From assembly GCF_027594825.1 (NCBI RefSeq), contig NZ_CP088930.1, forward strand, positions 620,001 to 684,000: a stretch of 64,000 nucleotides of DNA, given 5' to 3'. Positions 1 through 64,000 of this stretch are shown one piece after another. Under the pieces are notes generated by a model. That model did no database searches, had not been told where the DNA came from, and saw nothing but the letters and a program-made list of their open reading frames with translations. A program made the position numbers and the translations under genes. Source of the DNA: Serratia liquefaciens (lineage in GTDB: Bacteria; Pseudomonadota; Gammaproteobacteria; Enterobacterales; Enterobacteriaceae). How positions within the stretch are numbered: position 1 is the stretch's first letter; each line of letters opens with the position of its first letter.

Positions 1-25
1 CGGCAATCAGGTCTTTCACATCCAT
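1..25 (-). CDS. yeaC: YeaC-like protein, N-terminus only (cut by window edge)
   Basis: Only the first eight codons are present, reading MDVKDLIA on the minus strand. A GAGGA ribosome-binding sequence lies just upstream. The identification rests mainly on position: in E. coli yeaC (DUF1315, function unknown) follows msrB on the same strand. The fragment is too short to confirm the family. Confidence 0.45.
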
Positions 26-90
26 CAAGGCCTTTCCTCACTCGTGCAAGAATAATTAGCTGAATCGTTTTTTCTAACTCAACGCCGGGT

Positions 91-504
91 TTAGCCTGCG
101 GTTTTCTCACCGTTCTCACCGTCGGTAAAACTGAGCGACGCCGAGTTAACGCAAAAACGCTCGCCGGTCGGCTGCGGACCGTCGGGGAAGACGTGGCCCA
201 AATGCGCGTCGCAGTGGCCACAGCGGATCTCAACGCGATGCATATTATGTGAATTATCATCAAGATAACGAATAGCATCGTCGGATACCGGCTGATAGAA
301 GCTCGGCCAGCCGCACCCGGAGTCATACTTGCTGTCGGAGTAGAACAGCGGGTGGTTGCAGCACAGGCAATGGTACACGCCCTCGCGTTTGTTGTGCAGC
401 AATTTGCCGGAATACGGCGCCTCGGTACCACGTTCCTGAGTCACATAACGTTGGATTTCATTCAGTTCCGTGGCCGGATGGTCAGGGGTTGTCTCTTTAG
501 CCAT
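91..504 (-). CDS. msrB: Peptide methionine-(R)-S-oxide reductase
   Basis: Reduces the R epimer of methionine sulfoxide in proteins in the cytoplasm, using thioredoxin. The 137-residue product has the SelR/MsrB fold markers: two zinc-binding CxxC pairs (near C46/C49 and C95/C98), the DSGCGWPSF stretch with the likely resolving Cys64, and the catalytic Cys118 in [10 protein letters not shown] start at MAKETT. The longer in-frame extension adds a hydrophobic stretch not found in the family. It is divergent from gapA, as in E. coli. The 348 bases between them hold the CRP and promoter signals listed separately and no further gene. Confidence 0.95.
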
Positions 505-628
505 TTGTGCGATTCTCTGAATGTGGATAATGTCAACGAAAACAATGAGTAATAATAACAAAAAATTAACAACACTGCAGCGCTTTTTGGCCTAAACTGT
601 AGCCCATAAAGGTCACGTCGCGGCAATA

Positions 629-644
629 TGTGATACCGATCACA
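629..644. promoter_or_regulatory. CRP-binding site upstream of gapA
   Basis: The sequence TGTGATACCGATCACA is a perfect TGTGA-N6-TCACA palindrome. It lies about 210 bp before the gapA start and 125 bp from msrB. CRP control of gapA is known in E. coli; which of the two divergent genes is served here is inference. Confidence 0.75.
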
Positions 645-781
645 TATCTTATATGGACTGACTTTATACTTGGCGGTTTGACCCCATATTACGGATGAGG
701 CCGAACGCAAACGGAACGTGCAATAAGCGCTCAAACCAGGCTGCGAGGTTTGATTTGCAGCAAGTATTGACACGATTCCGC

Positions 782-809
782 TTGACGCTTGGTAAGGTTT
801 TTGTAATTT
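782..809 (+). promoter_or_regulatory. gapA sigma-70 promoter
   Basis: A TTGACG -35 hexamer (782-787) is followed after 16 bp by TAATTT (804-809). A second -35-like TTGACA sits at 767-772, so overlapping promoters are possible. The leader down to the start codon closely resembles that of E. coli gapA. Confidence 0.6.
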
Positions 810-840
810 TACAGGCAACCTTTTATTCACTAACAAATAG

Positions 841-1848
<1,008 letters not shown>

Positions 1849-1873
1849 TGGATTGATGCCAAGCTGATGATGA

Positions 1874-1900
1874 GGGCGACATTTTTGTCGCCCTTTTTTT
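1874..1900 (+). terminator. gapA rho-independent terminator
   Basis: Stem GGGCGAC/GTCGCCC with a six-base loop, followed directly by seven T residues. It ends 28 bp before the yeaD start. Confidence 0.9.
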
Positions 1901-1928
1901 GTTTCTACGGCGAACAAAAGGCCAACCG

Positions 1929-2804
1929 ATGAACGAAAAAATTTTCACCCTACCCGTTACTCAGCAAATTTCTCCTTATATCAGCCAACGTCAGCTCGAA
2001 GAACTGCCTGTGGTGGTGGTTTCCCACCCGAAAGTACGCGCGGCTATCACACTGCAGGGCGCACATCTGCTGGCCTGGCAACCCAGCGGTGAAAAGCCGG
2101 TCATTTGGCTGAGCAACAACACGCCGTTTAAAAAAGGCAATGCTATCCGCGGCGGCGTCCCTATTTGCTGGCCCTGGTTTGGTCCGGTGGCAAAACCGTC
2201 GCACGGTTTCGCCCGTAATCAGCCCTGGAGCCTGACGGCGCATGATGAAGATGATAACGGCGTCATTCTGACCTTCACGCTGAAAGACAATGAGCAAACC
2301 CGTAGCCTGTGGCCACACGCCTTTACGCTGATTGCCCGCTTCAAGCTAGGCGAGGAGTGCGAAATAGAGCTGGAGTCCCACGGTGATTATCAGGCCACTG
2401 CGGCGCTGCATAGCTACTTCCAGATCGGGGACATTGAACAGGTTAAGGTCGCCGGGCTCGGCGTGCCTTATATCGATAAAGTCGCTGGGGGCACCGAAGC
2501 CAAACAGACGGGTGACGTGACTTTCGTCGGCCAAACCGATCGGGTCTATACCCAGCCGGAGGCCTTTAGCCTGATCAAAGACGCAGCGCTTCAACGCACC
2601 ATTGAGGTTCATCACCACCATATGAGTGATGTAATTGCCTGGAACCCTGGCGTAGAGCTTTCTTGCAGCATGGCGGACATGCCTAACGACGGCTATAAAA
2701 CCATGGTTTGCGTAGAAACCGGCCGCGTCAGCAAACCGCTGATCGCTGCAGGGGAACAACCGGCACGGCTGGCAGTGACCTTCCGCACCCGCAAGAACGC
2801 ATGA
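1929..2804 (+). CDS. yeaD: D-hexose-6-phosphate mutarotase (aldose 1-epimerase-like)
   Basis: 291-residue YeaD-family protein that interconverts anomers of hexose 6-phosphates in the cytosol, acting beside glycolysis. Recognisable stretches are LQGAHLLAWQP and FKKGNAIRGGVPICWPWFG in the N-terminal third, and a late MVCVETGRV that carries the family's conserved acidic residue. The start at MNEKIFTL is chosen because the longer frame runs back into the gapA terminator. The position directly behind gapA is conserved in enterobacteria. The E. coli neighbour yeaE (aldo-keto reductase) is missing here. Confidence 0.93.
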   Translation: MNEKIFTLPVTQQISPYISQRQLEELPVVVVSHPKVRAAITLQGAHLLAWQPSGEKPVIWLSNNTPFKKGNAIRGGVPICWPWFGPVAKPSHGFARNQPWSLTAHDEDDNGVILTFTLKDNEQTRSLWPHAFTLIARFKLGEECEIELESHGDYQATAALHSYFQIGDIEQVKVAGLGVPYIDKVAGGTEAKQTGDVTFVGQTDRVYTQPEAFSLIKDAALQRTIEVHHHHMSDVIAWNPGVELSCSMADMPNDGYKTMVCVETGRVSKPLIAAGEQPARLAVTFRTRKNA

Positions 2805-2860
2805 TCGCACCAGGGGCGGTGGAAACTGCCGCCCTGCGTTATCGCACTATAGACGTGCAA

Positions 2861-2883
2861 AAGGGGCGCTAGCGCCCCTTTAT
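2861..2883. terminator. Bidirectional terminator between yeaD and mipA
   Basis: AAGGGGCGCT/AGCGCCCCTT is a perfect 20-bp inverted repeat between two convergent genes. The T-tracts are short (AA/TT plus TTTA), so strength is moderate. Confidence 0.65.
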
Positions 2884-2918
2884 GATGCCTGCATTGCACT
2901 ATTTTCGTGCATTCGCTT

Positions 2919-3683
2919 TTAGAAGCTGTAGCTCACACCCGTCATCAACAACCCGGTGTAAGATTTATCCACCATCGGGCTGTCTTTCACTTCATCAGAC
3001 AGTTTGATATAACGACCTACAAAGAAGGCATTCCAGTCTTTGTTGATCTTGTAGTTGGCGCTCAGCTCAGCGTAAGGTGCCCAGCTGTCGCTTGGTGTGT
3101 AGCTGTCCAGACCGCTGCGGCGAGATTCGTTATCGTTCACGCCGAAGTAGTATTTATTCTGGTTTTTGCTGCTCCACATCACACCTACGCCAGGGACCAG
3201 GGTGAAGTCATCCAGATCAAATTTGTACAGGTAGGCAACGTCACCGATCATACCGTTGCTGTAATTGAGCGTATCGCCGGTAAAGGTGGTGCGCAGGCTG
3301 CCCCACTCGGCGTTATGCGTATAAGCCAGACCGGCCATCAGCGTGCCACGGCGCTTGTTCAACTTCTTCATGCGGTCGTCGTCGCTGTCACCCGGACGGT
3401 AGCCCAACGGTGAGTAGTAACCCATCAGACTCAGTTGGTTTTCCTGATCTTTCCACAGATAATAGCCGGCGGTCAGGGTACGGAAGTAGAAGTCATCCCC
3501 TTCATAGTTGATGACGGGTACCGGATATACGCGGTCCTGATAGCCACGATACGGATCCGGGCTAACCAGCGCGGAAGCACCGAGTGACCAGGTTCCAGCC
3601 TGAGCACTTTGCGCACAAACCATTGCGGAAGCGATAATTGCTAGCGTTTTGAGTTGAAAAATCTTCACTGGTTCTTTTTCCAT
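2919..3683 (-). CDS. mipA: MipA/OmpV family outer-membrane protein
   Basis: 254-residue MipA-type protein. In E. coli MipA scaffolds the murein transglycosylase MltA and PBP1B at the outer membrane; other family members act as porin-like OmpV proteins. The N-terminus has a signal peptide ending in AQSAQA, and the body alternates short aromatic-rich strands ending in GVSYSF, the usual C-terminal beta-barrel signature. I start at MEKEPVKIF; the 25-residue upstream extension is not part of a normal signal peptide. The position between yeaD and yeaG matches E. coli. Confidence 0.88.
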   Translation of the reverse strand: MEKEPVKIFQLKTLAIIASAMVCAQSAQAGTWSLGASALVSPDPYRGYQDRVYPVPVINYEGDDFYFRTLTAGYYLWKDQENQLSLMGYYSPLGYRPGDSDDDRMKKLNKRRGTLMAGLAYTHNAEWGSLRTTFTGDTLNYSNGMIGDVAYLYKFDLDDFTLVPGVGVMWSSKNQNKYYFGVNDNESRRSGLDSYTPSDSWAPYAELSANYKINKDWNAFFVGRYIKLSDEVKDSPMVDKSYTGLLMTGVSYSF

Positions 3684-4006
3684 AAATAACAGAGTTAATA
3701 GCCGGCTTAGTTTATGTGAAATTGTCGTTACGCGCCTAATCTTTACAATAGAAAACAACCAAGATCGAATAACTTAGAATAGAAATATGAATTAATCATG
3801 GCGGAACAGTGACGTTTTTTACCGCAGGCCGCGCCAGACAAGGCATTTGGCTATCCCTGTCATAACTGAGTCATTGATATGACTTAAAAAAAGCTTTTTA
3901 CCACGCAGGAAATTTTCTGGTATGCAAACTAAGCTTAAATCAGAAGGTGAATGAATCCTGAGCCCAGTGGCAATACAGCGCAACTCGCGATAATAAGCGC
4001 ACCAAG

Positions 4007-4023
4007 TTGGCATACGGGTTGCT
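4007..4023 (+). promoter_or_regulatory. Sigma-54 promoter for yeaGH
   Basis: TTGGCATACGGGTTGCT matches the -24/-12 pattern TGGCAC-N5-TTGCW with one mismatch. The invariant GG and GC are separated by exactly 10 bp. The predicted start lies about 80 bp before yeaG. The rest of the 430-bp gap (3684-4113) holds no credible gene, and I could not find a clear NtrC-type palindrome in it. Confidence 0.85.
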
Positions 4024-4113
4024 GTACTCAAGGATAACTTCTTCTTTCGGGGGCCAAAACACAATCATCAGCTCCCTTTAACCTGTGCTAATAACGAAAG
4101 GACGGGCATCGCC

Positions 4114-6048
4114 ATGAACATATTTGACCACTATCGCCAGCGCTACGAAGCTGCCAAGGACGAAGAGTTCACACTGCAGGAATTTCTTACCATCTGCCGG
4201 CAAGATCGCAGTGCATATGCCAATGCGGCAGAACGTCTACTCATGGCTATCGGTGAACCAGTTATGGTGGATACCGCGCTTGAGTCGCGTATGTCTCGCC
4301 TGTTCTCAAACCGCGTGATCGCACGCTATCCGGCATTCGAAGAGTTCTACGGTATGGAAGAAGCTATCGAACAGATAGTCTCTTACCTGAAACATGCCGC
4401 TCAGGGCCTCGAAGAGAAGAAACAAATCCTTTATCTGCTGGGCCCCGTCGGCGGCGGTAAATCATCGCTGGCAGAACGCCTGAAAGCGCTGATGCAACGC
4501 GTGCCCATTTATACCCTGAGCGCCAACGGCGAACGCAGCCCGGTAAACGACCACCCGCTGTGCCTGTTCAATCCGCAGGAAGATGCCACTATTCTTGAAA
4601 AAGAATATAACATTCCGAATCGTTACCTCGGCACCATCATGTCCCCGTGGGCGGCAAAACGCCTGCATGAATTTGGCGGCGACATCACCAAATTCAAAGT
4701 GGTCAAGGTGCGCCCTTCCATCCTGGAACAGATAGCCATCGCCAAAACGGAACCGGGTGACGAGAACAACCAGGATATCTCCGCGCTGGTCGGCAAGGTC
4801 GATATTCGCAAACTGGAAAACCACGCGCAAAACGATCCGGATGCCTATGGCTATTCCGGCGCCCTGTGCCGTGCCAACCAGGGGATTATGGAGTTCGTGG
4901 AGATGTTCAAAGCGCCGATCAAGGTGCTGCATCCTCTGCTGACCGCTACCCAGGAAGGTAACTACAACGGTACCGAAGGGATCTCCGCCCTGCCGTTCAG
5001 CGGCATTATTCTGGCGCACTCCAACGAATCCGAATGGGTGACCTTCCGTAACAACAAAAACAACGAGGCCTTCCTCGACCGCGTTTACATCGTCAAGGTG
5101 CCTTACTGCCTGCGAGTTTCGGAAGAGATCAAAATCTACGACAAACTCCTGGATCACAGCGAACTGACCCATGCGCCGTGCGCCCCTGGCACGCTTGAAA
5201 CCTTAGCGCGCTTTACCGTACTCTCACGCATGAAAGAGCCGGAAAACTCAAGCATCTACTCGAAGATGCGCGTCTATGACGGCGAAAGCCTGAAGGATAC
5301 CGATCCTAAAGCCAAGTCGTACCAGGAATACCGCGACTACGCCGGGGTCGATGAAGGCATGAACGGCCTGTCCACCCGTTTCGCATTTAAAATTCTGTCG
5401 CGGGTGTTCAACTTTGATCACGCTGAGGTCGCCGCTAACCCGGTTCACCTGTTCTACGTGCTGGAACAGCAGATCGAACGTGAGCAATTCCCGCAAGATC
5501 TGGCAGAGAAATACCTGGAGCACCTGAAAGGCTACCTGATCCCGAAATACGCCGAGTTTATCGGCAAAGAGATCCAGACGGCCTACCTAGAATCTTATTC
5601 GGAATACGGTCAAAACATTTTTGACCGCTACGTGACCTATGCAGATTTCTGGATCCAGGATCAAGAGTACCGTGATCCGGATACCGGTCAGCTGTTCGAT
5701 CGCGAGTCGCTGAACGCCGAGCTGGAGAAAATCGAGAAACCGGCCGGCATCAGTAACCCGAAAGATTTCCGCAACGAAATAGTCAACTTCGTGCTGCGCG
5801 CCCGTGCTAACAATAGTGGCCGTAACCCTAACTGGACCAGCTATGAGAAGCTGCGTACCGTGATCGAGAAGAAAATGTTCTCGAACACCGAAGAGTTACT
5901 GCCGGTGATTTCCTTTAACGCAAAAACCTCAACGGACGAGCAGAAAAAACACGACGACTTCGTCGATCGCATGATGGAGAAAGGCTACACCCGCAAACAG
6001 GTTCGTCTGCTGTGTGAATGGTATCTGCGGGTCAGAAAGTCTTCGTAA
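4114..6048 (+). CDS. yeaG: PrkA-family serine protein kinase
   Basis: 644-residue homologue of E. coli YeaG, a cytoplasmic serine kinase linked to nitrogen-starvation and stationary-phase responses. The N-terminal AAA-like PrkA domain carries a Walker A loop GPVGGGKSS at residues 110-118. The C-terminal part is the PrkA kinase-like domain. Length is full for the family. It is the first gene of a two-gene operon with yeaH, 64 bp downstream, behind a sigma-54 promoter. E. coli yeaGH is also reported to respond to RpoN and RpoS, so control by nitrogen status is a reasonable inference. Confidence 0.96.
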   Translation: MNIFDHYRQRYEAAKDEEFTLQEFLTICRQDRSAYANAAERLLMAIGEPVMVDTALESRMSRLFSNRVIARYPAFEEFYGMEEAIEQIVSYLKHAAQGLEEKKQILYLLGPVGGGKSSLAERLKALMQRVPIYTLSANGERSPVNDHPLCLFNPQEDATILEKEYNIPNRYLGTIMSPWAAKRLHEFGGDITKFKVVKVRPSILEQIAIAKTEPGDENNQDISALVGKVDIRKLENHAQNDPDAYGYSGALCRANQGIMEFVEMFKAPIKVLHPLLTATQEGNYNGTEGISALPFSGIILAHSNESEWVTFRNNKNNEAFLDRVYIVKVPYCLRVSEEIKIYDKLLDHSELTHAPCAPGTLETLARFTVLSRMKEPENSSIYSKMRVYDGESLKDTDPKAKSYQEYRDYAGVDEGMNGLSTRFAFKILSRVFNFDHAEVAANPVHLFYVLEQQIEREQFPQDLAEKYLEHLKGYLIPKYAEFIGKEIQTAYLESYSEYGQNIFDRYVTYADFWIQDQEYRDPDTGQLFDRESLNAELEKIEKPAGISNPKDFRNEIVNFVLRARANNSGRNPNWTSYEKLRTVIEKKMFSNTEELLPVISFNAKTSTDEQKKHDDFVDRMMEKGYTRKQVRLLCEWYLRVRKSS

Positions 6049-6112
6049 CGTCTAATGAGAATTAGCGTCATGGAGATGGCGTAGAAAGTTGGCAACGTCG
6101 TTTGGGGGAAGT

Positions 6113-7381
6113 ATGGCCTATTTCATTGACCGACGGCTTAACGGCAAAAACAAGAGCACGGTTAACCGTCAGCGCTTCTTGCGCCGCTACAAGTCGCAAA
6201 TCAAACAGTCGATTGCCGAAGCCATCAACAAGCGTTCGGTCACCGACGTAGACAGTGGGGAGTCCGTCTCGATCCCCGCTGGCGACATCAACGAACCTAT
6301 GTTTCATCAGGGTCGCGGTGGCACACGCCACCGCGTTCATCCGGGTAATGACCACTTTGTGCAAAATGACCGCGTCGAACGCCCTCAGGGCGGCGGCGGC
6401 GGTGGCAGCGGTCAGGGAAATGCCAGCCAGGATGGTGAAGGCGAAGACGAGTTTGTTTTCCAGATATCCAAGGACGAATACCTCGACCTGCTGTTTGAAG
6501 ATCTGGCGCTGCCGAACCTGAAAAAGAATCAGTATAAGCAGCTTACCGAGTACAAAACCCATCGGGCCGGTTACACCGCCAACGGCGTACCGGCCAATAT
6601 CAGCGTGGTGCGTTCGTTGCAAAACTCGCTGGCGCGCCGCACTGCCATGACCGCAGGAAAACGTCGCGCTTTGCATGAGTTGGAAGACGAACTCACCCAG
6701 ATGGAAAACACCGAACCTGTGCAGTTGCTGGAAGAAGAACGGCTGCGCAAGGAAATAGCCGAACTGAGAAAGAAAATCGAAAGCGTGCCGTTTATCGACA
6801 CCTTTGATTTACGCTATAAGAACTATGAGCGCCGACCGGAGCCCTCCAGCCAGGCGGTGATGTTCTGCCTGATGGACGTTTCCGGCTCCATGGACCAGGC
6901 CACCAAGGACATGGCCAAGCGTTTCTATATTCTGCTCTATCTGTTCCTGAGCCGAACCTATAAAAACGTCGAGGTGGTGTATATTCGCCACCATACCCAG
7001 GCGAAGGAAGTGGATGAGCAGGAGTTCTTCTACTCGCAGGAGACTGGCGGCACCATAGTGTCCAGCGCGCTGAAACTGATGAATGAAGTGGTTGAGGAAC
7101 GTTACGATCCGGCGCAATGGAACATCTACGCCGCGCAAGCGTCGGACGGTGACAACTGGGCCGATGACTCGCCGCTGTGTCACGAACTGCTGGCGAAAAA
7201 GCTGCTGCCGATGGTTCGCTACTACAGCTACATTGAAATCACCCGCCGTGCCCACCAGACACTGTGGCGCGAATACGAGGACCTGCAGGCAAAATTCGAA
7301 AACTTTGCCATGCAGCATATCCGCGAACCGGACGATATTTACCCGGTATTCCGCGAGCTTTTCCACAAGCAGACAGTTTAA
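6113..7381 (+). CDS. yeaH: YeaH/YhbH family protein (DUF444, VWA-like)
   Basis: 422-residue DUF444 protein of unknown biochemical role, co-transcribed with the kinase YeaG. A basic N-terminus is followed by a Gly-rich linker (about residues 92-103), a charged helical region (190-222, possible coiled coil), and a von Willebrand A-like domain with a MIDAS-type DVSGSMD motif at 255-261. The start [11 protein letters not shown] has GGGGGAAG upstream and fits the family; the earlier in-frame Met does not. The conserved kinase/VWA pairing suggests the two act together, but the partner or substrate is not known from sequence. Confidence 0.94.
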
Positions 7382-7404
7382 CATCAAATAAAATCTTTTA
7401 AATC

Positions 7405-7429
7405 AGCCGGCTAACGTCGTTAGCCGGTT
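7405..7429 (+). terminator. Hairpin after yeaH
   Basis: GCCGGCTAAC/GTTAGCCGG inverted repeat with a three-base loop, 25 bp past the yeaH stop. There is no T-tract, so it may be a 3'-end stabiliser rather than an intrinsic terminator. Confidence 0.45.
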
Positions 7430-7559
7430 ATCTCCCCGTTCTGACTTATCCCGTAGCGCCGCTCTCGTTCGGCATCGGGTATGAAAATCAACGTGAGTTT
7501 GTTTATGATGAACCGTACCCACGTAAAATTGAATAATCGAAACCTGGGGCCTGACGAAA

Positions 7560-7889
7560 CTACAATTTGTTCATTTTGAATCTGATGGTGACATCCATAT
7601 TCTTATAGGGCTTGTTTTTCTCATAGCGCCACTGGGCCATCGCAATGATAGCCTTATCTTCAAACAGTCCACGAGGTTTGGCATCGAGGATCCTTAATTC
7701 ACTCACCTTCCCATCGGCACCGACATCAAACTGAATTTTTACGTAGCCTTCAATAGTATGGTCAACGGCATAGACAGGATACAGGGGGTTGACCTGTGAC
7801 AAGAGCTTGGGTTTTGGGCCTTGCGCAGTATCGGGTGAAACACAGGCACTGAGAGTCAGTATAATTAACAAAGTCAAAGGCTTTAACAT
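7560..7889 (-). CDS. TonB C-terminal-domain lipoprotein
   Basis: 109-residue protein with a lipoprotein signal (LTLSAC, lipidated Cys16) and a TonB C-terminal fold: LLSQVNPLYPVYA, then EGYVKIQFDVGADGKV, and a terminal MAQWRYE stretch. It lacks the transmembrane anchor and Pro-rich spacer of true TonB, so it cannot couple to ExbBD in the usual way. A Fur-like box lies about 50 bp upstream, suggesting iron control. It could be a periplasmic or outer-membrane TonB mimic, or a divergent energy-transduction partner; the function is unknown. Confidence 0.75.
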   Translation of the reverse strand: MLKPLTLLIILTLSACVSPDTAQGPKPKLLSQVNPLYPVYAVDHTIEGYVKIQFDVGADGKVSELRILDAKPRGLFEDKAIIAMAQWRYEKNKPYKNMDVTIRFKMNKL

Positions 7890-7934
7890 AGCAACATCCT
7901 GTTGGCGAAAGTTCCGACCCAGTCTAATTTATGT

Positions 7935-7953
7935 CGTAATAGAAATCATTATC
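7935..7953. promoter_or_regulatory. Fur-box-like site before the TonB-like lipoprotein
   Basis: The 19-mer ending in AATCATTATC matches the GATAATGATAATCATTATC consensus at 14 of 19 positions, with a perfect right half. It sits 46-64 bp before the start codon. Confidence 0.5.
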
Positions 7954-8051
7954 AATAGAAAAACTCAATATAGCGCGTAACTTGCCCAGTCGCTCAATTC
8001 GCATTCTCCCTGCGCATTTCAGCGTGAAAAACTGCCGACCTCCCCCAACGG

Positions 8052-8519
8052 TCAGAGCGTTCCTTTCACCGGGAAAAAGAAAACCACTTCCGGATCCTGC
8101 TCATCAAGGTTATCAATACGACCACTCTCAATAAATCCGGTCTTCGACAGTAGCTTTATCATCGGTAAATTCGAGCGATTGGTTGAGGTGAAAAGTTTCG
8201 GACGCATACAGATCTTTTTAAAATATTCGATAAATTTTAACCCCACCTTTTTACGTCTCATCAAGCTGCCAACCATAAGAATTTCTATAAATCCACTGTC
8301 GTAAAAGTGATAGTGTAATACGCCGTAAGCCGCGACCACGCCCTCGATTTCAGCGACGTGACAGACGCCAGCCTCGCACCACTCGCCTATCTGAGCATAG
8401 CGACACGGATCCTGTGATGCCAAGGTATCAAGGTCAATCAATAGGTTAGCATCCGTTACTGTTGCCAGGCGAAAAATCAATTTCGGCTCCCCGCTATTTT
8501 TGTGGTTAACGAGCATCAT
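8052..8519 (-). CDS. GNAT-family acetyltransferase
   Basis: 155-residue protein with the N-acetyltransferase layout: an N-terminal FRLATVTDANLLIDL strand-helix, a central VVAAYGVLHYHF strand pair, the acetyl-CoA loop around MRRKKVGLKFIEYF (a degenerate RxxGxG), and KLLSKTGFIESGR near the end. The substrate cannot be predicted. Base composition is lower in GC than the flanking core genes, which fits an accessory gene. An array of ATTCCTAATT half-sites lies directly before its start. Confidence 0.72.
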   Translation of the reverse strand: MMLVNHKNSGEPKLIFRLATVTDANLLIDLDTLASQDPCRYAQIGEWCEAGVCHVAEIEGVVAAYGVLHYHFYDSGFIEILMVGSLMRRKKVGLKFIEYFKKICMRPKLFTSTNRSNLPMIKLLSKTGFIESGRIDNLDEQDPEVVFFFPVKGTL

Positions 8520-8530
8520 TCGCTGAGGTA

Positions 8531-8580
8531 ATTCCTAATTACGTTTTTACCCATTGCGCCAATTAGGAATATTCCTATTT
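8531..8580. repeat. Three-half-site operator-like repeat
   Basis: ATTCCTAATT at 8531-8540 and its exact complement AATTAGGAAT at 8561-8570 form a 10-bp inverted repeat. A third copy, ATTCCTATTT (one mismatch), abuts it at 8571-8580. The array lies between the divergent GNAT gene and a small-protein gene and looks like a transcription-factor site. Confidence 0.5.
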
Positions 8581-8615
8581 AATGAATGGCCAAATTGCCA
8601 TCTCAGGTGAATGCC

Positions 8616-8735
8616 ATGGAATTACTTCCCTTTGCAATCATCGTCGTTTTGATCGCAGTTGTCGTATTTTCCTTTGTCATGTATTTACGACAAAGAAGAG
8701 TAAGTACTTTCAACGCCAAGCGGAAACGACGTTAG
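8616..8735 (+). CDS. Small single-pass membrane protein (39 aa)
   Basis: Not recognised. The frame begins MELLPFAIIVVLIAVVVFSF, a single hydrophobic helix, and ends in a strongly basic tail (RQRR, then KRKRR). AGGTGA sits five bases before the ATG, which is good support for translation. The positive C-terminus suggests the tail stays in the cytoplasm. It is divergent from the GNAT gene across the half-site array, so they may share control. Confidence 0.5.
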   Translation: MELLPFAIIVVLIAVVVFSFVMYLRQRRVSTFNAKRKRR

Positions 8736-8967
8736 GACGCCCCTCCACAAGGAAGTGGTTAACAGCACCACTCCGCCTCATTCTTTTCAACGTCCTTGCC
8801 GGTTTTCCATCGCACGCGCGCATCATACTTTTCTGAGGATATTCTGATACCTGCACCATTACGGATTTTCTGCTTGTCGCTGAAATTCAGGTGCGTTACT
8901 GTCGCCATCTGGAGACACACACCATCACATAACCAGAACAACATCCAGTTTGTCGCTATCATCCCTT

Positions 8968-8994
8968 AATCCCGCCGCTGTGCGGGATTTTTTT
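8968..8994 (+). terminator. Strong plus-strand terminator with no obvious gene before it
   Basis: AATCCCGC/GCGGGATT stem, six-base loop, then a T-run. The 230 bases before it contain no ATG on the plus strand, so it may end a small RNA or read-through from the 39-aa gene. On the minus strand there is only a doubtful 49-codon frame (8759-8908). The rest of the 8736-9134 gap shows nothing. Confidence 0.7.
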
Positions 8995-9134
8995 ATGCCG
9001 CACAGAGCCGCTCAACATAATGAGGCCCCCATATCCCTGCTGCCAGAAACTGACAGTGGCTGCCATTACACTCGTCATGCACGCAGGACGAAACCTTCCT
9101 GCCCTTTATCAGCCACACAAGGAAATCGCCGCCA

Positions 9135-9728
9135 GTGACGCGTATTGTGACCATTCTTACCGATAATTTCTCTGATTGGGAAACTGCCCTGATCAACTCC
9201 ACTTGCCGTGGCTATTATGGTTTCGAGACTCGTTTTGCCTCCCCCAATGGCGTCCCTGTCATTTCCTCCGGCGGCATGCACGTGACCCCCAATATGGCGA
9301 TCGAAGCTATCCAATTGAGCGAGGTAGATCTGTTGATCCTATGCGGAGGCACGGTATGGCGAACCGATCAGGCCCCGGATATCTCTGGCATGGTAGCGGA
9401 GGCTCACAGCAAAAATATCATCGTCGCCGGCATTTGCGATGGAACCCGCGTTTTGGCACAGGCGGGCATACTTGATCATCTTCGTCACACCTCCAATTCG
9501 GCTGAGAACTTATCGCAACTAAACTATGGCGGAGCTGAATATTATCAGGATGTGCCCTACGCCGTAGCCGACCAGCGCGTTGTAACCGCGCCCGGCAGCG
9601 CACCGGTGAGTTTTATGGCGGAGATCCTGAACCTGTTGGGGGTTAGCGATGACAACCTTAAGGCCTACCTGGCCATGCACGCGGCTGAACACAGCAAACC
9701 GTTAGAGAGCACAGTTATCGGCTTTTAA
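9135..9728 (+). CDS. DJ-1/PfpI family protein
   Basis: 197-residue class I glutamine-amidotransferase-like protein of the DJ-1/PfpI superfamily, members of which act as deglycases, chaperones, proteases or regulators. The nucleophile-elbow cysteine lies in AGICDGTRVLAQAG, and VDLLILCGGTVWR precedes it. Translation starts at GTG; AAGGAAA lies about ten bases upstream. The gene converges on the anti-sigma factor gene, whose 3' end it overlaps by four bases. The specific activity cannot be told from sequence. Confidence 0.85.
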   Translation: MTRIVTILTDNFSDWETALINSTCRGYYGFETRFASPNGVPVISSGGMHVTPNMAIEAIQLSEVDLLILCGGTVWRTDQAPDISGMVAEAHSKNIIVAGICDGTRVLAQAGILDHLRHTSNSAENLSQLNYGGAEYYQDVPYAVADQRVVTAPGSAPVSFMAEILNLLGVSDDNLKAYLAMHAAEHSKPLESTVIGF

Positions 9729-10387
9729 CGCGATGCCAATTGGCCACTGTAGAGGACGGGCCCCGTAGGCTGTCCGGTTGGTGAACCACCTGCAGGTTCC
9801 AGACTGATAGCGATAGTCATATCCGCTGCCCATTTTAGGTTCCCCAACGAGACTCTGGTGAGGTGTTGTGCTGTAACCAGCCCCAGCGATAGCGGTTTTT
9901 CTCCGCTGGGGATAGCCCATAACTGCAGGCTGTTTACCGCCGCTACAGGTTTGAGGTTAACCGGCGTCAGTTGCAGATTCCGCGCCTCCCTATCCAGGCT
10001 CACTATCCATTGTCCACTGCTGTTTGGGCTACCGTTAAGCACCGCCGTAGGGGTGAACCCCTGAGGCTGCTCAATAATACGTGGGATCAGTACCACTGCG
10101 AATAAGCAGGCCGCCAATGCCCAGACCAAAGAGTCCCAACGCCAGCGAGGCTGACGCGCCCCTGGCGGCAGGTTAAGCTGTATTTTTTTCCACACCCTGC
10201 CAGGAGGAGCTATCGGCGCCAGAGCATCATCCAAAGGGGCCAATAATCTCTGCCACTGGGCAACTTGTTCCGCCAACGCAGGCTCTCGGCGGATCCGCTG
10301 TTCCAGCCTGAATCTCGCCGGTCCCCGCAGGGTTCCCAGCGCATATTCCGCGGCCAAAGCTGAGTCGTACTCCCCCCTGTCTTTCAT
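9725..10387 (-). CDS. Anti-sigma factor, RskA family
   Basis: 220-residue membrane anti-sigma factor predicted to hold the adjacent ECF sigma factor inactive. The cytoplasmic N-terminus has the RskA signature (EYALGTLRGPARFRLE, then a helical region ending in PIAPP). One transmembrane helix follows (about residues 94-116), then a periplasmic RskA C-terminal domain with LQLWAIPSGEKPLSLG. Its ATG overlaps the sigma stop codon (ATGA), a sign of translational coupling. RskA-type proteins are typically released by regulated proteolysis; the inducing signal is not visible. Confidence 0.88.
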   Translation of the reverse strand: MKDRGEYDSALAAEYALGTLRGPARFRLEQRIRREPALAEQVAQWQRLLAPLDDALAPIAPPGRVWKKIQLNLPPGARQPRWRWDSLVWALAACLFAVVLIPRIIEQPQGFTPTAVLNGSPNSSGQWIVSLDREARNLQLTPVNLKPVAAVNSLQLWAIPSGEKPLSLGLVTAQHLTRVSLGNLKWAADMTIAISLEPAGGSPTGQPTGPVLYSGQLASR

Positions 10388-10944
10388 AATCCCACGCACT
10401 CTTTTAGGTGTTCGAGCGCTCGGCGAATCCAACTTTTGATGGTGCCAAGCGGTTGCTGGAGATAATCAGACACCTCACCGTGCGACATCCCCTGATAATA
10501 GGCCAGTACAATGCTTTGCCGTTGATCGGCCGGCAAGTGATCTAAACACGAGGCCAGCTTTTTTCCTTCCTGGGTACGTTGCAACGCTTCGCCAGGTTCA
10601 GCAGAACTTGTGCTGTCCGTTTCAACAAACTCGTCCTCTTGCGCTGCGAGCTTGCCACCCGTGCTGCGCAACCAGTCAATGGCGCGGTTACGCACAATAT
10701 GGGTGAGCCAGGTTAGAGGAGAGCTGAGCGAGGGATCGTAACTGGCGGCCTTACTCCAGGCACTGATAAAGCTCTCATGCAGCACTTCTTCCGCCCAGGA
10801 TTGCCGCCTGAGCATGCACAAGGCTACCGCAAATAAGCGTGGTGACGTCTGACGATAGAGCTGCTCAAAAGCCTGACGATCGCCACGACTTATGGCCTTC
10901 ATCAACGCCTTATCTCGTTCCTGTTCCGATGCCGATGTCGTCAT
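10384..10944 (-). CDS. ECF RNA polymerase sigma factor, SigK-like
   Basis: 186-residue sigma-70 family group 4 factor. Region 2 spans about residues 25-95 (AFEQLYRQTSPRLFAVALCML through NRAIDWLRS) and region 4 about 130-182 (LPADQRQSIVLAYYQGMSHGEVS, then LGTIKSWIRRALEHLK). Pairing with an RskA-type anti-sigma puts it in the SigK-like (ECF19-type) group. It is the middle gene of a three-gene unit: fasciclin protein, 58-bp gap, sigma, anti-sigma. The fasciclin gene is a likely regulon member, as in Mycobacterium, where SigK controls fasciclin-domain antigens. Confidence 0.9.
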   Translation of the reverse strand: MTTSASEQERDKALMKAISRGDRQAFEQLYRQTSPRLFAVALCMLRRQSWAEEVLHESFISAWSKAASYDPSLSSPLTWLTHIVRNRAIDWLRSTGGKLAAQEDEFVETDSTSSAEPGEALQRTQEGKKLASCLDHLPADQRQSIVLAYYQGMSHGEVSDYLQQPLGTIKSWIRRALEHLKECVGL

Positions 10945-11002
10945 GTCTTATCCTGATGAAGGTGCGGTTGTTCAGACCAACCGCACCAAGTATAGCCACA
11001 AT

Positions 11003-11563
11003 TTATTTAGGCATCAGGACAGTATCAATAACATCAATCACACCATTCTTCTGGTACACATCATAAGTACTGATATTAGCGACGTTGCCTTTTCCATCTT
11101 TGAGCTGGATATTATGTGGCCCATTATTCATGATCCACAGAGATTGCCCATTCACCGTTTTCAGTTCCGCCGAACCGTTCCCCTCGTGGATTTTCTTTTC
11201 CAGCTGTTTCATGTCGTATCTGCCAGCGACTACGTGGTAAGTCAGTACGCTGGTCAACACGGCCTTATTTTCAGGCTTAAGCAGATTATCGACGGTGCCG
11301 GCGGGTAATTTTGCGAAAGCGGCGTTGGTTGGCGCGAACACGGTGAAGGGACCTTTCCCTTGTAGAGTATCCACCAGCCCAGCGGCCTTGACCGCCGCCA
11401 CCAGCGTTGAATGGTCTTTGGAATTAAGGGCGTTCTCAATGATATTTTTGCTCGGATACATGGCGGCCCCGCCTACCATGACCTGATCGGACATCATGGC
11501 GGCCGCTGATGCGCCGCTGAACAGGATTGATGCATATAATGCGGTGTAGATGAGCTTTTTCAT
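11003..11563 (-). CDS. Secreted fasciclin (FAS1) domain protein
   Basis: 186-residue exported protein: an N-terminal signal peptide (MKKLIYTALYASILFSGASA) and one FAS1 domain with the conserved boxes GPFTVFAPTNAAFAKLP, LTSVLTYHVVAGRY and a final NGVIDVIDTVLMPK. FAS1 domains mediate adhesion or ligand binding in the periplasm or outside the cell. The MKK start is chosen over an ATG two codons earlier because TGAGGA is seven bases upstream of it. It is probably the first gene of the sigma/anti-sigma operon. CCGAAT, like the SigK -10 element, lies upstream, but a matching -35 is not clear. Confidence 0.9.
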   Translation of the reverse strand: MKKLIYTALYASILFSGASAAAMMSDQVMVGGAAMYPSKNIIENALNSKDHSTLVAAVKAAGLVDTLQGKGPFTVFAPTNAAFAKLPAGTVDNLLKPENKAVLTSVLTYHVVAGRYDMKQLEKKIHEGNGSAELKTVNGQSLWIMNNGPHNIQLKDGKGNVANISTYDVYQKNGVIDVIDTVLMPK

Positions 11564-11685
11564 GATCATTTCCTCAAAGATAAAAGAAGTGAAGTTTTGC
11601 CTCACATTCGGATATACGTAAGAGGAGATACTTTTGGATGCACCAGAGGAAAAATATTTAACGTCGCGCGTAAGTAAACTGGAAT

Positions 11686-11713
11686 AAAAAAGCCCCGTTG
11701 TTGCATACGGGGC
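11686..11713 (-). terminator. Terminator of the alpha/beta hydrolase gene
   Basis: On the minus strand, GCCCCGT/ACGGGGC stem followed by six T residues, 14 bp past the hydrolase stop. It isolates the fasciclin operon from the gene before it. Confidence 0.88.
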
Positions 11714-11726
11714 GCAATCAGCTGGT

Positions 11727-12416
11727 TTAAGAGGCGTTTGCCGCCTCATCAATCAATGCGGCTATTTCTTTCGGGTGCGAAGCAAGAGAAGCGTGGCTGG
11801 CATCCAGCGTAATCACCTTTTTCGCCTTTAAACGCGCAGACATTCGCTGCTGGTTTTCGGGCGCTATCATCCGGTCATTGCTGGAGATTTGGTACCAGGA
11901 GGGTTTGTGTTTCCACGCCGGCTCAGTGATCGCATTGCCGAAGGTGCTGGCCAACGGTGCCTTTTGCGTTACCGCCATCACCAATGCCTCATCAGCAGGC
12001 AGATCCTGGCAGAAGCTTTCGTGGAACTTGTCTGTCTTAATCCATAAATAACCGTCGCTGTCCGGCGCCAGGTTCGCTGCCGCTATTGGCGGATGTTGCT
12101 GGGTGATGCCACCGGGACTTTCGCCGGCGTCCGGTGCGAAGGCGGCGATGTAAACCAAACCCACCACGTTGGGCTGATTGCCCATTTCACTGAGCACCGC
12201 GCCACCATAAGAGTGGCCGACCAACAGCACCGGCCCCTGCTGCTGCGCCACCATCTTACGGGTGCGTTCAGCATCGTCTGCCAGCGACGTCAGCGGCATT
12301 TCTACAGCTTGAATCGAGCGATATCCCTTGTGCGATAATTCGGTAATGACTTTGCTCCAGTGCGCTGCACCGCCCCAGAATCCATGGACCAGGACTACGG
12401 TAGGTTTTGCCTTCAT
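11727..12416 (-). CDS. Alpha/beta hydrolase
   Basis: 229-residue alpha/beta-hydrolase of the small esterase/salicylate-esterase type. Features are TVVLVHGFWGGAAHW (oxyanion-hole HG), the nucleophile elbow GHSYGG, and a catalytic histidine in LDASHASLASHP near the end. No signal peptide, so probably cytoplasmic. The start at MKAKPTV has AAGGA seven bases upstream. Similar proteins are often annotated as haloperoxidase-like or generic esterases; no substrate can be assigned. Confidence 0.85.
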   Translation of the reverse strand: MKAKPTVVLVHGFWGGAAHWSKVITELSHKGYRSIQAVEMPLTSLADDAERTRKMVAQQQGPVLLVGHSYGGAVLSEMGNQPNVVGLVYIAAFAPDAGESPGGITQQHPPIAAANLAPDSDGYLWIKTDKFHESFCQDLPADEALVMAVTQKAPLASTFGNAITEPAWKHKPSWYQISSNDRMIAPENQQRMSARLKAKKVITLDASHASLASHPKEIAALIDEAANAS

Positions 12417-12755
12417 TACTGATTCCTTCTTTAACATGGAGGCGCTACGCCAGGCTTGGACATCCGCACTACTGTGTTTTCAGCGCCATTGCCTCAAGCC
12501 CAAACGCCTTGAAATACCCTCTTGTATATAGTTCAGAACAAGAGTTTCCAGCAATAGCTACGAATAGTTAATCCGAGATCGGACCTGTTCTGGTTAGCCC
12601 TTTCGGCTTGGGTCATTTTCCAAATTTCAGTCGCCGTAGACTCACCAAGCGGCCTTACAACGAGATTAAAACTAGGATTTATACCTATAACGATCTAAAA
12701 TCCCATGAAAAAACAAAGAGAAGTATTTTCACCAATATCAATAGGGAATTTTTAC
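12417..12755. other. Intergenic stretch without a recognisable gene
   Basis: About 340 AT-leaning bases. The only structure is a short inverted repeat CTCTTGT/ACAAGAG (12519-12544) without a T-tract. Short frames here have no ribosome-binding site or protein-like composition. Confidence 0.5.
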
Positions 12756-12845
12756 GTGAAGGAAATGATCTCCATTCTTTTTATCGTAAGCCTGCTGGCG
12801 ATGCTTTTTTCGTGGTTATTCGTCTATAGCCTCAATATTCATTAA
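12756..12845 (+). CDS. Very small membrane protein (29 aa)
   Basis: Not recognised. A GTG-initiated frame codes for KEMISILFIVSLLAMLFSWL and a short FVYSLNIH end, so it is almost entirely one transmembrane helix. AGGGAA lies about eight bases before the GTG. It lies between a hydrolase gene and the yqaE gene and runs toward the latter's terminator. Resembles the class of sub-50-residue enterobacterial stress membrane proteins, without clear kinship to a named one. Confidence 0.42.
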   Translation: MKEMISILFIVSLLAMLFSWLFVYSLNIH

Positions 12846-12859
12846 CGCCCTGCGATAAT

Positions 12860-12891
12860 AAAAAACCCCGGCATGCATCGATGCCAGGGTT
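12860..12891 (-). terminator. yqaE terminator
   Basis: AACCCTGGCAT/ATGCCGGGGTT-type stem on the minus strand (one mismatch) followed by a T-run. It lies 43 bp past the yqaE stop. Confidence 0.8.
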
Positions 12892-12934
12892 ATCAAAGCT
12901 GTGCTGCAGCCGTTCCGGTGAGGAAACCGGGCGA

Positions 12935-13093
12935 CTACTGTTTCGTCTGGATCCAGAATGCGTGGATCAGGCCCGGGAAGTAGCCAAACAAGGTGAGGAT
13001 AATATTGAGGATAAACGCGCCGCCTATACCTTTATCCAGCAGTACGCCCAGCGGGGGCAGGATGATGGTAAATACGATTCTCCAAAAACTCAT
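12935..13093 (-). CDS. yqaE: YqaE/Pmp3 family membrane protein (52 aa)
   Basis: 52-residue protein of the Pmp3 (UPF0057) family, found from bacteria to plants, where it affects membrane potential and salt or cold tolerance. Two hydrophobic helices carry the family signature: ILPPLGVLLDKG, then FILNIILTLFGYFPGLIHA, ending WIQTKQ. It has its own terminator downstream. In E. coli YqaE is induced by stress. The identification is firm although the frame is very short. Confidence 0.9.
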   Translation of the reverse strand: MSFWRIVFTIILPPLGVLLDKGIGGAFILNIILTLFGYFPGLIHAFWIQTKQ

Positions 13094-13316
13094 AATAGCG
13101 CCTCATTTTGTTCTACAAGGCATCAACATATTATATCTGCTTAACATTTTCAAATGGCGTCCTGCAAAACTCTGTTCAACATGGCATGAGAAATGCCTAT
13201 AGCCACAGTAATTGTGCTGATACCTGCCAACATTGAATAAACAATTAATAAGCATTGATTATGTAGGGTCAAGCCCTTAAAATTTGTAACTTAACACTAC
13301 AACTGGGTAAGGTTTC

Positions 13317-13493
13317 ATGTCGTCGCTGTGGGTTGCAACACAATACTTTTATTTAATTGGCTTGGTAGTTTCTATGATTTTCACCTATCTGGTCAGCCGG
13401 GACACCATAAAGATTCGTTTTCTCAGTGCCTTAACGATTGGTTTGACCTGGCCCCTGAGCCTACCGGTAGTGTTGATGTTCTCCTTGTTCTGA
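13317..13493 (+). CDS. ortT: GhoT/OrtT family membrane toxin
   Basis: 58-residue two-helix inner-membrane protein. The second half, RFLSALTIGLTWPLSLPVVL followed by MFSLF, matches the hallmark C-terminus of GhoT and OrtT of E. coli (WPMSLPVALLFSLF type). These small toxins insert in the membrane and lower the proton motive force and ATP. There is no ghoS-like antitoxin gene on either side, so it fits the orphan OrtT rather than the GhoST pair. TAAGG lies just before the ATG. The assignment within GhoT/OrtT is inference. Confidence 0.82.
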   Translation: MSSLWVATQYFYLIGLVVSMIFTYLVSRDTIKIRFLSALTIGLTWPLSLPVVLMFSLF

Positions 13494-13508
13494 CGCTGCA
13501 GAAACCAA

Positions 13509-13529
13509 CCCCGTCACACGCTGACGGGG
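13509..13529. terminator. Hairpin between ortT and the siderophore receptor gene
   Basis: CCCCGTCA/TGACGGGG with a five-base loop between convergent genes. The flanking T-tracts are poor on both strands (TTGGTTT on the minus side), so terminator strength is uncertain. Confidence 0.5.
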
Positions 13530-13549
13530 TGATATCACCGCCTCCTGAA

Positions 13550-15661
13550 TCAGAAATCGTATCCCACGGTCGCCACCACGGAGCGTTCCGCGCCCCAGTA
13601 GCAATAGCCGGTCCCATAGCAGGCCGCGACATATTTCCGGTCGGTCAGATTATTCACATTCAGTTGCACATAGGCGCCTTTCAACGACGGATTCACCCTG
13701 TCCAGATTCATCCGCACCGAGGCATCCAACAGCGTCACGGAAGGAATTCGCAACGTATTCTCATTATCGGCCCACTGCTTGCCGATATAACGTACGCCGG
13801 CACCAAGATCCACGCCGTAAGCGGTGGCGTATTTGCCCCACAGTGAAGCCATTTGCTCCGGTGCGAGATACGGTGTATTGCCGTCGTTGCCATCAATGGC
13901 ATCTTTGAATTTCACTTTATTGTAGGTATAGCCGGCGATCAGATCGAAATGTTCAGTTACCTTGCTGCGGGCCTCCAGTTCAATCCCCTGAGAATGCACC
14001 TTGCCGGCCGGCAGGTAATAGCTTTGTTGCACCACTCGGTTAGCCACATCTTTCTGCGTCAGGTCATACAGCGCCACGCTGTATATTGAGGCACTGCCTG
14101 GTGGCTGGTACTTCAGGCCCACCTCATACTGCTCGCTGGTGCTCGGTTTGAGCATATGCCCGCTTTGATCGGGCAGCGCCTCCGGGGTAACCGCCGTGCT
14201 GTAGCTGGCATAAGGCGAGAAACCATTATCGAAGCGATACAACAGCGAAGCGCGGCCGCTAAAATTGTCGTCGGTACGAGCATCGCTAGCGCCGGTGTTA
14301 AGCACCGTATTTTTAGACTCGATACGGTCGAAACGCCCGGAGAGATTCAGGTACCAATTCTGTAGGCTGATTTCATCCTGCAGATAAACCCCGGTTTGCT
14401 CATAGTGACGTCGGGAATCGGTATGTGTCAGGTTGGTTAATGCGTCGCCGCCGGACACCCCGGTATAAGGATTAAGCTGCGAAGCTGCCGCAGATTCATC
14501 CCAAAGATTATTACGCAGGCGCTGGTAATCCAGACCCAGCATCACCTTGTGATCCAACGGCCCGGTAGCAAAATCGGCTTCCAGCTGGTTATCGACGGCG
14601 AATGCATCCAGCGAGGTGGCTGAACCGCTGTAATAGCGATTCAACAGGCTGTGATCGTCATTCCAGCCAATCTGGTACACCTGCTGTAATTCAACATTGG
14701 AATGGGTGTAACTGGCATTCTGGCGGAATGACCAAACATCGTTAAAACTGTGCGAAAAAGCGTAGCTGTAAATCTGCTCCCAACGTTTGAACACATTGCG
14801 GCTGCTTTCACCATCAAAGAAGCCACGCCCCAGCTTGTCACCGGTGCTGGAATAGAGGCTGCCATCTGCCGGTACCGCACTGTGATAACCGCCGGACGGA
14901 TCTTTTTGCAGGTAAGCTTTCAGCAGCAGCGAGGTATTTTCATCCGGCTGCCACAGCAATGAAGGTGAAATGGCATATCTTTCCTCACGCTGATGGTCGT
15001 ACATGGTTTCGCTGCTGCGCGTCATCCCGGTCAATCGATAAGCCCACTGTTCCGACAGCGGGCCGGTCACATCGAAAGCGCCCCCCTGGGTGCTGTTATT
15101 GCCTGCCATCAGGTTAACGTGCCCTTCCGTGGCAAACTGGGGTCGCTTGGAGGTCAAAGCGACCAAGCCGCCCGGAATGCTTTGCCCGTACATGACCGAT
15201 GAAGGCCCTTTGATAACGTCGATGCGTTCCAGGAACCAGGGATCAACCTGCAGGGCATTATAGGTGCCGCCGTCACTCAATAACCGCAAACCATCAAGGA
15301 AAGTGTTATTAACGTCGCCACCGTGAAAACCACGTAACGCAATGGTGTCATAGCGCGTGGCACCACCGGAAAAGTTGGTGAAAACACCGGGGGCATATTT
15401 CAGGGCATCGTTAACCGTTTGGGTATTCTGATCCGTCATTTGTTGGCGCGTCACCACCGAAACGGACTGTGCAGTCAGAATCAACGGCTTATCGGTTTTG
15501 GTCGCCCCCTGGCTGGTCGTGGCCTGATAGCCATGGGTTGCTGCCTCCGCCGTATCGGCAGGTTTAGCGGTAACGACCAGGGTATCCTCAGCAAGAGACG
15601 CCAGTGGCAGGAACATTGCGAACGCGCATAAAACCCGTGACCGTTTGACAGGAAAAATCAT
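13550..15661 (-). CDS. foxA: TonB-dependent hydroxamate siderophore receptor, FoxA-like
   Basis: 703-residue outer-membrane receptor for ferric siderophores. A signal peptide ends near LASLAE, the TonB box is DTLVVTA, the plug domain runs to about residue 165 (QTVNDALKYAPGVF, then IDVIKGPSSVMYGQSIPGGL), and a 22-strand barrel ends in a terminal Phe (VVATVGYDF). The CYGTGYCYWGAER stretch near the end is typical of FhuA/FoxA hydroxamate receptors, so ferrioxamine is the likeliest ligand. The third codon (MIFPVK) is the preferred start because AGGT lies six bases upstream. A Fur box lies about 125 bp upstream. Confidence 0.88.
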   Translation of the reverse strand: MIFPVKRSRVLCAFAMFLPLASLAEDTLVVTAKPADTAEAATHGYQATTSQGATKTDKPLILTAQSVSVVTRQQMTDQNTQTVNDALKYAPGVFTNFSGGATRYDTIALRGFHGGDVNNTFLDGLRLLSDGGTYNALQVDPWFLERIDVIKGPSSVMYGQSIPGGLVALTSKRPQFATEGHVNLMAGNNSTQGGAFDVTGPLSEQWAYRLTGMTRSSETMYDHQREERYAISPSLLWQPDENTSLLLKAYLQKDPSGGYHSAVPADGSLYSSTGDKLGRGFFDGESSRNVFKRWEQIYSYAFSHSFNDVWSFRQNASYTHSNVELQQVYQIGWNDDHSLLNRYYSGSATSLDAFAVDNQLEADFATGPLDHKVMLGLDYQRLRNNLWDESAAASQLNPYTGVSGGDALTNLTHTDSRRHYEQTGVYLQDEISLQNWYLNLSGRFDRIESKNTVLNTGASDARTDDNFSGRASLLYRFDNGFSPYASYSTAVTPEALPDQSGHMLKPSTSEQYEVGLKYQPPGSASIYSVALYDLTQKDVANRVVQQSYYLPAGKVHSQGIELEARSKVTEHFDLIAGYTYNKVKFKDAIDGNDGNTPYLAPEQMASLWGKYATAYGVDLGAGVRYIGKQWADNENTLRIPSVTLLDASVRMNLDRVNPSLKGAYVQLNVNNLTDRKYVAACYGTGYCYWGAERSVVATVGYDF

Positions 15662-15784
15662 CGGCATACCTGTAATCCCCAGTAAAAATCATTAAATGAC
15701 ACCCAAAGGCTCCCCTGTCAGCAGCGCTGGCTGACAACTTGCTCAAAGGTTCAATCGGTGTGTTGAATGTAAACAAAGTGAAAT

Positions 15785-15803
15785 ATTAATGATAATTATT
15801 ATC
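15785..15803. promoter_or_regulatory. Fur box of the siderophore receptor gene
   Basis: ATTAATGATAATTATTATC matches the 19-bp Fur consensus at 16 positions. It lies 124-142 bp before the receptor start codon. Confidence 0.82.
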
Positions 15804-15916
15804 TTTATCGATAGAGAATTTCAAGTATCAGGCAAATTTTAATAAGCAAACAAAGCATCCTGTTCAGATCGATAGCACCTGAACCAGAAAGCGTTTATAC
15901 ATCTGAAAAAAAAGAT

Positions 15917-16029
15917 AAAAAAAAAGCCAGCTCCAGGCTGGCAAGAAAACGGGATGTCATGTGAACCCTGTCAGGCCAGACGAGCGGAGCGCATAAGGAG
16001 ACAACCCTTCACCTCTCAACTGGCAATCA
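15917..16029 (-). ncRNA. Candidate Fur-controlled small RNA or leader transcript
   Basis: A minus-strand interval bounded by a Fur-box-like palindrome (16030-16052) and a textbook terminator (GCCAGC/GCTGGC stem at 15926-15942, then nine T residues). The predicted RNA is about 110 nt. It contains only a seven-codon frame (MRSARLA) with no close ribosome-binding site. It lacks the conserved RyhB core, so it is not a plain RyhB orthologue. The transcript end lies upstream of the receptor's own Fur box. No -35/-10 pair stands out. Confidence 0.42.
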
Positions 16030-16052
16030 ATAATGATAACGACTATCATTAT
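16030..16052. promoter_or_regulatory. Fur-box-like palindrome
   Basis: ATAATGATA and TATCATTAT form perfect 9-bp arms around a five-base spacer. Spacing differs from the 19-bp consensus, but both halves are Fur half-sites. Confidence 0.6.
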
Positions 16053-16107
16053 CCTTTAGGAATGAATTTCTACCTACAACTTTCTGACGTTACGTCTCGA
16101 TTAAGGT

Positions 16108-16401
16108 TCAACGAGATCGTTTAATGAACCAGGTATGCAAGCGTCCCGCCACCAGCAAAATGCCACCAAGCAGAACATTCGCCACAACCCACAGCGTTAA
16201 TATGTATATAAAAGTCTGGTAAAGTGGAATTCCCCGAGCGGCAGAAAAGGGATTAATGTGCCAAACGCGAATAATAAAGAAGGGATTTAGGTTAAACCAT
16301 TGGCAAAATAAAGCGACCAACAGCGGCGGCAGGAAAAAATAAAATCCCAGCGTAGCTATCAGCAAGTACAGCGCGAAGCGCTCGTTTTTATACTCTTTCA
16401 T
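16108..16401 (-). CDS. Hypothetical membrane protein (97 aa)
   Basis: Not recognised. Two long hydrophobic segments are seen at about residues 10-36 (LYLLIATLGFYFFLPPLLVA) and 63-88 (FIYILTLWVVANVLLGGILL), separated by an aromatic stretch (NPFFIIRVWHINPF), and a basic end (KRSR). This fits a small two-helix inner-membrane protein. No strong ribosome-binding site precedes the ATG. AT content is higher than in neighbouring core genes, consistent with an accessory origin. Confidence 0.55.
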   Translation of the reverse strand: MKEYKNERFALYLLIATLGFYFFLPPLLVALFCQWFNLNPFFIIRVWHINPFSAARGIPLYQTFIYILTLWVVANVLLGGILLVAGRLHTWFIKRSR

Positions 16402-16571
16402 ATCAATGAATTACCATTATAATTCAGCCACAACAAGCTTGGGCATGACGTTTTGAACAGACCGGACAGACCCCGAATAGTTCCCACTTTAAGGTAAAAT
16501 AAAGCCTGTCTGGCGTTTAAATTCCATTTAGTTTTTGGGTGTTATAACGCTAGTCAGCTCAGGAGGCTCCA

Positions 16572-17054
16572 ATGATACCGGACGATCGCCCTATCCCGCC
16601 AAACCGCAAAAAACTTAAAATCATCTTCGGTTGGTATATATATACCGTTTATGCGCTGCTGATCTTTAATATCTATCTGGCGGTATATAACGGCTGTGTC
16701 AGACACCCGATTGAAGCACCGCTGATCTCAGCGTGCCACAGCCTGTTCATCGCGTTTATGCTTTACCACGTGCTGAAAAAACGCACCTGTTTCGCCTGGG
16801 CCATGCTGGCTTACTATATTCTGATGCGCTTGTATTACGCCAACCTGCTGCACATCGAGTTTACCCTCGGCAGCCGCGGGCTGGTGTTCGTTCTGCTGAC
16901 GCTGCTGCTGGCGGGTACGGTCTCTGTCGGCCAGCTTGCAACACCGCCACTGCGTCAAGATTGGCTGGCTAACCTGGGGTGGAGACAGTGGGCTATGTTA
17001 GCCTGTTTGTCAGCGTTACTGACGCCGTTAATTACCACCGACTATTTAGGCTGA
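16572..17054 (+). CDS. Hypothetical multi-pass membrane protein (160 aa)
   Basis: Not recognised. AGGAGGCTCCA directly before the ATG is a near-perfect ribosome-binding site. About four hydrophobic helices are visible: FGWYIYTVYALLIFNIYLAV, then ISACHSLFIAFMLYHVL, AWAMLAYYILMRLYYA, and GLVFVLLTLLLAGTVSVG, with a last one near the C-terminus. The basic N-terminus (RKKLK) suggests it starts in the cytoplasm. No known motif or close neighbour gives a role. Confidence 0.7.
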   Translation: MIPDDRPIPPNRKKLKIIFGWYIYTVYALLIFNIYLAVYNGCVRHPIEAPLISACHSLFIAFMLYHVLKKRTCFAWAMLAYYILMRLYYANLLHIEFTLGSRGLVFVLLTLLLAGTVSVGQLATPPLRQDWLANLGWRQWAMLACLSALLTPLITTDYLG

Positions 17055-17064
17055 CAGCCGGTAT

Positions 17065-17220
17065 CTAACGGGGGATGTGGGGTTCCGAGATATCAACCAG
17101 ACGGCAGACCTTGGTGTAGTTATTGGATTTCTCACATATTTTATCAGTGACAAAAACGCCAAGGTAGCTCAGCACCAGCAGATAACCGGCCATGCATAAA
17201 ATGAAAATAAGCGTTCTCAC
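17065..17220 (-). CDS. Small membrane protein (51 aa)
   Basis: Not recognised. The GTG-started frame begins RTLIFILCMAGYLLVLSYLG (one helix) and continues with a short soluble tail containing two cysteines (KICEK, KVCRL) and ending SEPHIPR. It converges on the 160-aa gene, with stops ten bases apart. An internal ATG at codon 10 is an alternative start. Codon and residue use look protein-like, but there is no strong ribosome-binding site. Confidence 0.42.
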   Translation of the reverse strand: MRTLIFILCMAGYLLVLSYLGVFVTDKICEKSNNYTKVCRLVDISEPHIPR

Positions 17221-17327
17221 CGATAGGACCAACCTGACAACAAAACCCTGACTATCATACCTTGATTATCCCTTCCTAGACTATTTCAAAGTATTTCATT
17301 AATCCGCTGGTCATTTCAGAGGCTGAA

Positions 17328-18182
17328 ATGTTATGTTATCACATATCAAATAAACCCAGCACAGATGCATTAATGGAAAGCCAAACCCCGCCGTTACTTA
17401 CCGTAGAACACCTGACGCTCTCACTGAACGCAGAGGTCAAGATCCACGATCTGAGCTTCACTTTGCATGCAGGTGAACGTTTATGCCTGCTGGGCGCATC
17501 GGGTTCCGGAAAATCACTGACCGCCGCCGCCATTCTGGGAACGCTGCCGGTCGGAGTAACGGTTAGCGGTTCGATTCGACTGCAAGGGCGAGAAGTGAAT
17601 GGCCTGCGTTTGCAACGGCGTAAAAACACTGAATTGGCCGCCATTTTTCAGGATCCTTTTACCAGCCTCAATCCCCTGACCAGCGTGGGTCAGCAACTGA
17701 TCCTGGCGCTACGCAGCCAAAATGCCCTGACGAAACGCCAGGCCCAGCACTGCGCTGCGGAGTTGCTGACAGCGTTGGGAATGTCGCCGGACAACGTCAT
17801 GCCGCGTTACCCCAATCAACTGTCCGGGGGCCAATGTCAGCGAATATGCGCAGCACTGGCCTTGCTCGGGGAGAAAAGCCTGCTGATCGCAGATGAACCC
17901 ACCACCGCTCTGGACATGGTCAGCCAGCATCAGCTGATTAATATCCTGAAAAGCTACACCGAACGCCCCAGTGCGCCAGCGTTACTGTTTATTACTCACG
18001 ATCTCGCCGTTGCCGCCAGCCTGTGCCAACGTGCCATCGTGCTGGTTAACGGGGAAATAGTCGAGCAGGGTTCCTTCGCACGGTTGTTACAGTCCCCCGC
18101 GCATCCCTACACCCAACGGCTGGTGGCCAGTGCTCAACGCCCGGCATTTAACCGGCCCCCATCACTGAGCCTGGCAGGGTAA
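17328..18182 (+). CDS. Peptide/nickel-type ABC importer, ATP-binding protein 1 (DppD/NikD-like)
   Basis: 284-residue cytoplasmic ATPase of the DppD/NikD family. Motifs in order: Walker A GASGSGKS, Q-loop FQDPFTSLNP, signature LSGGQCQR, Walker B LLIADEPTTALD, and the H-loop ITHD. The C-terminal extension HPYTQRLVAS is typical of oligopeptide/nickel transporters. I keep the first ATG because AGAGG lies five bases before it; MESQTPP (17373) fits family length better but has no ribosome-binding site. It is the first gene of a four-gene importer operon. Confidence 0.88.
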   Translation: MLCYHISNKPSTDALMESQTPPLLTVEHLTLSLNAEVKIHDLSFTLHAGERLCLLGASGSGKSLTAAAILGTLPVGVTVSGSIRLQGREVNGLRLQRRKNTELAAIFQDPFTSLNPLTSVGQQLILALRSQNALTKRQAQHCAAELLTALGMSPDNVMPRYPNQLSGGQCQRICAALALLGEKSLLIADEPTTALDMVSQHQLINILKSYTERPSAPALLFITHDLAVAASLCQRAIVLVNGEIVEQGSFARLLQSPAHPYTQRLVASAQRPAFNRPPSLSLAG

Positions 18183-18186
18183 CGAC

Positions 18187-18978
18187 ATGAACAATCTGCC
18201 CGTGAGCGGGGAAATGCCCTTTATCAGCCTGCAGCAGGTTTGCCGACAATATTCATCAGGGGCCGGTGGGCTACAACCTACCGATCTGAATCTGTACTCC
18301 GCAGAACGGGTTGGATTAGTGGGCTGCTCCGGGGCCGGGAAATCAACGCTGCTTAAGCTGTTGCTGGCGCTCGAAGCGGCGGACGCCGGTCATATCCTGT
18401 GCCAGGGCGAGGAAATCCGTCCCGCCCCGGTTCATAGATTGCGCTGGTATCGGCGGTTAGTGCAGTACGTACCGCAGGACGCCCATGCTTCGCTGAATCC
18501 TCGCCACAGGGTAGTGGAATTGATTACCGCCCCCTTGCGCCAACTCGGCCCACGTCAAGATTTTGGTATCGCTGCCGAACGGGCTTTGCAACAGGTCGAA
18601 TTGGATGAAAGCCTGCTGTATGTGCGAGCCGGACAACTCTCCGGCGGGCAGGCGCAACGGGTAGCCCTGGCGCGTGCTATTGCGCTGAAACCCCGTTTTT
18701 TACTGGCCGATGAACCGGTCAGCGGCCTGGACTTGCCGCTGCGTCAGCAGATCATCGCCCTGCTCGACCAGGTTGCCCGCCAGCAAAATATGGGCATGTT
18801 GCTTGTCTCCCACGATATTTCACTGGTCGCTAGCTTATGTCAGCGCACGCTGGTGATGGCGTCTGGCGTCATCGTGGAAGACCGCCCCACCCACGAACTG
18901 CTTCACACCCCGAGGCATTCCGCTACCCGCCGTTTGATCGACGCCATTCCGCTGTTACCGCCACTTTTTCAGCACTAA
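18187..18978 (+). CDS. Peptide/nickel-type ABC importer, ATP-binding protein 2 (DppF/NikE-like)
   Basis: 263-residue partner ATPase. It shows Walker A GCSGAGKST, Q-loop VPQDAHASLNPRH, signature LSGGQAQR, Walker B FLLADEPVSGLD and H-loop VSHD. It starts four bases after the first ATPase, so the two are co-translated and should form the heterodimeric motor. Replacement of the common SLDVSVQ by GLDLPLR after Walker B matches NikE-like proteins. The tail RHSATRRLIDA is a shortened version of the family C-terminus. Confidence 0.88.
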   Translation: MNNLPVSGEMPFISLQQVCRQYSSGAGGLQPTDLNLYSAERVGLVGCSGAGKSTLLKLLLALEAADAGHILCQGEEIRPAPVHRLRWYRRLVQYVPQDAHASLNPRHRVVELITAPLRQLGPRQDFGIAAERALQQVELDESLLYVRAGQLSGGQAQRVALARAIALKPRFLLADEPVSGLDLPLRQQIIALLDQVARQQNMGMLLVSHDISLVASLCQRTLVMASGVIVEDRPTHELLHTPRHSATRRLIDAIPLLPPLFQH

Positions 18979-18996
18979 AATTTTGAGGAGTTTTGC

Positions 18997-20505
18997 ATGT
19001 TCAACCCGCGCTTTATTGGCCCAACCGGCTGCCTGCTCGCCGGCAGTTTGCTGCTTGTCGGCTGCTTTGACCCTGCGGACCCCAGAGAAAGCACCGGCGA
19101 CGAACGGCGCATCCGACTGGCCATGCTGCAGCCCCCACGCTCCGGGCTCACGCCATTGAGCGATGACGCGTTTAAACTTTCGCGCTGGAGCACCGCCGAA
19201 ACACTGGTGGTGCTGAACGCCGACGGCGATGCCAAGCCGGCGCTGGCAACCGAATGGCAACAGCTGGACCAACACCGCTGGCGCTTCGTATTGCGATCGG
19301 GTGTCAACTTCCATGACGGCAGTGCTATGGCGCCGGAAAGCGTGGTGCGTTCGCTTTCGGCGGCGATGAAGGCCACACCCAAACCGCGCATTCTTGACGG
19401 GGTCGAATTAACGATCGCTGCAGAAGGCGAGCATGCCGTCGTTATCTCTACCGCCGTGCCCGATCCGCTCCTCCCGCAGCGGTTGTCCAGCCCGCAATTG
19501 GCGATCCTCGCAGAACGAGCCTACGCCGCCAACGGCGTGGTTAATCCCTTACAGGCCGGAACCGGCGCCTTTGTACTGACGGAAGTCAACGGCACCAGCA
19601 GCGCACGCTTAAACCGTTTCGACGGCTATTGGGGCGAGAAAGCGACCGCCCCGGGGATCGACGTCAGCTTTGTCCCGGACAGCGCCGCCCGCGCTGCCGC
19701 GCTACGCACCGGCAACGCCGATTTGGTAGAGGCGCTGCCGGTCTCGCAGTTGCCGCTGATTGCGGCTGAATTGATCCACGAAGTGCCCATGCCACGCACC
19801 AATACGCTGTATCTGAACACCCGGGTCGGTGCTTTCCGCGATCCGGCCATTCGCGCCGCCGCCGCTGCGGCGATCAAACGTCGTCCGTTGGTGGACAACG
19901 TCTACGAAGGCCGCGCCGATATTGCCTCCGGGCTGCTGGGTCCCGCCCTGCCTTGGGCCGCACCATTGCGCCAGCCGCAACCGACTCTGCCGACAACTAC
20001 TGTTGAAGGCAAAACCATCACCCTGGCCACTTTCAGCGATCGTGCCGAGCTACCCGAAGTGGCGGTGTATCTGGCGCAGCAACTCAGCGCCGCCGGTTTT
20101 GTGGTGAAGCAGGAAGTGCGGGAATACGCGCACATTGAAGCCGACGCGCTGGCGGGTAAATTCGACGCCTTTATCTTGTCGCGAGCCACGGTGCTGGACT
20201 CTGGCGATCCGCTGGCCTACATGTACAGTGACTTCGCCTGCCGGGGTTCTTTCAACATTGCTCAACTGTGCGATCCGCAGGTAGACGAAGCCTTGACTCA
20301 GGCCGCCGCCATCCCTGCCGGGCCACAACGACGCCAGGCGATCATCGCGGCAGAAAGCCGCATTCTGGCGACCCATGCGGCGATACCCTTGCTGCATGAA
20401 CGCGTGATCCAGGGGGAAGCTGCCGTAATGAGGAGCGCAGAGCGCGATCCGCGTGAACGTCTGCTGGTGACGCCTCGCAGCTTCATCGCCACAGAGCAAC
20501 CTTGA
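18997..20505 (+). CDS. ABC importer substrate-binding lipoprotein (peptide/nickel family 5)
   Basis: 502-residue SBP_bac_5 protein. A lipoprotein signal with lipobox LLVGC places it on the periplasmic face of the inner membrane. Family marks include LATEWQQLDQHRWRFVLRSG, VNFHDGSAMAPESVV and LLHERVIQG near the end. The ligand could be a peptide, nickel chelate or metallophore; I cannot tell from sequence. The gene sits 18 bp after the second ATPase, and its TGA overlaps the permease ATG. Putting the binding protein third rather than first is unusual for this family. Confidence 0.87.
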   Translation: MFNPRFIGPTGCLLAGSLLLVGCFDPADPRESTGDERRIRLAMLQPPRSGLTPLSDDAFKLSRWSTAETLVVLNADGDAKPALATEWQQLDQHRWRFVLRSGVNFHDGSAMAPESVVRSLSAAMKATPKPRILDGVELTIAAEGEHAVVISTAVPDPLLPQRLSSPQLAILAERAYAANGVVNPLQAGTGAFVLTEVNGTSSARLNRFDGYWGEKATAPGIDVSFVPDSAARAAALRTGNADLVEALPVSQLPLIAAELIHEVPMPRTNTLYLNTRVGAFRDPAIRAAAAAAIKRRPLVDNVYEGRADIASGLLGPALPWAAPLRQPQPTLPTTTVEGKTITLATFSDRAELPEVAVYLAQQLSAAGFVVKQEVREYAHIEADALAGKFDAFILSRATVLDSGDPLAYMYSDFACRGSFNIAQLCDPQVDEALTQAAAIPAGPQRRQAIIAAESRILATHAAIPLLHERVIQGEAAVMRSAERDPRERLLVTPRSFIATEQP

Positions 20506-22223
20506 TGGTAAAAGCGCAACGGCTATTGCCACTCGCCTCACGCCTGTTCTCGCTGCTGGGGATGATCGTCCTGATTGGGCTGATGCCCTGGCTGTCCGGG
20601 CGCGATCCGGCGCTCAGCTTGCTGCGGGCGCGTTCGGGTGAACAAGAAGCAACCCCGGAAGCCCTGAATGCCATTCGTCAGCAGTATGGCCTGGAGGACG
20701 GGCCGTTACTGCTGCTTGGCCGCTGGTTTCACGGCGTGCTGCGGGGGGATGCCGGCAACTCGTGGATATCCGGTCGCCCGGTGCTGGAAGGCATGTTGCA
20801 GGCCACAGGGGTTTCTCTGACGCTGATGGGCTACGCACTGGCGATAGCGATGCTGGTCGCGATGTTGCTGGCACTGCCAACCCTGTGGCGCGGCCTGCAT
20901 GGCGAGAACCGCCGTCCCGCAGGCGTGTTAGCGGTATCCCTGACCGCACTGCCCGAATTTTTGCTGGCAGCGCTGCTGTTGATCGTTGGCGCCGTCTGGC
21001 TGCAGTGGTTTCCTCCCTACGGCTGGCAAAGCCTGCAGCATGCCGTGCTACCGGCATTGGCCCTGGGCTTACCGGCCGGCGGCCTGCTGGCCCTGTTGCT
21101 CAATGACGGCCTGGCCGCAACCTTCTCCGAACGCTGGTTGCTGACCTGGAACCTGGCCGGTATCGCTCGGCGGCATTGCCTGCTGGCCGTTCTGCGCCGC
21201 ACGCTGCCTGCGCTGCTGCCGCAGATTGGTTTAGTGCTGATCGGACTGACCGGCGGCGCGATCGCCGTCGAGAAAGTGTTCGCCGTTCCGGGACTGGGCC
21301 GGGCAACATTGGGGGCCGCCATCGCTCAGGATCTGCCCACCTTGCAATGCGGCATCCTGATCTTGTTGCTGCTGGCCTTCGGCACCGGTTTTCTGATGCA
21401 GGGAGCCCATTACCTGCTGTTGGGCCGAATAGCCGCCGCATTACCCAATTCAACGCCGCCACAGCAAAGCAGCCGGGCGAGCTATATTTTCGCCGCCGTC
21501 GCTGCCCTGTCGCTGTGCCTGTTAGTCCTGAGCGGGATCATCCGCGATCCCTTTTCGTCACTGCATATCCGTCTGCAGTCACCCAGTCTGGATCTGCCCT
21601 TTGGCGCGGACGCCACCGGCCGGGACATTCTGGCACGTGTCGCCTACGGTGCACTGAATACCAGCCTGTTGGCGCTGGCTGTCAGCTTCGCTTCGCTGTT
21701 CTTGGGGATAGTGTTCGGGTTGATGCCTCGCCTGATGTGCGGGGTCATTGAGTTGGCCAACGCTACACCGCCGATAGTCGCGGGGCTGTTGGTCACCGCA
21801 GTCACCGGGCCTTCCCCCTTCGGTGCCGCCTGCGCGGTAATGCTGGTCAGTTGGGCGCCGCTGTCCGCTCACTGCGCCTCGTTGTTGGCTGAGGCCCGCA
21901 CCCAGCCTTATATCCGCATGTTGCCGGTGTTGGGGATCGGCCGCTGGCGTACGCTGACGTACTATCTGTTGCCGGCGCTTTGGGTTCCCCTGCTGCGTCA
22001 CGCCATGCTGCGCCTGCCGGGCATTGCTCTGGCGCTGGCGGCATTGGGGTTCCTTGGCCTGGGGCCACAGCCTCCCAGTGCGGAGTGGGGACTGGTACTG
22101 GCCGAGGGCATGCCCTATATCGAACGGGCGCCGTGGGGCGTTCTTGCGCCAGCGGTCGCTCTGGTGCTGTTGGCGGTGCTTGCGGTAACGCTGGCAAATA
22201 CCGCCGGCAATCGCCGACGCTGA
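20505..22223 (+). CDS. Fused ABC importer permease (DppB-DppC-like in one chain)
   Basis: 572-residue protein equal to two family permeases joined. The first half (about 1-305) follows DppB/NikB: a periplasmic loop after helix 1, an EAA-like region, and AVEKVFAVPGLGRATLGAAI. The second half (about 325-572) follows DppC/NikC: LPFGADATGRDILARVAYGA, an EAA region around LGIGRWRTLTYYLLP, and a final helix. Roughly 12 helices in all. No stop or frameshift lies between halves, so one gene supplies the whole membrane channel. It starts at the ATG overlapping the previous stop (TGATG). Confidence 0.85.
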   Translation: MVKAQRLLPLASRLFSLLGMIVLIGLMPWLSGRDPALSLLRARSGEQEATPEALNAIRQQYGLEDGPLLLLGRWFHGVLRGDAGNSWISGRPVLEGMLQATGVSLTLMGYALAIAMLVAMLLALPTLWRGLHGENRRPAGVLAVSLTALPEFLLAALLLIVGAVWLQWFPPYGWQSLQHAVLPALALGLPAGGLLALLLNDGLAATFSERWLLTWNLAGIARRHCLLAVLRRTLPALLPQIGLVLIGLTGGAIAVEKVFAVPGLGRATLGAAIAQDLPTLQCGILILLLLAFGTGFLMQGAHYLLLGRIAAALPNSTPPQQSSRASYIFAAVAALSLCLLVLSGIIRDPFSSLHIRLQSPSLDLPFGADATGRDILARVAYGALNTSLLALAVSFASLFLGIVFGLMPRLMCGVIELANATPPIVAGLLVTAVTGPSPFGAACAVMLVSWAPLSAHCASLLAEARTQPYIRMLPVLGIGRWRTLTYYLLPALWVPLLRHAMLRLPGIALALAALGFLGLGPQPPSAEWGLVLAEGMPYIERAPWGVLAPAVALVLLAVLAVTLANTAGNRRR

Positions 22224-22284
22224 CGGCGCATCCTGACCCGGTTTGTAGTAACATTATTTGTACCTCTACCAGCCGGGAGTCCCC

Positions 22285-22845
22285 ATGCACCATCTGATGT
22301 TAGACATAGAAACGCTGGACATAAAACCGAGCGCGGTGATCCTGGTGGTGGCCGCCGTGTTTTTCGATCCCCAAACCGGCCAGCTCGGTGCCGAATTTGA
22401 AAATGCCGTCAGCAGCCAAAAAGATCAGCCTGGCAGAACCATCAGCCTGGACACCGTCGCCTGGTGGGCAAAACAGTCGGACGAAGCACGCAAGTTGGCT
22501 TTCGGCGGTACGGAAAGCCTCAAGCGTACGCTGACCAACCTGAGCCGCTTTATCCATATGAACAGCACTGACCAGGTTAAAGTCTGGGGCAACGGTAAGG
22601 AGTTTGACTGCACCATCCTTGAGCATGCCTTTCAGCAACTGGACATGCCCTGCCCGTGGAAATTTTGGGACACGCAGGATGTGCGTACGGTGATCACTCT
22701 GGCCGAATTGCTGGGCTTTAATCCCAAGAAAGAGCGGGCATTCGAGGGCACGCCCCATCGTGCACTCGACGATGCCAAACATCAGGCGCGCTACGTGGCG
22801 GATACCATTTCCGCACTTTATTATCGCAAAGCCGCAGCGTCGTGA
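22285..22845 (+). CDS. 3'-5' exonuclease, DEDD family (Rv2179c/RNase AS-like)
   Basis: 186-residue nuclease. The DEDD catalytic residues are visible: D and E in MLDIETLD, an Asp in GNGKEFDCTIL, and HRALDDAKHQ, whose His and Asp complete the DEDDh set. The fold resembles exonuclease VIII-like and RNase AS enzymes that trim RNA or DNA 3' ends. The start MHHLML has GGGAG four to eight bases upstream; the nine-residue upstream extension is discarded. It is 61 bp after the importer operon and transcribed with it or alone. Confidence 0.85.
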   Translation: MHHLMLDIETLDIKPSAVILVVAAVFFDPQTGQLGAEFENAVSSQKDQPGRTISLDTVAWWAKQSDEARKLAFGGTESLKRTLTNLSRFIHMNSTDQVKVWGNGKEFDCTILEHAFQQLDMPCPWKFWDTQDVRTVITLAELLGFNPKKERAFEGTPHRALDDAKHQARYVADTISALYYRKAAAS

Positions 22846-22954
22846 ATCGAGCAAGCTAAACGTACCGAAAGCAGGCGGGTGTTTTGCCCCTTTCCATTTA
22901 TCGCCAGAGTCACTACTCTAGCCCCCTTTGTCACTCGGATGTGCTGTTTTTGTT

Positions 22955-24148
22955 ATGCAAAAATTTCTGTTTCTGCTTCTTAGCCTGGTGCTGCTCGGCC
23001 CGCTGGGTATCGATCTCTATCTGCCGACAATTCCGGCCATCGCTGTCGGCCTTAACAGCAGTGAAGCGCTGATCCAGTCCACCATTTCACTGTTCATTCT
23101 GGTGCTGGGTCTCGGGCAGATTATTGCCGGGCCGCTGGTGGATAACTATGGCCGCAAGCCCGTGGCGCTGGCCGGTATTGTCATCTATATGATTGGTGCG
23201 GCCATGGCGGCGCTGGCCACGACGCCGACGCTGTTCGTCGCGTCTCGTTTGCTGCAGGGCGTAGCGGTCTGCTGTACCGCCGTTGTGGCATTTAGCGGCG
23301 TGCGCGATCGTATGAACGGCGATGACGCGGCTCGCGCCTTTGGCTTCCTCAACGGCACGCTTAACATTATTCCCGCGCTGGCCCCGCTGCTGGGTGGGTT
23401 ACTGGCGGAAGCCTTTGGCTGGCGTGCGCCGTTCTGGTTCCTGGTGTGTTATGCCCTGGCCGTATTGGTGTTGATCGCACTGCGCCTGCCGGAAACCCGT
23501 CCGGCGGACACGGTGCGTGTTAAAGGTTTACCGGTACGCCAATATGCTCGCATCCTCAAAGATCGCCGTTTTCTGTCCTTCGCCGTGGTGAACTCCGGCG
23601 CGATGGGCATGGCGTTGACCTACGTCTCGCTGGCACCCAATGTGCTGATGGGCACCGCCGGGCTGACGCCATTGCAATTCTCGCTGGTGTTCGGTGCCAA
23701 CGGCTTTTGGATCATGCTGGTGAGTTTTTTTGCCAACCGCATCATTCACAAAGTGGGACGTCCGGTATGCCTGGCCACCGGGGGAATTCTGATGGGTATC
23801 GGGTGCGTAGGCCTGTTGCTCGGGGTTAGCTGGCTCTCCGGCCCGGCGCAAACCCATTGGCTGGCCTATATGTTGCCCGTCGCCAGCGCCTGTGCGGGCT
23901 TGGCCTTCGTGATGGGCCCGGCGACCAGTTACGCGCTGGAGCCCTACTCCAACGAGGCCGGTGTCGCTTCTGCGTTGGTGGGTTTCGTGCAGATGGCCGG
24001 TGGCGCAGGCCTGGGTCTGTTGGCGATGGCGCTGCCGTTGCAACCCAAGCTGTCGCTGGCGCTGGTGATGCTGGTAGGTTGCCTGCTGGCGCTGCACGCA
24101 AGGCAGCGCAGCAAGCAAATCAAGGGGCAACTGAAGAAAATTGCCTGA
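22955..24148 (+). CDS. MFS efflux transporter, Bcr/CflA (CmlA-like) family
   Basis: 397-residue, 12-helix drug:proton antiporter of the inner membrane. Motifs are GPLGIDLYLPTIPAIAVGL in helix 1 (the LDxYLP of Bcr/CmlA), the loop 2-3 motif GPLVDNYGRKPVAL, and ASRLLQGVAVCCTAVV in helix 4. The family exports bicyclomycin, chloramphenicol and similar compounds; the substrate here is unknown. The start at MQKFLFLLL is chosen by homology because no clear ribosome-binding site helps. It converges on dadX with three bases between stops. Confidence 0.88.
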   Translation: MQKFLFLLLSLVLLGPLGIDLYLPTIPAIAVGLNSSEALIQSTISLFILVLGLGQIIAGPLVDNYGRKPVALAGIVIYMIGAAMAALATTPTLFVASRLLQGVAVCCTAVVAFSGVRDRMNGDDAARAFGFLNGTLNIIPALAPLLGGLLAEAFGWRAPFWFLVCYALAVLVLIALRLPETRPADTVRVKGLPVRQYARILKDRRFLSFAVVNSGAMGMALTYVSLAPNVLMGTAGLTPLQFSLVFGANGFWIMLVSFFANRIIHKVGRPVCLATGGILMGIGCVGLLLGVSWLSGPAQTHWLAYMLPVASACAGLAFVMGPATSYALEPYSNEAGVASALVGFVQMAGGAGLGLLAMALPLQPKLSLALVMLVGCLLALHARQRSKQIKGQLKKIA

Positions 24149-24151
24149 GGC

Positions 24152-25225
24152 TCAGGCCTCGGTCACTATCGGGACTCTGGCGGCTAACGCCGTCAGCAAT
24201 TCATAGCCCAGCGTGCCTGCCGCGGCGGCGACATCGTCAACCGGCAGGCGCCGCCCCCACAACTCCACTTCTGCACCGATTTCGGCGTGCGGACAGGGCG
24301 TCAGATCGACGACCAGCATATCCATCGACACCGTACCCAGCGTTCGCGTCAGCACGCCGTCCACCCAGACCGGCGTACCGGTCTGCGCATGGCGCGGATA
24401 ACCGTCGGCATAGCCACAGGCGACCACTCCGATGCGTTGTGCCCCCTCGGCGCGATAACGCCAGCCATAACCGACCTGGTCGTTCTTTTTCAGCGTTTGA
24501 ATCCCAATGATTTCGCTGCTCAGCGTCATCGTCGGCTTCAGTCCGCTGTCGGCAATATCTCTCGATTGGCCGTTTGGGGAGGCGCCGTAAAGCACAATAC
24601 CCGGTCGCACCCAACTGCCGTGGGTTTCCGGATGCCACAAAGTGGCGGCGGAGTTGGCCAGACAGCGCGGCGAAGTGATACCTGCTGCAGCCTCTTCAAT
24701 GGTCTCCATCTGTTCGACTACCCCCTGCGGGCCGTCGGCGGTGGCGAAATGGCTCATTAGCGTCAGGCTGGCAATATTGCTTATCTGCTGAGCTTTCAAC
24801 CAAACGGCGTGCAACCGGTCCGGGGCAAATCCCAGACGATTCATGCCGCTGTTCACTTTCAGGTAAACATCCAGCGGTGCCGATAATTTGGCTTCGGCTA
24901 TTGCCGCCAGTTGCCAATCGCTGTGCACCGACGTCGTTAAACGATAGCGATCCAGCAGGGCTAAATCCTGCGCTTTGAAAAAGCCTTCCAACAGCAAGAT
25001 CGGCCCTTGCCAGCCGGACTCGCGCAGCATAATTGCTTCGGCGAGATCCAACAGCGCAAAGCCGTCGGTTTGTGCCAAACTGCGCCAAACATGTTTAATG
25101 CCGTGGCCATAGGCATTGGCTTTGACCACTGACCAGACTTTGGCGCTGGGGGCAAACCGACGAACCACCTGCAGGTTATTTTCAAAGGCGCCAAGGTGCA
25201 ACCTGGCGGTAATCGGGCGAGGCAT
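24152..25225 (-). CDS. dadX: Catabolic alanine racemase
   Basis: 357-residue PLP enzyme that interconverts L- and D-alanine, feeding D-alanine to DadA. The PLP lysine is Lys35 in [10 protein letters not shown], and the second catalytic base is the Tyr of [12 protein letters not shown] near residue 254. [14 protein letters not shown] is the other family block. The start MPRPITARL follows the family; the longer frame adds 19 unrelated residues. It is downstream of dadA in the same orientation, as in the E. coli dadAX operon. The fold-type III racemase length is normal. Confidence 0.95.
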
Positions 25226-25297
25226 GGGAACTCCTACGAGCCTGCGAATGCCGTCACGAGCCAACGCCCGTGACGACAACATGATAGTTAAGGTTTT

Positions 25298-26602
25298 TTA
25301 ACGCGCGGGATGCACATCGTTCAAGGGCGCAGTGTAGGCGCTGCGAAATCCGGCACTGTAGCGTGCCACCGCCAGATCGTCTGAAGGAATGGCCGGCGTG
25401 ATGCCGGAAATCAGATCGGAAAGCAATTGCCCGGAACCACAGGCCATTGTCCAACCCAGCGTGCCATGCCCGGTATTCAGAAACAGGTTTTTCAGCGAAG
25501 TCTTGCCGACAATCGGCGTACCGTCCGGCGTCATCGGACGCAAACCGGTCCAGAAGGTAGCTTCCTCCACCCGTCCACCATTAGGGTAAAGATCGCGTAC
25601 CACCATCTCCAGCGTCTCGCGGCGTTTTTGCTCGAGCTGAGTATTAAAACCGACAATTTCCGCCATGCCACCGACGCGAATACGCTGGTCGAAACGGGTG
25701 ATGGCGATTTTATAAGTTTCATCCAAAACGGTCGAGAATGGTGCCGCGGCCTCATCCGTAATCGGAATGGTCAGCGAGTAGCCTTTCAACGGATAAACAG
25801 GGATCGAGACCAGATCGCGCAGCAGCGCGGTGGAGTAAGAGCCAAAGGCCACCACGTAACTGTCGGCCTTGAAGATTTCTCCGCCGCATTGCACGCCGCT
25901 GATTTTGTCCCCTTCCACCAGCAGGCGGTCGACGCTGCGGTTATACAGGAAGGTGACGCCCGCTTGCTGGGCCAGTTTGGCCAACTGCTGAGTAAAGAGT
26001 TGGCAATCGCCGGTTTCGTCGTTTGGCAGTTGCAGACCGCCGGTCAACTTATGCGCCACCTGCGCCAGCGCAGGTTCGACGGTGGCCAGTTGACTGGCTT
26101 CCAACAGTTTGTAAGGCACGCCCGCGTCTTCCAGCACCGCGATGTCTTTGGAGGCGCTTTCAAACTGTTGCTGAGTGCGAAACAGTTGCAGCGTGCCGCC
26201 CTGACGGCCTTCGTACTGAATGCCGGTTTCCTGGCGCAACGCTTTGATGCAATCGCGGCTGTATTCCGCCAACCGCACCATGCGACCTTTGTTGGTCATG
26301 TAGTGTTCGGTGTTGCAGTTTTTCAACATCTGCCACATCCAGCTCAGCTGGAAACTGCTGCCGTCCAAACGAACCGCCAGCGGCGCATGGCGCTGGAACA
26401 TCCATTTGATTGCCTTCAACGGCACGCCAGGCGCAGCCCAAGGCGCCGCATAGCCCGGTGAGATCTGCCCTGCATTTGCCGCGCTGGTTTCCATTGCCGG
26501 GCCAGGCTGACGATCGATTACCGTCACCTCATGCCCCGCCTTCGCCAAATACCAGGCACTGGCAACGCCCACCACCCCACTACCTAAAATTACCACTCGC
26601 AT
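25298..26602 (-). CDS. dadA: D-amino acid dehydrogenase, small subunit
   Basis: 434-residue FAD-dependent membrane-associated enzyme that oxidises D-alanine and other D-amino acids to the oxo acid, passing electrons to the respiratory chain. The N-terminal FAD-binding motif is [18 protein letters not shown], and the C-terminal [15 protein letters not shown] and [16 protein letters not shown] blocks are typical of DadA. It is first in the dadAX operon. A CRP site lies 95 bp upstream, in keeping with the known CRP and Lrp control of dadAX in E. coli. Confidence 0.96.
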
Positions 26603-26696
26603 CGCTGACTCCAGCTCAAGGCTTCACAAAGCATAATCTTCTGCTCACAGGAAATTAACTCAGTGGAAAAATCCGTCCAACATCTTCATCATCAAA

Positions 26697-26712
26697 CGTG
26701 ACAACATTCACA
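26697..26712. promoter_or_regulatory. CRP site upstream of dadAX
   Basis: CGTGACAACATTCACA matches TGTGA-N6-TCACA with one mismatch. It lies 95-110 bp before dadA, on the dadA side of the 538-bp divergent gap to ycgB. Confidence 0.65.
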
Positions 26713-26811
26713 ATTAATTTATCGTTCATGGCCGGTTCTTTTGCAATAGCTCCCTATAAATAGCGATAAGATGTTGTGAAAGGCAGATTTAAGAGCGAAA
26801 CGGCCCCCATT

Positions 26812-26830
26812 ATGCTGTCATTGACAGCAT
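26812..26830. repeat. Perfect 19-bp palindrome in the dadA-ycgB gap
   Basis: ATGCTGTCA and TGACAGCAT flank a single central T. There is no T-tract, so it looks like a protein-binding site rather than a terminator. The rest of the gap (26603-27140) holds the CRP site and nothing else I can name; short frames there lack ribosome-binding sites. Confidence 0.5.
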
Positions 26831-27140
26831 TGAAAGCATCATGAAAAGCTACGACGTGCAACAAGGTTTTAACAGAACATAAAAATGAAACAGGCCCACA
26901 AGAACAGAATAAAAAACCAATAAAAAGCCATTTCATCGAGATAACATTTCATGCGTACCCACAATCGTTTCAGCAGAAAAAACTCGCCGCAAAATGCCCC
27001 TGTCGTCTCCTGAGGCAGGACAGTGACGTCAGATCGTTGAATTTTTAAGCTTTATATCATTATTACCTCTGCCCAGATTGAGCTACGATTGATCTAGGGT
27101 CTGCCGTTCGAGCAAGGTCCGTAATAACGAGGGTGCGCTG

Positions 27141-28676
27141 ATGACTACTTCAACACATGAAAAGGTCAAGGAAGATAAACGTCTGAGCGATGGACCGGAC
27201 TGGACGTTCGAGCTGCTGCAGGTGTATCTGGAGCACATCGATCGCGTAGCCAAACATTACAAGCTCGATACCTACCCGCATCAGATAGAGGTGATTACCT
27301 CAGAACAGATGATGGACGCCTATTCGAGCGTCGGCATGCCGATTAACTATACCCATTGGTCATTCGGTAAAAAATTCATTGAGACCGAGCAGCGCTACAA
27401 ACACGGGCAGCAGGGGCTGGCCTACGAAATCGTCATCAACTCCAACCCTTGCATTGCCTATCTGATGGAAGAAAACACCATCACCATGCAAGCGCTGGTC
27501 ATGGCGCACGCCTGCTACGGCCACAACTCGTTTTTCAAAAATAATTACCTGTTCCGCAGTTGGACCGACGCCAGTTCGATCGTCGATTATCTGTTGTTCG
27601 CCCGCCACTACATCAGCCAGTGCGAAGAACGCTACGGCGTTGAAGAAGTGGAGAAGCTGCTCGACTCCTGCCATGCGCTGATGAATTACGGTGTGGACCG
27701 CTATAAACGCCCGCAGAAGATTTCCCTGGTCGAAGAAAAAGCCCGCCAGAAGAGCCGCGAGGAGTACCTGCAGAGCCAGGTCAATACGCTGTGGAAGACT
27801 CTGCCGCGGGTAGAACGCGAAGAAGCGCCTGAACAAGCGCGTCGCTATCCAAGCGAGCCCCAGGAGAACATCCTCTACTTTATGGAGAAAAATGCACCGC
27901 TGCTGGAACCCTGGCAGCGTGAGGTGCTGCGCATCGTGCGCAAAGTGAGCCAGTATTTTTATCCGCAGAAACAAACTCAGGTGATGAACGAAGGCTGGGC
28001 GACATTCTGGCACTACACCATCCTCAACCATCTTTACGATGAAGGCCGGGTAACCGAACGCTTTATGCTGGAGTTTTTGCACAGCCACACCAACGTGGTG
28101 TATCAGCCGCCTTACAATAGCCCTTATTACAACGGGATTAACCCTTACGCACTGGGCTTTGCCATGTTCCAGGACATCAAGCGCATCTGCCAGTCGCCGA
28201 CCGAAGAAGACCGCTACTGGTTCCCGGATATTGCCGGTAAAGACTGGCTGGAAACGCTGCACTTTGCCATGCGTGATTTTAAGGACGAAAGTTTTATCAG
28301 CCAGTTCCTGTCGCCGAAAATCATGCGTGACTTCCGGCTGTTCACCGTGCTCGATGACGATCGCAATAACTACCTGGAGATTGCGGCGATCCATAATGAG
28401 GCGGGTTATCGGGCGATCCGTCAGGAGCTGTCGGCGCAATATAACCTGAGCGACCACGAGCCGAACATTCAGATCTGGAATGTGGATTTGCGTGGCGATC
28501 GCTCATTGACGTTGCGTTATATTCCACAAGACCGTGCGCCGCTGGACAAGAGTCGGCGCGAGGTGATGAAACACCTGCACCGCCTGTGGGGCTTCGACAT
28601 TATTCTGGAGCAGCTCAACGAGGATGGCAGCGTCGAGCTGCTGGAACGTTGTCCGCCGCGCCCGACTCCGCTGTAA
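27141..28676 (+). CDS. ycgB: SpoVR family protein
   Basis: 511-residue SpoVR-type protein. In Bacillus SpoVR is needed for spore cortex formation; in enterobacteria YcgB is an RpoS-linked protein of unknown chemistry. It recently has been grouped functionally with the YeaG/YeaH system, and both occur in this window. Visible blocks are MNEGWATFWHYTILNHLYDE, NPYALGFAMFQDIKRI and DRYWFPDIAGKDWLETLHFA. A GAGGGTGCGCTG stretch precedes the ATG. Divergent from dadA as in E. coli. Functional linkage to YeaGH is inference. Confidence 0.93.
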   Translation: MTTSTHEKVKEDKRLSDGPDWTFELLQVYLEHIDRVAKHYKLDTYPHQIEVITSEQMMDAYSSVGMPINYTHWSFGKKFIETEQRYKHGQQGLAYEIVINSNPCIAYLMEENTITMQALVMAHACYGHNSFFKNNYLFRSWTDASSIVDYLLFARHYISQCEERYGVEEVEKLLDSCHALMNYGVDRYKRPQKISLVEEKARQKSREEYLQSQVNTLWKTLPRVEREEAPEQARRYPSEPQENILYFMEKNAPLLEPWQREVLRIVRKVSQYFYPQKQTQVMNEGWATFWHYTILNHLYDEGRVTERFMLEFLHSHTNVVYQPPYNSPYYNGINPYALGFAMFQDIKRICQSPTEEDRYWFPDIAGKDWLETLHFAMRDFKDESFISQFLSPKIMRDFRLFTVLDDDRNNYLEIAAIHNEAGYRAIRQELSAQYNLSDHEPNIQIWNVDLRGDRSLTLRYIPQDRAPLDKSRREVMKHLHRLWGFDIILEQLNEDGSVELLERCPPRPTPL

Positions 28677-28690
28677 GATCAGACCATGAC

Positions 28691-28716
28691 AAAGGGGCGC
28701 CACTGGCGCCCCTTTT
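28691..28716. terminator. Bidirectional terminator between ycgB and fadR
   Basis: AAAGGGGCGCCA/TGGCGCCCCTTTT-type stem with flanking A and T runs, serving both convergent genes. Confidence 0.85.
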
Positions 28717-28736
28717 ACGTAATGCGAGATGTGATA

Positions 28737-29456
28737 CTAACGGCGGGCTTCGGTCAGATCGCTCGGCATGGTGCCTTGCATGCTCTGCCAGATGGCCCCG
28801 CTGTCTTTACCGTAGTTACGCACGCAATCCATCACCTGATCGTACGACTTCTCATGGCACAGCATCGACAGCTTGCTGTAGAAAGTCAGCGCCAGCTTGC
28901 GGGACTCCGGATTTGAGAAGTAGTAACGACCGACACGGGTATACAGACCTTTGAGGCCGTTGAAGATCAGACCGTAGATCGGGTTGCCGGAAGCGAATGC
29001 CAGACCGCGGAAAATTTCGTAGTCCAACAGGTTGAAAGCGTCCGCCTGATCTTCCACCTGGGTCGCTTTCGCCAACACTTCCTGAGCAGCCTCAGGATGA
29101 TTACGCACCGCTGCGCGAATAAAGATCGCGGCAATATTGGTACGAACCGACAGCAGGTTGTCGATCAACTGTGGAACACTTTTGTGATCGAGGCGTGCCA
29201 CCGTCTCAAGAATATTAAGGCCGGATGTTTCCCAGAAATTATTTACTTTGGTCGGTTTGCCATGCTGAATGGTCAGCCAGCCATCACGGGCCAGGCGTTG
29301 TAAAACTTCGCGTAACGTGGTGCGCGTAACACCAATCAGTTCTGAAAGCTCACGCTCCGCGGGCAAAATAGAGCCAGGAGGGAAGCGATTATTCCAGATA
29401 CTCTCGATAATGTATTCTTCCGCGAAACCGGCAGGACTCTGCGCCTTTATGACCAT
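28737..29456 (-). CDS. fadR: Fatty acid metabolism regulator FadR
   Basis: 239-residue GntR-family regulator that represses fatty-acid degradation and activates fabA/fabB; long-chain acyl-CoA releases it from DNA. The winged-helix domain spans about residues 1-74 ([20 protein letters not shown], then [20 protein letters not shown]) and the acyl-CoA-binding domain follows. Its likely local target is fadD, which has a FadR-type site (40897-40913). It is divergent from nhaB, as in E. coli. Confidence 0.97.
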
Positions 29457-29699
29457 GTGTTTGACGTTCCGTAGCGACGATAATCAGTAATAGTAGTCGG
29501 CTGATCATACCAGATCGCCTTGGCATGACATAGCGTGAGCGAAAAACATTAAACGAAAGTGTGCATAAAGTGGCAAAAAACGTGCAAAAACACCGCGTCA
29601 GAGAAATTTCACGGCGTAAAGCAAGCCCGTATTGCTTCTGCCCCTGCGGCATTGTTAGGGTAATATGTGACAACTTATTTTCAGGACGTGTAACGCATA

Positions 29700-31271
29700 A
29701 TGGAAACGACTTTACGCAGTGCCCTGGTGAAAAACTTCCTCGGGCAATCACCTGACTGGTACAAACTGGCCATCCTCATCTTCTTGTTGGTCAATCCGCT
29801 GGTTTTCTTCCTGGTCGATCCCTTCATCGCGGGTTGGCTGCTGGTCATCGAATTTATCTTCACGCTGGCGATGGCGCTGAAGTGCTATCCCCTGCTGCCG
29901 GGCGGCCTGCTGGCCATTGAGGCGGTGTTGATCGGCATGACCAGCCCCGATCGGGTGGGCGAAGAGATTGCCCATAATCTGGAAGTCCTGCTGTTGCTGA
30001 TCTTTATGGTGGCCGGTATCTACTTTATGAAGCAGCTACTGCTGTTTGTCTTCACCAAGCTGCTGCTCAATATTCGCTCTAAAATACTGCTGTCTTTAGC
30101 CTTTTGTTTTGCGGCGGCATTTTTGTCCGCTTTCCTCGATGCGCTGACGGTGGTTGCGGTGGTCATCAGCGTCGCAACCGGGTTCTATTCGATTTACCAC
30201 AACGTGGTGTCTAACCCTTCCGGCGGCAATGCCGACGTCAACGACGACAGCAACCTGGTAAGCGACGATAACAAACAGACGCTGGAGCAGTTCCGCGCCT
30301 TTTTGCGCAGCCTGCTGATGCACGCGGGCGTCGGTACCGCTCTGGGCGGCGTGATGACCATGGTGGGCGAACCACAAAACCTGATTATCGCCAAAAGCGC
30401 CGACTGGGGCTTTGTCGACTTCTTCCTGCGCATGGCGCCGGTCACCTTACCGGTGTTGGTCTGTGGTCTGCTGGTCTGCCTGCTGCTTGAGCGGTTCGGC
30501 GTCTTCGGCTACGGAGCAAAACTGCCGGAGCGCGTGCGCGAAGTGCTGACGGAGTTTGACCGCCAGGCGACGGCCGGGCGCAGTAAGCAAGAGCAGGTCA
30601 AATTGGTGGTTCAGGCACTTATCGGCGTTTGGCTGATTGTCGCCCTGGCCTTCCATCTGGCGGAGGTTGGCCTGATTGGCCTGTCGGTGATTATCCTCGC
30701 CACTTCCCTGTGTGGCGTAACCGATGAGCATGCCATCGGCAAAGCCTTCCAGGAAGCCTTGCCCTTCACCGCCCTGCTGACGGTATTTTTCACCGTGGTA
30801 GCGGTGATCATTGAGCAACACCTGTTTACCCCGGTGATTCAATTTGTTCTGCAGGCGGAACCCTCTTCCCAACTTTCGCTGTTTTATCTGTTCAATGGCT
30901 TGCTGTCCTCCGTATCTGACAATGTGTTCGTCGGCACGGTTTACATTAATGAAGCGCGCGCCGCGTTTGAAAATGGTGCCATTTCCCTGAAGCAGTTCGA
31001 AATGTTAGCGGTCGCGATTAACACCGGGACCAATTTACCGTCGGTCGCCACGCCGAATGGTCAGGCCGCCTTCCTGTTCTTGCTGACCTCGGCATTGGCC
31101 CCCCTGGTGCGTTTATCCTATGGGCGAATGGTATGGATGGCATTGCCCTATACTGTGGTATTAACCTTGGTCGGTCTGCTGTGCGTACAGTTTACTCTGG
31201 CGCCCGTGACCGACCTGCTGACCCAGTGGCATTGGCTGACGCTGCCGTCAATCGAAGCCGCTGCACACTAA
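29700..31271 (+). CDS. nhaB: Na+/H+ antiporter NhaB
   Basis: 523-residue inner-membrane antiporter of the ArsB/NhaD superfamily that expels sodium in exchange for protons. About 12 helices are evident, with a charged cytoplasmic loop near residues 165-200 ([20 protein letters not shown]). The conserved stretches [20 protein letters not shown] and [17 protein letters not shown] carry the family's asparagine/proline motifs. Divergent from fadR and followed by dsbB, the standard enterobacterial order. Confidence 0.96.
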
Positions 31272-31395
31272 CTCTGTAAATCCGCTCCGCTGTCAGCGAC
31301 TATTTTTGTGCTGAATCCGGCTCAGGTGGCTGGCAGCGGGGTTGAATTGGTTTACACTGCCAGTTCAATTGCTTACTGCATGGAAGAATAAATAT

Positions 31396-31926
31396 ATGTT
31401 GCAATTCTTTAACCGCTGCTCACAGGGGCGCGGTGCTTGGCTGTTGATGGCCCTGACTGCGCTGGCGCTGGAATTAGTCGCACTCTACTTTCAGCACGTA
31501 ATGCTGCTGCAACCCTGTGTCATGTGCATTTATGAACGCTGCGCGCTGTTTGGCATTCTGGGCGCCTCACTGCTGGGTGCCATTGCGCCGAAAACGCCGC
31601 TGCGTTATGCCGCTATTGCGCTGTGGATTTACAGTGCCTGGGAAGGCCTGCAGCTGGCGTGGAAACACACCATGATCCAACTGCATCCCTCGCCGTTTAA
31701 TACCTGCGATTTCTTTGTTAGCTTTCCGTCCTGGCTGCCGCTGGATAAATGGCTGCCAGCGGTGTTCCACGCATCAGGTGACTGTTCGGTACGCCAATGG
31801 GAATTCTTGACGCTGGAAATGCCGCAGTGGCTGGTTGGCATCTTCGCGGCTTATTTGTTGATTGCTATCGTTGTGCTGCTCGCACAATTTGTCCGCCCAC
31901 GCCGCCGCGATCTGTTTGGTCGCTGA
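31396..31926 (+). CDS. dsbB: Disulfide bond formation protein B
   Basis: 176-residue four-helix inner-membrane quinone reductase that reoxidises periplasmic DsbA. Both redox pairs are present: Cys41/Cys44 in [11 protein letters not shown] and Cys104/Cys130 in the second periplasmic loop (NTCDFF and SGDCSVR). The ATG for MLQFFNRC is preferred; the longer frame begins in the intergenic region. It stands 124 bp after nhaB and has a strong terminator. Confidence 0.96.
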
Positions 31927-31940
31927 GCATGACAGCATGA

Positions 31941-31967
31941 AAAACGGCGCCTCAGGGCGCCGTTTTT
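31941..31967 (+). terminator. dsbB terminator
   Basis: ACGGCGCC/GGCGCCGT stem flanked by AAAA and TTTTT. It can work on both strands and would also stop the minus-strand 23-codon frame. Confidence 0.88.
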
Positions 31968-32004
31968 CATGGAATCGCTTATGATCTTCAGAGGTAATGC
32001 GAGA

Positions 32005-32076
32005 TTAGGTATGTGTAAGGTAATAAACGAGCACTATCAGCGCTCCAGCTATGGCAAACAGGCGTATCATTTTCAT
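32005..32076 (-). CDS. Very small membrane protein (23 aa)
   Basis: Not recognised. MKMIRLFAIAGALIVLVYYL plus THT: a basic start and one transmembrane helix. GAGAGT lies a few bases before the ATG. The dsbB terminator palindrome lies 38 bp downstream on this strand and could end its transcript. At this length the statistical case is weak; the composition resembles known 20-30-residue enterobacterial membrane proteins. Confidence 0.38.
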   Translation of the reverse strand: MKMIRLFAIAGALIVLVYYLTHT

Positions 32077-32300
32077 TATTTTACTCTCGGAACTTAGCGT
32101 GAGAGCGCTCAAACTACCGAACCTTACGTTTAAAAAGAAGCGTCTGGGCAGGATTATGGGCGTAATTTACATAACATTAAGTTAGAACAGTAAAAAGCCC
32201 GATCTCCAAAAGCCGTACGGCACTTTTTCGACCTTATCTCACAAAAGCACGGGGCAATGATTCCCCCTTAAATCACTTCATACAAAAAAATTCATCATAG

Positions 32301-32318
32301 CGATGCATTATTGCATCG
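32301..32318. repeat. Perfect inverted repeat upstream of the ArcZ-like RNA
   Basis: CGATGCA and TGCATCG arms around TTAT. It is centred about 52 bp before the predicted start of the small RNA, where a regulator could act. It has no T-tract. Confidence 0.5.
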
Positions 32319-32361
32319 ATATTTTGATGAAGTTTTATCAGAGAATCCCTATAATATCCGC

Positions 32362-32430
32362 AAGTTAATATTTAACGATTTCCCTGGTGTTGTTGTGTGT
32401 CTTGCCCCTCATCTTTGCAGGGGCTTTTTT
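32362..32430 (+). ncRNA. Putative small RNA with an ArcZ-type seed
   Basis: A consensus -10 TATAAT (32350-32355) is followed by a short transcript ending in a strong terminator: GCCCCT/AGGGGC stem at 32404-32424, then six T residues. At 32377-32392 the RNA reads GATTTCCCTGGTGTTG, which by memory equals the conserved target-pairing core of ArcZ, the Hfq-dependent activator of rpoS. From that core to the end is 54 nt, close to the processed ArcZ (about 56 nt). The known arcZ lies near arcB, not between dsbB and ycgN, so this would be a second member of the family. The -35 is weak. Confidence 0.68.
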
Positions 32431-32432
32431 CC

Positions 32433-32879
32433 TTATCTCGCCCAGCTCGGTTTGTTCAGGATGTGATCCTGCCAGTCCACCACTTCACTTTCCCGCACCG
32501 CAATATGTCGTACCGTAATACGCTCCCCGTGCATCGCAGCTTTAGAACCGCTGACCAGCGGATGCCAGGCAAACAACGGCTTGCCCTCACCGATCAAACG
32601 GTATGCGCAGGTCGGCGGCAGCCAATCAAAGGTCGTGAGGTTTTCACGCGTCAGTTTGATGCAGTCCTCTTCCAGCTCAAAGCGACGCTCATAGTTGCGG
32701 CACTGGCACGACTTAATATTCAGCTGGTTACAGGCTACGTTGGTGAAATAAATCTCGTCGGTATCTTCGTCGATCAGCTTATTCAGACAGCATTGCCCAC
32801 AACCGTCGCACAGCGATTCCCACTCTTGTTCTGACATTTCAGCCAGCGATTTTTGTTGCCAAAAAGGGGTTTGTGACAT
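32433..32879 (-). CDS. ycgN: YcgN family cysteine-cluster protein (UPF0260)
   Basis: 148-residue cytoplasmic protein of the YkgJ-like metal-cluster family, function unknown. It has conserved cysteines in [12 protein letters not shown] (about residues 24-32), then NVACNQL and CQCRNYERR, and a later PTCAYRL, a pattern suited to binding zinc or an iron cluster. The [15 protein letters not shown] region is well conserved in enterobacteria. Its position beside ycgM and ycgL matches E. coli. Its stop is three bases from the end of the small RNA terminator on the other strand. Confidence 0.92.
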
Positions 32880-33289
32880 GTTCGCGTCCGGTATAGGTAA
32901 ATGAATAGATAACCTGCTTGCAGGTTTTGAGGGTGCACTATATAGATATCCCAGCCAAATGGAAAGGCTGAAAACACAATATAATCATAGCGATAACAAT
33001 ATGTTCGCTTAAAAAAAACGCTATTTAAAACAACGGTATTCAACATTTTCGGCCAGCATTATCAGGCCGTTACCCTTGATACTGAAAGGGATAAAACACA
33101 CCAAGTTTATCGTCTAATTATACGTACAAAAATCAGGTCTATCATCCTTTCGTTTTCCTCCTCTCCCGTATCCCTGTTCATCATTATTCACGGGTAAGAT
33201 TCATCTTATAAAGCACATTTTGCCGCCAAAAGTCGCATAACCCTGCTATGTTTAATGTTCGCCTTTTGAATGAAGCTAAGGAGCCAAGT
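32880..33289. other. AT-rich intergenic stretch without a recognisable gene
   Basis: About 410 bp between divergent ycgN and the ElaB-like gene. It must hold both promoters. I see no gene, no strong palindrome and no terminator in it. Confidence 0.5.
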
Positions 33290-33538
33290 ATGTTTGGGAA
33301 AGCAGAAGATAAAGTCAATGAAGCTGCCGGCGCCGTCGAAGAAGCCTTTGGTAAGGCGACGGATTCACCGGATCATCAAGTCAAAGGCGCGGCCCGTAAA
33401 TATGCCTCTCAGGCCAGCTATGCGGCCAGAGATGCTGCCGATACGGTGCGAACTCAGGTTGAATCCAACCCGCTTGCCGGCGTAGCTATCGCCGCCGCCG
33501 TGGGGATTGTTTTCGGTTTCTTGCTGGGCCGTAAATAA
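33290..33538 (+). CDS. ElaB/YqjD-like (DUF883/CsbD-type) membrane protein
   Basis: 82-residue protein. An amphipathic, Ala- and charge-rich N-terminal half (FGKAEDKVNEAAGAVEEAFG), like CsbD and DUF883 proteins, is followed by one C-terminal transmembrane helix (PLAGVAIAAAVGIVFGFLLG) ending in RK. Such C-tail-anchored proteins (ElaB, YqjD, YgaM) bind ribosomes or protect membranes in stationary phase in E. coli. AAGGAG is six bases before the ATG chosen here. Its own terminator follows. Confidence 0.82.
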   Translation: MFGKAEDKVNEAAGAVEEAFGKATDSPDHQVKGAARKYASQASYAARDAADTVRTQVESNPLAGVAIAAAVGIVFGFLLGRK

Positions 33539-33562
33539 GCTTTTTGATCTGACTGCACTGAG

Positions 33563-33586
33563 AAAAGGCCCTGAGGGGCCTTTTTT
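33563..33586. terminator. Terminator between the ElaB-like gene and ycgM
   Basis: AAAAGGCCC/GGGCCTTTT stem with a short loop and flanking A and T runs. It can serve both convergent genes. Confidence 0.85.
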
Positions 33587-33605
33587 ATTGTTTTTTATCC
33601 GGATT

Positions 33606-34262
33606 TCAAATCACGCGTGTCGTCAATGATTTACCGTTAAGGGTCACTTTCAGCATATCGCCGGAGCTCATCGGACCGACGCCCTGCGGCGTACCGGTAA
33701 GAATAATGTCGCCTGCACGCAAAGTGAAGAAGCGGCTCATATAGCTGATCAGCGGCAGGATCTGCGTGATCATGTCGCGAGTATTGCCTTGTTGTCGCAC
33801 CTGGTCATTGACCGTCAGGGACAGATCAGCATTTTGCGGATCGCCAAACTCTGCCACCGGTATAAAGCCGGAAATCGGGCAAGAACCGTCGAATCCCTTG
33901 GCTTTTTCCCAGGGTTGTCCTGCCTTCTTGAAGCCCGCCTGCAGTTCCCGCAGCGTCAGATCAAGCGCAACACCGTATCCGGCGATAGCACGCGCCACGC
34001 GATCTTCATTAGCCTGCTTTAGCGGCGTGCCGATCAGCACAGCCAGCTCCACTTCATGATGTACCGAACCAAACTCTTTGGGGATCGCCACCGGCTGGCG
34101 AATATCGCACAGCGCCGTTTCAGGCTTGATAAACACTACCGGCTCTGCCGAGGTTGCACTGCCCATTTCCTTGATGTGATCGGCGTAGTTGCTGCCAACG
34201 CAGACCACTTTATTTACCGGAAAATCAAGTAATGAACCCTGCCAATCTCTATGTTGATACAT
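33606..34262 (-). CDS. ycgM: Fumarylacetoacetate hydrolase family protein
   Basis: 218-residue FAH-domain protein. Family members act on acylpyruvates (FAHD1-type) or decarboxylate oxaloacetate, using a divalent metal. The metal site shows as SVHHEVELAVLIG and the later LDLTLRE; substrate-side blocks are GSNYADHIKEMG, FIKPETALC and ILTGTPQGVGPM. The start MYQHRDWQG matches E. coli YcgM; the 12-residue upstream extension is rejected. The cytoplasmic role in this organism is not known. Confidence 0.93.
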   Translation of the reverse strand: MYQHRDWQGSLLDFPVNKVVCVGSNYADHIKEMGSATSAEPVVFIKPETALCDIRQPVAIPKEFGSVHHEVELAVLIGTPLKQANEDRVARAIAGYGVALDLTLRELQAGFKKAGQPWEKAKGFDGSCPISGFIPVAEFGDPQNADLSLTVNDQVRQQGNTRDMITQILPLISYMSRFFTLRAGDIILTGTPQGVGPMSSGDMLKVTLNGKSLTTRVI

Positions 34263-34346
34263 ACCGCCTCTCCCTACAATCATGTAGGGGCTTAGCATGC
34301 TAAGCCCGTTATTCCACGCGCTGGTGGAGGCACCGTAGCCTTTTGC

Positions 34347-35399
34347 CTATTGCCCGATACCGTCAGCCATCATACCCACACCGATCGCAAAATAGTAAGA
34401 GCGATTCCAGTGCATAATCGTGCGAAAATTATCATAAACCAGGAATGCACGGCCTTGCATATCATCCGGTGTGATCAGCCAGCTGCGCAGGCTGGAATGC
34501 GGCAGCGCTGAACCATCCGGACGCCGCACCCCACGCTTTTGCCATTCATTGACGCTGTGCGCCTGGCTATCTTTCAGCCCCAGGGCCTCGGCGCTGAACC
34601 CGGCAGGCAGTCTGACCTCTCTGCCCCAGCCAATACCACGCTGCCAGCCTTCGCTCGACAGATAGTGGGCCGTAGAGGCAAAGACATCGTCAACGTTGTT
34701 CCAGATATCAATGCGGCCGTCACCGTCGCCGTCCGCAGCATAATTAAGGAACGAGGTCGGCATAAACTGGCATTGTCCCATGGCACCGGCCCAGGAGCCT
34801 TTCAACTGTTCGCGGCTGACATGCCCCTGCTCGAGAATTTGCAGCGCTGCCATCAGCTGTTGACTGAAGAACGCCTCACGCCGCCCTTCAAAAGCCAAAG
34901 TGGCGAGCGCAGAAATCACATCTTCGCGCCCCTGGATTTTGCCGAAGGCACTTTCCATGCCCCACAGTGCCACAACATAACGTCCCGGCACGCCATAGCG
35001 TGCGGTGAGCCGCGAAAGCTGCGGGTGATACTGCCGATACAGTCCGCGGCCTTGCGCGATCTTGGCAGGTGGCAATACGCGTTTGAGGTAGTCGTCCAGC
35101 GTGATTTTCTTTTCCGGCTGATTGCGGTCCGCCTTGATCACCCGATCGACAAAATGCACGCCGGCGAAGGCGCTTTTGACAATGGCCGGGTTAATACCCT
35201 GTGCCAGCGCCTGACGTTTTAGCTGTTCAACATAGGCCGGGAACTGTGCTGGATCCCGACCCGTTTCAGAAAGCCGGCTCTGCGTTGCAGGAGTACCGGT
35301 AGCCGACGCCGGTGTGGCAACCTGCGCCCTAGCCTGCTGATCGACGCCGTATCCCAGCGCCAACAGAGTCGACAGCACGGTTATCGCTGAAAATCTCAT
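34347..35399 (-). CDS. Lytic murein transglycosylase (MltB family)
   Basis: 350-residue periplasmic peptidoglycan-cleaving enzyme. A cleavable signal peptide comes first (ending near ARAQ) with no lipobox, so unlike MltB it is probably soluble. The SLT-like domain (SLT_2) has the catalytic Glu in ALWGMESAFGKIQG and the blocks SWAGAMGQCQFMPTSFLNYA and DGDGDGRIDIWNN. A small peptidoglycan-binding-type module ends the chain (DDMQGRAFLVYDNFRTIMHW). AGGAG is seven bases before the chosen ATG. It lies between ycgM and ycgL, in the same direction. Confidence 0.9.
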   Translation of the reverse strand: MRFSAITVLSTLLALGYGVDQQARAQVATPASATGTPATQSRLSETGRDPAQFPAYVEQLKRQALAQGINPAIVKSAFAGVHFVDRVIKADRNQPEKKITLDDYLKRVLPPAKIAQGRGLYRQYHPQLSRLTARYGVPGRYVVALWGMESAFGKIQGREDVISALATLAFEGRREAFFSQQLMAALQILEQGHVSREQLKGSWAGAMGQCQFMPTSFLNYAADGDGDGRIDIWNNVDDVFASTAHYLSSEGWQRGIGWGREVRLPAGFSAEALGLKDSQAHSVNEWQKRGVRRPDGSALPHSSLRSWLITPDDMQGRAFLVYDNFRTIMHWNRSYYFAIGVGMMADGIGQ

Positions 35400-35465
35400 C
35401 ACGCGGCTCCTTTATCTCTCTGTTTAGGGCTGCCGCTCCAGCGTCACCCTGTACGCCTGCGTAGG

Positions 35466-35738
35466 TTATTTTTTGTCAGCAGACAAATGCTGATTTAATA
35501 AATTTTCCAACGGCGGTGGAACCTGCAGATAAAACCCTTCTTCTTTCAGGGCCTCTTTCACTTTTTCAATATCCGCCGAGGCTAACTTTTCCCGCCCTTC
35601 CAGGGAAAGCATCATTGCCAATTGCGGCGTGCCGAAACTTTTCATCAGATCTTCCGGTACTCGGGAGAAATCGTCTTTTTTTTCGACATAAAGATAAGTT
35701 TGATCGCGTTTAGGGCTTCTATAGATCACACAAAGCAT
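35466..35738 (-). CDS. ycgL: YcgL family protein
   Basis: 90-residue conserved enterobacterial/gamma-proteobacterial protein (UPF0745). The family block [20 protein letters not shown] and the [21 protein letters not shown] end are intact. A structure is known for the E. coli protein; a biochemical role is not settled, though an RNase D-related function has been discussed for a homologue. Here rnd lies only 2 kb away. Divergent from minC, as in E. coli. Confidence 0.93.
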
Positions 35739-35874
35739 GTTTTTAACTCTATTTAATTGGGGCAGCGTCTTGCCTGGATATAACTCTGACTATAACATGC
35801 TTATAGTACTTCGGAATATCGCACCCCGATTGGTATTCCGGGGATTTAAAGTTGCTGAGACTGAGTCAGGATAG

Positions 35875-36576
35875 ATGTCACAATCGCCAATTGAGCTAAA
35901 AGGCAGCAGTTTTACCCTATCGGTTGTTCATTTGCATAATTCGGAACCCGAGGTAATTCGTCAGGCGTTACTGGAAAAAGTAGAGCAAGCGCCCGCTTTT
36001 TTGAAAAACGCCCCTGTTGTTATCAACGTTGCAACGCTGAACGGCGACGCAAACTGGAAAGAACTTCAACAGGCTGTCACGGCAGCAGGTCTGCGCGTTG
36101 TGGGTATCAGCGGTTGCAGAGATGAGCGGCAGAAACGCGCAATAACCCGTGCCGGGCTGCCGTTACTGAACGAAGGCAAAGGCCAAAAGATGGCCGCCCC
36201 GGAACCGGCGCCCGCGCCAGCCCCGGTGGTGGATCCCAACGCCCCCGCCAAGACGCGCATCATCAGTGCCCCTGTTCGTTCCGGCCAACAAATTTATGCC
36301 CGCAACAGCGATCTGATAGTGACCAGCAGCGTCAGCGCCGGCGCTGAATTAATTGCCGACGGCAACATTCACGTCTACGGCATGATGCGTGGTCGTGCGC
36401 TGGCCGGTGCATCAGGTGATACACAGTGCCAGATTTTTTGCACGCACCTGGGTGCTGAGCTAGTCTCTATCGCAGGGCAGTACTGGTTGAGCGACCAAAT
36501 CCCGTCCGACTATGTCGGGCAGGCAGTACGACTCAGCCTGTTGGATAACGCTTTAACCATACAACCTTTAAATTAA
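35875..36576 (+). CDS. minC: Septum site-determining protein MinC
   Basis: 233-residue inhibitor of FtsZ ring formation away from mid-cell. The N-terminal FtsZ-interacting domain occupies about residues 1-100. A Pro/Ala-rich linker follows ([18 protein letters not shown]), then the C-terminal beta-helix that dimerises and binds MinD ([20 protein letters not shown]). First gene of minCDE, with 25 bp to minD. Translation starts at the ATG after a GTCAGGAT sequence. Confidence 0.96.
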
Positions 36577-36601
36577 GCCCTTTTGACAAGGAATCCATTT
36601 C

Positions 36602-37414
36602 ATGGCACGCATTATTGTTGTTACATCGGGTAAAGGGGGCGTTGGCAAGACCACTTCAAGCGCGGCCATCGCTACCGGTTTAGCCCAAAAAGGAAAGAAA
36701 ACCGTAGTGATCGATTTTGATATCGGCCTGCGTAATCTTGACCTGATCATGGGCTGCGAACGCCGGGTTGTTTACGATTTCGTTAACGTTATTCAGGGTG
36801 ATGCCACGCTGAATCAGGCGTTGATCAAAGACAAGCGCACTGAAAATCTGTTTATCCTGCCAGCTTCGCAAACGCGTGACAAAGACGCACTGACCCGCGA
36901 AGGCGTTGAGAAGATCCTTAACGACCTGGGCGAAATGGATTTTGATTTTGTGGTTTGTGACTCTCCGGCAGGCATCGAAACCGGCGCGCTGATGGCGTTG
37001 TACTTTGCTGATGAAGCCATCATCACCACCAACCCGGAAGTCTCCTCGGTACGTGACTCTGACCGTATCCTGGGCATTTTGTCTTCCAAATCTCGCCGTG
37101 CCGAGAGAGGCGAATCGCCAATCAAGGAACACCTGCTGCTGACCCGCTACAACCCAGGTCGCGTCAGCCGTGGCGACATGCTGAGCATGGAAGACGTGCT
37201 GGAAATTCTGCGCATTCCATTGGTCGGCGTAATCCCGGAAGACCAATCCGTACTGCGTGCATCCAACCAGGGTGAACCGGTGATCCTCGACGCCGAGTCG
37301 GATGCCGGCAAAGCCTACGACGATACCGTGAGCCGCTTGTTAGGGGAAGAACGCCCCTTCCGCTTCATTGAAGAAGAGAAGAAGGGTTTCCTGAAACGCC
37401 TTTTTGGGGGATAA
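36602..37414 (+). CDS. minD: Septum site-determining protein MinD
   Basis: 270-residue deviant-Walker ATPase that recruits MinC to the membrane and oscillates pole to pole with MinE. The deviant P-loop SGKGGVGKTT lies at residues 9-18, and the C-terminal amphipathic membrane-targeting helix is present (EEKKGFLKRLFGG). GTTGTTACATCG context and a following CCATGG start for minE three bases after the stop show tight coupling. Confidence 0.98.
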   Translation: MARIIVVTSGKGGVGKTTSSAAIATGLAQKGKKTVVIDFDIGLRNLDLIMGCERRVVYDFVNVIQGDATLNQALIKDKRTENLFILPASQTRDKDALTREGVEKILNDLGEMDFDFVVCDSPAGIETGALMALYFADEAIITTNPEVSSVRDSDRILGILSSKSRRAERGESPIKEHLLLTRYNPGRVSRGDMLSMEDVLEILRIPLVGVIPEDQSVLRASNQGEPVILDAESDAGKAYDDTVSRLLGEERPFRFIEEEKKGFLKRLFGG

Positions 37415-37417
37415 ACC

Positions 37418-37687
37418 ATGGCATTACTAGACTTCTTTCTGTCCCGCAAAAAGCAGACAGCCAATATAGCCAAGGAACGGCTGCAGATTATCGTCGCAGA
37501 GCGTCGTCGCGGGGACAGTGAGCCCCCGTATCTGCCTGATTTGAAACGCGATATTCTGGCGGTAATTTGCAAATATATTCAAATCGACCCTGAAATGCTG
37601 CACGTGCAGTTTGAGCAGAAAGGGGATGATATTTCGGTTCTTGAACTCAACGTGACATTACCGGAATCGGAAGAAGTAACTAAATGA
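37418..37687 (+). CDS. minE: Cell division topological specificity factor MinE
   Basis: 89-residue regulator that stimulates MinD ATPase and restricts MinCD to the poles. The N-terminal membrane-binding and MinD-contacting segment ([20 protein letters not shown]) and the C-terminal topological-specificity domain with [20 protein letters not shown] are intact. Last gene of minCDE; a hairpin follows. Confidence 0.97.
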
Positions 37688-37701
37688 GTGTGACGCACTA
37701 A

Positions 37702-37733
37702 TTACCCCCTGTATATTTTCTTGCAGGGGGTAA
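37702..37733 (+). terminator. Hairpin after minE
   Basis: TTACCCCCTG/CAGGGGGTAA, perfect 10-bp arms around 12 bases, 14 bp past the minE stop. There is no T-tract. Confidence 0.5.
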
Positions 37734-37920
37734 CTGTATGCATAACCAGTTATTGAGATAAAAAGCGCCTAATAATCGTTTTTACCCTTTGGGATTAATC
37801 TCAATTAATCTTGCGTCACCGTTGTTTAAAGTAAATGCTGTCGGTAAGTGTTGCTATGATTATTTCTAATAAATAATCGGAGCAGCGTTTCCTTACCCTG
37901 CCCCAAGTTTTACCGCTCGA

Positions 37921-39042
37921 TTAATAATCCTTCAAAATAGCCTGCAGCGGCGACGCCAATAAATCACCGCGCCAACCGCTGATTAATTCTGGCAGGCTGT
38001 CAGCGCCTTTCAATTTCCAATGCCAATTCAGCAGTTGGTTAATCTGTCGGCGCGATGCCAGTAATTCGCTGCTCAACCCGCTTTGCTCACTGACGATGAC
38101 GATCGCCGCCTTGATATCCTTGAACACTTTCTTGTAGCCCGGCTGATCGATCAGGTTCGACAACGGTGCAGGCAGTGCAGCCTCATCGAGCTCGCTGGCC
38201 TCTGCCACCAGTGCCAACAGCGTTTTACCGTGATAACGAATTTCCGGGCCACTGAGACCCAGCGAGTCCAATTCCCCCAGCGATGTCGGCATATGCCGCG
38301 CCACCTGCCAGAGGTTTTCCTCGCGCACCACAAAGTTCACCGCCAGATCGCGCTCACGGGCCTGACGCAGGCGCCATTCAGCCAGTTTCTGCAAGCAGCC
38401 CAACTGGCGCGGACGCAGTTGCCAGGCATTGGTGATTTCACGGTAGGCCAATTCCGGCGCCAGCGTCTCGCTACGGCGCTGGCACAACAACAGGCACTCG
38501 TTGTTGGCTGCGGCGGTCCAACCGGCTTCTTCCGTCTCCTGAACCAGGCGTTTGGCCATCGGCAGCAGATAGAACACGTCCGCAGCCGCATAAACGCACT
38601 GCTTTTCCGTCAACGGACGCGCCAACCAGTCGGTACGGGCTTCACTTTTATCCAGTTCCACCTGCATATACTCCGCCACCAGGGTCGCAAACCCGCAAGA
38701 CAGCGGCCTACCGGTGAAAGCCGCCAGGATCTGGGTGTCTACCATCGGCGTCGGCAAGGTTTTAAAGGCGTTGAGGAAAACTTCCAGGTCCTCACTGCCG
38801 GCATGCAGGAACTTAACAATCTGGGTGTTGCTCAGCAGCTCGATAAACGGCTGCCATTGCTTGATTGGCAAGGGGTCAATCAGGGAGAGTTGTTCACCGT
38901 CGTATAACTGAATCAGGCCTAACTGCGGATAGTAGGTGCGCGTTCTGACAAACTCGGTGTCCAGCGCTATCTGGGCATGCTTTTTCGCCTGCTCGCAGAC
39001 CTGCTGCAATCCGGCATCGGTAGTGATCAACTGATAGTTCAA
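37921..39042 (-). CDS. rnd: Ribonuclease D
   Basis: 373-residue 3'-5' exoribonuclease that trims tRNA precursors. The DEDDy domain shows ALDTEFVRTRTYYPQLGLIQ, FLHAGSEDLEVFLN and YAAADVFYLLPMA; two HRDC domains follow (WQLRPRQLGCLQKLAEWRLR; the second ends near ASRRQINQLLNWHW). I start at TTG (leading to NYQLITTDAG), as for the E. coli gene. An upstream in-frame ATG at 39093 would need 17 extra residues encoded within a hairpin. It is downstream of fadD in the same direction. Confidence 0.95.
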   Translation of the reverse strand: MNYQLITTDAGLQQVCEQAKKHAQIALDTEFVRTRTYYPQLGLIQLYDGEQLSLIDPLPIKQWQPFIELLSNTQIVKFLHAGSEDLEVFLNAFKTLPTPMVDTQILAAFTGRPLSCGFATLVAEYMQVELDKSEARTDWLARPLTEKQCVYAAADVFYLLPMAKRLVQETEEAGWTAAANNECLLLCQRRSETLAPELAYREITNAWQLRPRQLGCLQKLAEWRLRQARERDLAVNFVVREENLWQVARHMPTSLGELDSLGLSGPEIRYHGKTLLALVAEASELDEAALPAPLSNLIDQPGYKKVFKDIKAAIVIVSEQSGLSSELLASRRQINQLLNWHWKLKGADSLPELISGWRGDLLASPLQAILKDY

Positions 39043-39078
39043 AACGTCATTCTCTTGGTCGCTTTCATGATTCAAACA

Positions 39079-39108
39079 CAACAACGCCGGCATTCACCGG
39101 CGTTGTTG
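39079..39108 (-). terminator. Hairpin between fadD and rnd
   Basis: AACAACGCCGG/CCGGCGTTGTT arms around six bases, 24 bp after fadD. The minus-strand tail TGTGTTTG is only partly T-rich, so read-through into rnd is likely. Confidence 0.6.
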
Positions 39109-39131
39109 ATCTGCAGGGCGTGGATGATAAC

Positions 39132-40820
39132 CTAGGCGGCGTCGGCCGCCGCAGGTTTTTTCTGCTCATCACGCAGTTCTCGCCGCAAAATTTTACCGAC
39201 GTTAGACTTCGGCAACTCGTCACGGAACTCAACAATTTTAGGCACTTTATATCCGGTCAACTGCCGGCGGCAGTGGGTCAACAACTCTTCTTTGGTCAGC
39301 GAAGCGTCTTTCTTCACCACACAAATTTTGACCGTTTCACCGGTGACCTCATTCGGCACGCCAATCGCCGCGCATTCCAACACTTTCGGATGCTGGCTGA
39401 CCACGTCTTCAATCTCGTTCGGGTATACGTTAAACCCGGAAACCAGGATCATGTCTTTCTTACGGTCGACGACGCGGACAAAACCCATCTCGTCCACTGT
39501 AACGATATCCCCGGTCGCGAGCCAGCCCTCTTTCAACACTTCATCGGTGGCATCCGGCCGCTGCCAGTAGCCTAACATAACTTGCGGGCCTTTGACCCAC
39601 AGTTCGCCCGGCTCGCCGATCGGCACATCCTGACCGTTGTCGTCCACCAGACGAATGTCCGTCGACGGCACCGGCAAGCCGATACTGCCGCTGTAGTGTT
39701 TCAGATCGTAAGGGTTCCCTGCCACCAGCGGTGCGCATTCCGTCAGGCCGTATCCCTCCAGCAGATGTTTACCGGTGGTTTTCTCCCACTTGTCCGCCAC
39801 CGATTTCTGTACCGACATGCCGCCGCCGACGGAAAAACGCAGCGTGGAGAAATCCAGCTTGTGGAAGTCCTCGTTGTTCAATAGCGCATTGAACAGGGTG
39901 TTCACCCCGCTCATGGCGGTGAACGGATATTTACCCAGTTCTTTCACCATCCCCGGAATATCACGCGGGTTGGTGATCAGCAAATTGCGCCCACCCAAAT
40001 CGATAAACAGCAGGCAGTTCACCGTCAGCGCAAAAATGTGATACAGCGGCAGCGCCGTGACCACCAACTCCTGCCCTTCACGAAACAGCGGCAAATAGGC
40101 AGCTTTGGCCTGCTCCAGGTTGGCCTGCATGTTGCGGTGCGTCAGCATCGCGCCCTTGGCGACGCCGGTAGTCCCGCCGGTATATTGCAGGAACGCCAGA
40201 TCGGTGTTGATAATATCGGGTTTAACATACTGTTGGCGACGCCCGCGCTGGAGCGCACTGCGAAAAGAAACGGCAGCCGGCAAATGGTATTTCGGTACCA
40301 GCCGTTTGATGTATTTCACCACGAAATTAACCAGCGTGCCTTTGGCAGCGGAGAGCTGGTCGCCCATGCGCGTCAGGATCACGTGCTTTATCTGCGTGTT
40401 GAACACCACTTTTTCCAGCGTGTGGGCAAAGTTTGACACGATCACAATGGCACTTGCGCCACTGTCGTTCAATTGATGTTCCAGTTCACGCGGCGTATAC
40501 AGCGGGTTAACGTTCACCACCACCATACCCGCACGTAAAATGCCAAACAGCGCGATGGGATACTGCAACAGATTCGGCATCATCAGAGCAACGCGATCGC
40601 CTTTCTGCAGCCCCAGCTCATTTTGCAGGTAAGCCGCGAAAGCCCGACTACGTTCTTCCAGCTTGCGGTAGGTCATCACCTCGCCCATGTTAATGAAAGC
40701 CGGTTGATCCGCGTAGCGCTGAACCGCATTTTCAAACATTTCGACCAAAGATGAATAACGATCGGCGTCGATCTCTGCCGGAACATCCGCCGGGTAACGT
40801 TTTAACCAGACCTTATCCAA
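39132..40820 (-). CDS. fadD: Long-chain fatty acid-CoA ligase
   Basis: 562-residue acyl-CoA synthetase that activates exogenous fatty acids at the inner membrane. The AMP-binding signature [18 protein letters not shown], the [10 protein letters not shown] motif and the fatty-acid signature [13 protein letters not shown] [18 protein letters not shown] are intact. Translation very probably starts at TTG: AGGAGT lies six bases upstream, and the protein then aligns with E. coli FadD, which also uses TTG. The in-frame ATGs further upstream precede the ribosome-binding site. A FadR-type operator lies 77 bp upstream. Confidence 0.95.
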
Positions 40821-40896
40821 GGTATTACTCCTGAAATCATTATTCATTATCATCATCGCAGCCCCCAAATATGCAGCCAAACCATAACAATATTTT

Positions 40897-40913
40897 AACT
40901 CAGCAGACCAGTT
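40897..40913. promoter_or_regulatory. FadR operator upstream of fadD
   Basis: On the minus strand AACTGGTCTGCTGAGTT fits the FadR pattern AnCTGGTCnGAnnnGTT closely. FadR is known to repress fadD in E. coli, and fadR is in this window. Confidence 0.7.
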
Positions 40914-41030
40914 TGAGTTTTAAACAATATTCAGGTTGCGATGTACGTCACTAATTGGCGGTCTTTCCCTGCGCCAAAAGAATAAGGCGGCCGGAGCCGC
41001 CCTATTAAAATTGTTAACATCCTACGAGCA

Positions 41031-41624
41031 TTATTCGGTAACGATAGTTTGCACCTGTGCCGGGCCAGGATTATACCAGCCGTACCCCACGCCCCAACCG
41101 GGGCCCCAGGTACCGCTACGCCAGCCCCAAGGGCCCATTGGCGCCGGTGGCATCATCACCTGCTGAGCCAGATGCCAGCGTTTGTAGCCGGTGGCATTCA
41201 TGGTAACAAACTTGTACGGGGTCATGCCGATCTTGCCGTCTTTCACGCCGGTGATTGGCCCTACTACCGTTACTAACTGGCCCTTGAAATCAACCGGTTC
41301 CAGGAAGCCATTAACCGAGGCTATCAGACGCCCCCGTGACGGCTCACCCAATATCGGCCGGGCGCCGGAATCGAGCGGCACAGCGGCAATTTCCAACAGC
41401 GTGCGCCCCTGCTCATTGGCAACGTTCACTACCGTACCGCCAAAGCGAGCTTCAGCCCCGACAAACAGGTTCGGCGCATTCTGTACCGAAGACAACTGCT
41501 GGACCGGCGTTGCCGTGCTGCCTTTAATCGCGTCAGGCACGGTGACACACCCTGACAACGCCAGCACGCTGCCGGCAATGGCCAGCAGCGACATTTTTTT
41601 ACAAACAGTGCGGGTTAACATCAT
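41031..41624 (-). CDS. yeaY: Slp family outer-membrane lipoprotein
   Basis: 197-residue lipoprotein with signal and lipobox LALSGC, then the Slp domain ([53 protein letters not shown]). The C-terminus is Gly/Trp/Pro-rich ([20 protein letters not shown]). Slp in E. coli is a starvation-inducible outer-membrane lipoprotein; YeaY is its RpoE-linked paralogue between fadD and tsaB. The start chosen has GGAG six to seven bases upstream. Confidence 0.92.
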
Positions 41625-41723
41625 CGCAATCTCCTGAAATGGCTGTAACTTTGACATCAATTCACAGAGCAAGTTGCAGATCATCCCTCTCCCGATGGCC
41701 GCCACAGCACAAATCGGTGGCGC

Positions 41724-42425
41724 CTATTCGCGGCCCGGTAATTTCTTCCAGGTGACCTCATTGCGCAAATAGGTCGGCTCGGCATTTTCTACCGCCACCG
41801 CCAACCCCTGTTGCCAGGCATGCAGCGCCAAAGGCAGCATATCTTCTGCCTGCGGCAACAACATTTGCCCATCGCTCAGGGTTAACGTAGAACCGGCAAC
41901 CAAATCCGGGTAGGTTTGCCAGCCGGTGCCGACATGCGCCCAGTGGCCTTGCAGACCTTGCGCACGCACCAGCGCCTGCGCCGGGGTCAGTACCGCTTCA
42001 CCTTCACTTTCAAGCCAGTTACCGTCCTGCTGACGTTCAAACTGCCCCCAGTAGACTTCACCCATACGCGCATCTATCGCCGACAGCACGCGGTCAGCCC
42101 CGGTGAGTCGCCAGGCGCCCTGCGCCATGGTTTGCAGGGTGGAGACGCCCAGCAAGGGCAAGTCGGCGCCCAGCGCCAGCCCCTGAGCAATGCCGATGCC
42201 GATACGCACGCCGGTAAAGCTGCCCGGCCCACGGCCAAAAGCCAGCGCATCGAGCTGGCCAAGGGTGACGCCGGATTCCGCCAGCACCTGCTGCACCATA
42301 GGTAAAATACGTTGCGTATGCTCACGTGGGCACAGCTCAAACAGGGCGTGGATTTCGCCTTGATTCCAGATAGCAACGGAACAGGCTTCCGTCGCTGTAT
42401 CGATCGCTAAAATTCGCGTGGACAT
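41724..42425 (-). CDS. tsaB: tRNA t6A biosynthesis protein TsaB
   Basis: 233-residue non-catalytic partner of TsaD in the complex that makes N6-threonylcarbamoyladenosine at tRNA position 37. The ASKHA fold begins [16 protein letters not shown], and the [16 protein letters not shown] block is diagnostic. The start MSTRILAID follows the family. Positioned between yeaY and yoaA as in E. coli. Essential in E. coli. Confidence 0.96.
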
Positions 42426-42505
42426 GCCAACCTCAGGCGGGAAAAAAACAGGGTTTTTCATACAGGGCGCGCATTGTAGCACAGCCCCGGGGTCACGCCT
42501 ATCGG

Positions 42506-44410
42506 CTAGCGTTCCGCCTGCAGGAAGGCAATCGCCTGGGCGATATCGCGGGTACGCGGCGTCGGCGGCAGGCTATTAAGAAATACTTCGCCATAGGGGC
42601 GCATGACCAGCCGATTGTCGCAAATCACCAGCACTCCGCGATCGTCGGTATCGCGGATCAGGCGTCCAACTCCCTGTTTCAGGGTAATGACCGCATCCGG
42701 CAGTTGCACATCGTTGAATGGGTCGCCGCCGCGCAATCGGCAGTCTTCAATCCGGGCTTTCAGCAACGGATCGTCAGGCGAGGTGAACGGCAGTTTGTCG
42801 ATAATCACGCAAGACAATGCATCGCCGCGGACATCTACGCCCTCCCAGAAACTGCTGGTCGCCACCAACAGCGCATTACCGGCCTCGACAAACTGAGCCA
42901 ACAGTTGGCCCTTGCTGGTTTCTCCCTGCAGCAGCACCGGCAACGTCATGGTGGCGCGGAACTCCTCCGCCAGCTCACGCATCATCTGGTGCGAAGTACA
43001 AAGGAAGAAGCAGCGGCCGTTATTGGCTTCAATCAGCGGCCGTAGCATGCGAGCCAATTGTCTTGCGCCGCCGGGTTGATTTGGTGAGGGCAAAAAACGC
43101 GGCACGCACAGCAAGGCTTGTTTGGCGTAGTCGAACGGGCTGGCCAGCAGCAGCGTTTTGGCCTTGTTCAGGCCCAGACGCTCGGTAAAGTGCCCCATTT
43201 GCTCATTGACCGACAGGGTTGCCGAGGTAAAAATCCAGCTGCCCGGTTTTTCATCCAGCAGCTCGCGGAAACGATCGGCCACCGTCAGCGGGGTCAGCGC
43301 CAACACAAAATGGCGTGAGTTGCACTCATACCAATAGCTGAAACCGGGTTCGTTGACCTCTTTCAAGCGCTTGAGTCGGGCCCGGTACAGCGTAGCACGC
43401 TCAAAGGCGGCATCCAGCAGGGCCGAGCGGCCAAGGGAAAGCTTGACCACGTCATAGCACAGCTCCAGCGCGTCATCGAGCAGCAGCAAAGCACGCTGCA
43501 CATTGGGCTGACTGAGCACTTCGCGCAGGTTGCCGCGAAACCCCGGCTCCCCCAGCATCAAACGAAAATCCTGCGTGCTTTGGCTGAGACGGTCGGCGCT
43601 TTTTTGCAGCTGTGCGGCATCGCGCACTTCGGTGCGGTAGGCAATGGAAATGTCTTTCGCCAGGTCCAGCAGTTGGCGGCTGGTCAGTTGCTTACCGAAA
43701 TACTGGCTGGCGATATCCGGGATCTGATGCGCTTCATCGAAGATCATCACATCGGCCTCAGGGATCAGTTCGGCAAAGCCGCCCTCCTTCACCACCATAT
43801 CGGCCAGGAACAGATGGTGGTTCACCACCACCACATCGGCATCCATGGCGCGACGACGCGCCTTGACCACAAAGCAATCTTTATACAAGGGGCAATCGCT
43901 GCCCAGGCAGTTGTCGTTAGTGCTGGTCACCAGCGGCCAAACGAAGCTGTCTTCCGCCACGTCGCTGCAACTGCTGATATCGCCCTCTTTGGTCATCGAC
44001 GACCATTTGCGCAGATGGACCAGATCGATCAGCGTTTGCCCGGCCAGTTCGCCGCCGGCCATCGACTGTTGCTCCAGACGTTCCAGGCACAGGTAATTGG
44101 AGCGCCCTTTCAGCAGCGCCATCTTGCCTTTGTACTTCAGTGCCTTGGCCACGGTGGGCAAATCGCGTGCATAAAGCTGATCCTGTAACGCTTTTGACCC
44201 GGTTGAAATAATCACTTTGCGATCGGCCCGCAGTGCCGGCACCAGGTAGGCATAGGTTTTGCCGGTCCCGGTGCCCGCTTCGACCACCAGTTCCTGCTTG
44301 AAGTTAATGGCTTCGGTGACCGCTTCCGCCATCTGCCGCTGTGCTTCACGCGGTTTGAAACCCTTGATTGCCTGCGCCAGGGCGCCGTCTGTTGCGAAAT
44401 CGTCTGCCAC
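42506..44410 (-). CDS. yoaA: DinG-like ATP-dependent helicase YoaA
   Basis: 634-residue XPD/DinG-family 5'-3' helicase. E. coli YoaA binds the HolC subunit of DNA polymerase III and helps repair replication damage. Walker A is [17 protein letters not shown]; an iron-sulfur-type cysteine set lies around [26 protein letters not shown]; the helicase box is [11 protein letters not shown]; motif VI is [16 protein letters not shown]. Translation starts at GTG with AGAGAG upstream. Divergent from yoaB. Confidence 0.95.
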
Positions 44411-44543
44411 GCTATCTCTCTGCCGATGTAATTCAGCGCTAATTATGCCTATCCTGCCGCGCGGCTACCACCGACTTTATCGTCGCACATTTCTGCCGAT
44501 GGCTGTGTTACCCTTAACGCGATGATGATATGGAGATAATTGC

Positions 44544-44888
44544 ATGAATATCGAACGCATTGACCCGGACCAACGTTGGTCCGAAGCCGTAGTTCATAAC
44601 GACACCGTTTATTACACCAGCGTGCCGGAAAACCTGGATGATGACGCTACCGCCCAGACCGCAAATGCCCTGGCGGCGATTGACGTGATCCTGGCGCGCG
44701 TGGGCTCCGACAAGAGCCGGGTGCTGGACGCCACTATCTTTCTGGCCGACGGCGCCGATTTTGCTGCCATGAACGCCGCCTGGGATGCTTGGGTGGTTGC
44801 CGGCAGCGCGCCGGTGCGCTGCACCGTGCAGGCCAAATTGATGAACCCGAAGTACAAGGTTGAAATCAAAATCATTGCCGCGCTGTAA
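44544..44888 (+). CDS. yoaB: RidA/YjgF family protein
   Basis: 114-residue Rid-family protein, likely an enamine/imine deaminase or a related small-molecule-binding trimer. The conserved DKSRVLDATIFLADGADFAAMN, APVRCTVQAKL (with the catalytic Arg) and YKVEIKIIAAL blocks are present. GGAG is eight bases upstream. The E. coli orthologue YoaB has the same divergent placement next to yoaA. Substrate not established for this branch. Confidence 0.93.
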   Translation: MNIERIDPDQRWSEAVVHNDTVYYTSVPENLDDDATAQTANALAAIDVILARVGSDKSRVLDATIFLADGADFAAMNAAWDAWVVAGSAPVRCTVQAKLMNPKYKVEIKIIAAL

Positions 44889-44945
44889 AACAAAAAACCG
44901 CAGACGCTGACGCCTGCGGTTTCATTTTTCGTACTCTTGCGTTGA

Positions 44946-45275
44946 TTAAGCCAGTTTGATGATCACCATGCCGGCCAGCAACAGCACCAGGCCAATCCAG
45001 CCTTTGGCATTCAGGCGCTGACCGAACAGGATCCAACCTGCGGCAATCGTTGCGGCGATACCGAAACCACCCCACAACGCATAGGCCACCGACAGATCAA
45101 TCCCCTTCACCGCCTGCGCCAGAGCACTGAACGCCCCCAGCACCGACAGCAATGACAGCAGGCCTAACCAGATTTTACGGAAACCGTCTGACATCTTCAG
45201 GAAGATGTTGGCGACAATTTCCAACACAATCGCCAGTCCCAAGAACCCAATGTGGTACAACTCAAGCTGTTGCAT
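44946..45275 (-). CDS. mdtI: Spermidine export protein MdtI (SMR family)
   Basis: 109-residue four-helix small multidrug resistance protein that with MdtJ exports spermidine. The conserved Glu is in [17 protein letters not shown] (helix 1), and the family block [20 protein letters not shown] is nearly identical to E. coli MdtI. AGGTGA lies six bases before the chosen ATG. It overlaps the end of mdtJ by 14 bases. Confidence 0.95.
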
Positions 45276-45630
45276 GGTTGTCACCTCGCGGGCTGGCCTG
45301 TTTTCGTGGTTTGCGGGTACCGGACTTCACCAGCAGGATACCGGCGATCAACGTCACCAGACCCAGCACCTTCAAAGCCGAGATTGGCTCGTCGAACCAC
45401 ATCACGCTGAACAGGGTAATAAACAGGATACCGATCCCTTCCCACAACGCATAAGCAACGCCCAGAGCGACGCGTTTTATCGCCAACGACAGCATGACGT
45501 ACGACGCAGTGATCATCACATACATCACAATATGACCGGTCATGCCGCCGCTGACGCTGGCGTATTTCATGGACAGGGTACCGATAATTTCGGCCACGAT
45601 GGCCAAGCCTAAAAAGATCCAATAAATCAT
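45262..45630 (-). CDS. mdtJ: Spermidine export protein MdtJ (SMR family)
   Basis: 122-residue partner of MdtI. Helix 1 carries the essential Glu ([14 protein letters not shown]), and the [20 protein letters not shown] block adds the second Glu of MdtJ. The chain ends in a basic tail ([13 protein letters not shown]). Start MIYWIFLG follows the family. First gene of mdtJI. Confidence 0.94.
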
Positions 45631-46115
45631 AATTTCTCTCCCAAACGGCGAATAACGCACGCTAAGGCATATTTATCCCGATTTATCTCGTCAGACAGGC
45701 GCAACGAGGCGCTGACGACGCAGAGATCCCTGGGGATAAACTGACCCAAACGTAATAAAGAAGTTTGCCCGGCTACGCGGAATGACGGAGGACTGAGCCT
45801 GTCACCAGCACCGGTTAAGGGAGAAAGACGCTATAGCTCGCTGCACCAGTGATGCTCACTGGCAAGGATGGCAGACAGGAAAAGCTGGCAAGTAGAGGTT
45901 CTGAGGGTAATTCCATTAGTTGTCATCATAATTATTCTCTATTCTCAGCCGCACATTATCTTGTTACACGGAGTGCGATTTGCCCAATATCCTCATCAAG
46001 TAAAATTTTCAACTGCGATAGTTGTACCATAGCCAAAAAAAGAAAGCAAACCGCCGTTTTCACAAAAACGATTAAAAAAAAGTTTAAAAATAAGAAAGTT
46101 AAGTAATTTAAAAAT
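45631..46115. other. Intergenic region with an A-rich right end
   Basis: About 485 bp between mdtJ and the eda terminator. It must contain the mdtJI promoter. From about 46030 it becomes very A-rich. A plus-strand frame (45849-46106) has Lys-rich composition caused by that tract and no good ribosome-binding site, so I do not call it. Nothing else is recognisable. Confidence 0.5.
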
Positions 46116-46143
46116 AAAAAAAGGTTCAACATGTTGTTGAACC
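46116..46143 (-). terminator. eda terminator
   Basis: GGTTCAAC/GTTGAACC hairpin with a T7 run on the minus strand, 53 bp past eda. Confidence 0.88.
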
Positions 46144-46195
46144 TCGGTTTAAATCGGCACGGCCAAATTTTCGCCTGGCCCAGGCCCGGCGCGGG

Positions 46196-46837
46196 TTAGA
46201 CCGCAGCGCCGCTGACGGCGGTACGCGCCAGTTCGGTGATGCGAGCGTAGTCGCCATTTTCCAGCGCATCGGCCGGTACCAACCAAGAGCCGCCGATACA
46301 CAACACGCTTTTCAGAGCCAGGTAATCACGGTAGTTGTTGGGCGTGATTCCCCCGGTCGGACAGAAACGCACCTGCGGGAATGGGCCGCCGATCGCCTGC
46401 AATGCCTTCACGCCACCGTTGGCTTCCGCCGGGAAGAATTTGAACTCACGCAGCCCGTGATCCATACCCAGCATCAGCTCTGAAACGGTGCTAATGCCTG
46501 GAATTAACGGGATAGACCCTGCGGTTGCGGCCTTCAACAGCGCTTCCGTCAGGCCGGGGCTGATAGCGAATTGCGCGCCTGCCTCGGTCACTGCCTGCAG
46601 CTGCTGCGGATTAATCACCGTACCTGCACCGATAATTGCCTCCGGCACCTCTGCCGCGATAGCGCGGATCGCCTCCGTGGCGCAGTCGGTGCGCAATGTG
46701 ACTTCCAGCACGCGCACGCCACCGGCTACCAGCGCCCTGGCCAGCGGCACCGCATGTTCCAGCTTGTTGATCACTATCACCGGAACCACCGGGCCTGCGG
46801 TCAGGATCTGTTCTGCGCTGGTTTTCCAGTTTTTCAT
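46196..46837 (-). CDS. eda: KDPG/KHG aldolase
   Basis: 213-residue class I aldolase, cleaving 2-keto-3-deoxy-6-phosphogluconate to pyruvate and glyceraldehyde 3-phosphate and acting on 4-hydroxy-2-oxoglutarate. The Schiff-base lysine is Lys133 in EFKFFPAE and the acid-base Glu45 is in VLEVTLRT. It lies downstream of zwf, but a terminator separates them and edd, which sits between zwf and eda in E. coli, is absent. So here eda probably serves sugar-acid (KDG) breakdown. Confidence 0.95.
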
Positions 46838-46955
46838 CGTTATTTCTCCATTACTTACGGGTTATCAATGGCACGCCCCTGCCACAGGGCCCCACGCGTT
46901 AAAGCGCGGGCGTCCGGCCGTACCCCAAGTGATGTTGCGCCCCGCTACTGCGGGC

Positions 46956-46985
46956 AAAAAAATGCCGGCAGATAAGCTGCCGGCA
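46956..46985 (-). terminator. zwf terminator
   Basis: TGCCGGCA/TGCCGGCA hairpin with a seven-base loop, then T7 on the minus strand, six bp past zwf. Confidence 0.9.
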
Positions 46986-46991
46986 GGGTGA

Positions 46992-48467
46992 TTACTCGAA
47001 CTCGTTCCAGGAACGGCCATCACGGGTGATCATCGCCACTGAAGCGACCGGGCCCCAGGTGCCGGATTGGTACGGCTTCGGTGCCTCGTTATCCGCTTTC
47101 CACGCGTCCATAATGGAGTCAACCCACTTCCAGGCTTCTTCCACTTCATCACGGCGTACGAACAGCGCCTGAATGCCACGCATGGTTTCCAGCAACAGAC
47201 GCTCATAGGCGTCAGCCACATGCTCCTGGTTAAAGGTTTCGGAGAAACTCAGATCCAGCTTGGTGGTTTGCAGGCGGTGCTTGTGATCCAGACCTGGCAC
47301 CTTGTTCAACACCTGAATTTCGATGCCTTCATCCGGCTGCAGACGAATGGTCAGTTTGTTCTGCGGCAACTGCTGGTAAGAATCGCTGAACAGGTTCAAC
47401 GGCGGGTTCTTGAAGTAGACGACCACTTCAGAACATTTGGTCGGCAGACGCTTACCGGTACGCAGGTAGAACGGCACGCCGGCCCACTGCCAGTTGTCGA
47501 TATCAACGCGGATTGAGACGAAGGTTTCAGTGTTGCTGCTTTTATTCGCCCCTTCTTCTTCCAGATAACCCGGTACCTTTTTGCCCTGCACGAAGCCGGC
47601 AGTGTACTGACCACGCACTGTGGTTTCACGTACATTGGTCTGATCTATGCGGCGTAGTGAACGCAGTACCTTCACTTTCTCGTCGCGAATGCGGTCAGTA
47701 GTCAGGTCCGCCGGTGGCGACATGGCAATCATGGTCAGGATTTGCAACAGGTGGTTCTGGATCATGTCGCGCATCTGACCGGCCTGGTCAAAGTAGCCCC
47801 AGCGCCCTTCAATACCCACCTCTTCCGCTACGGTGATCTGTACGGAATCGATGGTGCGGTTATCCCAGTTGGAGGCGAACAACGAGTTGGCGAAACGCAG
47901 CGCCAGCAGGTTCAGTACCGTCTCTTTACCGAGATAATGGTCGATACGATAAACCTGGCTCTCGTTGAAGTATTCCGCCACCTGATCGTTGATCACGCGT
48001 GAAGAAGCGAGATCGGTGCCTAGCGGTTTTTCCATCACCACGCGCGCCGGCTCGTGGTTCAACTTGGCTTCACCCAAGCCTTTGCAAATCGCGCCGAAGG
48101 TGCTTGGCGGCATGGCAAAGTAGTTAATGGTGGTGCGATGTTTCTGGTCCAGCATTTTACCCAATTTGGTAAAGTTCTTGCTGTCGTTCACATCCAGGTT
48201 GCAGAAATCCAGGCGCGCGCTCAGCGTTGCCCAGAGTTCGTCATCCAGTTTTTCTTTCATAAAGGTGCCAAGCGCTTCCTTGACCACCTTGATATAGGCT
48301 TCTTTATCCCACTCGGCACGGCCGACGCCGATGATGCGGGTATCCGGATGGATATGACCGGCTTTCTCTAACTGGTACAGGGAAGGCAACAGCTTACGAC
48401 GCGCCAAATCGCCTTTCGCGCCGAAAATAACCAGGTCACACGCCTGGGCTGTAGAGGTTACCGCCAT
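46992..48467 (-). CDS. zwf: Glucose-6-phosphate 1-dehydrogenase
   Basis: 491-residue NADP-dependent first enzyme of the pentose phosphate pathway. The NADP loop is FGAKGDLARRKLLPSLYQLE, and the substrate-site RIDHYLGKETVLNLLALRFA is intact. The second ATG (MAVTSTAQ) is the start because GGAG is six bases upstream, whereas the first ATG overlaps it; it also matches E. coli length exactly. HexR-type operators lie upstream, and hexR is divergent. Confidence 0.97.
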   Translation of the reverse strand: MAVTSTAQACDLVIFGAKGDLARRKLLPSLYQLEKAGHIHPDTRIIGVGRAEWDKEAYIKVVKEALGTFMKEKLDDELWATLSARLDFCNLDVNDSKNFTKLGKMLDQKHRTTINYFAMPPSTFGAICKGLGEAKLNHEPARVVMEKPLGTDLASSRVINDQVAEYFNESQVYRIDHYLGKETVLNLLALRFANSLFASNWDNRTIDSVQITVAEEVGIEGRWGYFDQAGQMRDMIQNHLLQILTMIAMSPPADLTTDRIRDEKVKVLRSLRRIDQTNVRETTVRGQYTAGFVQGKKVPGYLEEEGANKSSNTETFVSIRVDIDNWQWAGVPFYLRTGKRLPTKCSEVVVYFKNPPLNLFSDSYQQLPQNKLTIRLQPDEGIEIQVLNKVPGLDHKHRLQTTKLDLSFSETFNQEHVADAYERLLLETMRGIQALFVRRDEVEEAWKWVDSIMDAWKADNEAPKPYQSGTWGPVASVAMITRDGRSWNEFE

Positions 48468-48492
48468 GTTCATCTCCTCGTTGCAGGATATT

Positions 48493-48507
48493 TGTAATTT
48501 TCTTACA
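48493..48507. promoter_or_regulatory. HexR operator upstream of zwf
   Basis: TGTAATTTTCTTACA fits the HexR palindrome TGTAATTwAATTACA with two mismatches. It overlaps a second palindrome, TACATTACTAATGTA, at 48504-48518. A partial repeat of the left half (CTGTAATTTTCTG) occurs near 48626, closer to hexR. Confidence 0.7.
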
Positions 48508-48794
48508 TTACTAATGTACTCTCTTTGACTACGGCCAGTAAACCCGGATCAAAAGTAGAAAAAAAGCCCCAGAAAATGCAGTGTTAAGTGCTATTGGCTC
48601 TAAACCTGGCCGCCAGAGCCAAAAACTGTAATTTTCTGTCTTTTTTGATGCTCTTTTACCATTATGAAAGTTAGACACAGGTCATGTTCTGATGAAAAAA
48701 GCCTGCATACCCTCTGTCGACACTGCCAACGGTTACCAGCACGTAGTATATTTCCACTAAACCGGCATTGATTTCTCCTTTAATTGAAATCGAC

Positions 48795-48862
48795 ATACCC
48801 TATGGATTTCAAGTTAAAGCCAGTGCGATCGCCCCCGCTGTAGCTTGAAATGCGACGGGTAT
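48795..48862. repeat. Short MITE-like palindromic repeat abutting hexR
   Basis: A 68-bp element with terminal ATACCC/GGGTAT repeats and internal ATTTCAAG/CTTGAAAT arms. The ends and the GATTTCAAGTT core resemble a dispersed intergenic repeat common in Serratia and Yersinia genomes, recalled from memory. Its right end is five bases from the first possible hexR start codon. Confidence 0.6.
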
Positions 48863-48885
48863 AAACCATGAGTGACCCTCGTTAT

Positions 48886-49758
48886 ATGAATACGCTGGAA
48901 AAAATCCAGAGTCATCTGGAGCTGCTGAGCAAATCTGAACGGAAAGTCGCTGAGGTGATCCTGGCCTCCCCACAGACCGCCATCCACTCCAGTATCGCGA
49001 CGCTGGCCAGAATGGCAGACGTCAGCGAACCCACCGTCAACCGTTTTTGTCGCCGTCTCGATACCAAAGGCTTCCCCGATTTTAAACTGCATCTTGCCCA
49101 AAGCCTGGCCAATGGCACTCCGTACGTAAACCGTAACGTGGAGGAAGATGACAGCGTCGATGCCTATACCGGTAAAATATTCGAATCGGTAATGGCCAGT
49201 CTGGATACAGTAAAGGCAAATTTGGATATTGCCGCAATCAATCGTGCGGTTGATCTGCTTACCCAGGCAAAAAAAATCTCTTTCTTCGGTTTGGGTGCCT
49301 CTGCGGCCGTCGCTCACGACGCGATGAACAAATTTTTTCGCTTTAATATCCCGGTGGTCTACTTCGACGATATCGTCATGCAACGTATGGGCTGCATGAA
49401 TTCCAGCGAGGGAGACGTAGTGGTGTTAATCTCCCACACTGGCCGCACCAAAAACCTGGTGGAAATGGCGCAGCTGGCGCGTGAAAACGACGCCACGGTT
49501 ATCGCCATCACCTCACGCGATACCCCTCTGGCGCACGAGGCAACCCTGGCGTTGCTGCTTGATGTTCCCGAAGATACCGACGTTTATATGCCGATGGTGT
49601 CACGAATTGCGCAATTAACGCTCATAGACGTGCTCGCCACCGGATTTACCTTGCGCAGAGGGGCCAAATTCAGAGATAACTTGAAGCGGGTCAAGGAAGC
49701 GTTGAAAGAATCGCGCTTTGATAAGGGTGTCGTTATCCCCAACAATTTCGACTCGTAA
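48886..49758 (+). CDS. hexR: HexR, RpiR-family regulator of central carbon metabolism
   Basis: 290-residue repressor with an N-terminal HTH (SIATLARMADVSEPTVNRFC) and a C-terminal SIS sugar-phosphate-binding domain (ISFFGLGASAAVAHDAMNKF, VVVLISHTGRTKNLVEMAQL); KDPG is the known ligand. I start at MNTLEKIQ, which matches E. coli. An ATG six codons earlier (48868) has a better ribosome-binding sequence (GGGTAT), which is supplied by the repeat element just upstream; it may be used here. HexR sites lie before zwf and pykA. Confidence 0.94.
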   Translation: MNTLEKIQSHLELLSKSERKVAEVILASPQTAIHSSIATLARMADVSEPTVNRFCRRLDTKGFPDFKLHLAQSLANGTPYVNRNVEEDDSVDAYTGKIFESVMASLDTVKANLDIAAINRAVDLLTQAKKISFFGLGASAAVAHDAMNKFFRFNIPVVYFDDIVMQRMGCMNSSEGDVVVLISHTGRTKNLVEMAQLARENDATVIAITSRDTPLAHEATLALLLDVPEDTDVYMPMVSRIAQLTLIDVLATGFTLRRGAKFRDNLKRVKEALKESRFDKGVVIPNNFDS

Positions 49759-49858
49759 CCGATGTGAAAAAACCTGTCGTTCAAGATCATCTGAACGGCG
49801 GCATTAGAGGCAGTACCCTGTTACAACGCTCATGCGGGTAACCCAAGTGAAACATCAG

Positions 49859-49873
49859 TGTAGTAAAATTACA
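49859..49873. promoter_or_regulatory. HexR operator upstream of pykA
   Basis: TGTAGTAAAATTACA fits the HexR palindrome with one or two mismatches. It sits 74-88 bp before pykA and downstream of hexR. Confidence 0.75.
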
Positions 49874-49946
49874 TTTCACTCCAGGTTTCGTTATCCGACG
49901 TTATCGCAACACCAATAATTTGCTTCACCAGTCAACGGAGTAATAC

Positions 49947-51389
49947 ATGTCCAGACGGCTCAGAAGAACCAAAATTGTTACCACCCTGGGTCCGGCTACT
50001 GACCGCGACAATAATCTGGAAAAGATCATTGCCGCAGGCGCTAACGTAGTTCGGCTTAACTTTTCCCACGGCACGGCAGAAGATCATCAGGCTCGCGCCG
50101 ACAAAGTGCGCGAAATCGCTGCCAAGTTGGGACGTCACGTCGCTATTCTGGGTGACCTGCAAGGGCCGAAAATTCGTGTTTCCACCTTTAAGGAAGGCAA
50201 AATCTTCCTTAACATCGGTGATAAATTCCTGCTCGATGCCAACATGTCCAAGGGCGAAGGCGATAAAGAAAAAGTCGGTATCGACTATAAAGGCCTGCCT
50301 GCCGACGTGGTGCCGGGCGACGTACTGCTGCTGGACGACGGCCGCGTACAGTTGAAGGTGCTCGAAGTTCAGGGCATGAAAGTCTTTACCGAAGTGACCG
50401 TTGGCGGCCCGCTGTCCAACAACAAGGGCATTAACAAACTGGGTGGCGGCCTGTCCGCAGAGGCCCTGACCGAGAAAGACAAGGCCGATATCGTCACCGC
50501 AGCCAAAATCGGCGTCGATTACCTGGCGGTTTCCTTCCCGCGCACCGGCGAAGACCTGAACTATGCCCGCCGTCTGGCGCGCGATGCTGGCTGCCACGCC
50601 AAGATCGTGTCCAAGGTTGAGCGTGCCGAAGCCGTCTGCAGCGACGAAGCCATGGATGATATCATTCTGGCCTCCGACGTAGTGATGGTTGCCCGTGGCG
50701 ATCTGGGCGTCGAAATCGGCGATCCTGAGCTGGTCGGCATCCAGAAAAAGCTGATCCGCCGCGCCCGCACCCTGAACCGTGCCGTGATCACCGCGACCCA
50801 GATGATGGAGTCAATGATCACCAACCCAATGCCGACCCGCGCCGAAGTGATGGACGTGGCAAACGCCGTGCTGGACGGTACCGACGCCGTGATGCTGTCT
50901 GCCGAAACCGCTGCTGGCCAATACCCGGCAGAAACCGTGGCGGCCATGGCGCGCGTTTGCCTCGGTGCTGAGAAGATCCCAAGCATCAATGTCTCCAAGC
51001 ACCGCCTGGACGTACAGTTCGACAACATTGAAGAGGCTATCGCCATGTCTTCAATGTACGCGGCCAACCACCTGAAAGGGGTTACCGCGCTGATCGCCAT
51101 GACCGAATCTGGCCGCACCGCGCTGATGATGTCGCGCATCAGCTCCGGCCTGCCGATCTTCGCCATGTCGCGCCATGAACACACGCTGAACCTGACCGCG
51201 TTGTATCGTGGCGTTACCCCTGTGTACTTCGACAGCCACGAAGATGGCGTCATCGCCGCTAATGACGCGGTAAATCGTCTGCGTGATAAAGGCTTCCTGG
51301 TCTCGGGCGATCTGGTGATCGTCACCCAGGGTGACGTGATGGAAACCGTTGGCACCACCAACACCAGCCGTATTCTGCGCGTCGAGTAA
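49947..51389 (+). CDS. pykA: Pyruvate kinase II
   Basis: 480-residue glycolytic enzyme making pyruvate and ATP from PEP. The active-site block is [11 protein letters not shown], with the Lys of [31 protein letters not shown] and [19 protein letters not shown] follow. The PykA-type N-terminus [15 protein letters not shown] separates it from PykF. GGAG lies eight bases upstream. A HexR operator precedes it, and a strong terminator follows. Confidence 0.97.
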
Positions 51390-51399
51390 TCTGTCCTGC

Positions 51400-51429
51400 T
51401 GCCGGCCGTTAACGCGGTCGGCATTTTTT
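51400..51429 (+). terminator. pykA terminator
   Basis: TGCCGGCC/GGTCGGCA stem (one G-T pair) with an eight-base loop, then T6, 11 bp after the stop. Confidence 0.88.
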
Positions 51430-51496
51430 CCCGCACCGCCCTTTCCCCCTGTTAAACTCGTCTCCTGTCGCCGCCATGGCAAACGGAGAGCCTTCG

Positions 51497-52381
51497 ATGC
51501 TTCATCAACACCCACAGCAAAACCGCACTGCACAAAGTCTGGATCTGGACGGTCAGGGGCTGGAAAACCTGGACGATGCCTGTCTACAAGGCAACTCACT
51601 GCTGAAAATCAGTTTGTACGACAATCGGCTTCGGCAATTCCCACGGCAGATTTTGCAGCATGCCGATCTGCAGGTGTTGAACATCTCTTGCAACCAACTC
51701 AGCGAACTGCCCACTGAAATAGGCCTGTTGAAACAGCTGGCCATGCTCGACTGTGGTCACAACCAGGCCAACCGGGTGCCCGCCGGGATCGGTGAGCTGC
51801 GGGAACTGACTTATTTATACCTCAGCGATAACGCCTTTCGCGATCTGCCCGTCGAACTGGGGCGGTTACATAAACTGCGGTATTTGAATGCGACGGATAA
51901 TCAGCTCAGTGAAATGCCTGCGGCCATTATGCAACTCGGTGCGCTGCAGGAACTGCGGCTTTACAATAACCAGATTGCCTCGTTGCCTGAGACGTTCGGG
52001 CAGTTGAGCGCTCTTCGGGAACTGCACCTGATGAACAATCATCTGGTTGCCCTGCCAGAGCAAATAGCCCAGCTCTCTGCGCTCAGGGTGCTGGATGTGG
52101 AAAATAACGCTATCGGCCAGCTACCCACCACTTTTGGGCGGCTGGTCAACCTGACTCACCTCAACCTCAGAACCAACCGCTTGCAACAGCTACCGACCTC
52201 CATTGGGCAGCTTAAAGCACTGACCACGTTGGATCTGCGCGCTAACCAGCTAAGCGCCCTGCCCGACAGTCTGGCCGAATTGACCCAGCTACAGCGGTTG
52301 GATCTGCGCTGGAACAACTTTGCCGAAATGCCTGCCGTGCTGGACCCGCTGATTGCCCAAGGCTGCCTGGTGCATATTTAA
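51497..52381 (+). CDS. Leucine-rich repeat protein
   Basis: 294-residue protein made almost wholly of about ten 23-residue repeats of the type L..L..L.L..N.L..LP..I, for example LQVLNISCNQLSELPTEIG and LTTLDLRANQLSALPDSLAE. This is the Ras-group/plant type of LRR. No signal peptide, secretion signal or enzymatic domain is visible, so it is probably a cytoplasmic protein-binding scaffold. GGAG is eight bases before the chosen ATG; an upstream in-frame ATG (51476) lacks one. The function is unknown. Confidence 0.85.
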   Translation: MLHQHPQQNRTAQSLDLDGQGLENLDDACLQGNSLLKISLYDNRLRQFPRQILQHADLQVLNISCNQLSELPTEIGLLKQLAMLDCGHNQANRVPAGIGELRELTYLYLSDNAFRDLPVELGRLHKLRYLNATDNQLSEMPAAIMQLGALQELRLYNNQIASLPETFGQLSALRELHLMNNHLVALPEQIAQLSALRVLDVENNAIGQLPTTFGRLVNLTHLNLRTNRLQQLPTSIGQLKALTTLDLRANQLSALPDSLAELTQLQRLDLRWNNFAEMPAVLDPLIAQGCLVHI

Positions 52382-52395
52382 GGCCCTTAAAACAC

Positions 52396-52429
52396 CAAGG
52401 GGCAGCCACCCGAAGATGACTGCCCCTTG
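52396..52429. terminator. Hairpin between the LRR gene and lpxM
   Basis: CAAGGGGCAG/CTGCCCCTTG, perfect 10-bp arms between convergent genes, without a clear T-tract. Confidence 0.55.
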
Positions 52430-52448
52430 CCTGACGCCAAAACTGAGC

Positions 52449-53417
52449 TTAGCGGTATAAATCGTCGCGTGAATAGGGTTCGATTTCCCCTTCTTTGCGC
52501 GTTTTCAGCAGTTTGAGGATCCAGGTGTACTGTTCCGGGTTGGGACCGACCAGATTCTCTACTTCTTCATTCATCCGGCGGGCAATGGTGTGATCGTCGG
52601 CCGTAGCCAGGTCGTCCATCGGCGGTCGTATATAGATATCGAGCATGCTGGTTTTACCGTCATACACCGGGAACAACGGCACAATGGCCGCACGACAGAC
52701 CTTCATCAGACGCCCGACCGCAGGCAACGTAGCTTTATAAGTCGCAAAGAAATCCACGAATTCGCTGTGCTCTGCTCCGTGATCCTGATCCGGCAGATAA
52801 TAGCCCCAATACCCCTGGCGTACTGAACTGATAAACGGCTTGATACCGTCATTGCGCGCATGCATGCGACCGCCAAACTTGCGACGTACGGTGTTCCACA
52901 GATAATCGACCAGCGGGTTGCTTTGGTTATGGAACATCGCTGCCATCGGCTGACCACGTGCGGCCATCAGCATCGCCGGAACATCCACCGCCCACCCGTG
53001 CGGTACCAGGAAAATCACGTTACGCCCTTCTTCACGGATTTTATCCAGCACCTCTTCACCGTGCCAGCGAACGCGCTTCAACACTTTCTCAGGTTGGGTA
53101 CAGGCCAGCTCCGCCATCAGGATCATCGATTGCGGCGCGGTGGCAAACATCTCGTCGATGATATGTTCACGCTCGTTTTCCGGCAGCTCAGGCAGGCAGT
53201 ACAGCAGGTTGATGCGTGCACGACGTCGAGCGCCTTTTGCCACCTTGCCGGCCAACTTGCCCACGGCGCCGAGCACCGGATCGCGCAGGCGTGCAGGCAC
53301 CAGTGAAATACCGGCCATTAACCCGGTTCCCAGCCAAACGCCCCAGTAGCGCGGATGGTAAAAGGCTTTCTGAAATTGCGGGATGAACTCTGAGTTCGAT
53401 TTTTTCTCGTTTTGCAT
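52449..53417 (-). CDS. lpxM: Lipid A biosynthesis myristoyltransferase
   Basis: 322-residue inner-membrane acyltransferase that adds the last (myristoyl) chain to Kdo2-lipid A. The HX4D catalytic motif is HGWAVD near residue 140. RNVIFLVPHG precedes it, and DQDHGAEHSEFVDFFATYKATLP resembles the family's later block. One hydrophobic N-terminal anchor is seen. The start is the ATG of MQNEKK, preceded by AAGAG. Gene order lpxM, mepM, znuA matches E. coli. Confidence 0.95.
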   Translation of the reverse strand: MQNEKKSNSEFIPQFQKAFYHPRYWGVWLGTGLMAGISLVPARLRDPVLGAVGKLAGKVAKGARRRARINLLYCLPELPENEREHIIDEMFATAPQSMILMAELACTQPEKVLKRVRWHGEEVLDKIREEGRNVIFLVPHGWAVDVPAMLMAARGQPMAAMFHNQSNPLVDYLWNTVRRKFGGRMHARNDGIKPFISSVRQGYWGYYLPDQDHGAEHSEFVDFFATYKATLPAVGRLMKVCRAAIVPLFPVYDGKTSMLDIYIRPPMDDLATADDHTIARRMNEEVENLVGPNPEQYTWILKLLKTRKEGEIEPYSRDDLYR

Positions 53418-53496
53418 GCACAAGCTCTTAACATAGCGGTTCGGCTAATCATAATTGCAAAGGGTGATTTTGCAATTCACAACGGCGAAGCACCAA

Positions 53497-53530
53497 TATA
53501 AAACAACATCGGCCCGTAATCAGGCCGATG
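53497..53530 (-). terminator. mepM terminator
   Basis: CATCGGCC/GGCCGATG stem on the minus strand followed by TTGTTTTATATT, 37 bp past mepM. Confidence 0.7.
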
Positions 53531-53566
53531 GAATCACTGGCGCAGTAACGCGCCGGGGCAAAGGGA

Positions 53567-54889
53567 TCAATCCAGCTGCAGCTGAGGCACCACTTCTTTC
53601 ACCTGCGCCAGATAATCGCTGCGATCTTTGCCGCTCAGCCCTTCTGAACGCGGCAGTTTCGCCGTCAGCGGGTTGACCGCCTGTTGGTTGGTCCACATTT
53701 CGAAGTGCAGGTGCGGGCCGGTAGAGCGTCCGGTGTTGCCGGATAGCGCAATACGGTCACCCCGTTTCACCTTCTGCCCAGGCTTAACCAGCAGCTTTTT
53801 CAGGTGCATATAACGCGTGGTGTACTGGCGACCATGGCGGATTGCCACGTAGTTGCCCGCGGCACCGCTGCGTTTGGCGATCAACACTTCACCGTCGCCC
53901 ACGGCCAGCACCGGAGTACCGACCGGCATCGCGAAGTCAACGCCTTTGTGCGGTGCAATGCGCCCGGTGACCGGATTCACCCGACGCGGATTGAAGTTTG
54001 AAGAGATGCGGAACTGCTTCATGGTAGGGAAACGCATAAAGCCACGCGCCAGGCCCGAACCCTGACGATCGTAGAATTTACCGTCCTCGGCACGGATGGC
54101 GTAATAGTCTTTGCCGCCGGTGCGCATACGCACCCCCAACAGCTGGCTTTGTGCGCTCTTGCCGTCAAAGTGTTCGCGAGACATCAATACCGAGAACTGA
54201 TCGCCCTTGCGCAGTTTACGGAAATCCAGCTGCCACTGCAGCGCTTTGATCACCGCATTGATTTCTGCACGGCTCAGACCGGCATCGCCGGCGCTGCTGA
54301 CGAAGCTGCCGTTCAGCCGACCGCTGATCACGTTGTTGCGCCATTCGCCCTGCTGCGATTCCTGAGTTTCTTTGAAGTTGTTACCAACGCGGTCGTAGGT
54401 GCGGGTTTCACGCCGGGAAACTTCCCAGGTCAAACGCTGCAGATCGCCGGCATCGTTCACCGTCCATGACAGCTGTTGGCCGATTTTCAGGTTACGCAGA
54501 TCGCGGTTTTGCGATGCCAACAGCGTGACATCCGACATATCTATGCCGTATTGGGTCAGAATACTGCCCAGCGTATCACCGGTAGAAACGACATATTCAT
54601 GCACGCCATCCTCGCCGGCGACCTTCTGGTCCAGCTCATCCTGTGGGATGTCATCATCGGGGGTGGCTTGGTCGAGATCGATCGGTTCGCTGGCTTCTGG
54701 CAGCAAGGATCGTAATTGGCTGGATTCTAACTCAATGCTTTTAACGATGGGGTTATGTTCTGGGTGATAAACAAAAGGCCGCCAGACGGCAACGGCCAAT
54801 GTAACCACTGTCAGCGACCCCAGCATGACGCGGTGGGGCCGTGGCAGATTGTTATACGCCAGAGCGATAGTTCGGACTATCTGCTGCAC
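53567..54889 (-). CDS. mepM: Murein DD-endopeptidase MepM
   Basis: 440-residue periplasmic M23 zinc peptidase that cuts peptide crosslinks to allow wall growth. An N-terminal membrane anchor (VMLGSLTVVTLAVAVW) is followed by a LysM domain (HEYVVSTGDTLGSILTQYGI) and an M23 domain with HKGVDFAMPVGTPVLAVGDG and the metal-binding GPHLHFE. Same length as E. coli MepM. Upstream of lpxM in the same direction, divided by a terminator. Confidence 0.96.
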   Translation of the reverse strand: MQQIVRTIALAYNNLPRPHRVMLGSLTVVTLAVAVWRPFVYHPEHNPIVKSIELESSQLRSLLPEASEPIDLDQATPDDDIPQDELDQKVAGEDGVHEYVVSTGDTLGSILTQYGIDMSDVTLLASQNRDLRNLKIGQQLSWTVNDAGDLQRLTWEVSRRETRTYDRVGNNFKETQESQQGEWRNNVISGRLNGSFVSSAGDAGLSRAEINAVIKALQWQLDFRKLRKGDQFSVLMSREHFDGKSAQSQLLGVRMRTGGKDYYAIRAEDGKFYDRQGSGLARGFMRFPTMKQFRISSNFNPRRVNPVTGRIAPHKGVDFAMPVGTPVLAVGDGEVLIAKRSGAAGNYVAIRHGRQYTTRYMHLKKLLVKPGQKVKRGDRIALSGNTGRSTGPHLHFEMWTNQQAVNPLTAKLPRSEGLSGKDRSDYLAQVKEVVPQLQLD

Positions 54890-54910
54890 TCGATTTTATC
54901 CTCATAATCT

Positions 54911-55876
54911 TTACTTCAGGCAGCTCACGTACTGGTTCGACAGCTGAGTCAGGAAGTTCCCGTAGCTGTCTTTCCCCAGTGCGATACCGGTGCCCAACGG
55001 GTCCAGCGTTCCAGAACGCACTTTGGTCCCCTTGGCAACGGCATTGATTACGGCCGGCCTGAATTGTGGCTCAGCAAAAACGCAGACTGCTTTCTGCTCA
55101 ACCAACTGTGTTCGAATTTGGTGTAAGCGCTGTGCTCCAGGTTGGATTTCGGGATTCACGGTGAAATGGCCCAGCGGGCTCAAACCGAAATGTTTCTCAA
55201 AATAGCCGTAAGCATCATGAAAAACAAAATATCCTTTGCCTTGCACAGGCTTGAGCATGTTACCAACATTTTTGTCAGTTTGCGTCAGTAGATTCTCGAA
55301 CTGGCGCAGGTTTGCGTCTAATTTGTCCTTATTCTGCGGCATAAGTTCCAATAACCTGTCGTGAATCGCGATCGCGGTCACTTTTGCCACTTCCGGAGAC
55401 AGCCAAACGTGCATGTTATACTCGCCATGATGGTGTCCATCGCCCTCATCGTGATCGGCATGATTATGCGCATCCGTTGCATGATCATGGTCGTGTTCAT
55501 GCTCGTGGTCGTCGTCTTCTCCTTTCATCAACAGCGGTTTTACTCCACTCAGTTCGCTGATGGCCAATTGACGATTCGCCGATACCGGCGTGAGGGATTT
55601 GGTCAGAAAAGCTTCCATATCCGGGCCTACCCACACCACCAGATCGGCGGCGCGCAGGCGTTGGATATCGGAAGGTCGCAAAGCGAAATCGTGCGGCGAG
55701 GCGCCATCCGGCAACAGCACCTCGGTCGGCGTTACGCCGTCGGCGATGGCGGATGCAATAAAGCCCAGTGGGCGAATGGAGGTCACAACCGCCGCAGAGG
55801 CGCTGCTCAGCGGTCCGGCCATCATCAGTGCAGTAGCCAGCAACGTGCGCTGCAGCCATTTATTTTTATGTGCCAT
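54911..55876 (-). CDS. znuA: Zinc ABC transporter substrate-binding protein ZnuA
   Basis: 321-residue periplasmic high-affinity zinc carrier. A signal peptide comes first (ending SASA); the His/Asp-rich loop around residues 119-150 ([20 protein letters not shown]) is the typical ZnuA feature. Zinc ligands lie in [24 protein letters not shown] and [15 protein letters not shown] start at MAHKNKW; an ATG eight codons earlier is possible. Divergent from znuCB across a Zur site. Confidence 0.96.
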
Positions 55877-55908
55877 TATCAGTAATCCCGTCGTTTTCAT
55901 CAGCGAGG

Positions 55909-55927
55909 CGTGATATTATAACATTCG
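55909..55927. promoter_or_regulatory. Zur box between znuA and znuC
   Basis: The interval contains TGATATTATAACATTC, matching the core GTTATAnTATAACA of the Zur consensus with two mismatches. It is placed between the two start codons to control both znu transcripts. Confidence 0.75.
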
Positions 55928-55954
55928 GTTAGTTCTGCAAAATGTAATCATGAG

Positions 55955-56713
55955 ATGTCCACACTGACAACGCTAAAAAATATCTCCGTCTCCTTTGGTA
56001 ACCGCAAGGTGCTGTCGAATATTTCGCTCAGCCTGCAGCCGGGCCGTATTCTGACGCTGCTCGGTCCAAACGGCGCGGGCAAATCCACGCTGGTCCGCGT
56101 GGTTCTCGGGCTGGTTGCGCCAACGGAAGGTACGTTTGAACGCGAACCGGGCCTGCGCATCGGTTATGTACCTCAAAAACTGCACCTCGACGCCACTCTG
56201 CCGCTCACCGTCAGCCGCTTTATGCGCCTGAAACCCGGCGTCAGGAAAGCCGATATTCTGCCCGCGCTCAAACGCGTGCAGGCTGCGCACCTGCTCGATC
56301 AACCGATGCAAAAACTCTCCGGCGGCGAGAATCAGCGCGTACTGCTCGCGCGGGCGCTGCTGAACAAGCCGCAACTGCTGGTACTGGATGAGCCAACGCA
56401 AGGGGTTGACGTCAACGGCCAACTGGCGCTGTACGATCTCATCGACCAACTGCGCAAAGAACTGGGCTGCGCGGTCCTGATGGTTTCCCATGACCTGCAC
56501 CTGGTCATGGCGAAAACCGATGAAGTGCTGTGCCTCAACCAACACATCTGCTGTTCCGGCGCACCGGAAGTGGTCTCGATGCATCCTGAGTTTATCGCCA
56601 TGTTCGGCAACCGCGGTGCGGAACAATTGGCGGTCTATCGTCACCACCATAATCACCGCCACGACCTGCAAGGACGAATTGTGTTGAAGAAAACCGGGGG
56701 CCGTGAGGCATGA
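55955..56713 (+). CDS. znuC: Zinc ABC transporter ATP-binding protein ZnuC
   Basis: 252-residue ATPase of the ZnuABC importer. Walker [12 protein letters not shown], signature LSGGENQR, Walker [13 protein letters not shown] and H-loop VSHD are intact. The C-terminus is His-rich ([10 protein letters not shown]), as in E. coli ZnuC. Its stop overlaps the znuB start (ATGA). Confidence 0.97.
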
Positions 56714-57495
56714 TCGAACTGTTATTACCCGGCTGGCTGGCCGGGGTGTTATTGGCCGCTGCCGCCGGTCCATTGGGCTCTTTTGTGGTCTGGCGCCGGA
56801 TGTCCTATTTCGGCGATACCCTGGCGCACGCATCCTTGCTGGGGGTGGCCTTCGGGCTGCTGCTGGACGTGAATCCTTTCTATGCGGTGATTGCCGTGAC
56901 GCTGGTGCTGGCGCTGGTGCTGGTTTGGCTGGAGCGTCGTCCGCAACTTTCCGTTGATACCCTGCTCGGCATTATGGCGCACAGCGCGCTGTCGTTGGGT
57001 TTGGTGGTGGTGGCGCTGATGTCCAACGTGCGGGTCGATCTGATGGCCTATCTGTTTGGCGATCTGCTGTCGGTCACCCTCACCGATATCTGGATGATTG
57101 CCATTGGGGTCAGTGTTGTCCTGTTGATCCTGTGGTGGCAGTGGCGCAACCTGCTGTCGATGACCGTCAGCCCAGAACTGGCCCACGTCGACGGAGTCAA
57201 TCTGGTTCGTGCGCGCACCGTATTGATGCTGGTTACCGCTCTGACCATTGGCCTGGCGATGAAATTCGTCGGCGCGCTGATCATTACCTCTCTGCTGATT
57301 ATTCCGGCCGCGACCGCACGACGCTTCGCCAGGACCCCTGAGCAAATGGCCGCCTACGCGGTGCTGGTGGGTGTGCTGGCAGTGACCGGCGGATTGGCCT
57401 TCTCGGCCTTTTACGATACCCCGGCCGGCCCATCGGTGGTGCTGAGCGCGGCGGTGCTGTTCGTCCTGAGCTTGTCCAGGAAGCAGCAAGCCTGA
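56710..57495 (+). CDS. znuB: Zinc ABC transporter permease ZnuB
   Basis: 261-residue inner-membrane permease of the ABC-3 family, with about eight helices. The N-terminal [20 protein letters not shown], then [16 protein letters not shown], and [20 protein letters not shown] blocks are diagnostic. Coupled to znuC by a four-base overlap. A terminator follows. Confidence 0.97.
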
Positions 57496-57516
57496 CCTCC
57501 CTCTTGCAGATAGCAC

Positions 57517-57542
57517 AAGGGCCGCAACTAGCGGCCCTTTTT
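57517..57542 (+). terminator. znuB terminator
   Basis: GGGCCGC/GCGGCCC stem, five-base loop, then T5. It may also stop ruvAB transcription weakly from the other side. Confidence 0.85.
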
Positions 57543-57564
57543 AATATGGATTACGGAGCAATAT

Positions 57565-58569
57565 TTACTCTTCGCGCACCATGCCAAAGTGCTTATAGGC
57601 ATGATTGGTGGCCATGCGCCCGCGCGGCGTGCGCTGGATGAAACCTTGCTGGATCAGGAACGGTTCGATAACGTCCTCGATAGTTTCCCTTTCCTCGCCT
57701 ATCGCTGCCGCCAGGTTATCCAGGCCGACAGGGCCTCCGGTGAACTTGTCGATTATCGCCAGCAACAGTTTGCGGTCCATGTAGTCGAACCCTTCGGCGT
57801 CAACGTTCAACATGTCCAGCGCCTGCATCGCCACCTCGCCATTGATTACGCCATTGGCGCGAACCTCGGCAAAATCACGCACCCTGCGCAGTAACCGGTT
57901 GGCAATACGCGGTGTACCGCGTGCACGGCGAGCCACTTCATGCGCGCCCTCGTCCGATAAATCCAGCCCCAGGCAGTTAGCGCTGCGTGAAACGATATGC
58001 TGCAAGTCGGCGACCTGATAAAACTCCAGACGCTGAACAATACCGAAGCGATCGCGCAGTGGCGAGGTCAAAGAGCCGGCGCGAGTGGTTGCCCCCACCA
58101 GCGTGAACGGCGGCAAATCGAGTTTGATCGAGCGTGCGGCCGGGCCTTCACCGATCATGATATCCAGTTGGTAATCTTCCATCGCCGGATACAGCACTTC
58201 TTCCACTACCGGAGACAGGCGGTGGATTTCATCGATAAAGAGAACGTCATGCGGTTCCAGATTGGTAAGCATCGCCGCCAGATCGCCCGCCTTTTCCAGC
58301 ACCGGTCCGGATGTGGTGCGCAGGTTAACGCCCATTTCATTGGCAACGATGTTGGCCAACGTGGTTTTCCCCAACCCGGGCGGGCCGAAGATCAGCAAAT
58401 GGTCCAGTGCGTCGCCACGCTGCTTGGCGGCCTGAATAAAAATTTCCATCTGCTCGCGGACATGCGGCTGACCGACGTATTCCGTCAGCAGCTTCGGCCG
58501 GATGGCGCGATCAAGAATTTCTTCTTCATTGATCGGCTCGGCAGAAATCAGGCGATCGGCTTCAATCAT
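57565..58569 (-). CDS. ruvB: Holliday junction branch migration helicase RuvB
   Basis: 334-residue AAA+ motor that drives branch migration with RuvA. Walker [16 protein letters not shown], Walker [10 protein letters not shown], sensor 1 [11 protein letters not shown], the arginine finger in SPLRDRFG and a C-terminal winged helix ([20 protein letters not shown]) are all present. Twenty bases downstream of ruvA in the same operon. Confidence 0.98.
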
Positions 58570-58589
58570 TCTCTACCCCTTATCGGCGC

Positions 58590-59204
58590 TTAAAGCGCGG
58601 CACGCAACGCGTCGCGGATCAGGGTTTCGCAATCTGCACCCGGCTTGGCGATTTTGCTGACCATACGACTGGCTTCCTGCGGTTTGTAGCCCAGCGCCAC
58701 CAGCGCAGAGGCTGCTTCGGCTTCCGCATCCAGTTCGGCAGCTTTCGCCGCTGTGGCAGGAAGCGTGATTTCACTGCTGCTGTTGAACAGGTCGCCATTA
58801 AGCCCTTTGAAGCGGTCTTTCATTTCGACCACCAGGCGCTCTGCGGTCTTCTTGCCTACGCCCGGCAATTTTATCAGCGAAGTGATCTCTTCGCGCTCAA
58901 CCGCACTGACAAACTGCTGCGCCGACATGCCGGACAGAATGGCCAGCGCCAGCTTAGGGCCTACGCCGTTCACTTTGATCAACTCGCGAAACAGCGCGCG
59001 CTCTTGTTTATCGTTGAAGCCATACAGCAGTTGGGCATCTTCGCGCACCACAAATTGGGTAAACACGATAGCCTCTTGCCCCAGTTCGGGCAGTTCATAA
59101 AAGCAGGTCATCGGCATATGCACTTCATAGCCCACGCCATTTGCCTCCAGTAACACCAGTGGCGGCTGCTTTTCCAGAATATAACCTCTGAGACGACCTA
59201 TCAT
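58590..59204 (-). CDS. ruvA: Holliday junction DNA-binding protein RuvA
   Basis: 204-residue tetrameric junction binder. Domain I begins [20 protein letters not shown]; the two helix-hairpin-helix motifs are [14 protein letters not shown] and [18 protein letters not shown]; domain III ([20 protein letters not shown]) contacts RuvB. First gene of ruvAB; a LexA-type site lies 66 bp upstream. Confidence 0.98.
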
Positions 59205-59269
59205 TTACCCTCCTGCTGAATTCCTGAGCATGACCTTCTGCCATGCCGTGCTGCTAAAGCTTATAACAT

Positions 59270-59295
59270 AAAAAAGGCTGGATGAATATCCAGCC
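59270..59295 (-). promoter_or_regulatory. LexA box of ruvAB overlapping a ruvC terminator
   Basis: On the minus strand CTGGATATTCATCCAG, extended by GG and CC, is a 20-bp palindrome (59276-59295). It matches the known E. coli ruvAB SOS box (CTGGATATCTATCCAG, from memory). It is immediately followed by TTTTTT, so the same bases also form a terminator-type hairpin 18 bp past ruvC. Confidence 0.75.
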
Positions 59296-59312
59296 TCAGA
59301 ACTGATTAAGCG

Positions 59313-59834
59313 CTACTTTAAACGTCCACGCGCCAGGTTCAATCGCCCTTCGCTCATCCGCAGCACGTTTTGGCTGAGGTGACAGTGGGTAATGGCGATC
59401 GCCAGCGCATCGGCGGCATCGGCCTGGGGATTGGCCGACAGTTTAAGCAGCGAACGCACCATATGCTGTACCTGCGCCTTTTCCGCCGCGCCGGTACCGA
59501 CCACCGTTTGCTTTACCTGGCGTGCCGCATACTCAAACACTTCCAAATCCTGGTTCACGGCAGCGACAATCGCCACGCCGCGTGCCTGCCCAAGCTTGAG
59601 CGCCGAGTCCGGGTTTTTCGCCATAAACACCTGCTCAATGGCGAAAAAATCAGGTTTAAACTGGGTAATGATTTCACTGACGCCGGCATAAATCAGCTTT
59701 AAGCGCGTCGGCATGTCGTCCACCACTGTGCGAATACAACCGCTGGCAATATAGCTCAACTGGCGGCCCTGCTGACGAACCAGGCCGTAACCGGTGACGC
59801 GCGATCCGGGATCGATACCGAGAATGATCGTCAT
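59313..59834 (-). CDS. ruvC: Crossover junction endodeoxyribonuclease RuvC
   Basis: 173-residue Holliday junction resolvase. The catalytic acids lie in [14 protein letters not shown] (Asp), [20 protein letters not shown] (Glu) and [15 protein letters not shown] (two Asp). Start MTIILG matches E. coli in position and length; the upstream GTG adds four residues. Between yebC and ruvAB. Confidence 0.97.
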
Positions 59835-59907
59835 CCCTACACCCACCTTGCGTTAAGCATTAACTTCGCCAGGCGCTGCCACAAGGCAGCGCCGTACTTC
59901 AACCCCA

Positions 59908-60651
59908 TTACAGCGTCGCAGCAACCTCGTCGGAGATCTCACCGTTGTGGTAAACCTCCTGCACGTCGTCGCAGTCTTCCAGCATGTCGATCAGGCGCAA
60001 CAGCTTAGGTGCGGTTTCCTCATCCATATCGGCCTTGGTCGATGGGATCATGGAAACTTCTGCCGAGTCGGCGGTGAAACCGGCTGCGGTCAGCGCGTCT
60101 TTCACTTCGCCGAGGTTTTCCCAGGCGGTGAAGACGTCGATCACACCGTCGTCGTAGCTGACGATATCTTCAGCGCCGGCTTCCAGCGCCGCTTCCATCA
60201 CCACGTCTTCGTCCAGGCCCGGTGCGTAAGTGATCACGCCCTTCTTGGTGAACAGGTAAGCCACGGAGCCGTCGGTACCGAGGTTACCGCCACACTTGGT
60301 GAAGGCATGACGCACTTCGGCCACGGTACGGTTACGGTTGTCACTCAGGCACTCGATCATGACGGCAGTACCGCCTGGGCCGTAGCCTTCATAAATGATG
60401 GTTTCCATGTTGGAATCATCATCACCGCCTACGCCACGCGCGATGGCACGGTTCAGGGTGTCGCGCGTCATGTTGTTGGACAGCGCCTTGTCGATCGCCG
60501 CACGCAGACGCGGGTTAGCCCCCGGATCGCCACCGCCCAGTTTCGCGGCGGTCACCAGCTCGCGAATAATTTTGGTGAAAATTTTACCGCGCTTGGAATC
60601 CTGCGCTGCTTTACGGTGCTTTGTGTTGGCCCACTTACTATGACCTGCCAT
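59908..60651 (-). CDS. yebC: YebC/TACO1 family regulatory protein
   Basis: 247-residue YebC-family protein. Family members act as transcriptional regulators and, for the mitochondrial and some bacterial branches, help ribosomes through polyproline stretches. The N-terminus [20 protein letters not shown] and the block [20 protein letters not shown] are diagnostic. Upstream of ruvC, the usual order in proteobacteria. Confidence 0.96.
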
Positions 60652-60670
60652 AAAAAATCTCCGAAAAAAA

Positions 60671-61117
60671 TTACTGGACTGAATTAATCACAAACTCTTC
60701 AATCGCCTGCTGATTGCTCCAGGACTTGGTCAACTTCACGGCTTGCGCCGCCTCAAGCCACTGGTAGGCGTGATGCTCGGTGATTACCGGATCGCGCTCT
60801 TCAGGCAAAGCCAGACAGAACCAGTGCTCTTTATTGCGCGTGGTTCCCGGGGCATAGCGATGTCGCAAATGGACAAAGAGTTCAAACTCCACACAGCGCT
60901 GGCAATCGAACAACGGCAGTTTCTCTGCTTCGATATCGATGCCGACTTCTTCCATGACCTCACGCCGCGCGGCATGCGGCGGCGACTCATCTTCCTCCAG
61001 GCTGCCGGTCACCGACTGCCAGAATTCGGTATCATCGCGCCGCTGTAACATCAGCACCCGACCACTGGATTTGGCATAAATCACTACCAGAATAGACTCG
61101 GGACGCTTGTAGTTCAT
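60671..61117 (-). CDS. nudB: Dihydroneopterin triphosphate pyrophosphatase NudB
   Basis: 148-residue Nudix hydrolase that removes pyrophosphate from dihydroneopterin triphosphate in folate synthesis and can act on dATP. The Nudix box [23 protein letters not shown] (residues about 38-60) is complete. Its ATG overlaps the aspS stop (TAATG), so it is translationally coupled to aspS. Confidence 0.96.
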
Positions 61118-62907
61118 TACTGGTTCTCTACATTTGAATCGTCAGTCGCTTTCTTTACCACGCTGATTGCCAGCTCCTGCAACGACGCAGGGTTCGCGAA
61201 GCTTGGCGCTTCGGTCATCAAGCAGGCCGCGGCGGTGGTTTTCGGGAAGGCGATAACGTCACGAATGTTGTCGGTGCCGGTCAGCAGCATCACCAGACGA
61301 TCCAGGCCAAACGCCAAACCGGCGTGCGGCGGTGTGCCGTACTTCAACGCGTCCAGCAGGAAGCCAAACTTCTCGCGCTGTTCGTGTTCATTAATCCCCA
61401 GAATGCCGAACACCGTCTGCTGCATTTCGCTACGGTGAATACGCACGGAACCGCCACCCACTTCGTAGCCGTTAATCACCATGTCGTAGGCATTGGCGAT
61501 AGCGTTAATTGGCGTGCTGGCCAGCTCTTCCGGGCTCATGTCGCGCGGCGCGGTGAACGGATGGTGCATCGCTGACAAACCGCCTTCGCCGTCTTCTTCG
61601 AACATCGGGAAGTCCACGACCCACAGCGGTGCCCAGCTGTCCAGCTTGGTCAGTTCCAGATCGCGGCCCAGCTTCAGACGCAGCGCGCCCAATGCATCGG
61701 TCACAATCTTGAAGCTGTCGGCGCCGAAGAACAGAATGTCGCCGCTCTGCGCGTTGGTACGCGCCAGAATCGCTTCCAGCACTTCTGCGCTGAGGAATTT
61801 AGCAATCGGGCTTTGCACGCCTTCCATGCCGGCGGCGCGGTCATTGACCTTCAGCCAGGCCAGGCCTTTGGCACCGTAGATGTTAACGAAAGCGCCGTAC
61901 TCGTCGATCAGCTTACGGGTCAGCTGCGCGCCGCCTGGGACACAGATCGCGGCAACGCGGCCTTTGGCATCGTTAGCCGGGCCGGAGAACACCTTGAATT
62001 CCACGTCCTTCACCAGATCGGCAACGTCCACCAGCTCCAACGGGTTACGCAGATCCGGCTTGTCCGAGCCATAGCGACGCATGGCTTCTTCGAAGGTCAT
62101 CACCGGGAAGTCGCCCAGGTCTACGCCCTTCACGTCCAGCCACAGCTCACGCGCCAGTTTCTCCATCACTTCACGCACCTGATCGGCGGTCATGAAGGAA
62201 GTTTCCACGTCGATCTGGGTAAATTCAGGCTGACGGTCGGCACGCAGGTCTTCGTCGCGGAAGCATTTGACGATTTGGTAGTAGCGATCAAAACCGGACA
62301 TCATCAACAGCTGTTTGAACAGCTGAGGCGACTGCGGCAAGGCATAGAATTTGCCTTTATGTACGCGGCTCGGGACCAGATAGTCACGGGCACCTTCCGG
62401 CGTGGCTTTGGTCAGCATCGGGGTTTCGATGTCGAGGAAGCCGTGGCTGTCCATAAAGCGGCGAACAAAGCTGGTGATTTTGGCGCGGGTTTTCAGGCGG
62501 TCGGCCATTTCCGGGCGACGCAGATCCAGGTAGCGGTATTTCAGGCGCGCTTCTTCGGTGTTGACCTGGTTGGAGTCCAGCGGCAGTGGCTCGGAGCGGT
62601 TGATGATCTCCAGAGCATGGGCGAACACTTCCACTTCGCCGGTGGCCATATCTTTATTGATCTGGCTGTCCGGACGGGCACGCACGGTGCCGACGATCTG
62701 GATGCAGAATTCATTGCGCAGGTCGTACGCCTTGTCGAACGCGGCCTTCTGGTCCGGATCGAAGAACACCTGCACGATGCCTTCGCGGTCGCGCATATCA
62801 ATAAAGATCAGGCCGCCCAGATCGCGACGACGGTTGACCCAACCACACAGAGTGACTTCCTGGCCCACGTGGGACAGATTCAACTGCCCGCAATATTCAG
62901 TACGCAT
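61117..62907 (-). CDS. aspS: Aspartate-tRNA ligase
   Basis: 596-residue class IIb synthetase. An N-terminal OB fold binds the anticodon ([20 protein letters not shown]). Motif 2 is [18 protein letters not shown] and motif 3 [15 protein letters not shown], with a large bacterial insertion domain between them. The length is normal for the bacterial enzyme. The longest unmatched frame in the window (61813-63165, plus) is only its GC-driven antisense shadow. Confidence 0.98.
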
Positions 62908-62981
62908 ACGCTATCCTTTTGGCTTAAGCCGATGCCGCGCGGGCTTTTGGCGCCTGCCACGCGGCTGTTTTCTGATGAACT

Positions 62982-63173
62982 CTACTTATTACCCGGTTTG
63001 AAGTCGGTTGCATACCAACCGGTACCCTTTAACTGGAAACCGGTGGAAGAAATCAGCTTGGTTAACGCGGGCTGCCTACACGCCGGACAATCCGTCAGCG
63101 GCGCATCGGAAAATTTTTGCAACTTCTCTAACCGGTGGCTGCAAGCACCACATGCATATTCATAAATCGGCAT
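62982..63173 (-). CDS. FmdB-type zinc ribbon protein
   Basis: 63-residue protein starting [20 protein letters not shown], the classic FmdB/CxxC_CXXC_SSSS family opening. Four cysteines form a zinc ribbon (CGAC and CPAC), followed by [20 protein letters not shown]. Such proteins are annotated as putative regulators; the real function is open. Positioned just upstream of aspS, as in many gammaproteobacteria. The chosen start fits the family although its ribosome-binding site is weak. Confidence 0.9.
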
Positions 63174-63414
63174 AGGTCGTTGGAGTAAAGTGAGTTGAAA
63201 AAAGGCGATCATTATAAAGGAAATTCATGCGCCAGATAAGTGCGAACACAGCTTTGTTGCAGCACTAAATGGCGTGTTTTTCACCGAAGTAACACATTGA
63301 TTAACAAATTTCCCATTAACCGGTGATGCTTTTTTCACGTAGCCTGAATCGATGCTTGTTTAGCGCGCTATCTAAGCTGCGCGTATTTCATCCACCTTGT
63401 CACGAGATACTTCC

Positions 63415-63993
63415 ATGTTGAAACTTGATGCTCAAACCACCGCCCTGGTGTTAATCGATTTGCAAAACGGCATCCTGCCCTTCGCCGGTGGCCCACACAG
63501 CGCCGCAAGCGTGGTGGCCAATGGCGCGCAATTGGCGGCACATTTCCGTTCGCTGGGAGCACCGGTGATCCTGGTACGCGTCGGCTGGTCCGACTCCTTC
63601 GCCGAAGCGCTGAAACAGCCGGTGGATAAGCCGTCACCCGCCCCTGCCGGCGTATTGCCTGCCAACTGGTGGGAATTCCCGGAATCCCTGGCGGTGAGCG
63701 ACCACGACATTCTGGTGACCAAACGCCAATGGGGTGCATTTTACGGCACCGATCTTGACTTGCAACTGCGTCGCCGCGGCATTAAATCGGTGGTGTTGGG
63801 CGGTATCTCCACCAATATTGGCGTGGAATCCACGGCTCGCGCCGCCTGGGAACACGGCTACGAATTAGTGATAGCCGAAGATTTGTGCAGTGCGCAAAAT
63901 GCGGAAATGCACCAGTTTGCTTTCGACAATATCTTCCCGCGGCTGGCGCGTGTTCGCAGCACCTGCGAAATTGTTGCCGCACTCGACCAGTAA
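63415..63993 (+). CDS. yecD: Isochorismatase-family hydrolase
   Basis: 192-residue cysteine hydrolase. The catalytic triad residues lie in [16 protein letters not shown] (Asp), the [20 protein letters not shown] block (Lys) and the [20 protein letters not shown] stretch, where Thr replaces the usual catalytic Cys position in the E. coli YecD orthologue too. Activity on a given substrate is therefore uncertain. Start MLKLDAQTT matches E. coli YecD; an upstream TTG adds six residues. Divergent from the FmdB gene; the 241-bp gap shows no further gene. Confidence 0.92.
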
Positions 63994-64000
63994 CGCTAAC

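Follow-up and report, generated by a model that had tools for sequence, protein, structure and literature searches.

A Probable Small RNA Gene Downstream of dsbB in Serratia with the Pairing Core of ArcZ, Its Sibling Copies, and a Candidate Sponge

Introduction

Sibling sRNAs, sRNAs from mRNA 3' ends, and sponges are known kinds of RNA regulator: OmrA/OmrB and the Qrr RNAs are siblings that have one seed and separate promoters, and SroC is a sponge of an sRNA. ArcZ, in the 2024 review of it (PMC11331407), is described as one sRNA, repressed through ArcAB when oxygen is low in most of the bacteria that have been studied; the strings "paralog", "duplicat" and "second copy" do not occur in that review. 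The E. coli MG1655 record places arcZ beside arcB. The literature on ArcZ and on Serratia sRNAs, covered as titles and abstract openings with few subscription papers or bioRxiv preprints, yielded no report of further sRNA copies of the ArcZ seed, none of a Serratia small RNA linked with ycgN, and none of a combination of siblings, a 3'-end sRNA and a sponge around the seed of another hub sRNA.

The DNA analysed here, called the window, is a stretch of 64,000 nt of Serratia liquefaciens (G000:C1:620001-684000) from a genome of 5.35 Mb. A sequence-only reading of the window had proposed a second ArcZ-like small RNA between dsbB and ycgN, which we refer to as type A. We hold with good confidence that 32362..32430 encodes a trans-acting, probably Hfq-bound sRNA of a Serratia-centred family defined by a 23-nt pairing block, which would act by seed pairing and would itself be paired by a partner RNA, acting as a sponge or, less likely, as a target.

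Results

Elements of the Type A Locus

On the plus strand of the window, dsbB (31399..31926; NCBIfam PRK01749, 302.6 bits) is followed by a terminator-like hairpin (31940..31968) that was read by eye and is absent from the scanner output. A weak -35-like TTGATG (32324..32329) lies 20 nt ahead of a directly readable -10 hexamer, TATAAT (32350..32355), and the primary transcript of ~69 nt, with a predicted start, would run from 32362 to 32430. The RNA contains the conserved block CGATTTCCCTGGTGTTGTTGTGTGTC (32376..32401) and, inside it, the 16-mer GATTTCCCTGGTGTTG (32377..32392), which is the pairing core of E. coli ArcZ. The intrinsic terminator (32404..32430) has the arms GCCCC (32404-32408) and GGGGC (32420-32424) and ends in six T residues (32425-32430), two nucleotides short of ycgN (32433..32879, minus strand; NCBIfam PRK05170, 308.2 bits), the convergent downstream neighbour. 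The -10 hexamer, the 16-mer and the terminator are all where the sequence-only reading had put them, and its distance of 54 nt from the core to the RNA end (32377 to 32430) is also right. Among ORFs of at least 60 amino acids, a single one touches the interval, antisense to ycgN, and a coding ORF at type A was ruled out from the ORF list. The 16-mer has one exact copy in the window, and two further matches have three mismatches.

The poor -35 hexamer and its spacing mean that an activator is possible for type A. A consensus promoter scanner found no plus-strand promoter at this site. The pattern scanner for terminators did not report the type A terminator and listed another hairpin, at 32301-32318; its rule is for loops of 3-8, and the type A loop is 11, partly paired in the fold. 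The interval folds at -18.0 as compared with a shuffle mean of -10.6 (z -3.07), and 2 of 200 shuffles were as good. GA/TTT at the start of the block agrees with RN/WUU, a degenerate consensus for RNase E that is quoted for ArcZ (PMC11331407). Type A is probably not part of the dsbB 3' UTR because a terminator-like hairpin follows dsbB; origin as a dsbB 3' UTR product was rejected on that hairpin and on the gap of about 400-450 nt before type A.

Conservation of Type A

When 60 relatives were searched at the DNA level, 28 had a match, 26 of them in the same genus (of 29 genomes, own included); the other two (G049 and G055) matched over 29-31 bases only, outside the core. Type A is present in 25 of the 29 same-genus genomes. 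It was not found in G020, which has the other copy only (see below), or in G006, G009 and G017, which are 1.5-2.5 Mb in size and have no copy. DsbB was located upstream by tblastn at 25/25 loci, and YcgN was located downstream within 1.6 kb at 23, lying less than 100 nt away in nine and farther in 14. Conservation had been proposed as a check by the sequence-only reading, and the block is indeed kept 3' of dsbB at every one of the 25 loci, with ycgN found at 23.

Over the 25 aligned loci, invariant positions amount to 25/26 in the block, 18/29 in the terminator, 14/30 in the -35/-10 stretch (32327-32356) and 8/19 in the 5' part, and fall to 3/26 and 1/49 further upstream and 0/13 downstream; one block base departs, in the type A copy of G025. 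The -10 hexamer reads TATAGT at 22 loci, TATAAT at two, and TATACT at one. Chance does not account for the match to the 16-mer, given that 25 genomes conserve the block and not its flanks. A conserved non-coding block and an intrinsic terminator on the same strand are both present, and on the sequence evidence type A is very probably a real sRNA gene.

Relation to ArcZ and Other Known RNAs

The annotated arcZ of E. coli MG1655 contains the identical 16-mer (16/16), as the sequence-only reading had stated. Over the whole genome, the ArcZ covariance model (RF00081, cut-off 66 bits) finds one copy, which is beside arcB and scores 86.9 bits; at type A there is no match to the model even at E 10. 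Type A is not ArcZ itself, and a moved ArcZ was excluded because ArcZ sits at arcB. The 16-mer of the resident Serratia ArcZ has one change (AATTTCC...). ArcZ was found in 29 of 30 genus genomes, in 27 above the cut-off, and the one genome without it is 1.5 Mb in size. The ArcZ core reads AATTTCCCTGGTGTTGGCGCAATATT in 26 of the 29 ArcZ sequences (L001, L149-L176), where type A has GATTTCCC; the remaining three (L174-L176) come from genomes of 1.9-3.6 Mb.

Type A resembles ArcZ in the 16-nt core, identical to that of E. coli ArcZ, and in the distance from core to 3' end, 54 nt against 56 nt for processed ArcZ (PMC11331407). It differs in having no covariance match, no arcB neighbour and a shorter 5' part, and in the absence of both the GGCGCA...CGCGCACCCC segment and the ArcZ terminator. 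That the flanks and terminator are unlike ArcZ had been noted at the outset: the core is followed by TTGTGTGTC and a different hairpin. Only the seed is common to type A and ArcZ, and the tail of type A is RprA-like.

At type A, and in the type B and type C RNAs (described below) of the loci searched, no Rfam family scored as high as its cut-off. A very weak match to Hrs13 (RF02631) covers 32361-32431, but its 14.5 bits are far below the cut-off of 52, and it was taken as chance. The sole Rfam family above cut-off in the window is the KDPG-aldolase RNA (RF03115; 46845-46924, minus strand; 71.3 bits). Outside the window, a weak second match to the ArcZ model, of 28-29 bits, occurs in three Serratia genomes (L177 1563, at G019:C15:117429-117529; G001:C2:309406-309508; G011:C12:458243-458345); L177 carries TTTCCTGGTGTTGGCGC and a GGGGTC end, and is possibly a decayed ArcZ duplicate.

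Sibling Copies of the Block

The block common to the family is 23 nt long and consists of the ArcZ seed TTTCCCTGGTGTTG followed by TTGTGTGTC, the latter part being absent from ArcZ. In every one of the 25 type A genomes the block occurs a second time, as type B in 11 and as type C in 14. These second copies are exact except for one base in the type B of G001; the sole block copy of G020 departs more. Type A is one of a family because a type B copy lies in the same genome (G000:C1:1283043-1283070) and type B or C copies lie in relatives. The idea of a second ArcZ-like sRNA thus stands in part: what is supported is an sRNA gene that is conserved, is distinct from arcZ and has the ArcZ core, different flanks and its own -10, but it is accompanied by further copies, and what they share is a 23-nt block, longer than the ArcZ core. 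Allowing one mismatch, the 16-mer has four sites in the own genome: type A, type B, ArcZ, and L007, the last of which we read as the complement on the other strand. A fourth sRNA at L007/L115 was accordingly rejected, since on the other strand the sequence is the complement of the seed and lies within the 3' UTR of a PEP_hydrolase gene.

Type B lies 3' of the same MFS gene (MFS_1, 85.7 bits) at 16/16 loci examined, among which are a plasmid copy of Serratia proteamaculans and, from three other genera, four loci. Between the end of the matched MFS frame and the CCCTGG of type B there are 31-101 nt, and the gene beyond differs in G138. By its sequence, this layout is that of a predicted mRNA 3'-end sRNA. 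At the 14 type C loci, a TATAAT lies shortly ahead of a very short RNA. The terminators of the three types are unlike each other, with the T tract on the same side. The terminator alignments used 19 of 41 distinct sequences; each contains one pair with changes on both sides and pairing kept, and the outermost pair is broken in 2/12 A/C-type and 1/7 B sequences. Beyond ycgN, the window encodes a small protein (33290-33538, plus strand) whose match to ElaB is weak and under the cut-off (25.4 bits), and by eye a similar short frame is also found 3' of type B in G068 and G138.

With up to two mismatches, the block occurs in 12 of 392 family genomes, representing five genera. Type A-like RNAs in G129 and G385 (genus g102) and in G083 have similar upstream sequence, and no DsbB was found within 1.5 kb of them; three CRISPR-DR4 repeats (L062 97-244) lie ~1.3 kb from that of G385. 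A plasmid-borne element was considered and rejected: matches came from two plasmid records, each covering at most 25% of the query, and there was no E. coli match. One of the plasmid matches, exact over 28 nt, is a type B copy, and the other is a chance match.

A Partner RNA with Two Complementary Sites

A search for seed complements led to an intergenic region of the same genome (G000:C1:2726476-2726801; site at 2726582) with two sites, GACACACAGCAACAC (site 1) and ACACCAGGGAAA (site 2), that are 50 nt apart and followed by a terminator. Of 30 genus genomes, 27 have this partner RNA. Apart from the own genome, all 26 were detected by DNA similarity to the own-genome region and not by pairing; the genomes in which it was not found are the three small ones. 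Sites 1 and 2 are kept and the sequence between them has diverged; the stretch 5' of site 1 is conserved too. In 30 site-1 sequences (27 obtained by similarity, and three by a pattern that fixes the pairing), 14 of 15 positions always pair with GUGUUGUUGUGUGUC, and the outermost base is unpaired in six. Three columns among the 14 vary, and the sole changes in them are C/U facing G or A/G facing U.

Pairing was predicted by energy, without accessibility. The type A duplex has -26.5 kcal/mol at site 1 and -33.0 kcal/mol at site 2, with 0/300 shuffles as good at either site, and that of ArcZ has -12.9 kcal/mol at site 1 (22/300 shuffles as good) and -25.5 at site 2 (0/300), but these shuffles are no independent test because the windows were chosen after the sites had been seen. 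Judging from sequence, we infer that site 1 fits the A/B/C family only and that site 2 fits ArcZ too. The sites need overlapping parts of the sRNA, and one partner molecule could therefore hold two sRNAs.

The two-site pattern, which was written from Serratia, is found in 9 of 392 family genomes, and all nine are among the 12 with the sRNA block; the block-bearing genomes without it are G129, G385 and G138. The co-occurrence of sRNA and partner, in three genera, is partly due to shared descent. A promoter scan of the partner RNA found none, and an Rfam search of the region gave no family at cut-off.

The partner RNA is divergent from a gene with a BetR domain (117.6 bits) and a receiver domain that scores below threshold (29.3 bits, cut-off 30.2), which adjoins genes for a histidine kinase, with a receiver-like end by eye, and for a molybdopterin-binding-like protein. 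In G020, G025 and G028 (L257, L252 and L253), these genes separate the partner RNA from a type C copy 3.7-3.8 kb away. No such sRNA lies on the far side of the genes in G000, G003, G068 and G083, which are the other four of the seven regions compared, and at 12 of the 14 type C loci a search of the surrounding 2 kb did not find the molybdopterin-like protein. A comparison of the BetR/receiver protein with viral_contigs found no relative.

Candidate Targets and Other Complementary Sites

The sequence-only reading had proposed that type A has the targets of ArcZ, rpoS among them. For the duplex with the rpoS leader, shuffles were as good in 110/300 cases for type A, 81/300 for type B, 48/300 for type C and 37/300 for the resident ArcZ; the control, the E. 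coli ArcZ-rpoS pair that is proven (PMC11331407), gave 150/300 and 96/300. A comparison that the proven pair does not pass carries no weight for or against rpoS as a target. For an lrhA-like (hexS-like) leader, the values were 77/200 for type A, 91/200 for type C and 50/200 for ArcZ, with an E. coli ArcZ-rpoS control that was also no better than shuffles.

A genome-wide scan for the seed complement (up to two mismatches) returned 46 matches, as opposed to four for the reversed pattern; the excess may reflect codon usage because many matches are inside or antisense to coding frames. Among the 30 of 46 that were inspected, those with loci, three are sRNA genes. Sites before an MFS-type symporter (L137) and before a gene after an IclR-like frame (L117, named by eye) fit ArcZ better than type A. 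A further site, CACACAACACCAGGGAAAC at L115 1501-1515 (G000:C1:2736556-2736570), lies in the 3' UTR of the PEP_hydrolase gene, directly before a terminator. The L115 region has full-length similarity in 5 of 30 genus genomes (own included) and a shorter match in G012, and in another genome of the same species the terminator alone matches. Its complement ACACCAGGGAAA is intact in three of six sequences read and changed in three, and the site is possibly a second decoy, patchy in the genus.

Discussion

The conservation of type A, its copies, their terminators and its distinctness from ArcZ are established in the genome sequences themselves. The T tract bears on which strand is functional. Were it the minus strand, a ycgN read-through RNA carrying the seed complement could titrate ArcZ, since the complement of the core would pair with it; ycgN converges on the site, and the minus strand also folds below its shuffles (z -2.29). 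However, the T tract and the -10 are on the plus strand at the 25 type A loci, ycgN is within 100 nt at just nine of them, and in types B and C, which are at unrelated places, core and T tract have this same polarity, all of which makes a functional minus strand highly improbable. A different descent, in which type A would be a paralogue of RprA that has diverged, has acquired or retained an ArcZ-like seed and acts via its RprA-like tail, draws on a weak match over the full RprA model (RF00034; 26.4 bits, E 0.52) and on the TTGYTGTGTGT...TTGCCC near the terminator that is common to both. That score is far below the cut-off of 70, though, a true RprA lies elsewhere (82.3 bits), and the 5' part is different by eye; we consider such a descent unlikely, if somewhat less so than a functional minus strand. 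The reading that we prefer is that type A is a plus-strand sRNA of the A/B/C family. Like OmrA/OmrB and the Qrr RNAs, this family has several loci, one pairing block and different control. It departs from them in that a separate hub sRNA has its seed too and in that one of its sources is the 3' end of an mRNA.

The partner RNA has conserved complementarity to the sRNA and, as in SroC-type sponges, complementary sites and its own terminator, with the differences that sponging is a prediction here and that the two sites cover different halves of the block. Alternatively, it may be an mRNA or leader under regulation, with the sRNAs controlling its translation: 29 of 30 sequences have an ORF of 11-14 codons that opens 16 nt ahead of the CAYAC of site 1 and overlaps that site. 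Yet no Shine-Dalgarno sequence was seen by eye, the ORF is broken in G020 and varies in length between clades, a terminator follows, and no larger conserved ORF was noticed. A role as mRNA is a minority possibility, though one to be taken seriously, and the likeliest role suggested by these features is that of a sponge of the A/B/C family.

Type A would be transcribed from its own promoter after dsbB, from 32362 to 32430, type C also from its own promoter, and type B from the 3' end of the MFS transporter mRNA. Hfq would bind type A at the U tract, and either the primary transcript or a form cut by RNase E at the start of the seed would pair via the seed with mRNAs, whose sites may include those of the ArcZ type; ArcZ-like regulation would thereby be open to signals other than oxygen. 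The partner RNA would pair with the family at its two sites and sequester it as a sponge, or less probably be its target. A wider proposal, which we put forward tentatively and think doubtful as a whole, is that Serratia and near relatives have a second layer on the ArcZ seed: two extra sRNAs per genome (A plus B or C), whose sources would be an independent promoter, the MFS mRNA 3' end or, in certain species, a locus beside the BetR/receiver and histidine-kinase system, would reuse the seed on ArcZ targets, the sponge, divergent from the BetR/receiver gene, would selectively withdraw them via the half-site that is absent from ArcZ, and this two-component system would set the amount of non-ArcZ signal reaching the ArcZ regulon.

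If Serratia does have two further sRNAs with the ArcZ seed, then the effects of deleting arcZ in this genus could be masked, and ArcZ-like regulation would have inputs besides oxygen. The half-site that separates the family from ArcZ would then offer a natural test of how cells distinguish sRNAs that have the same seed.
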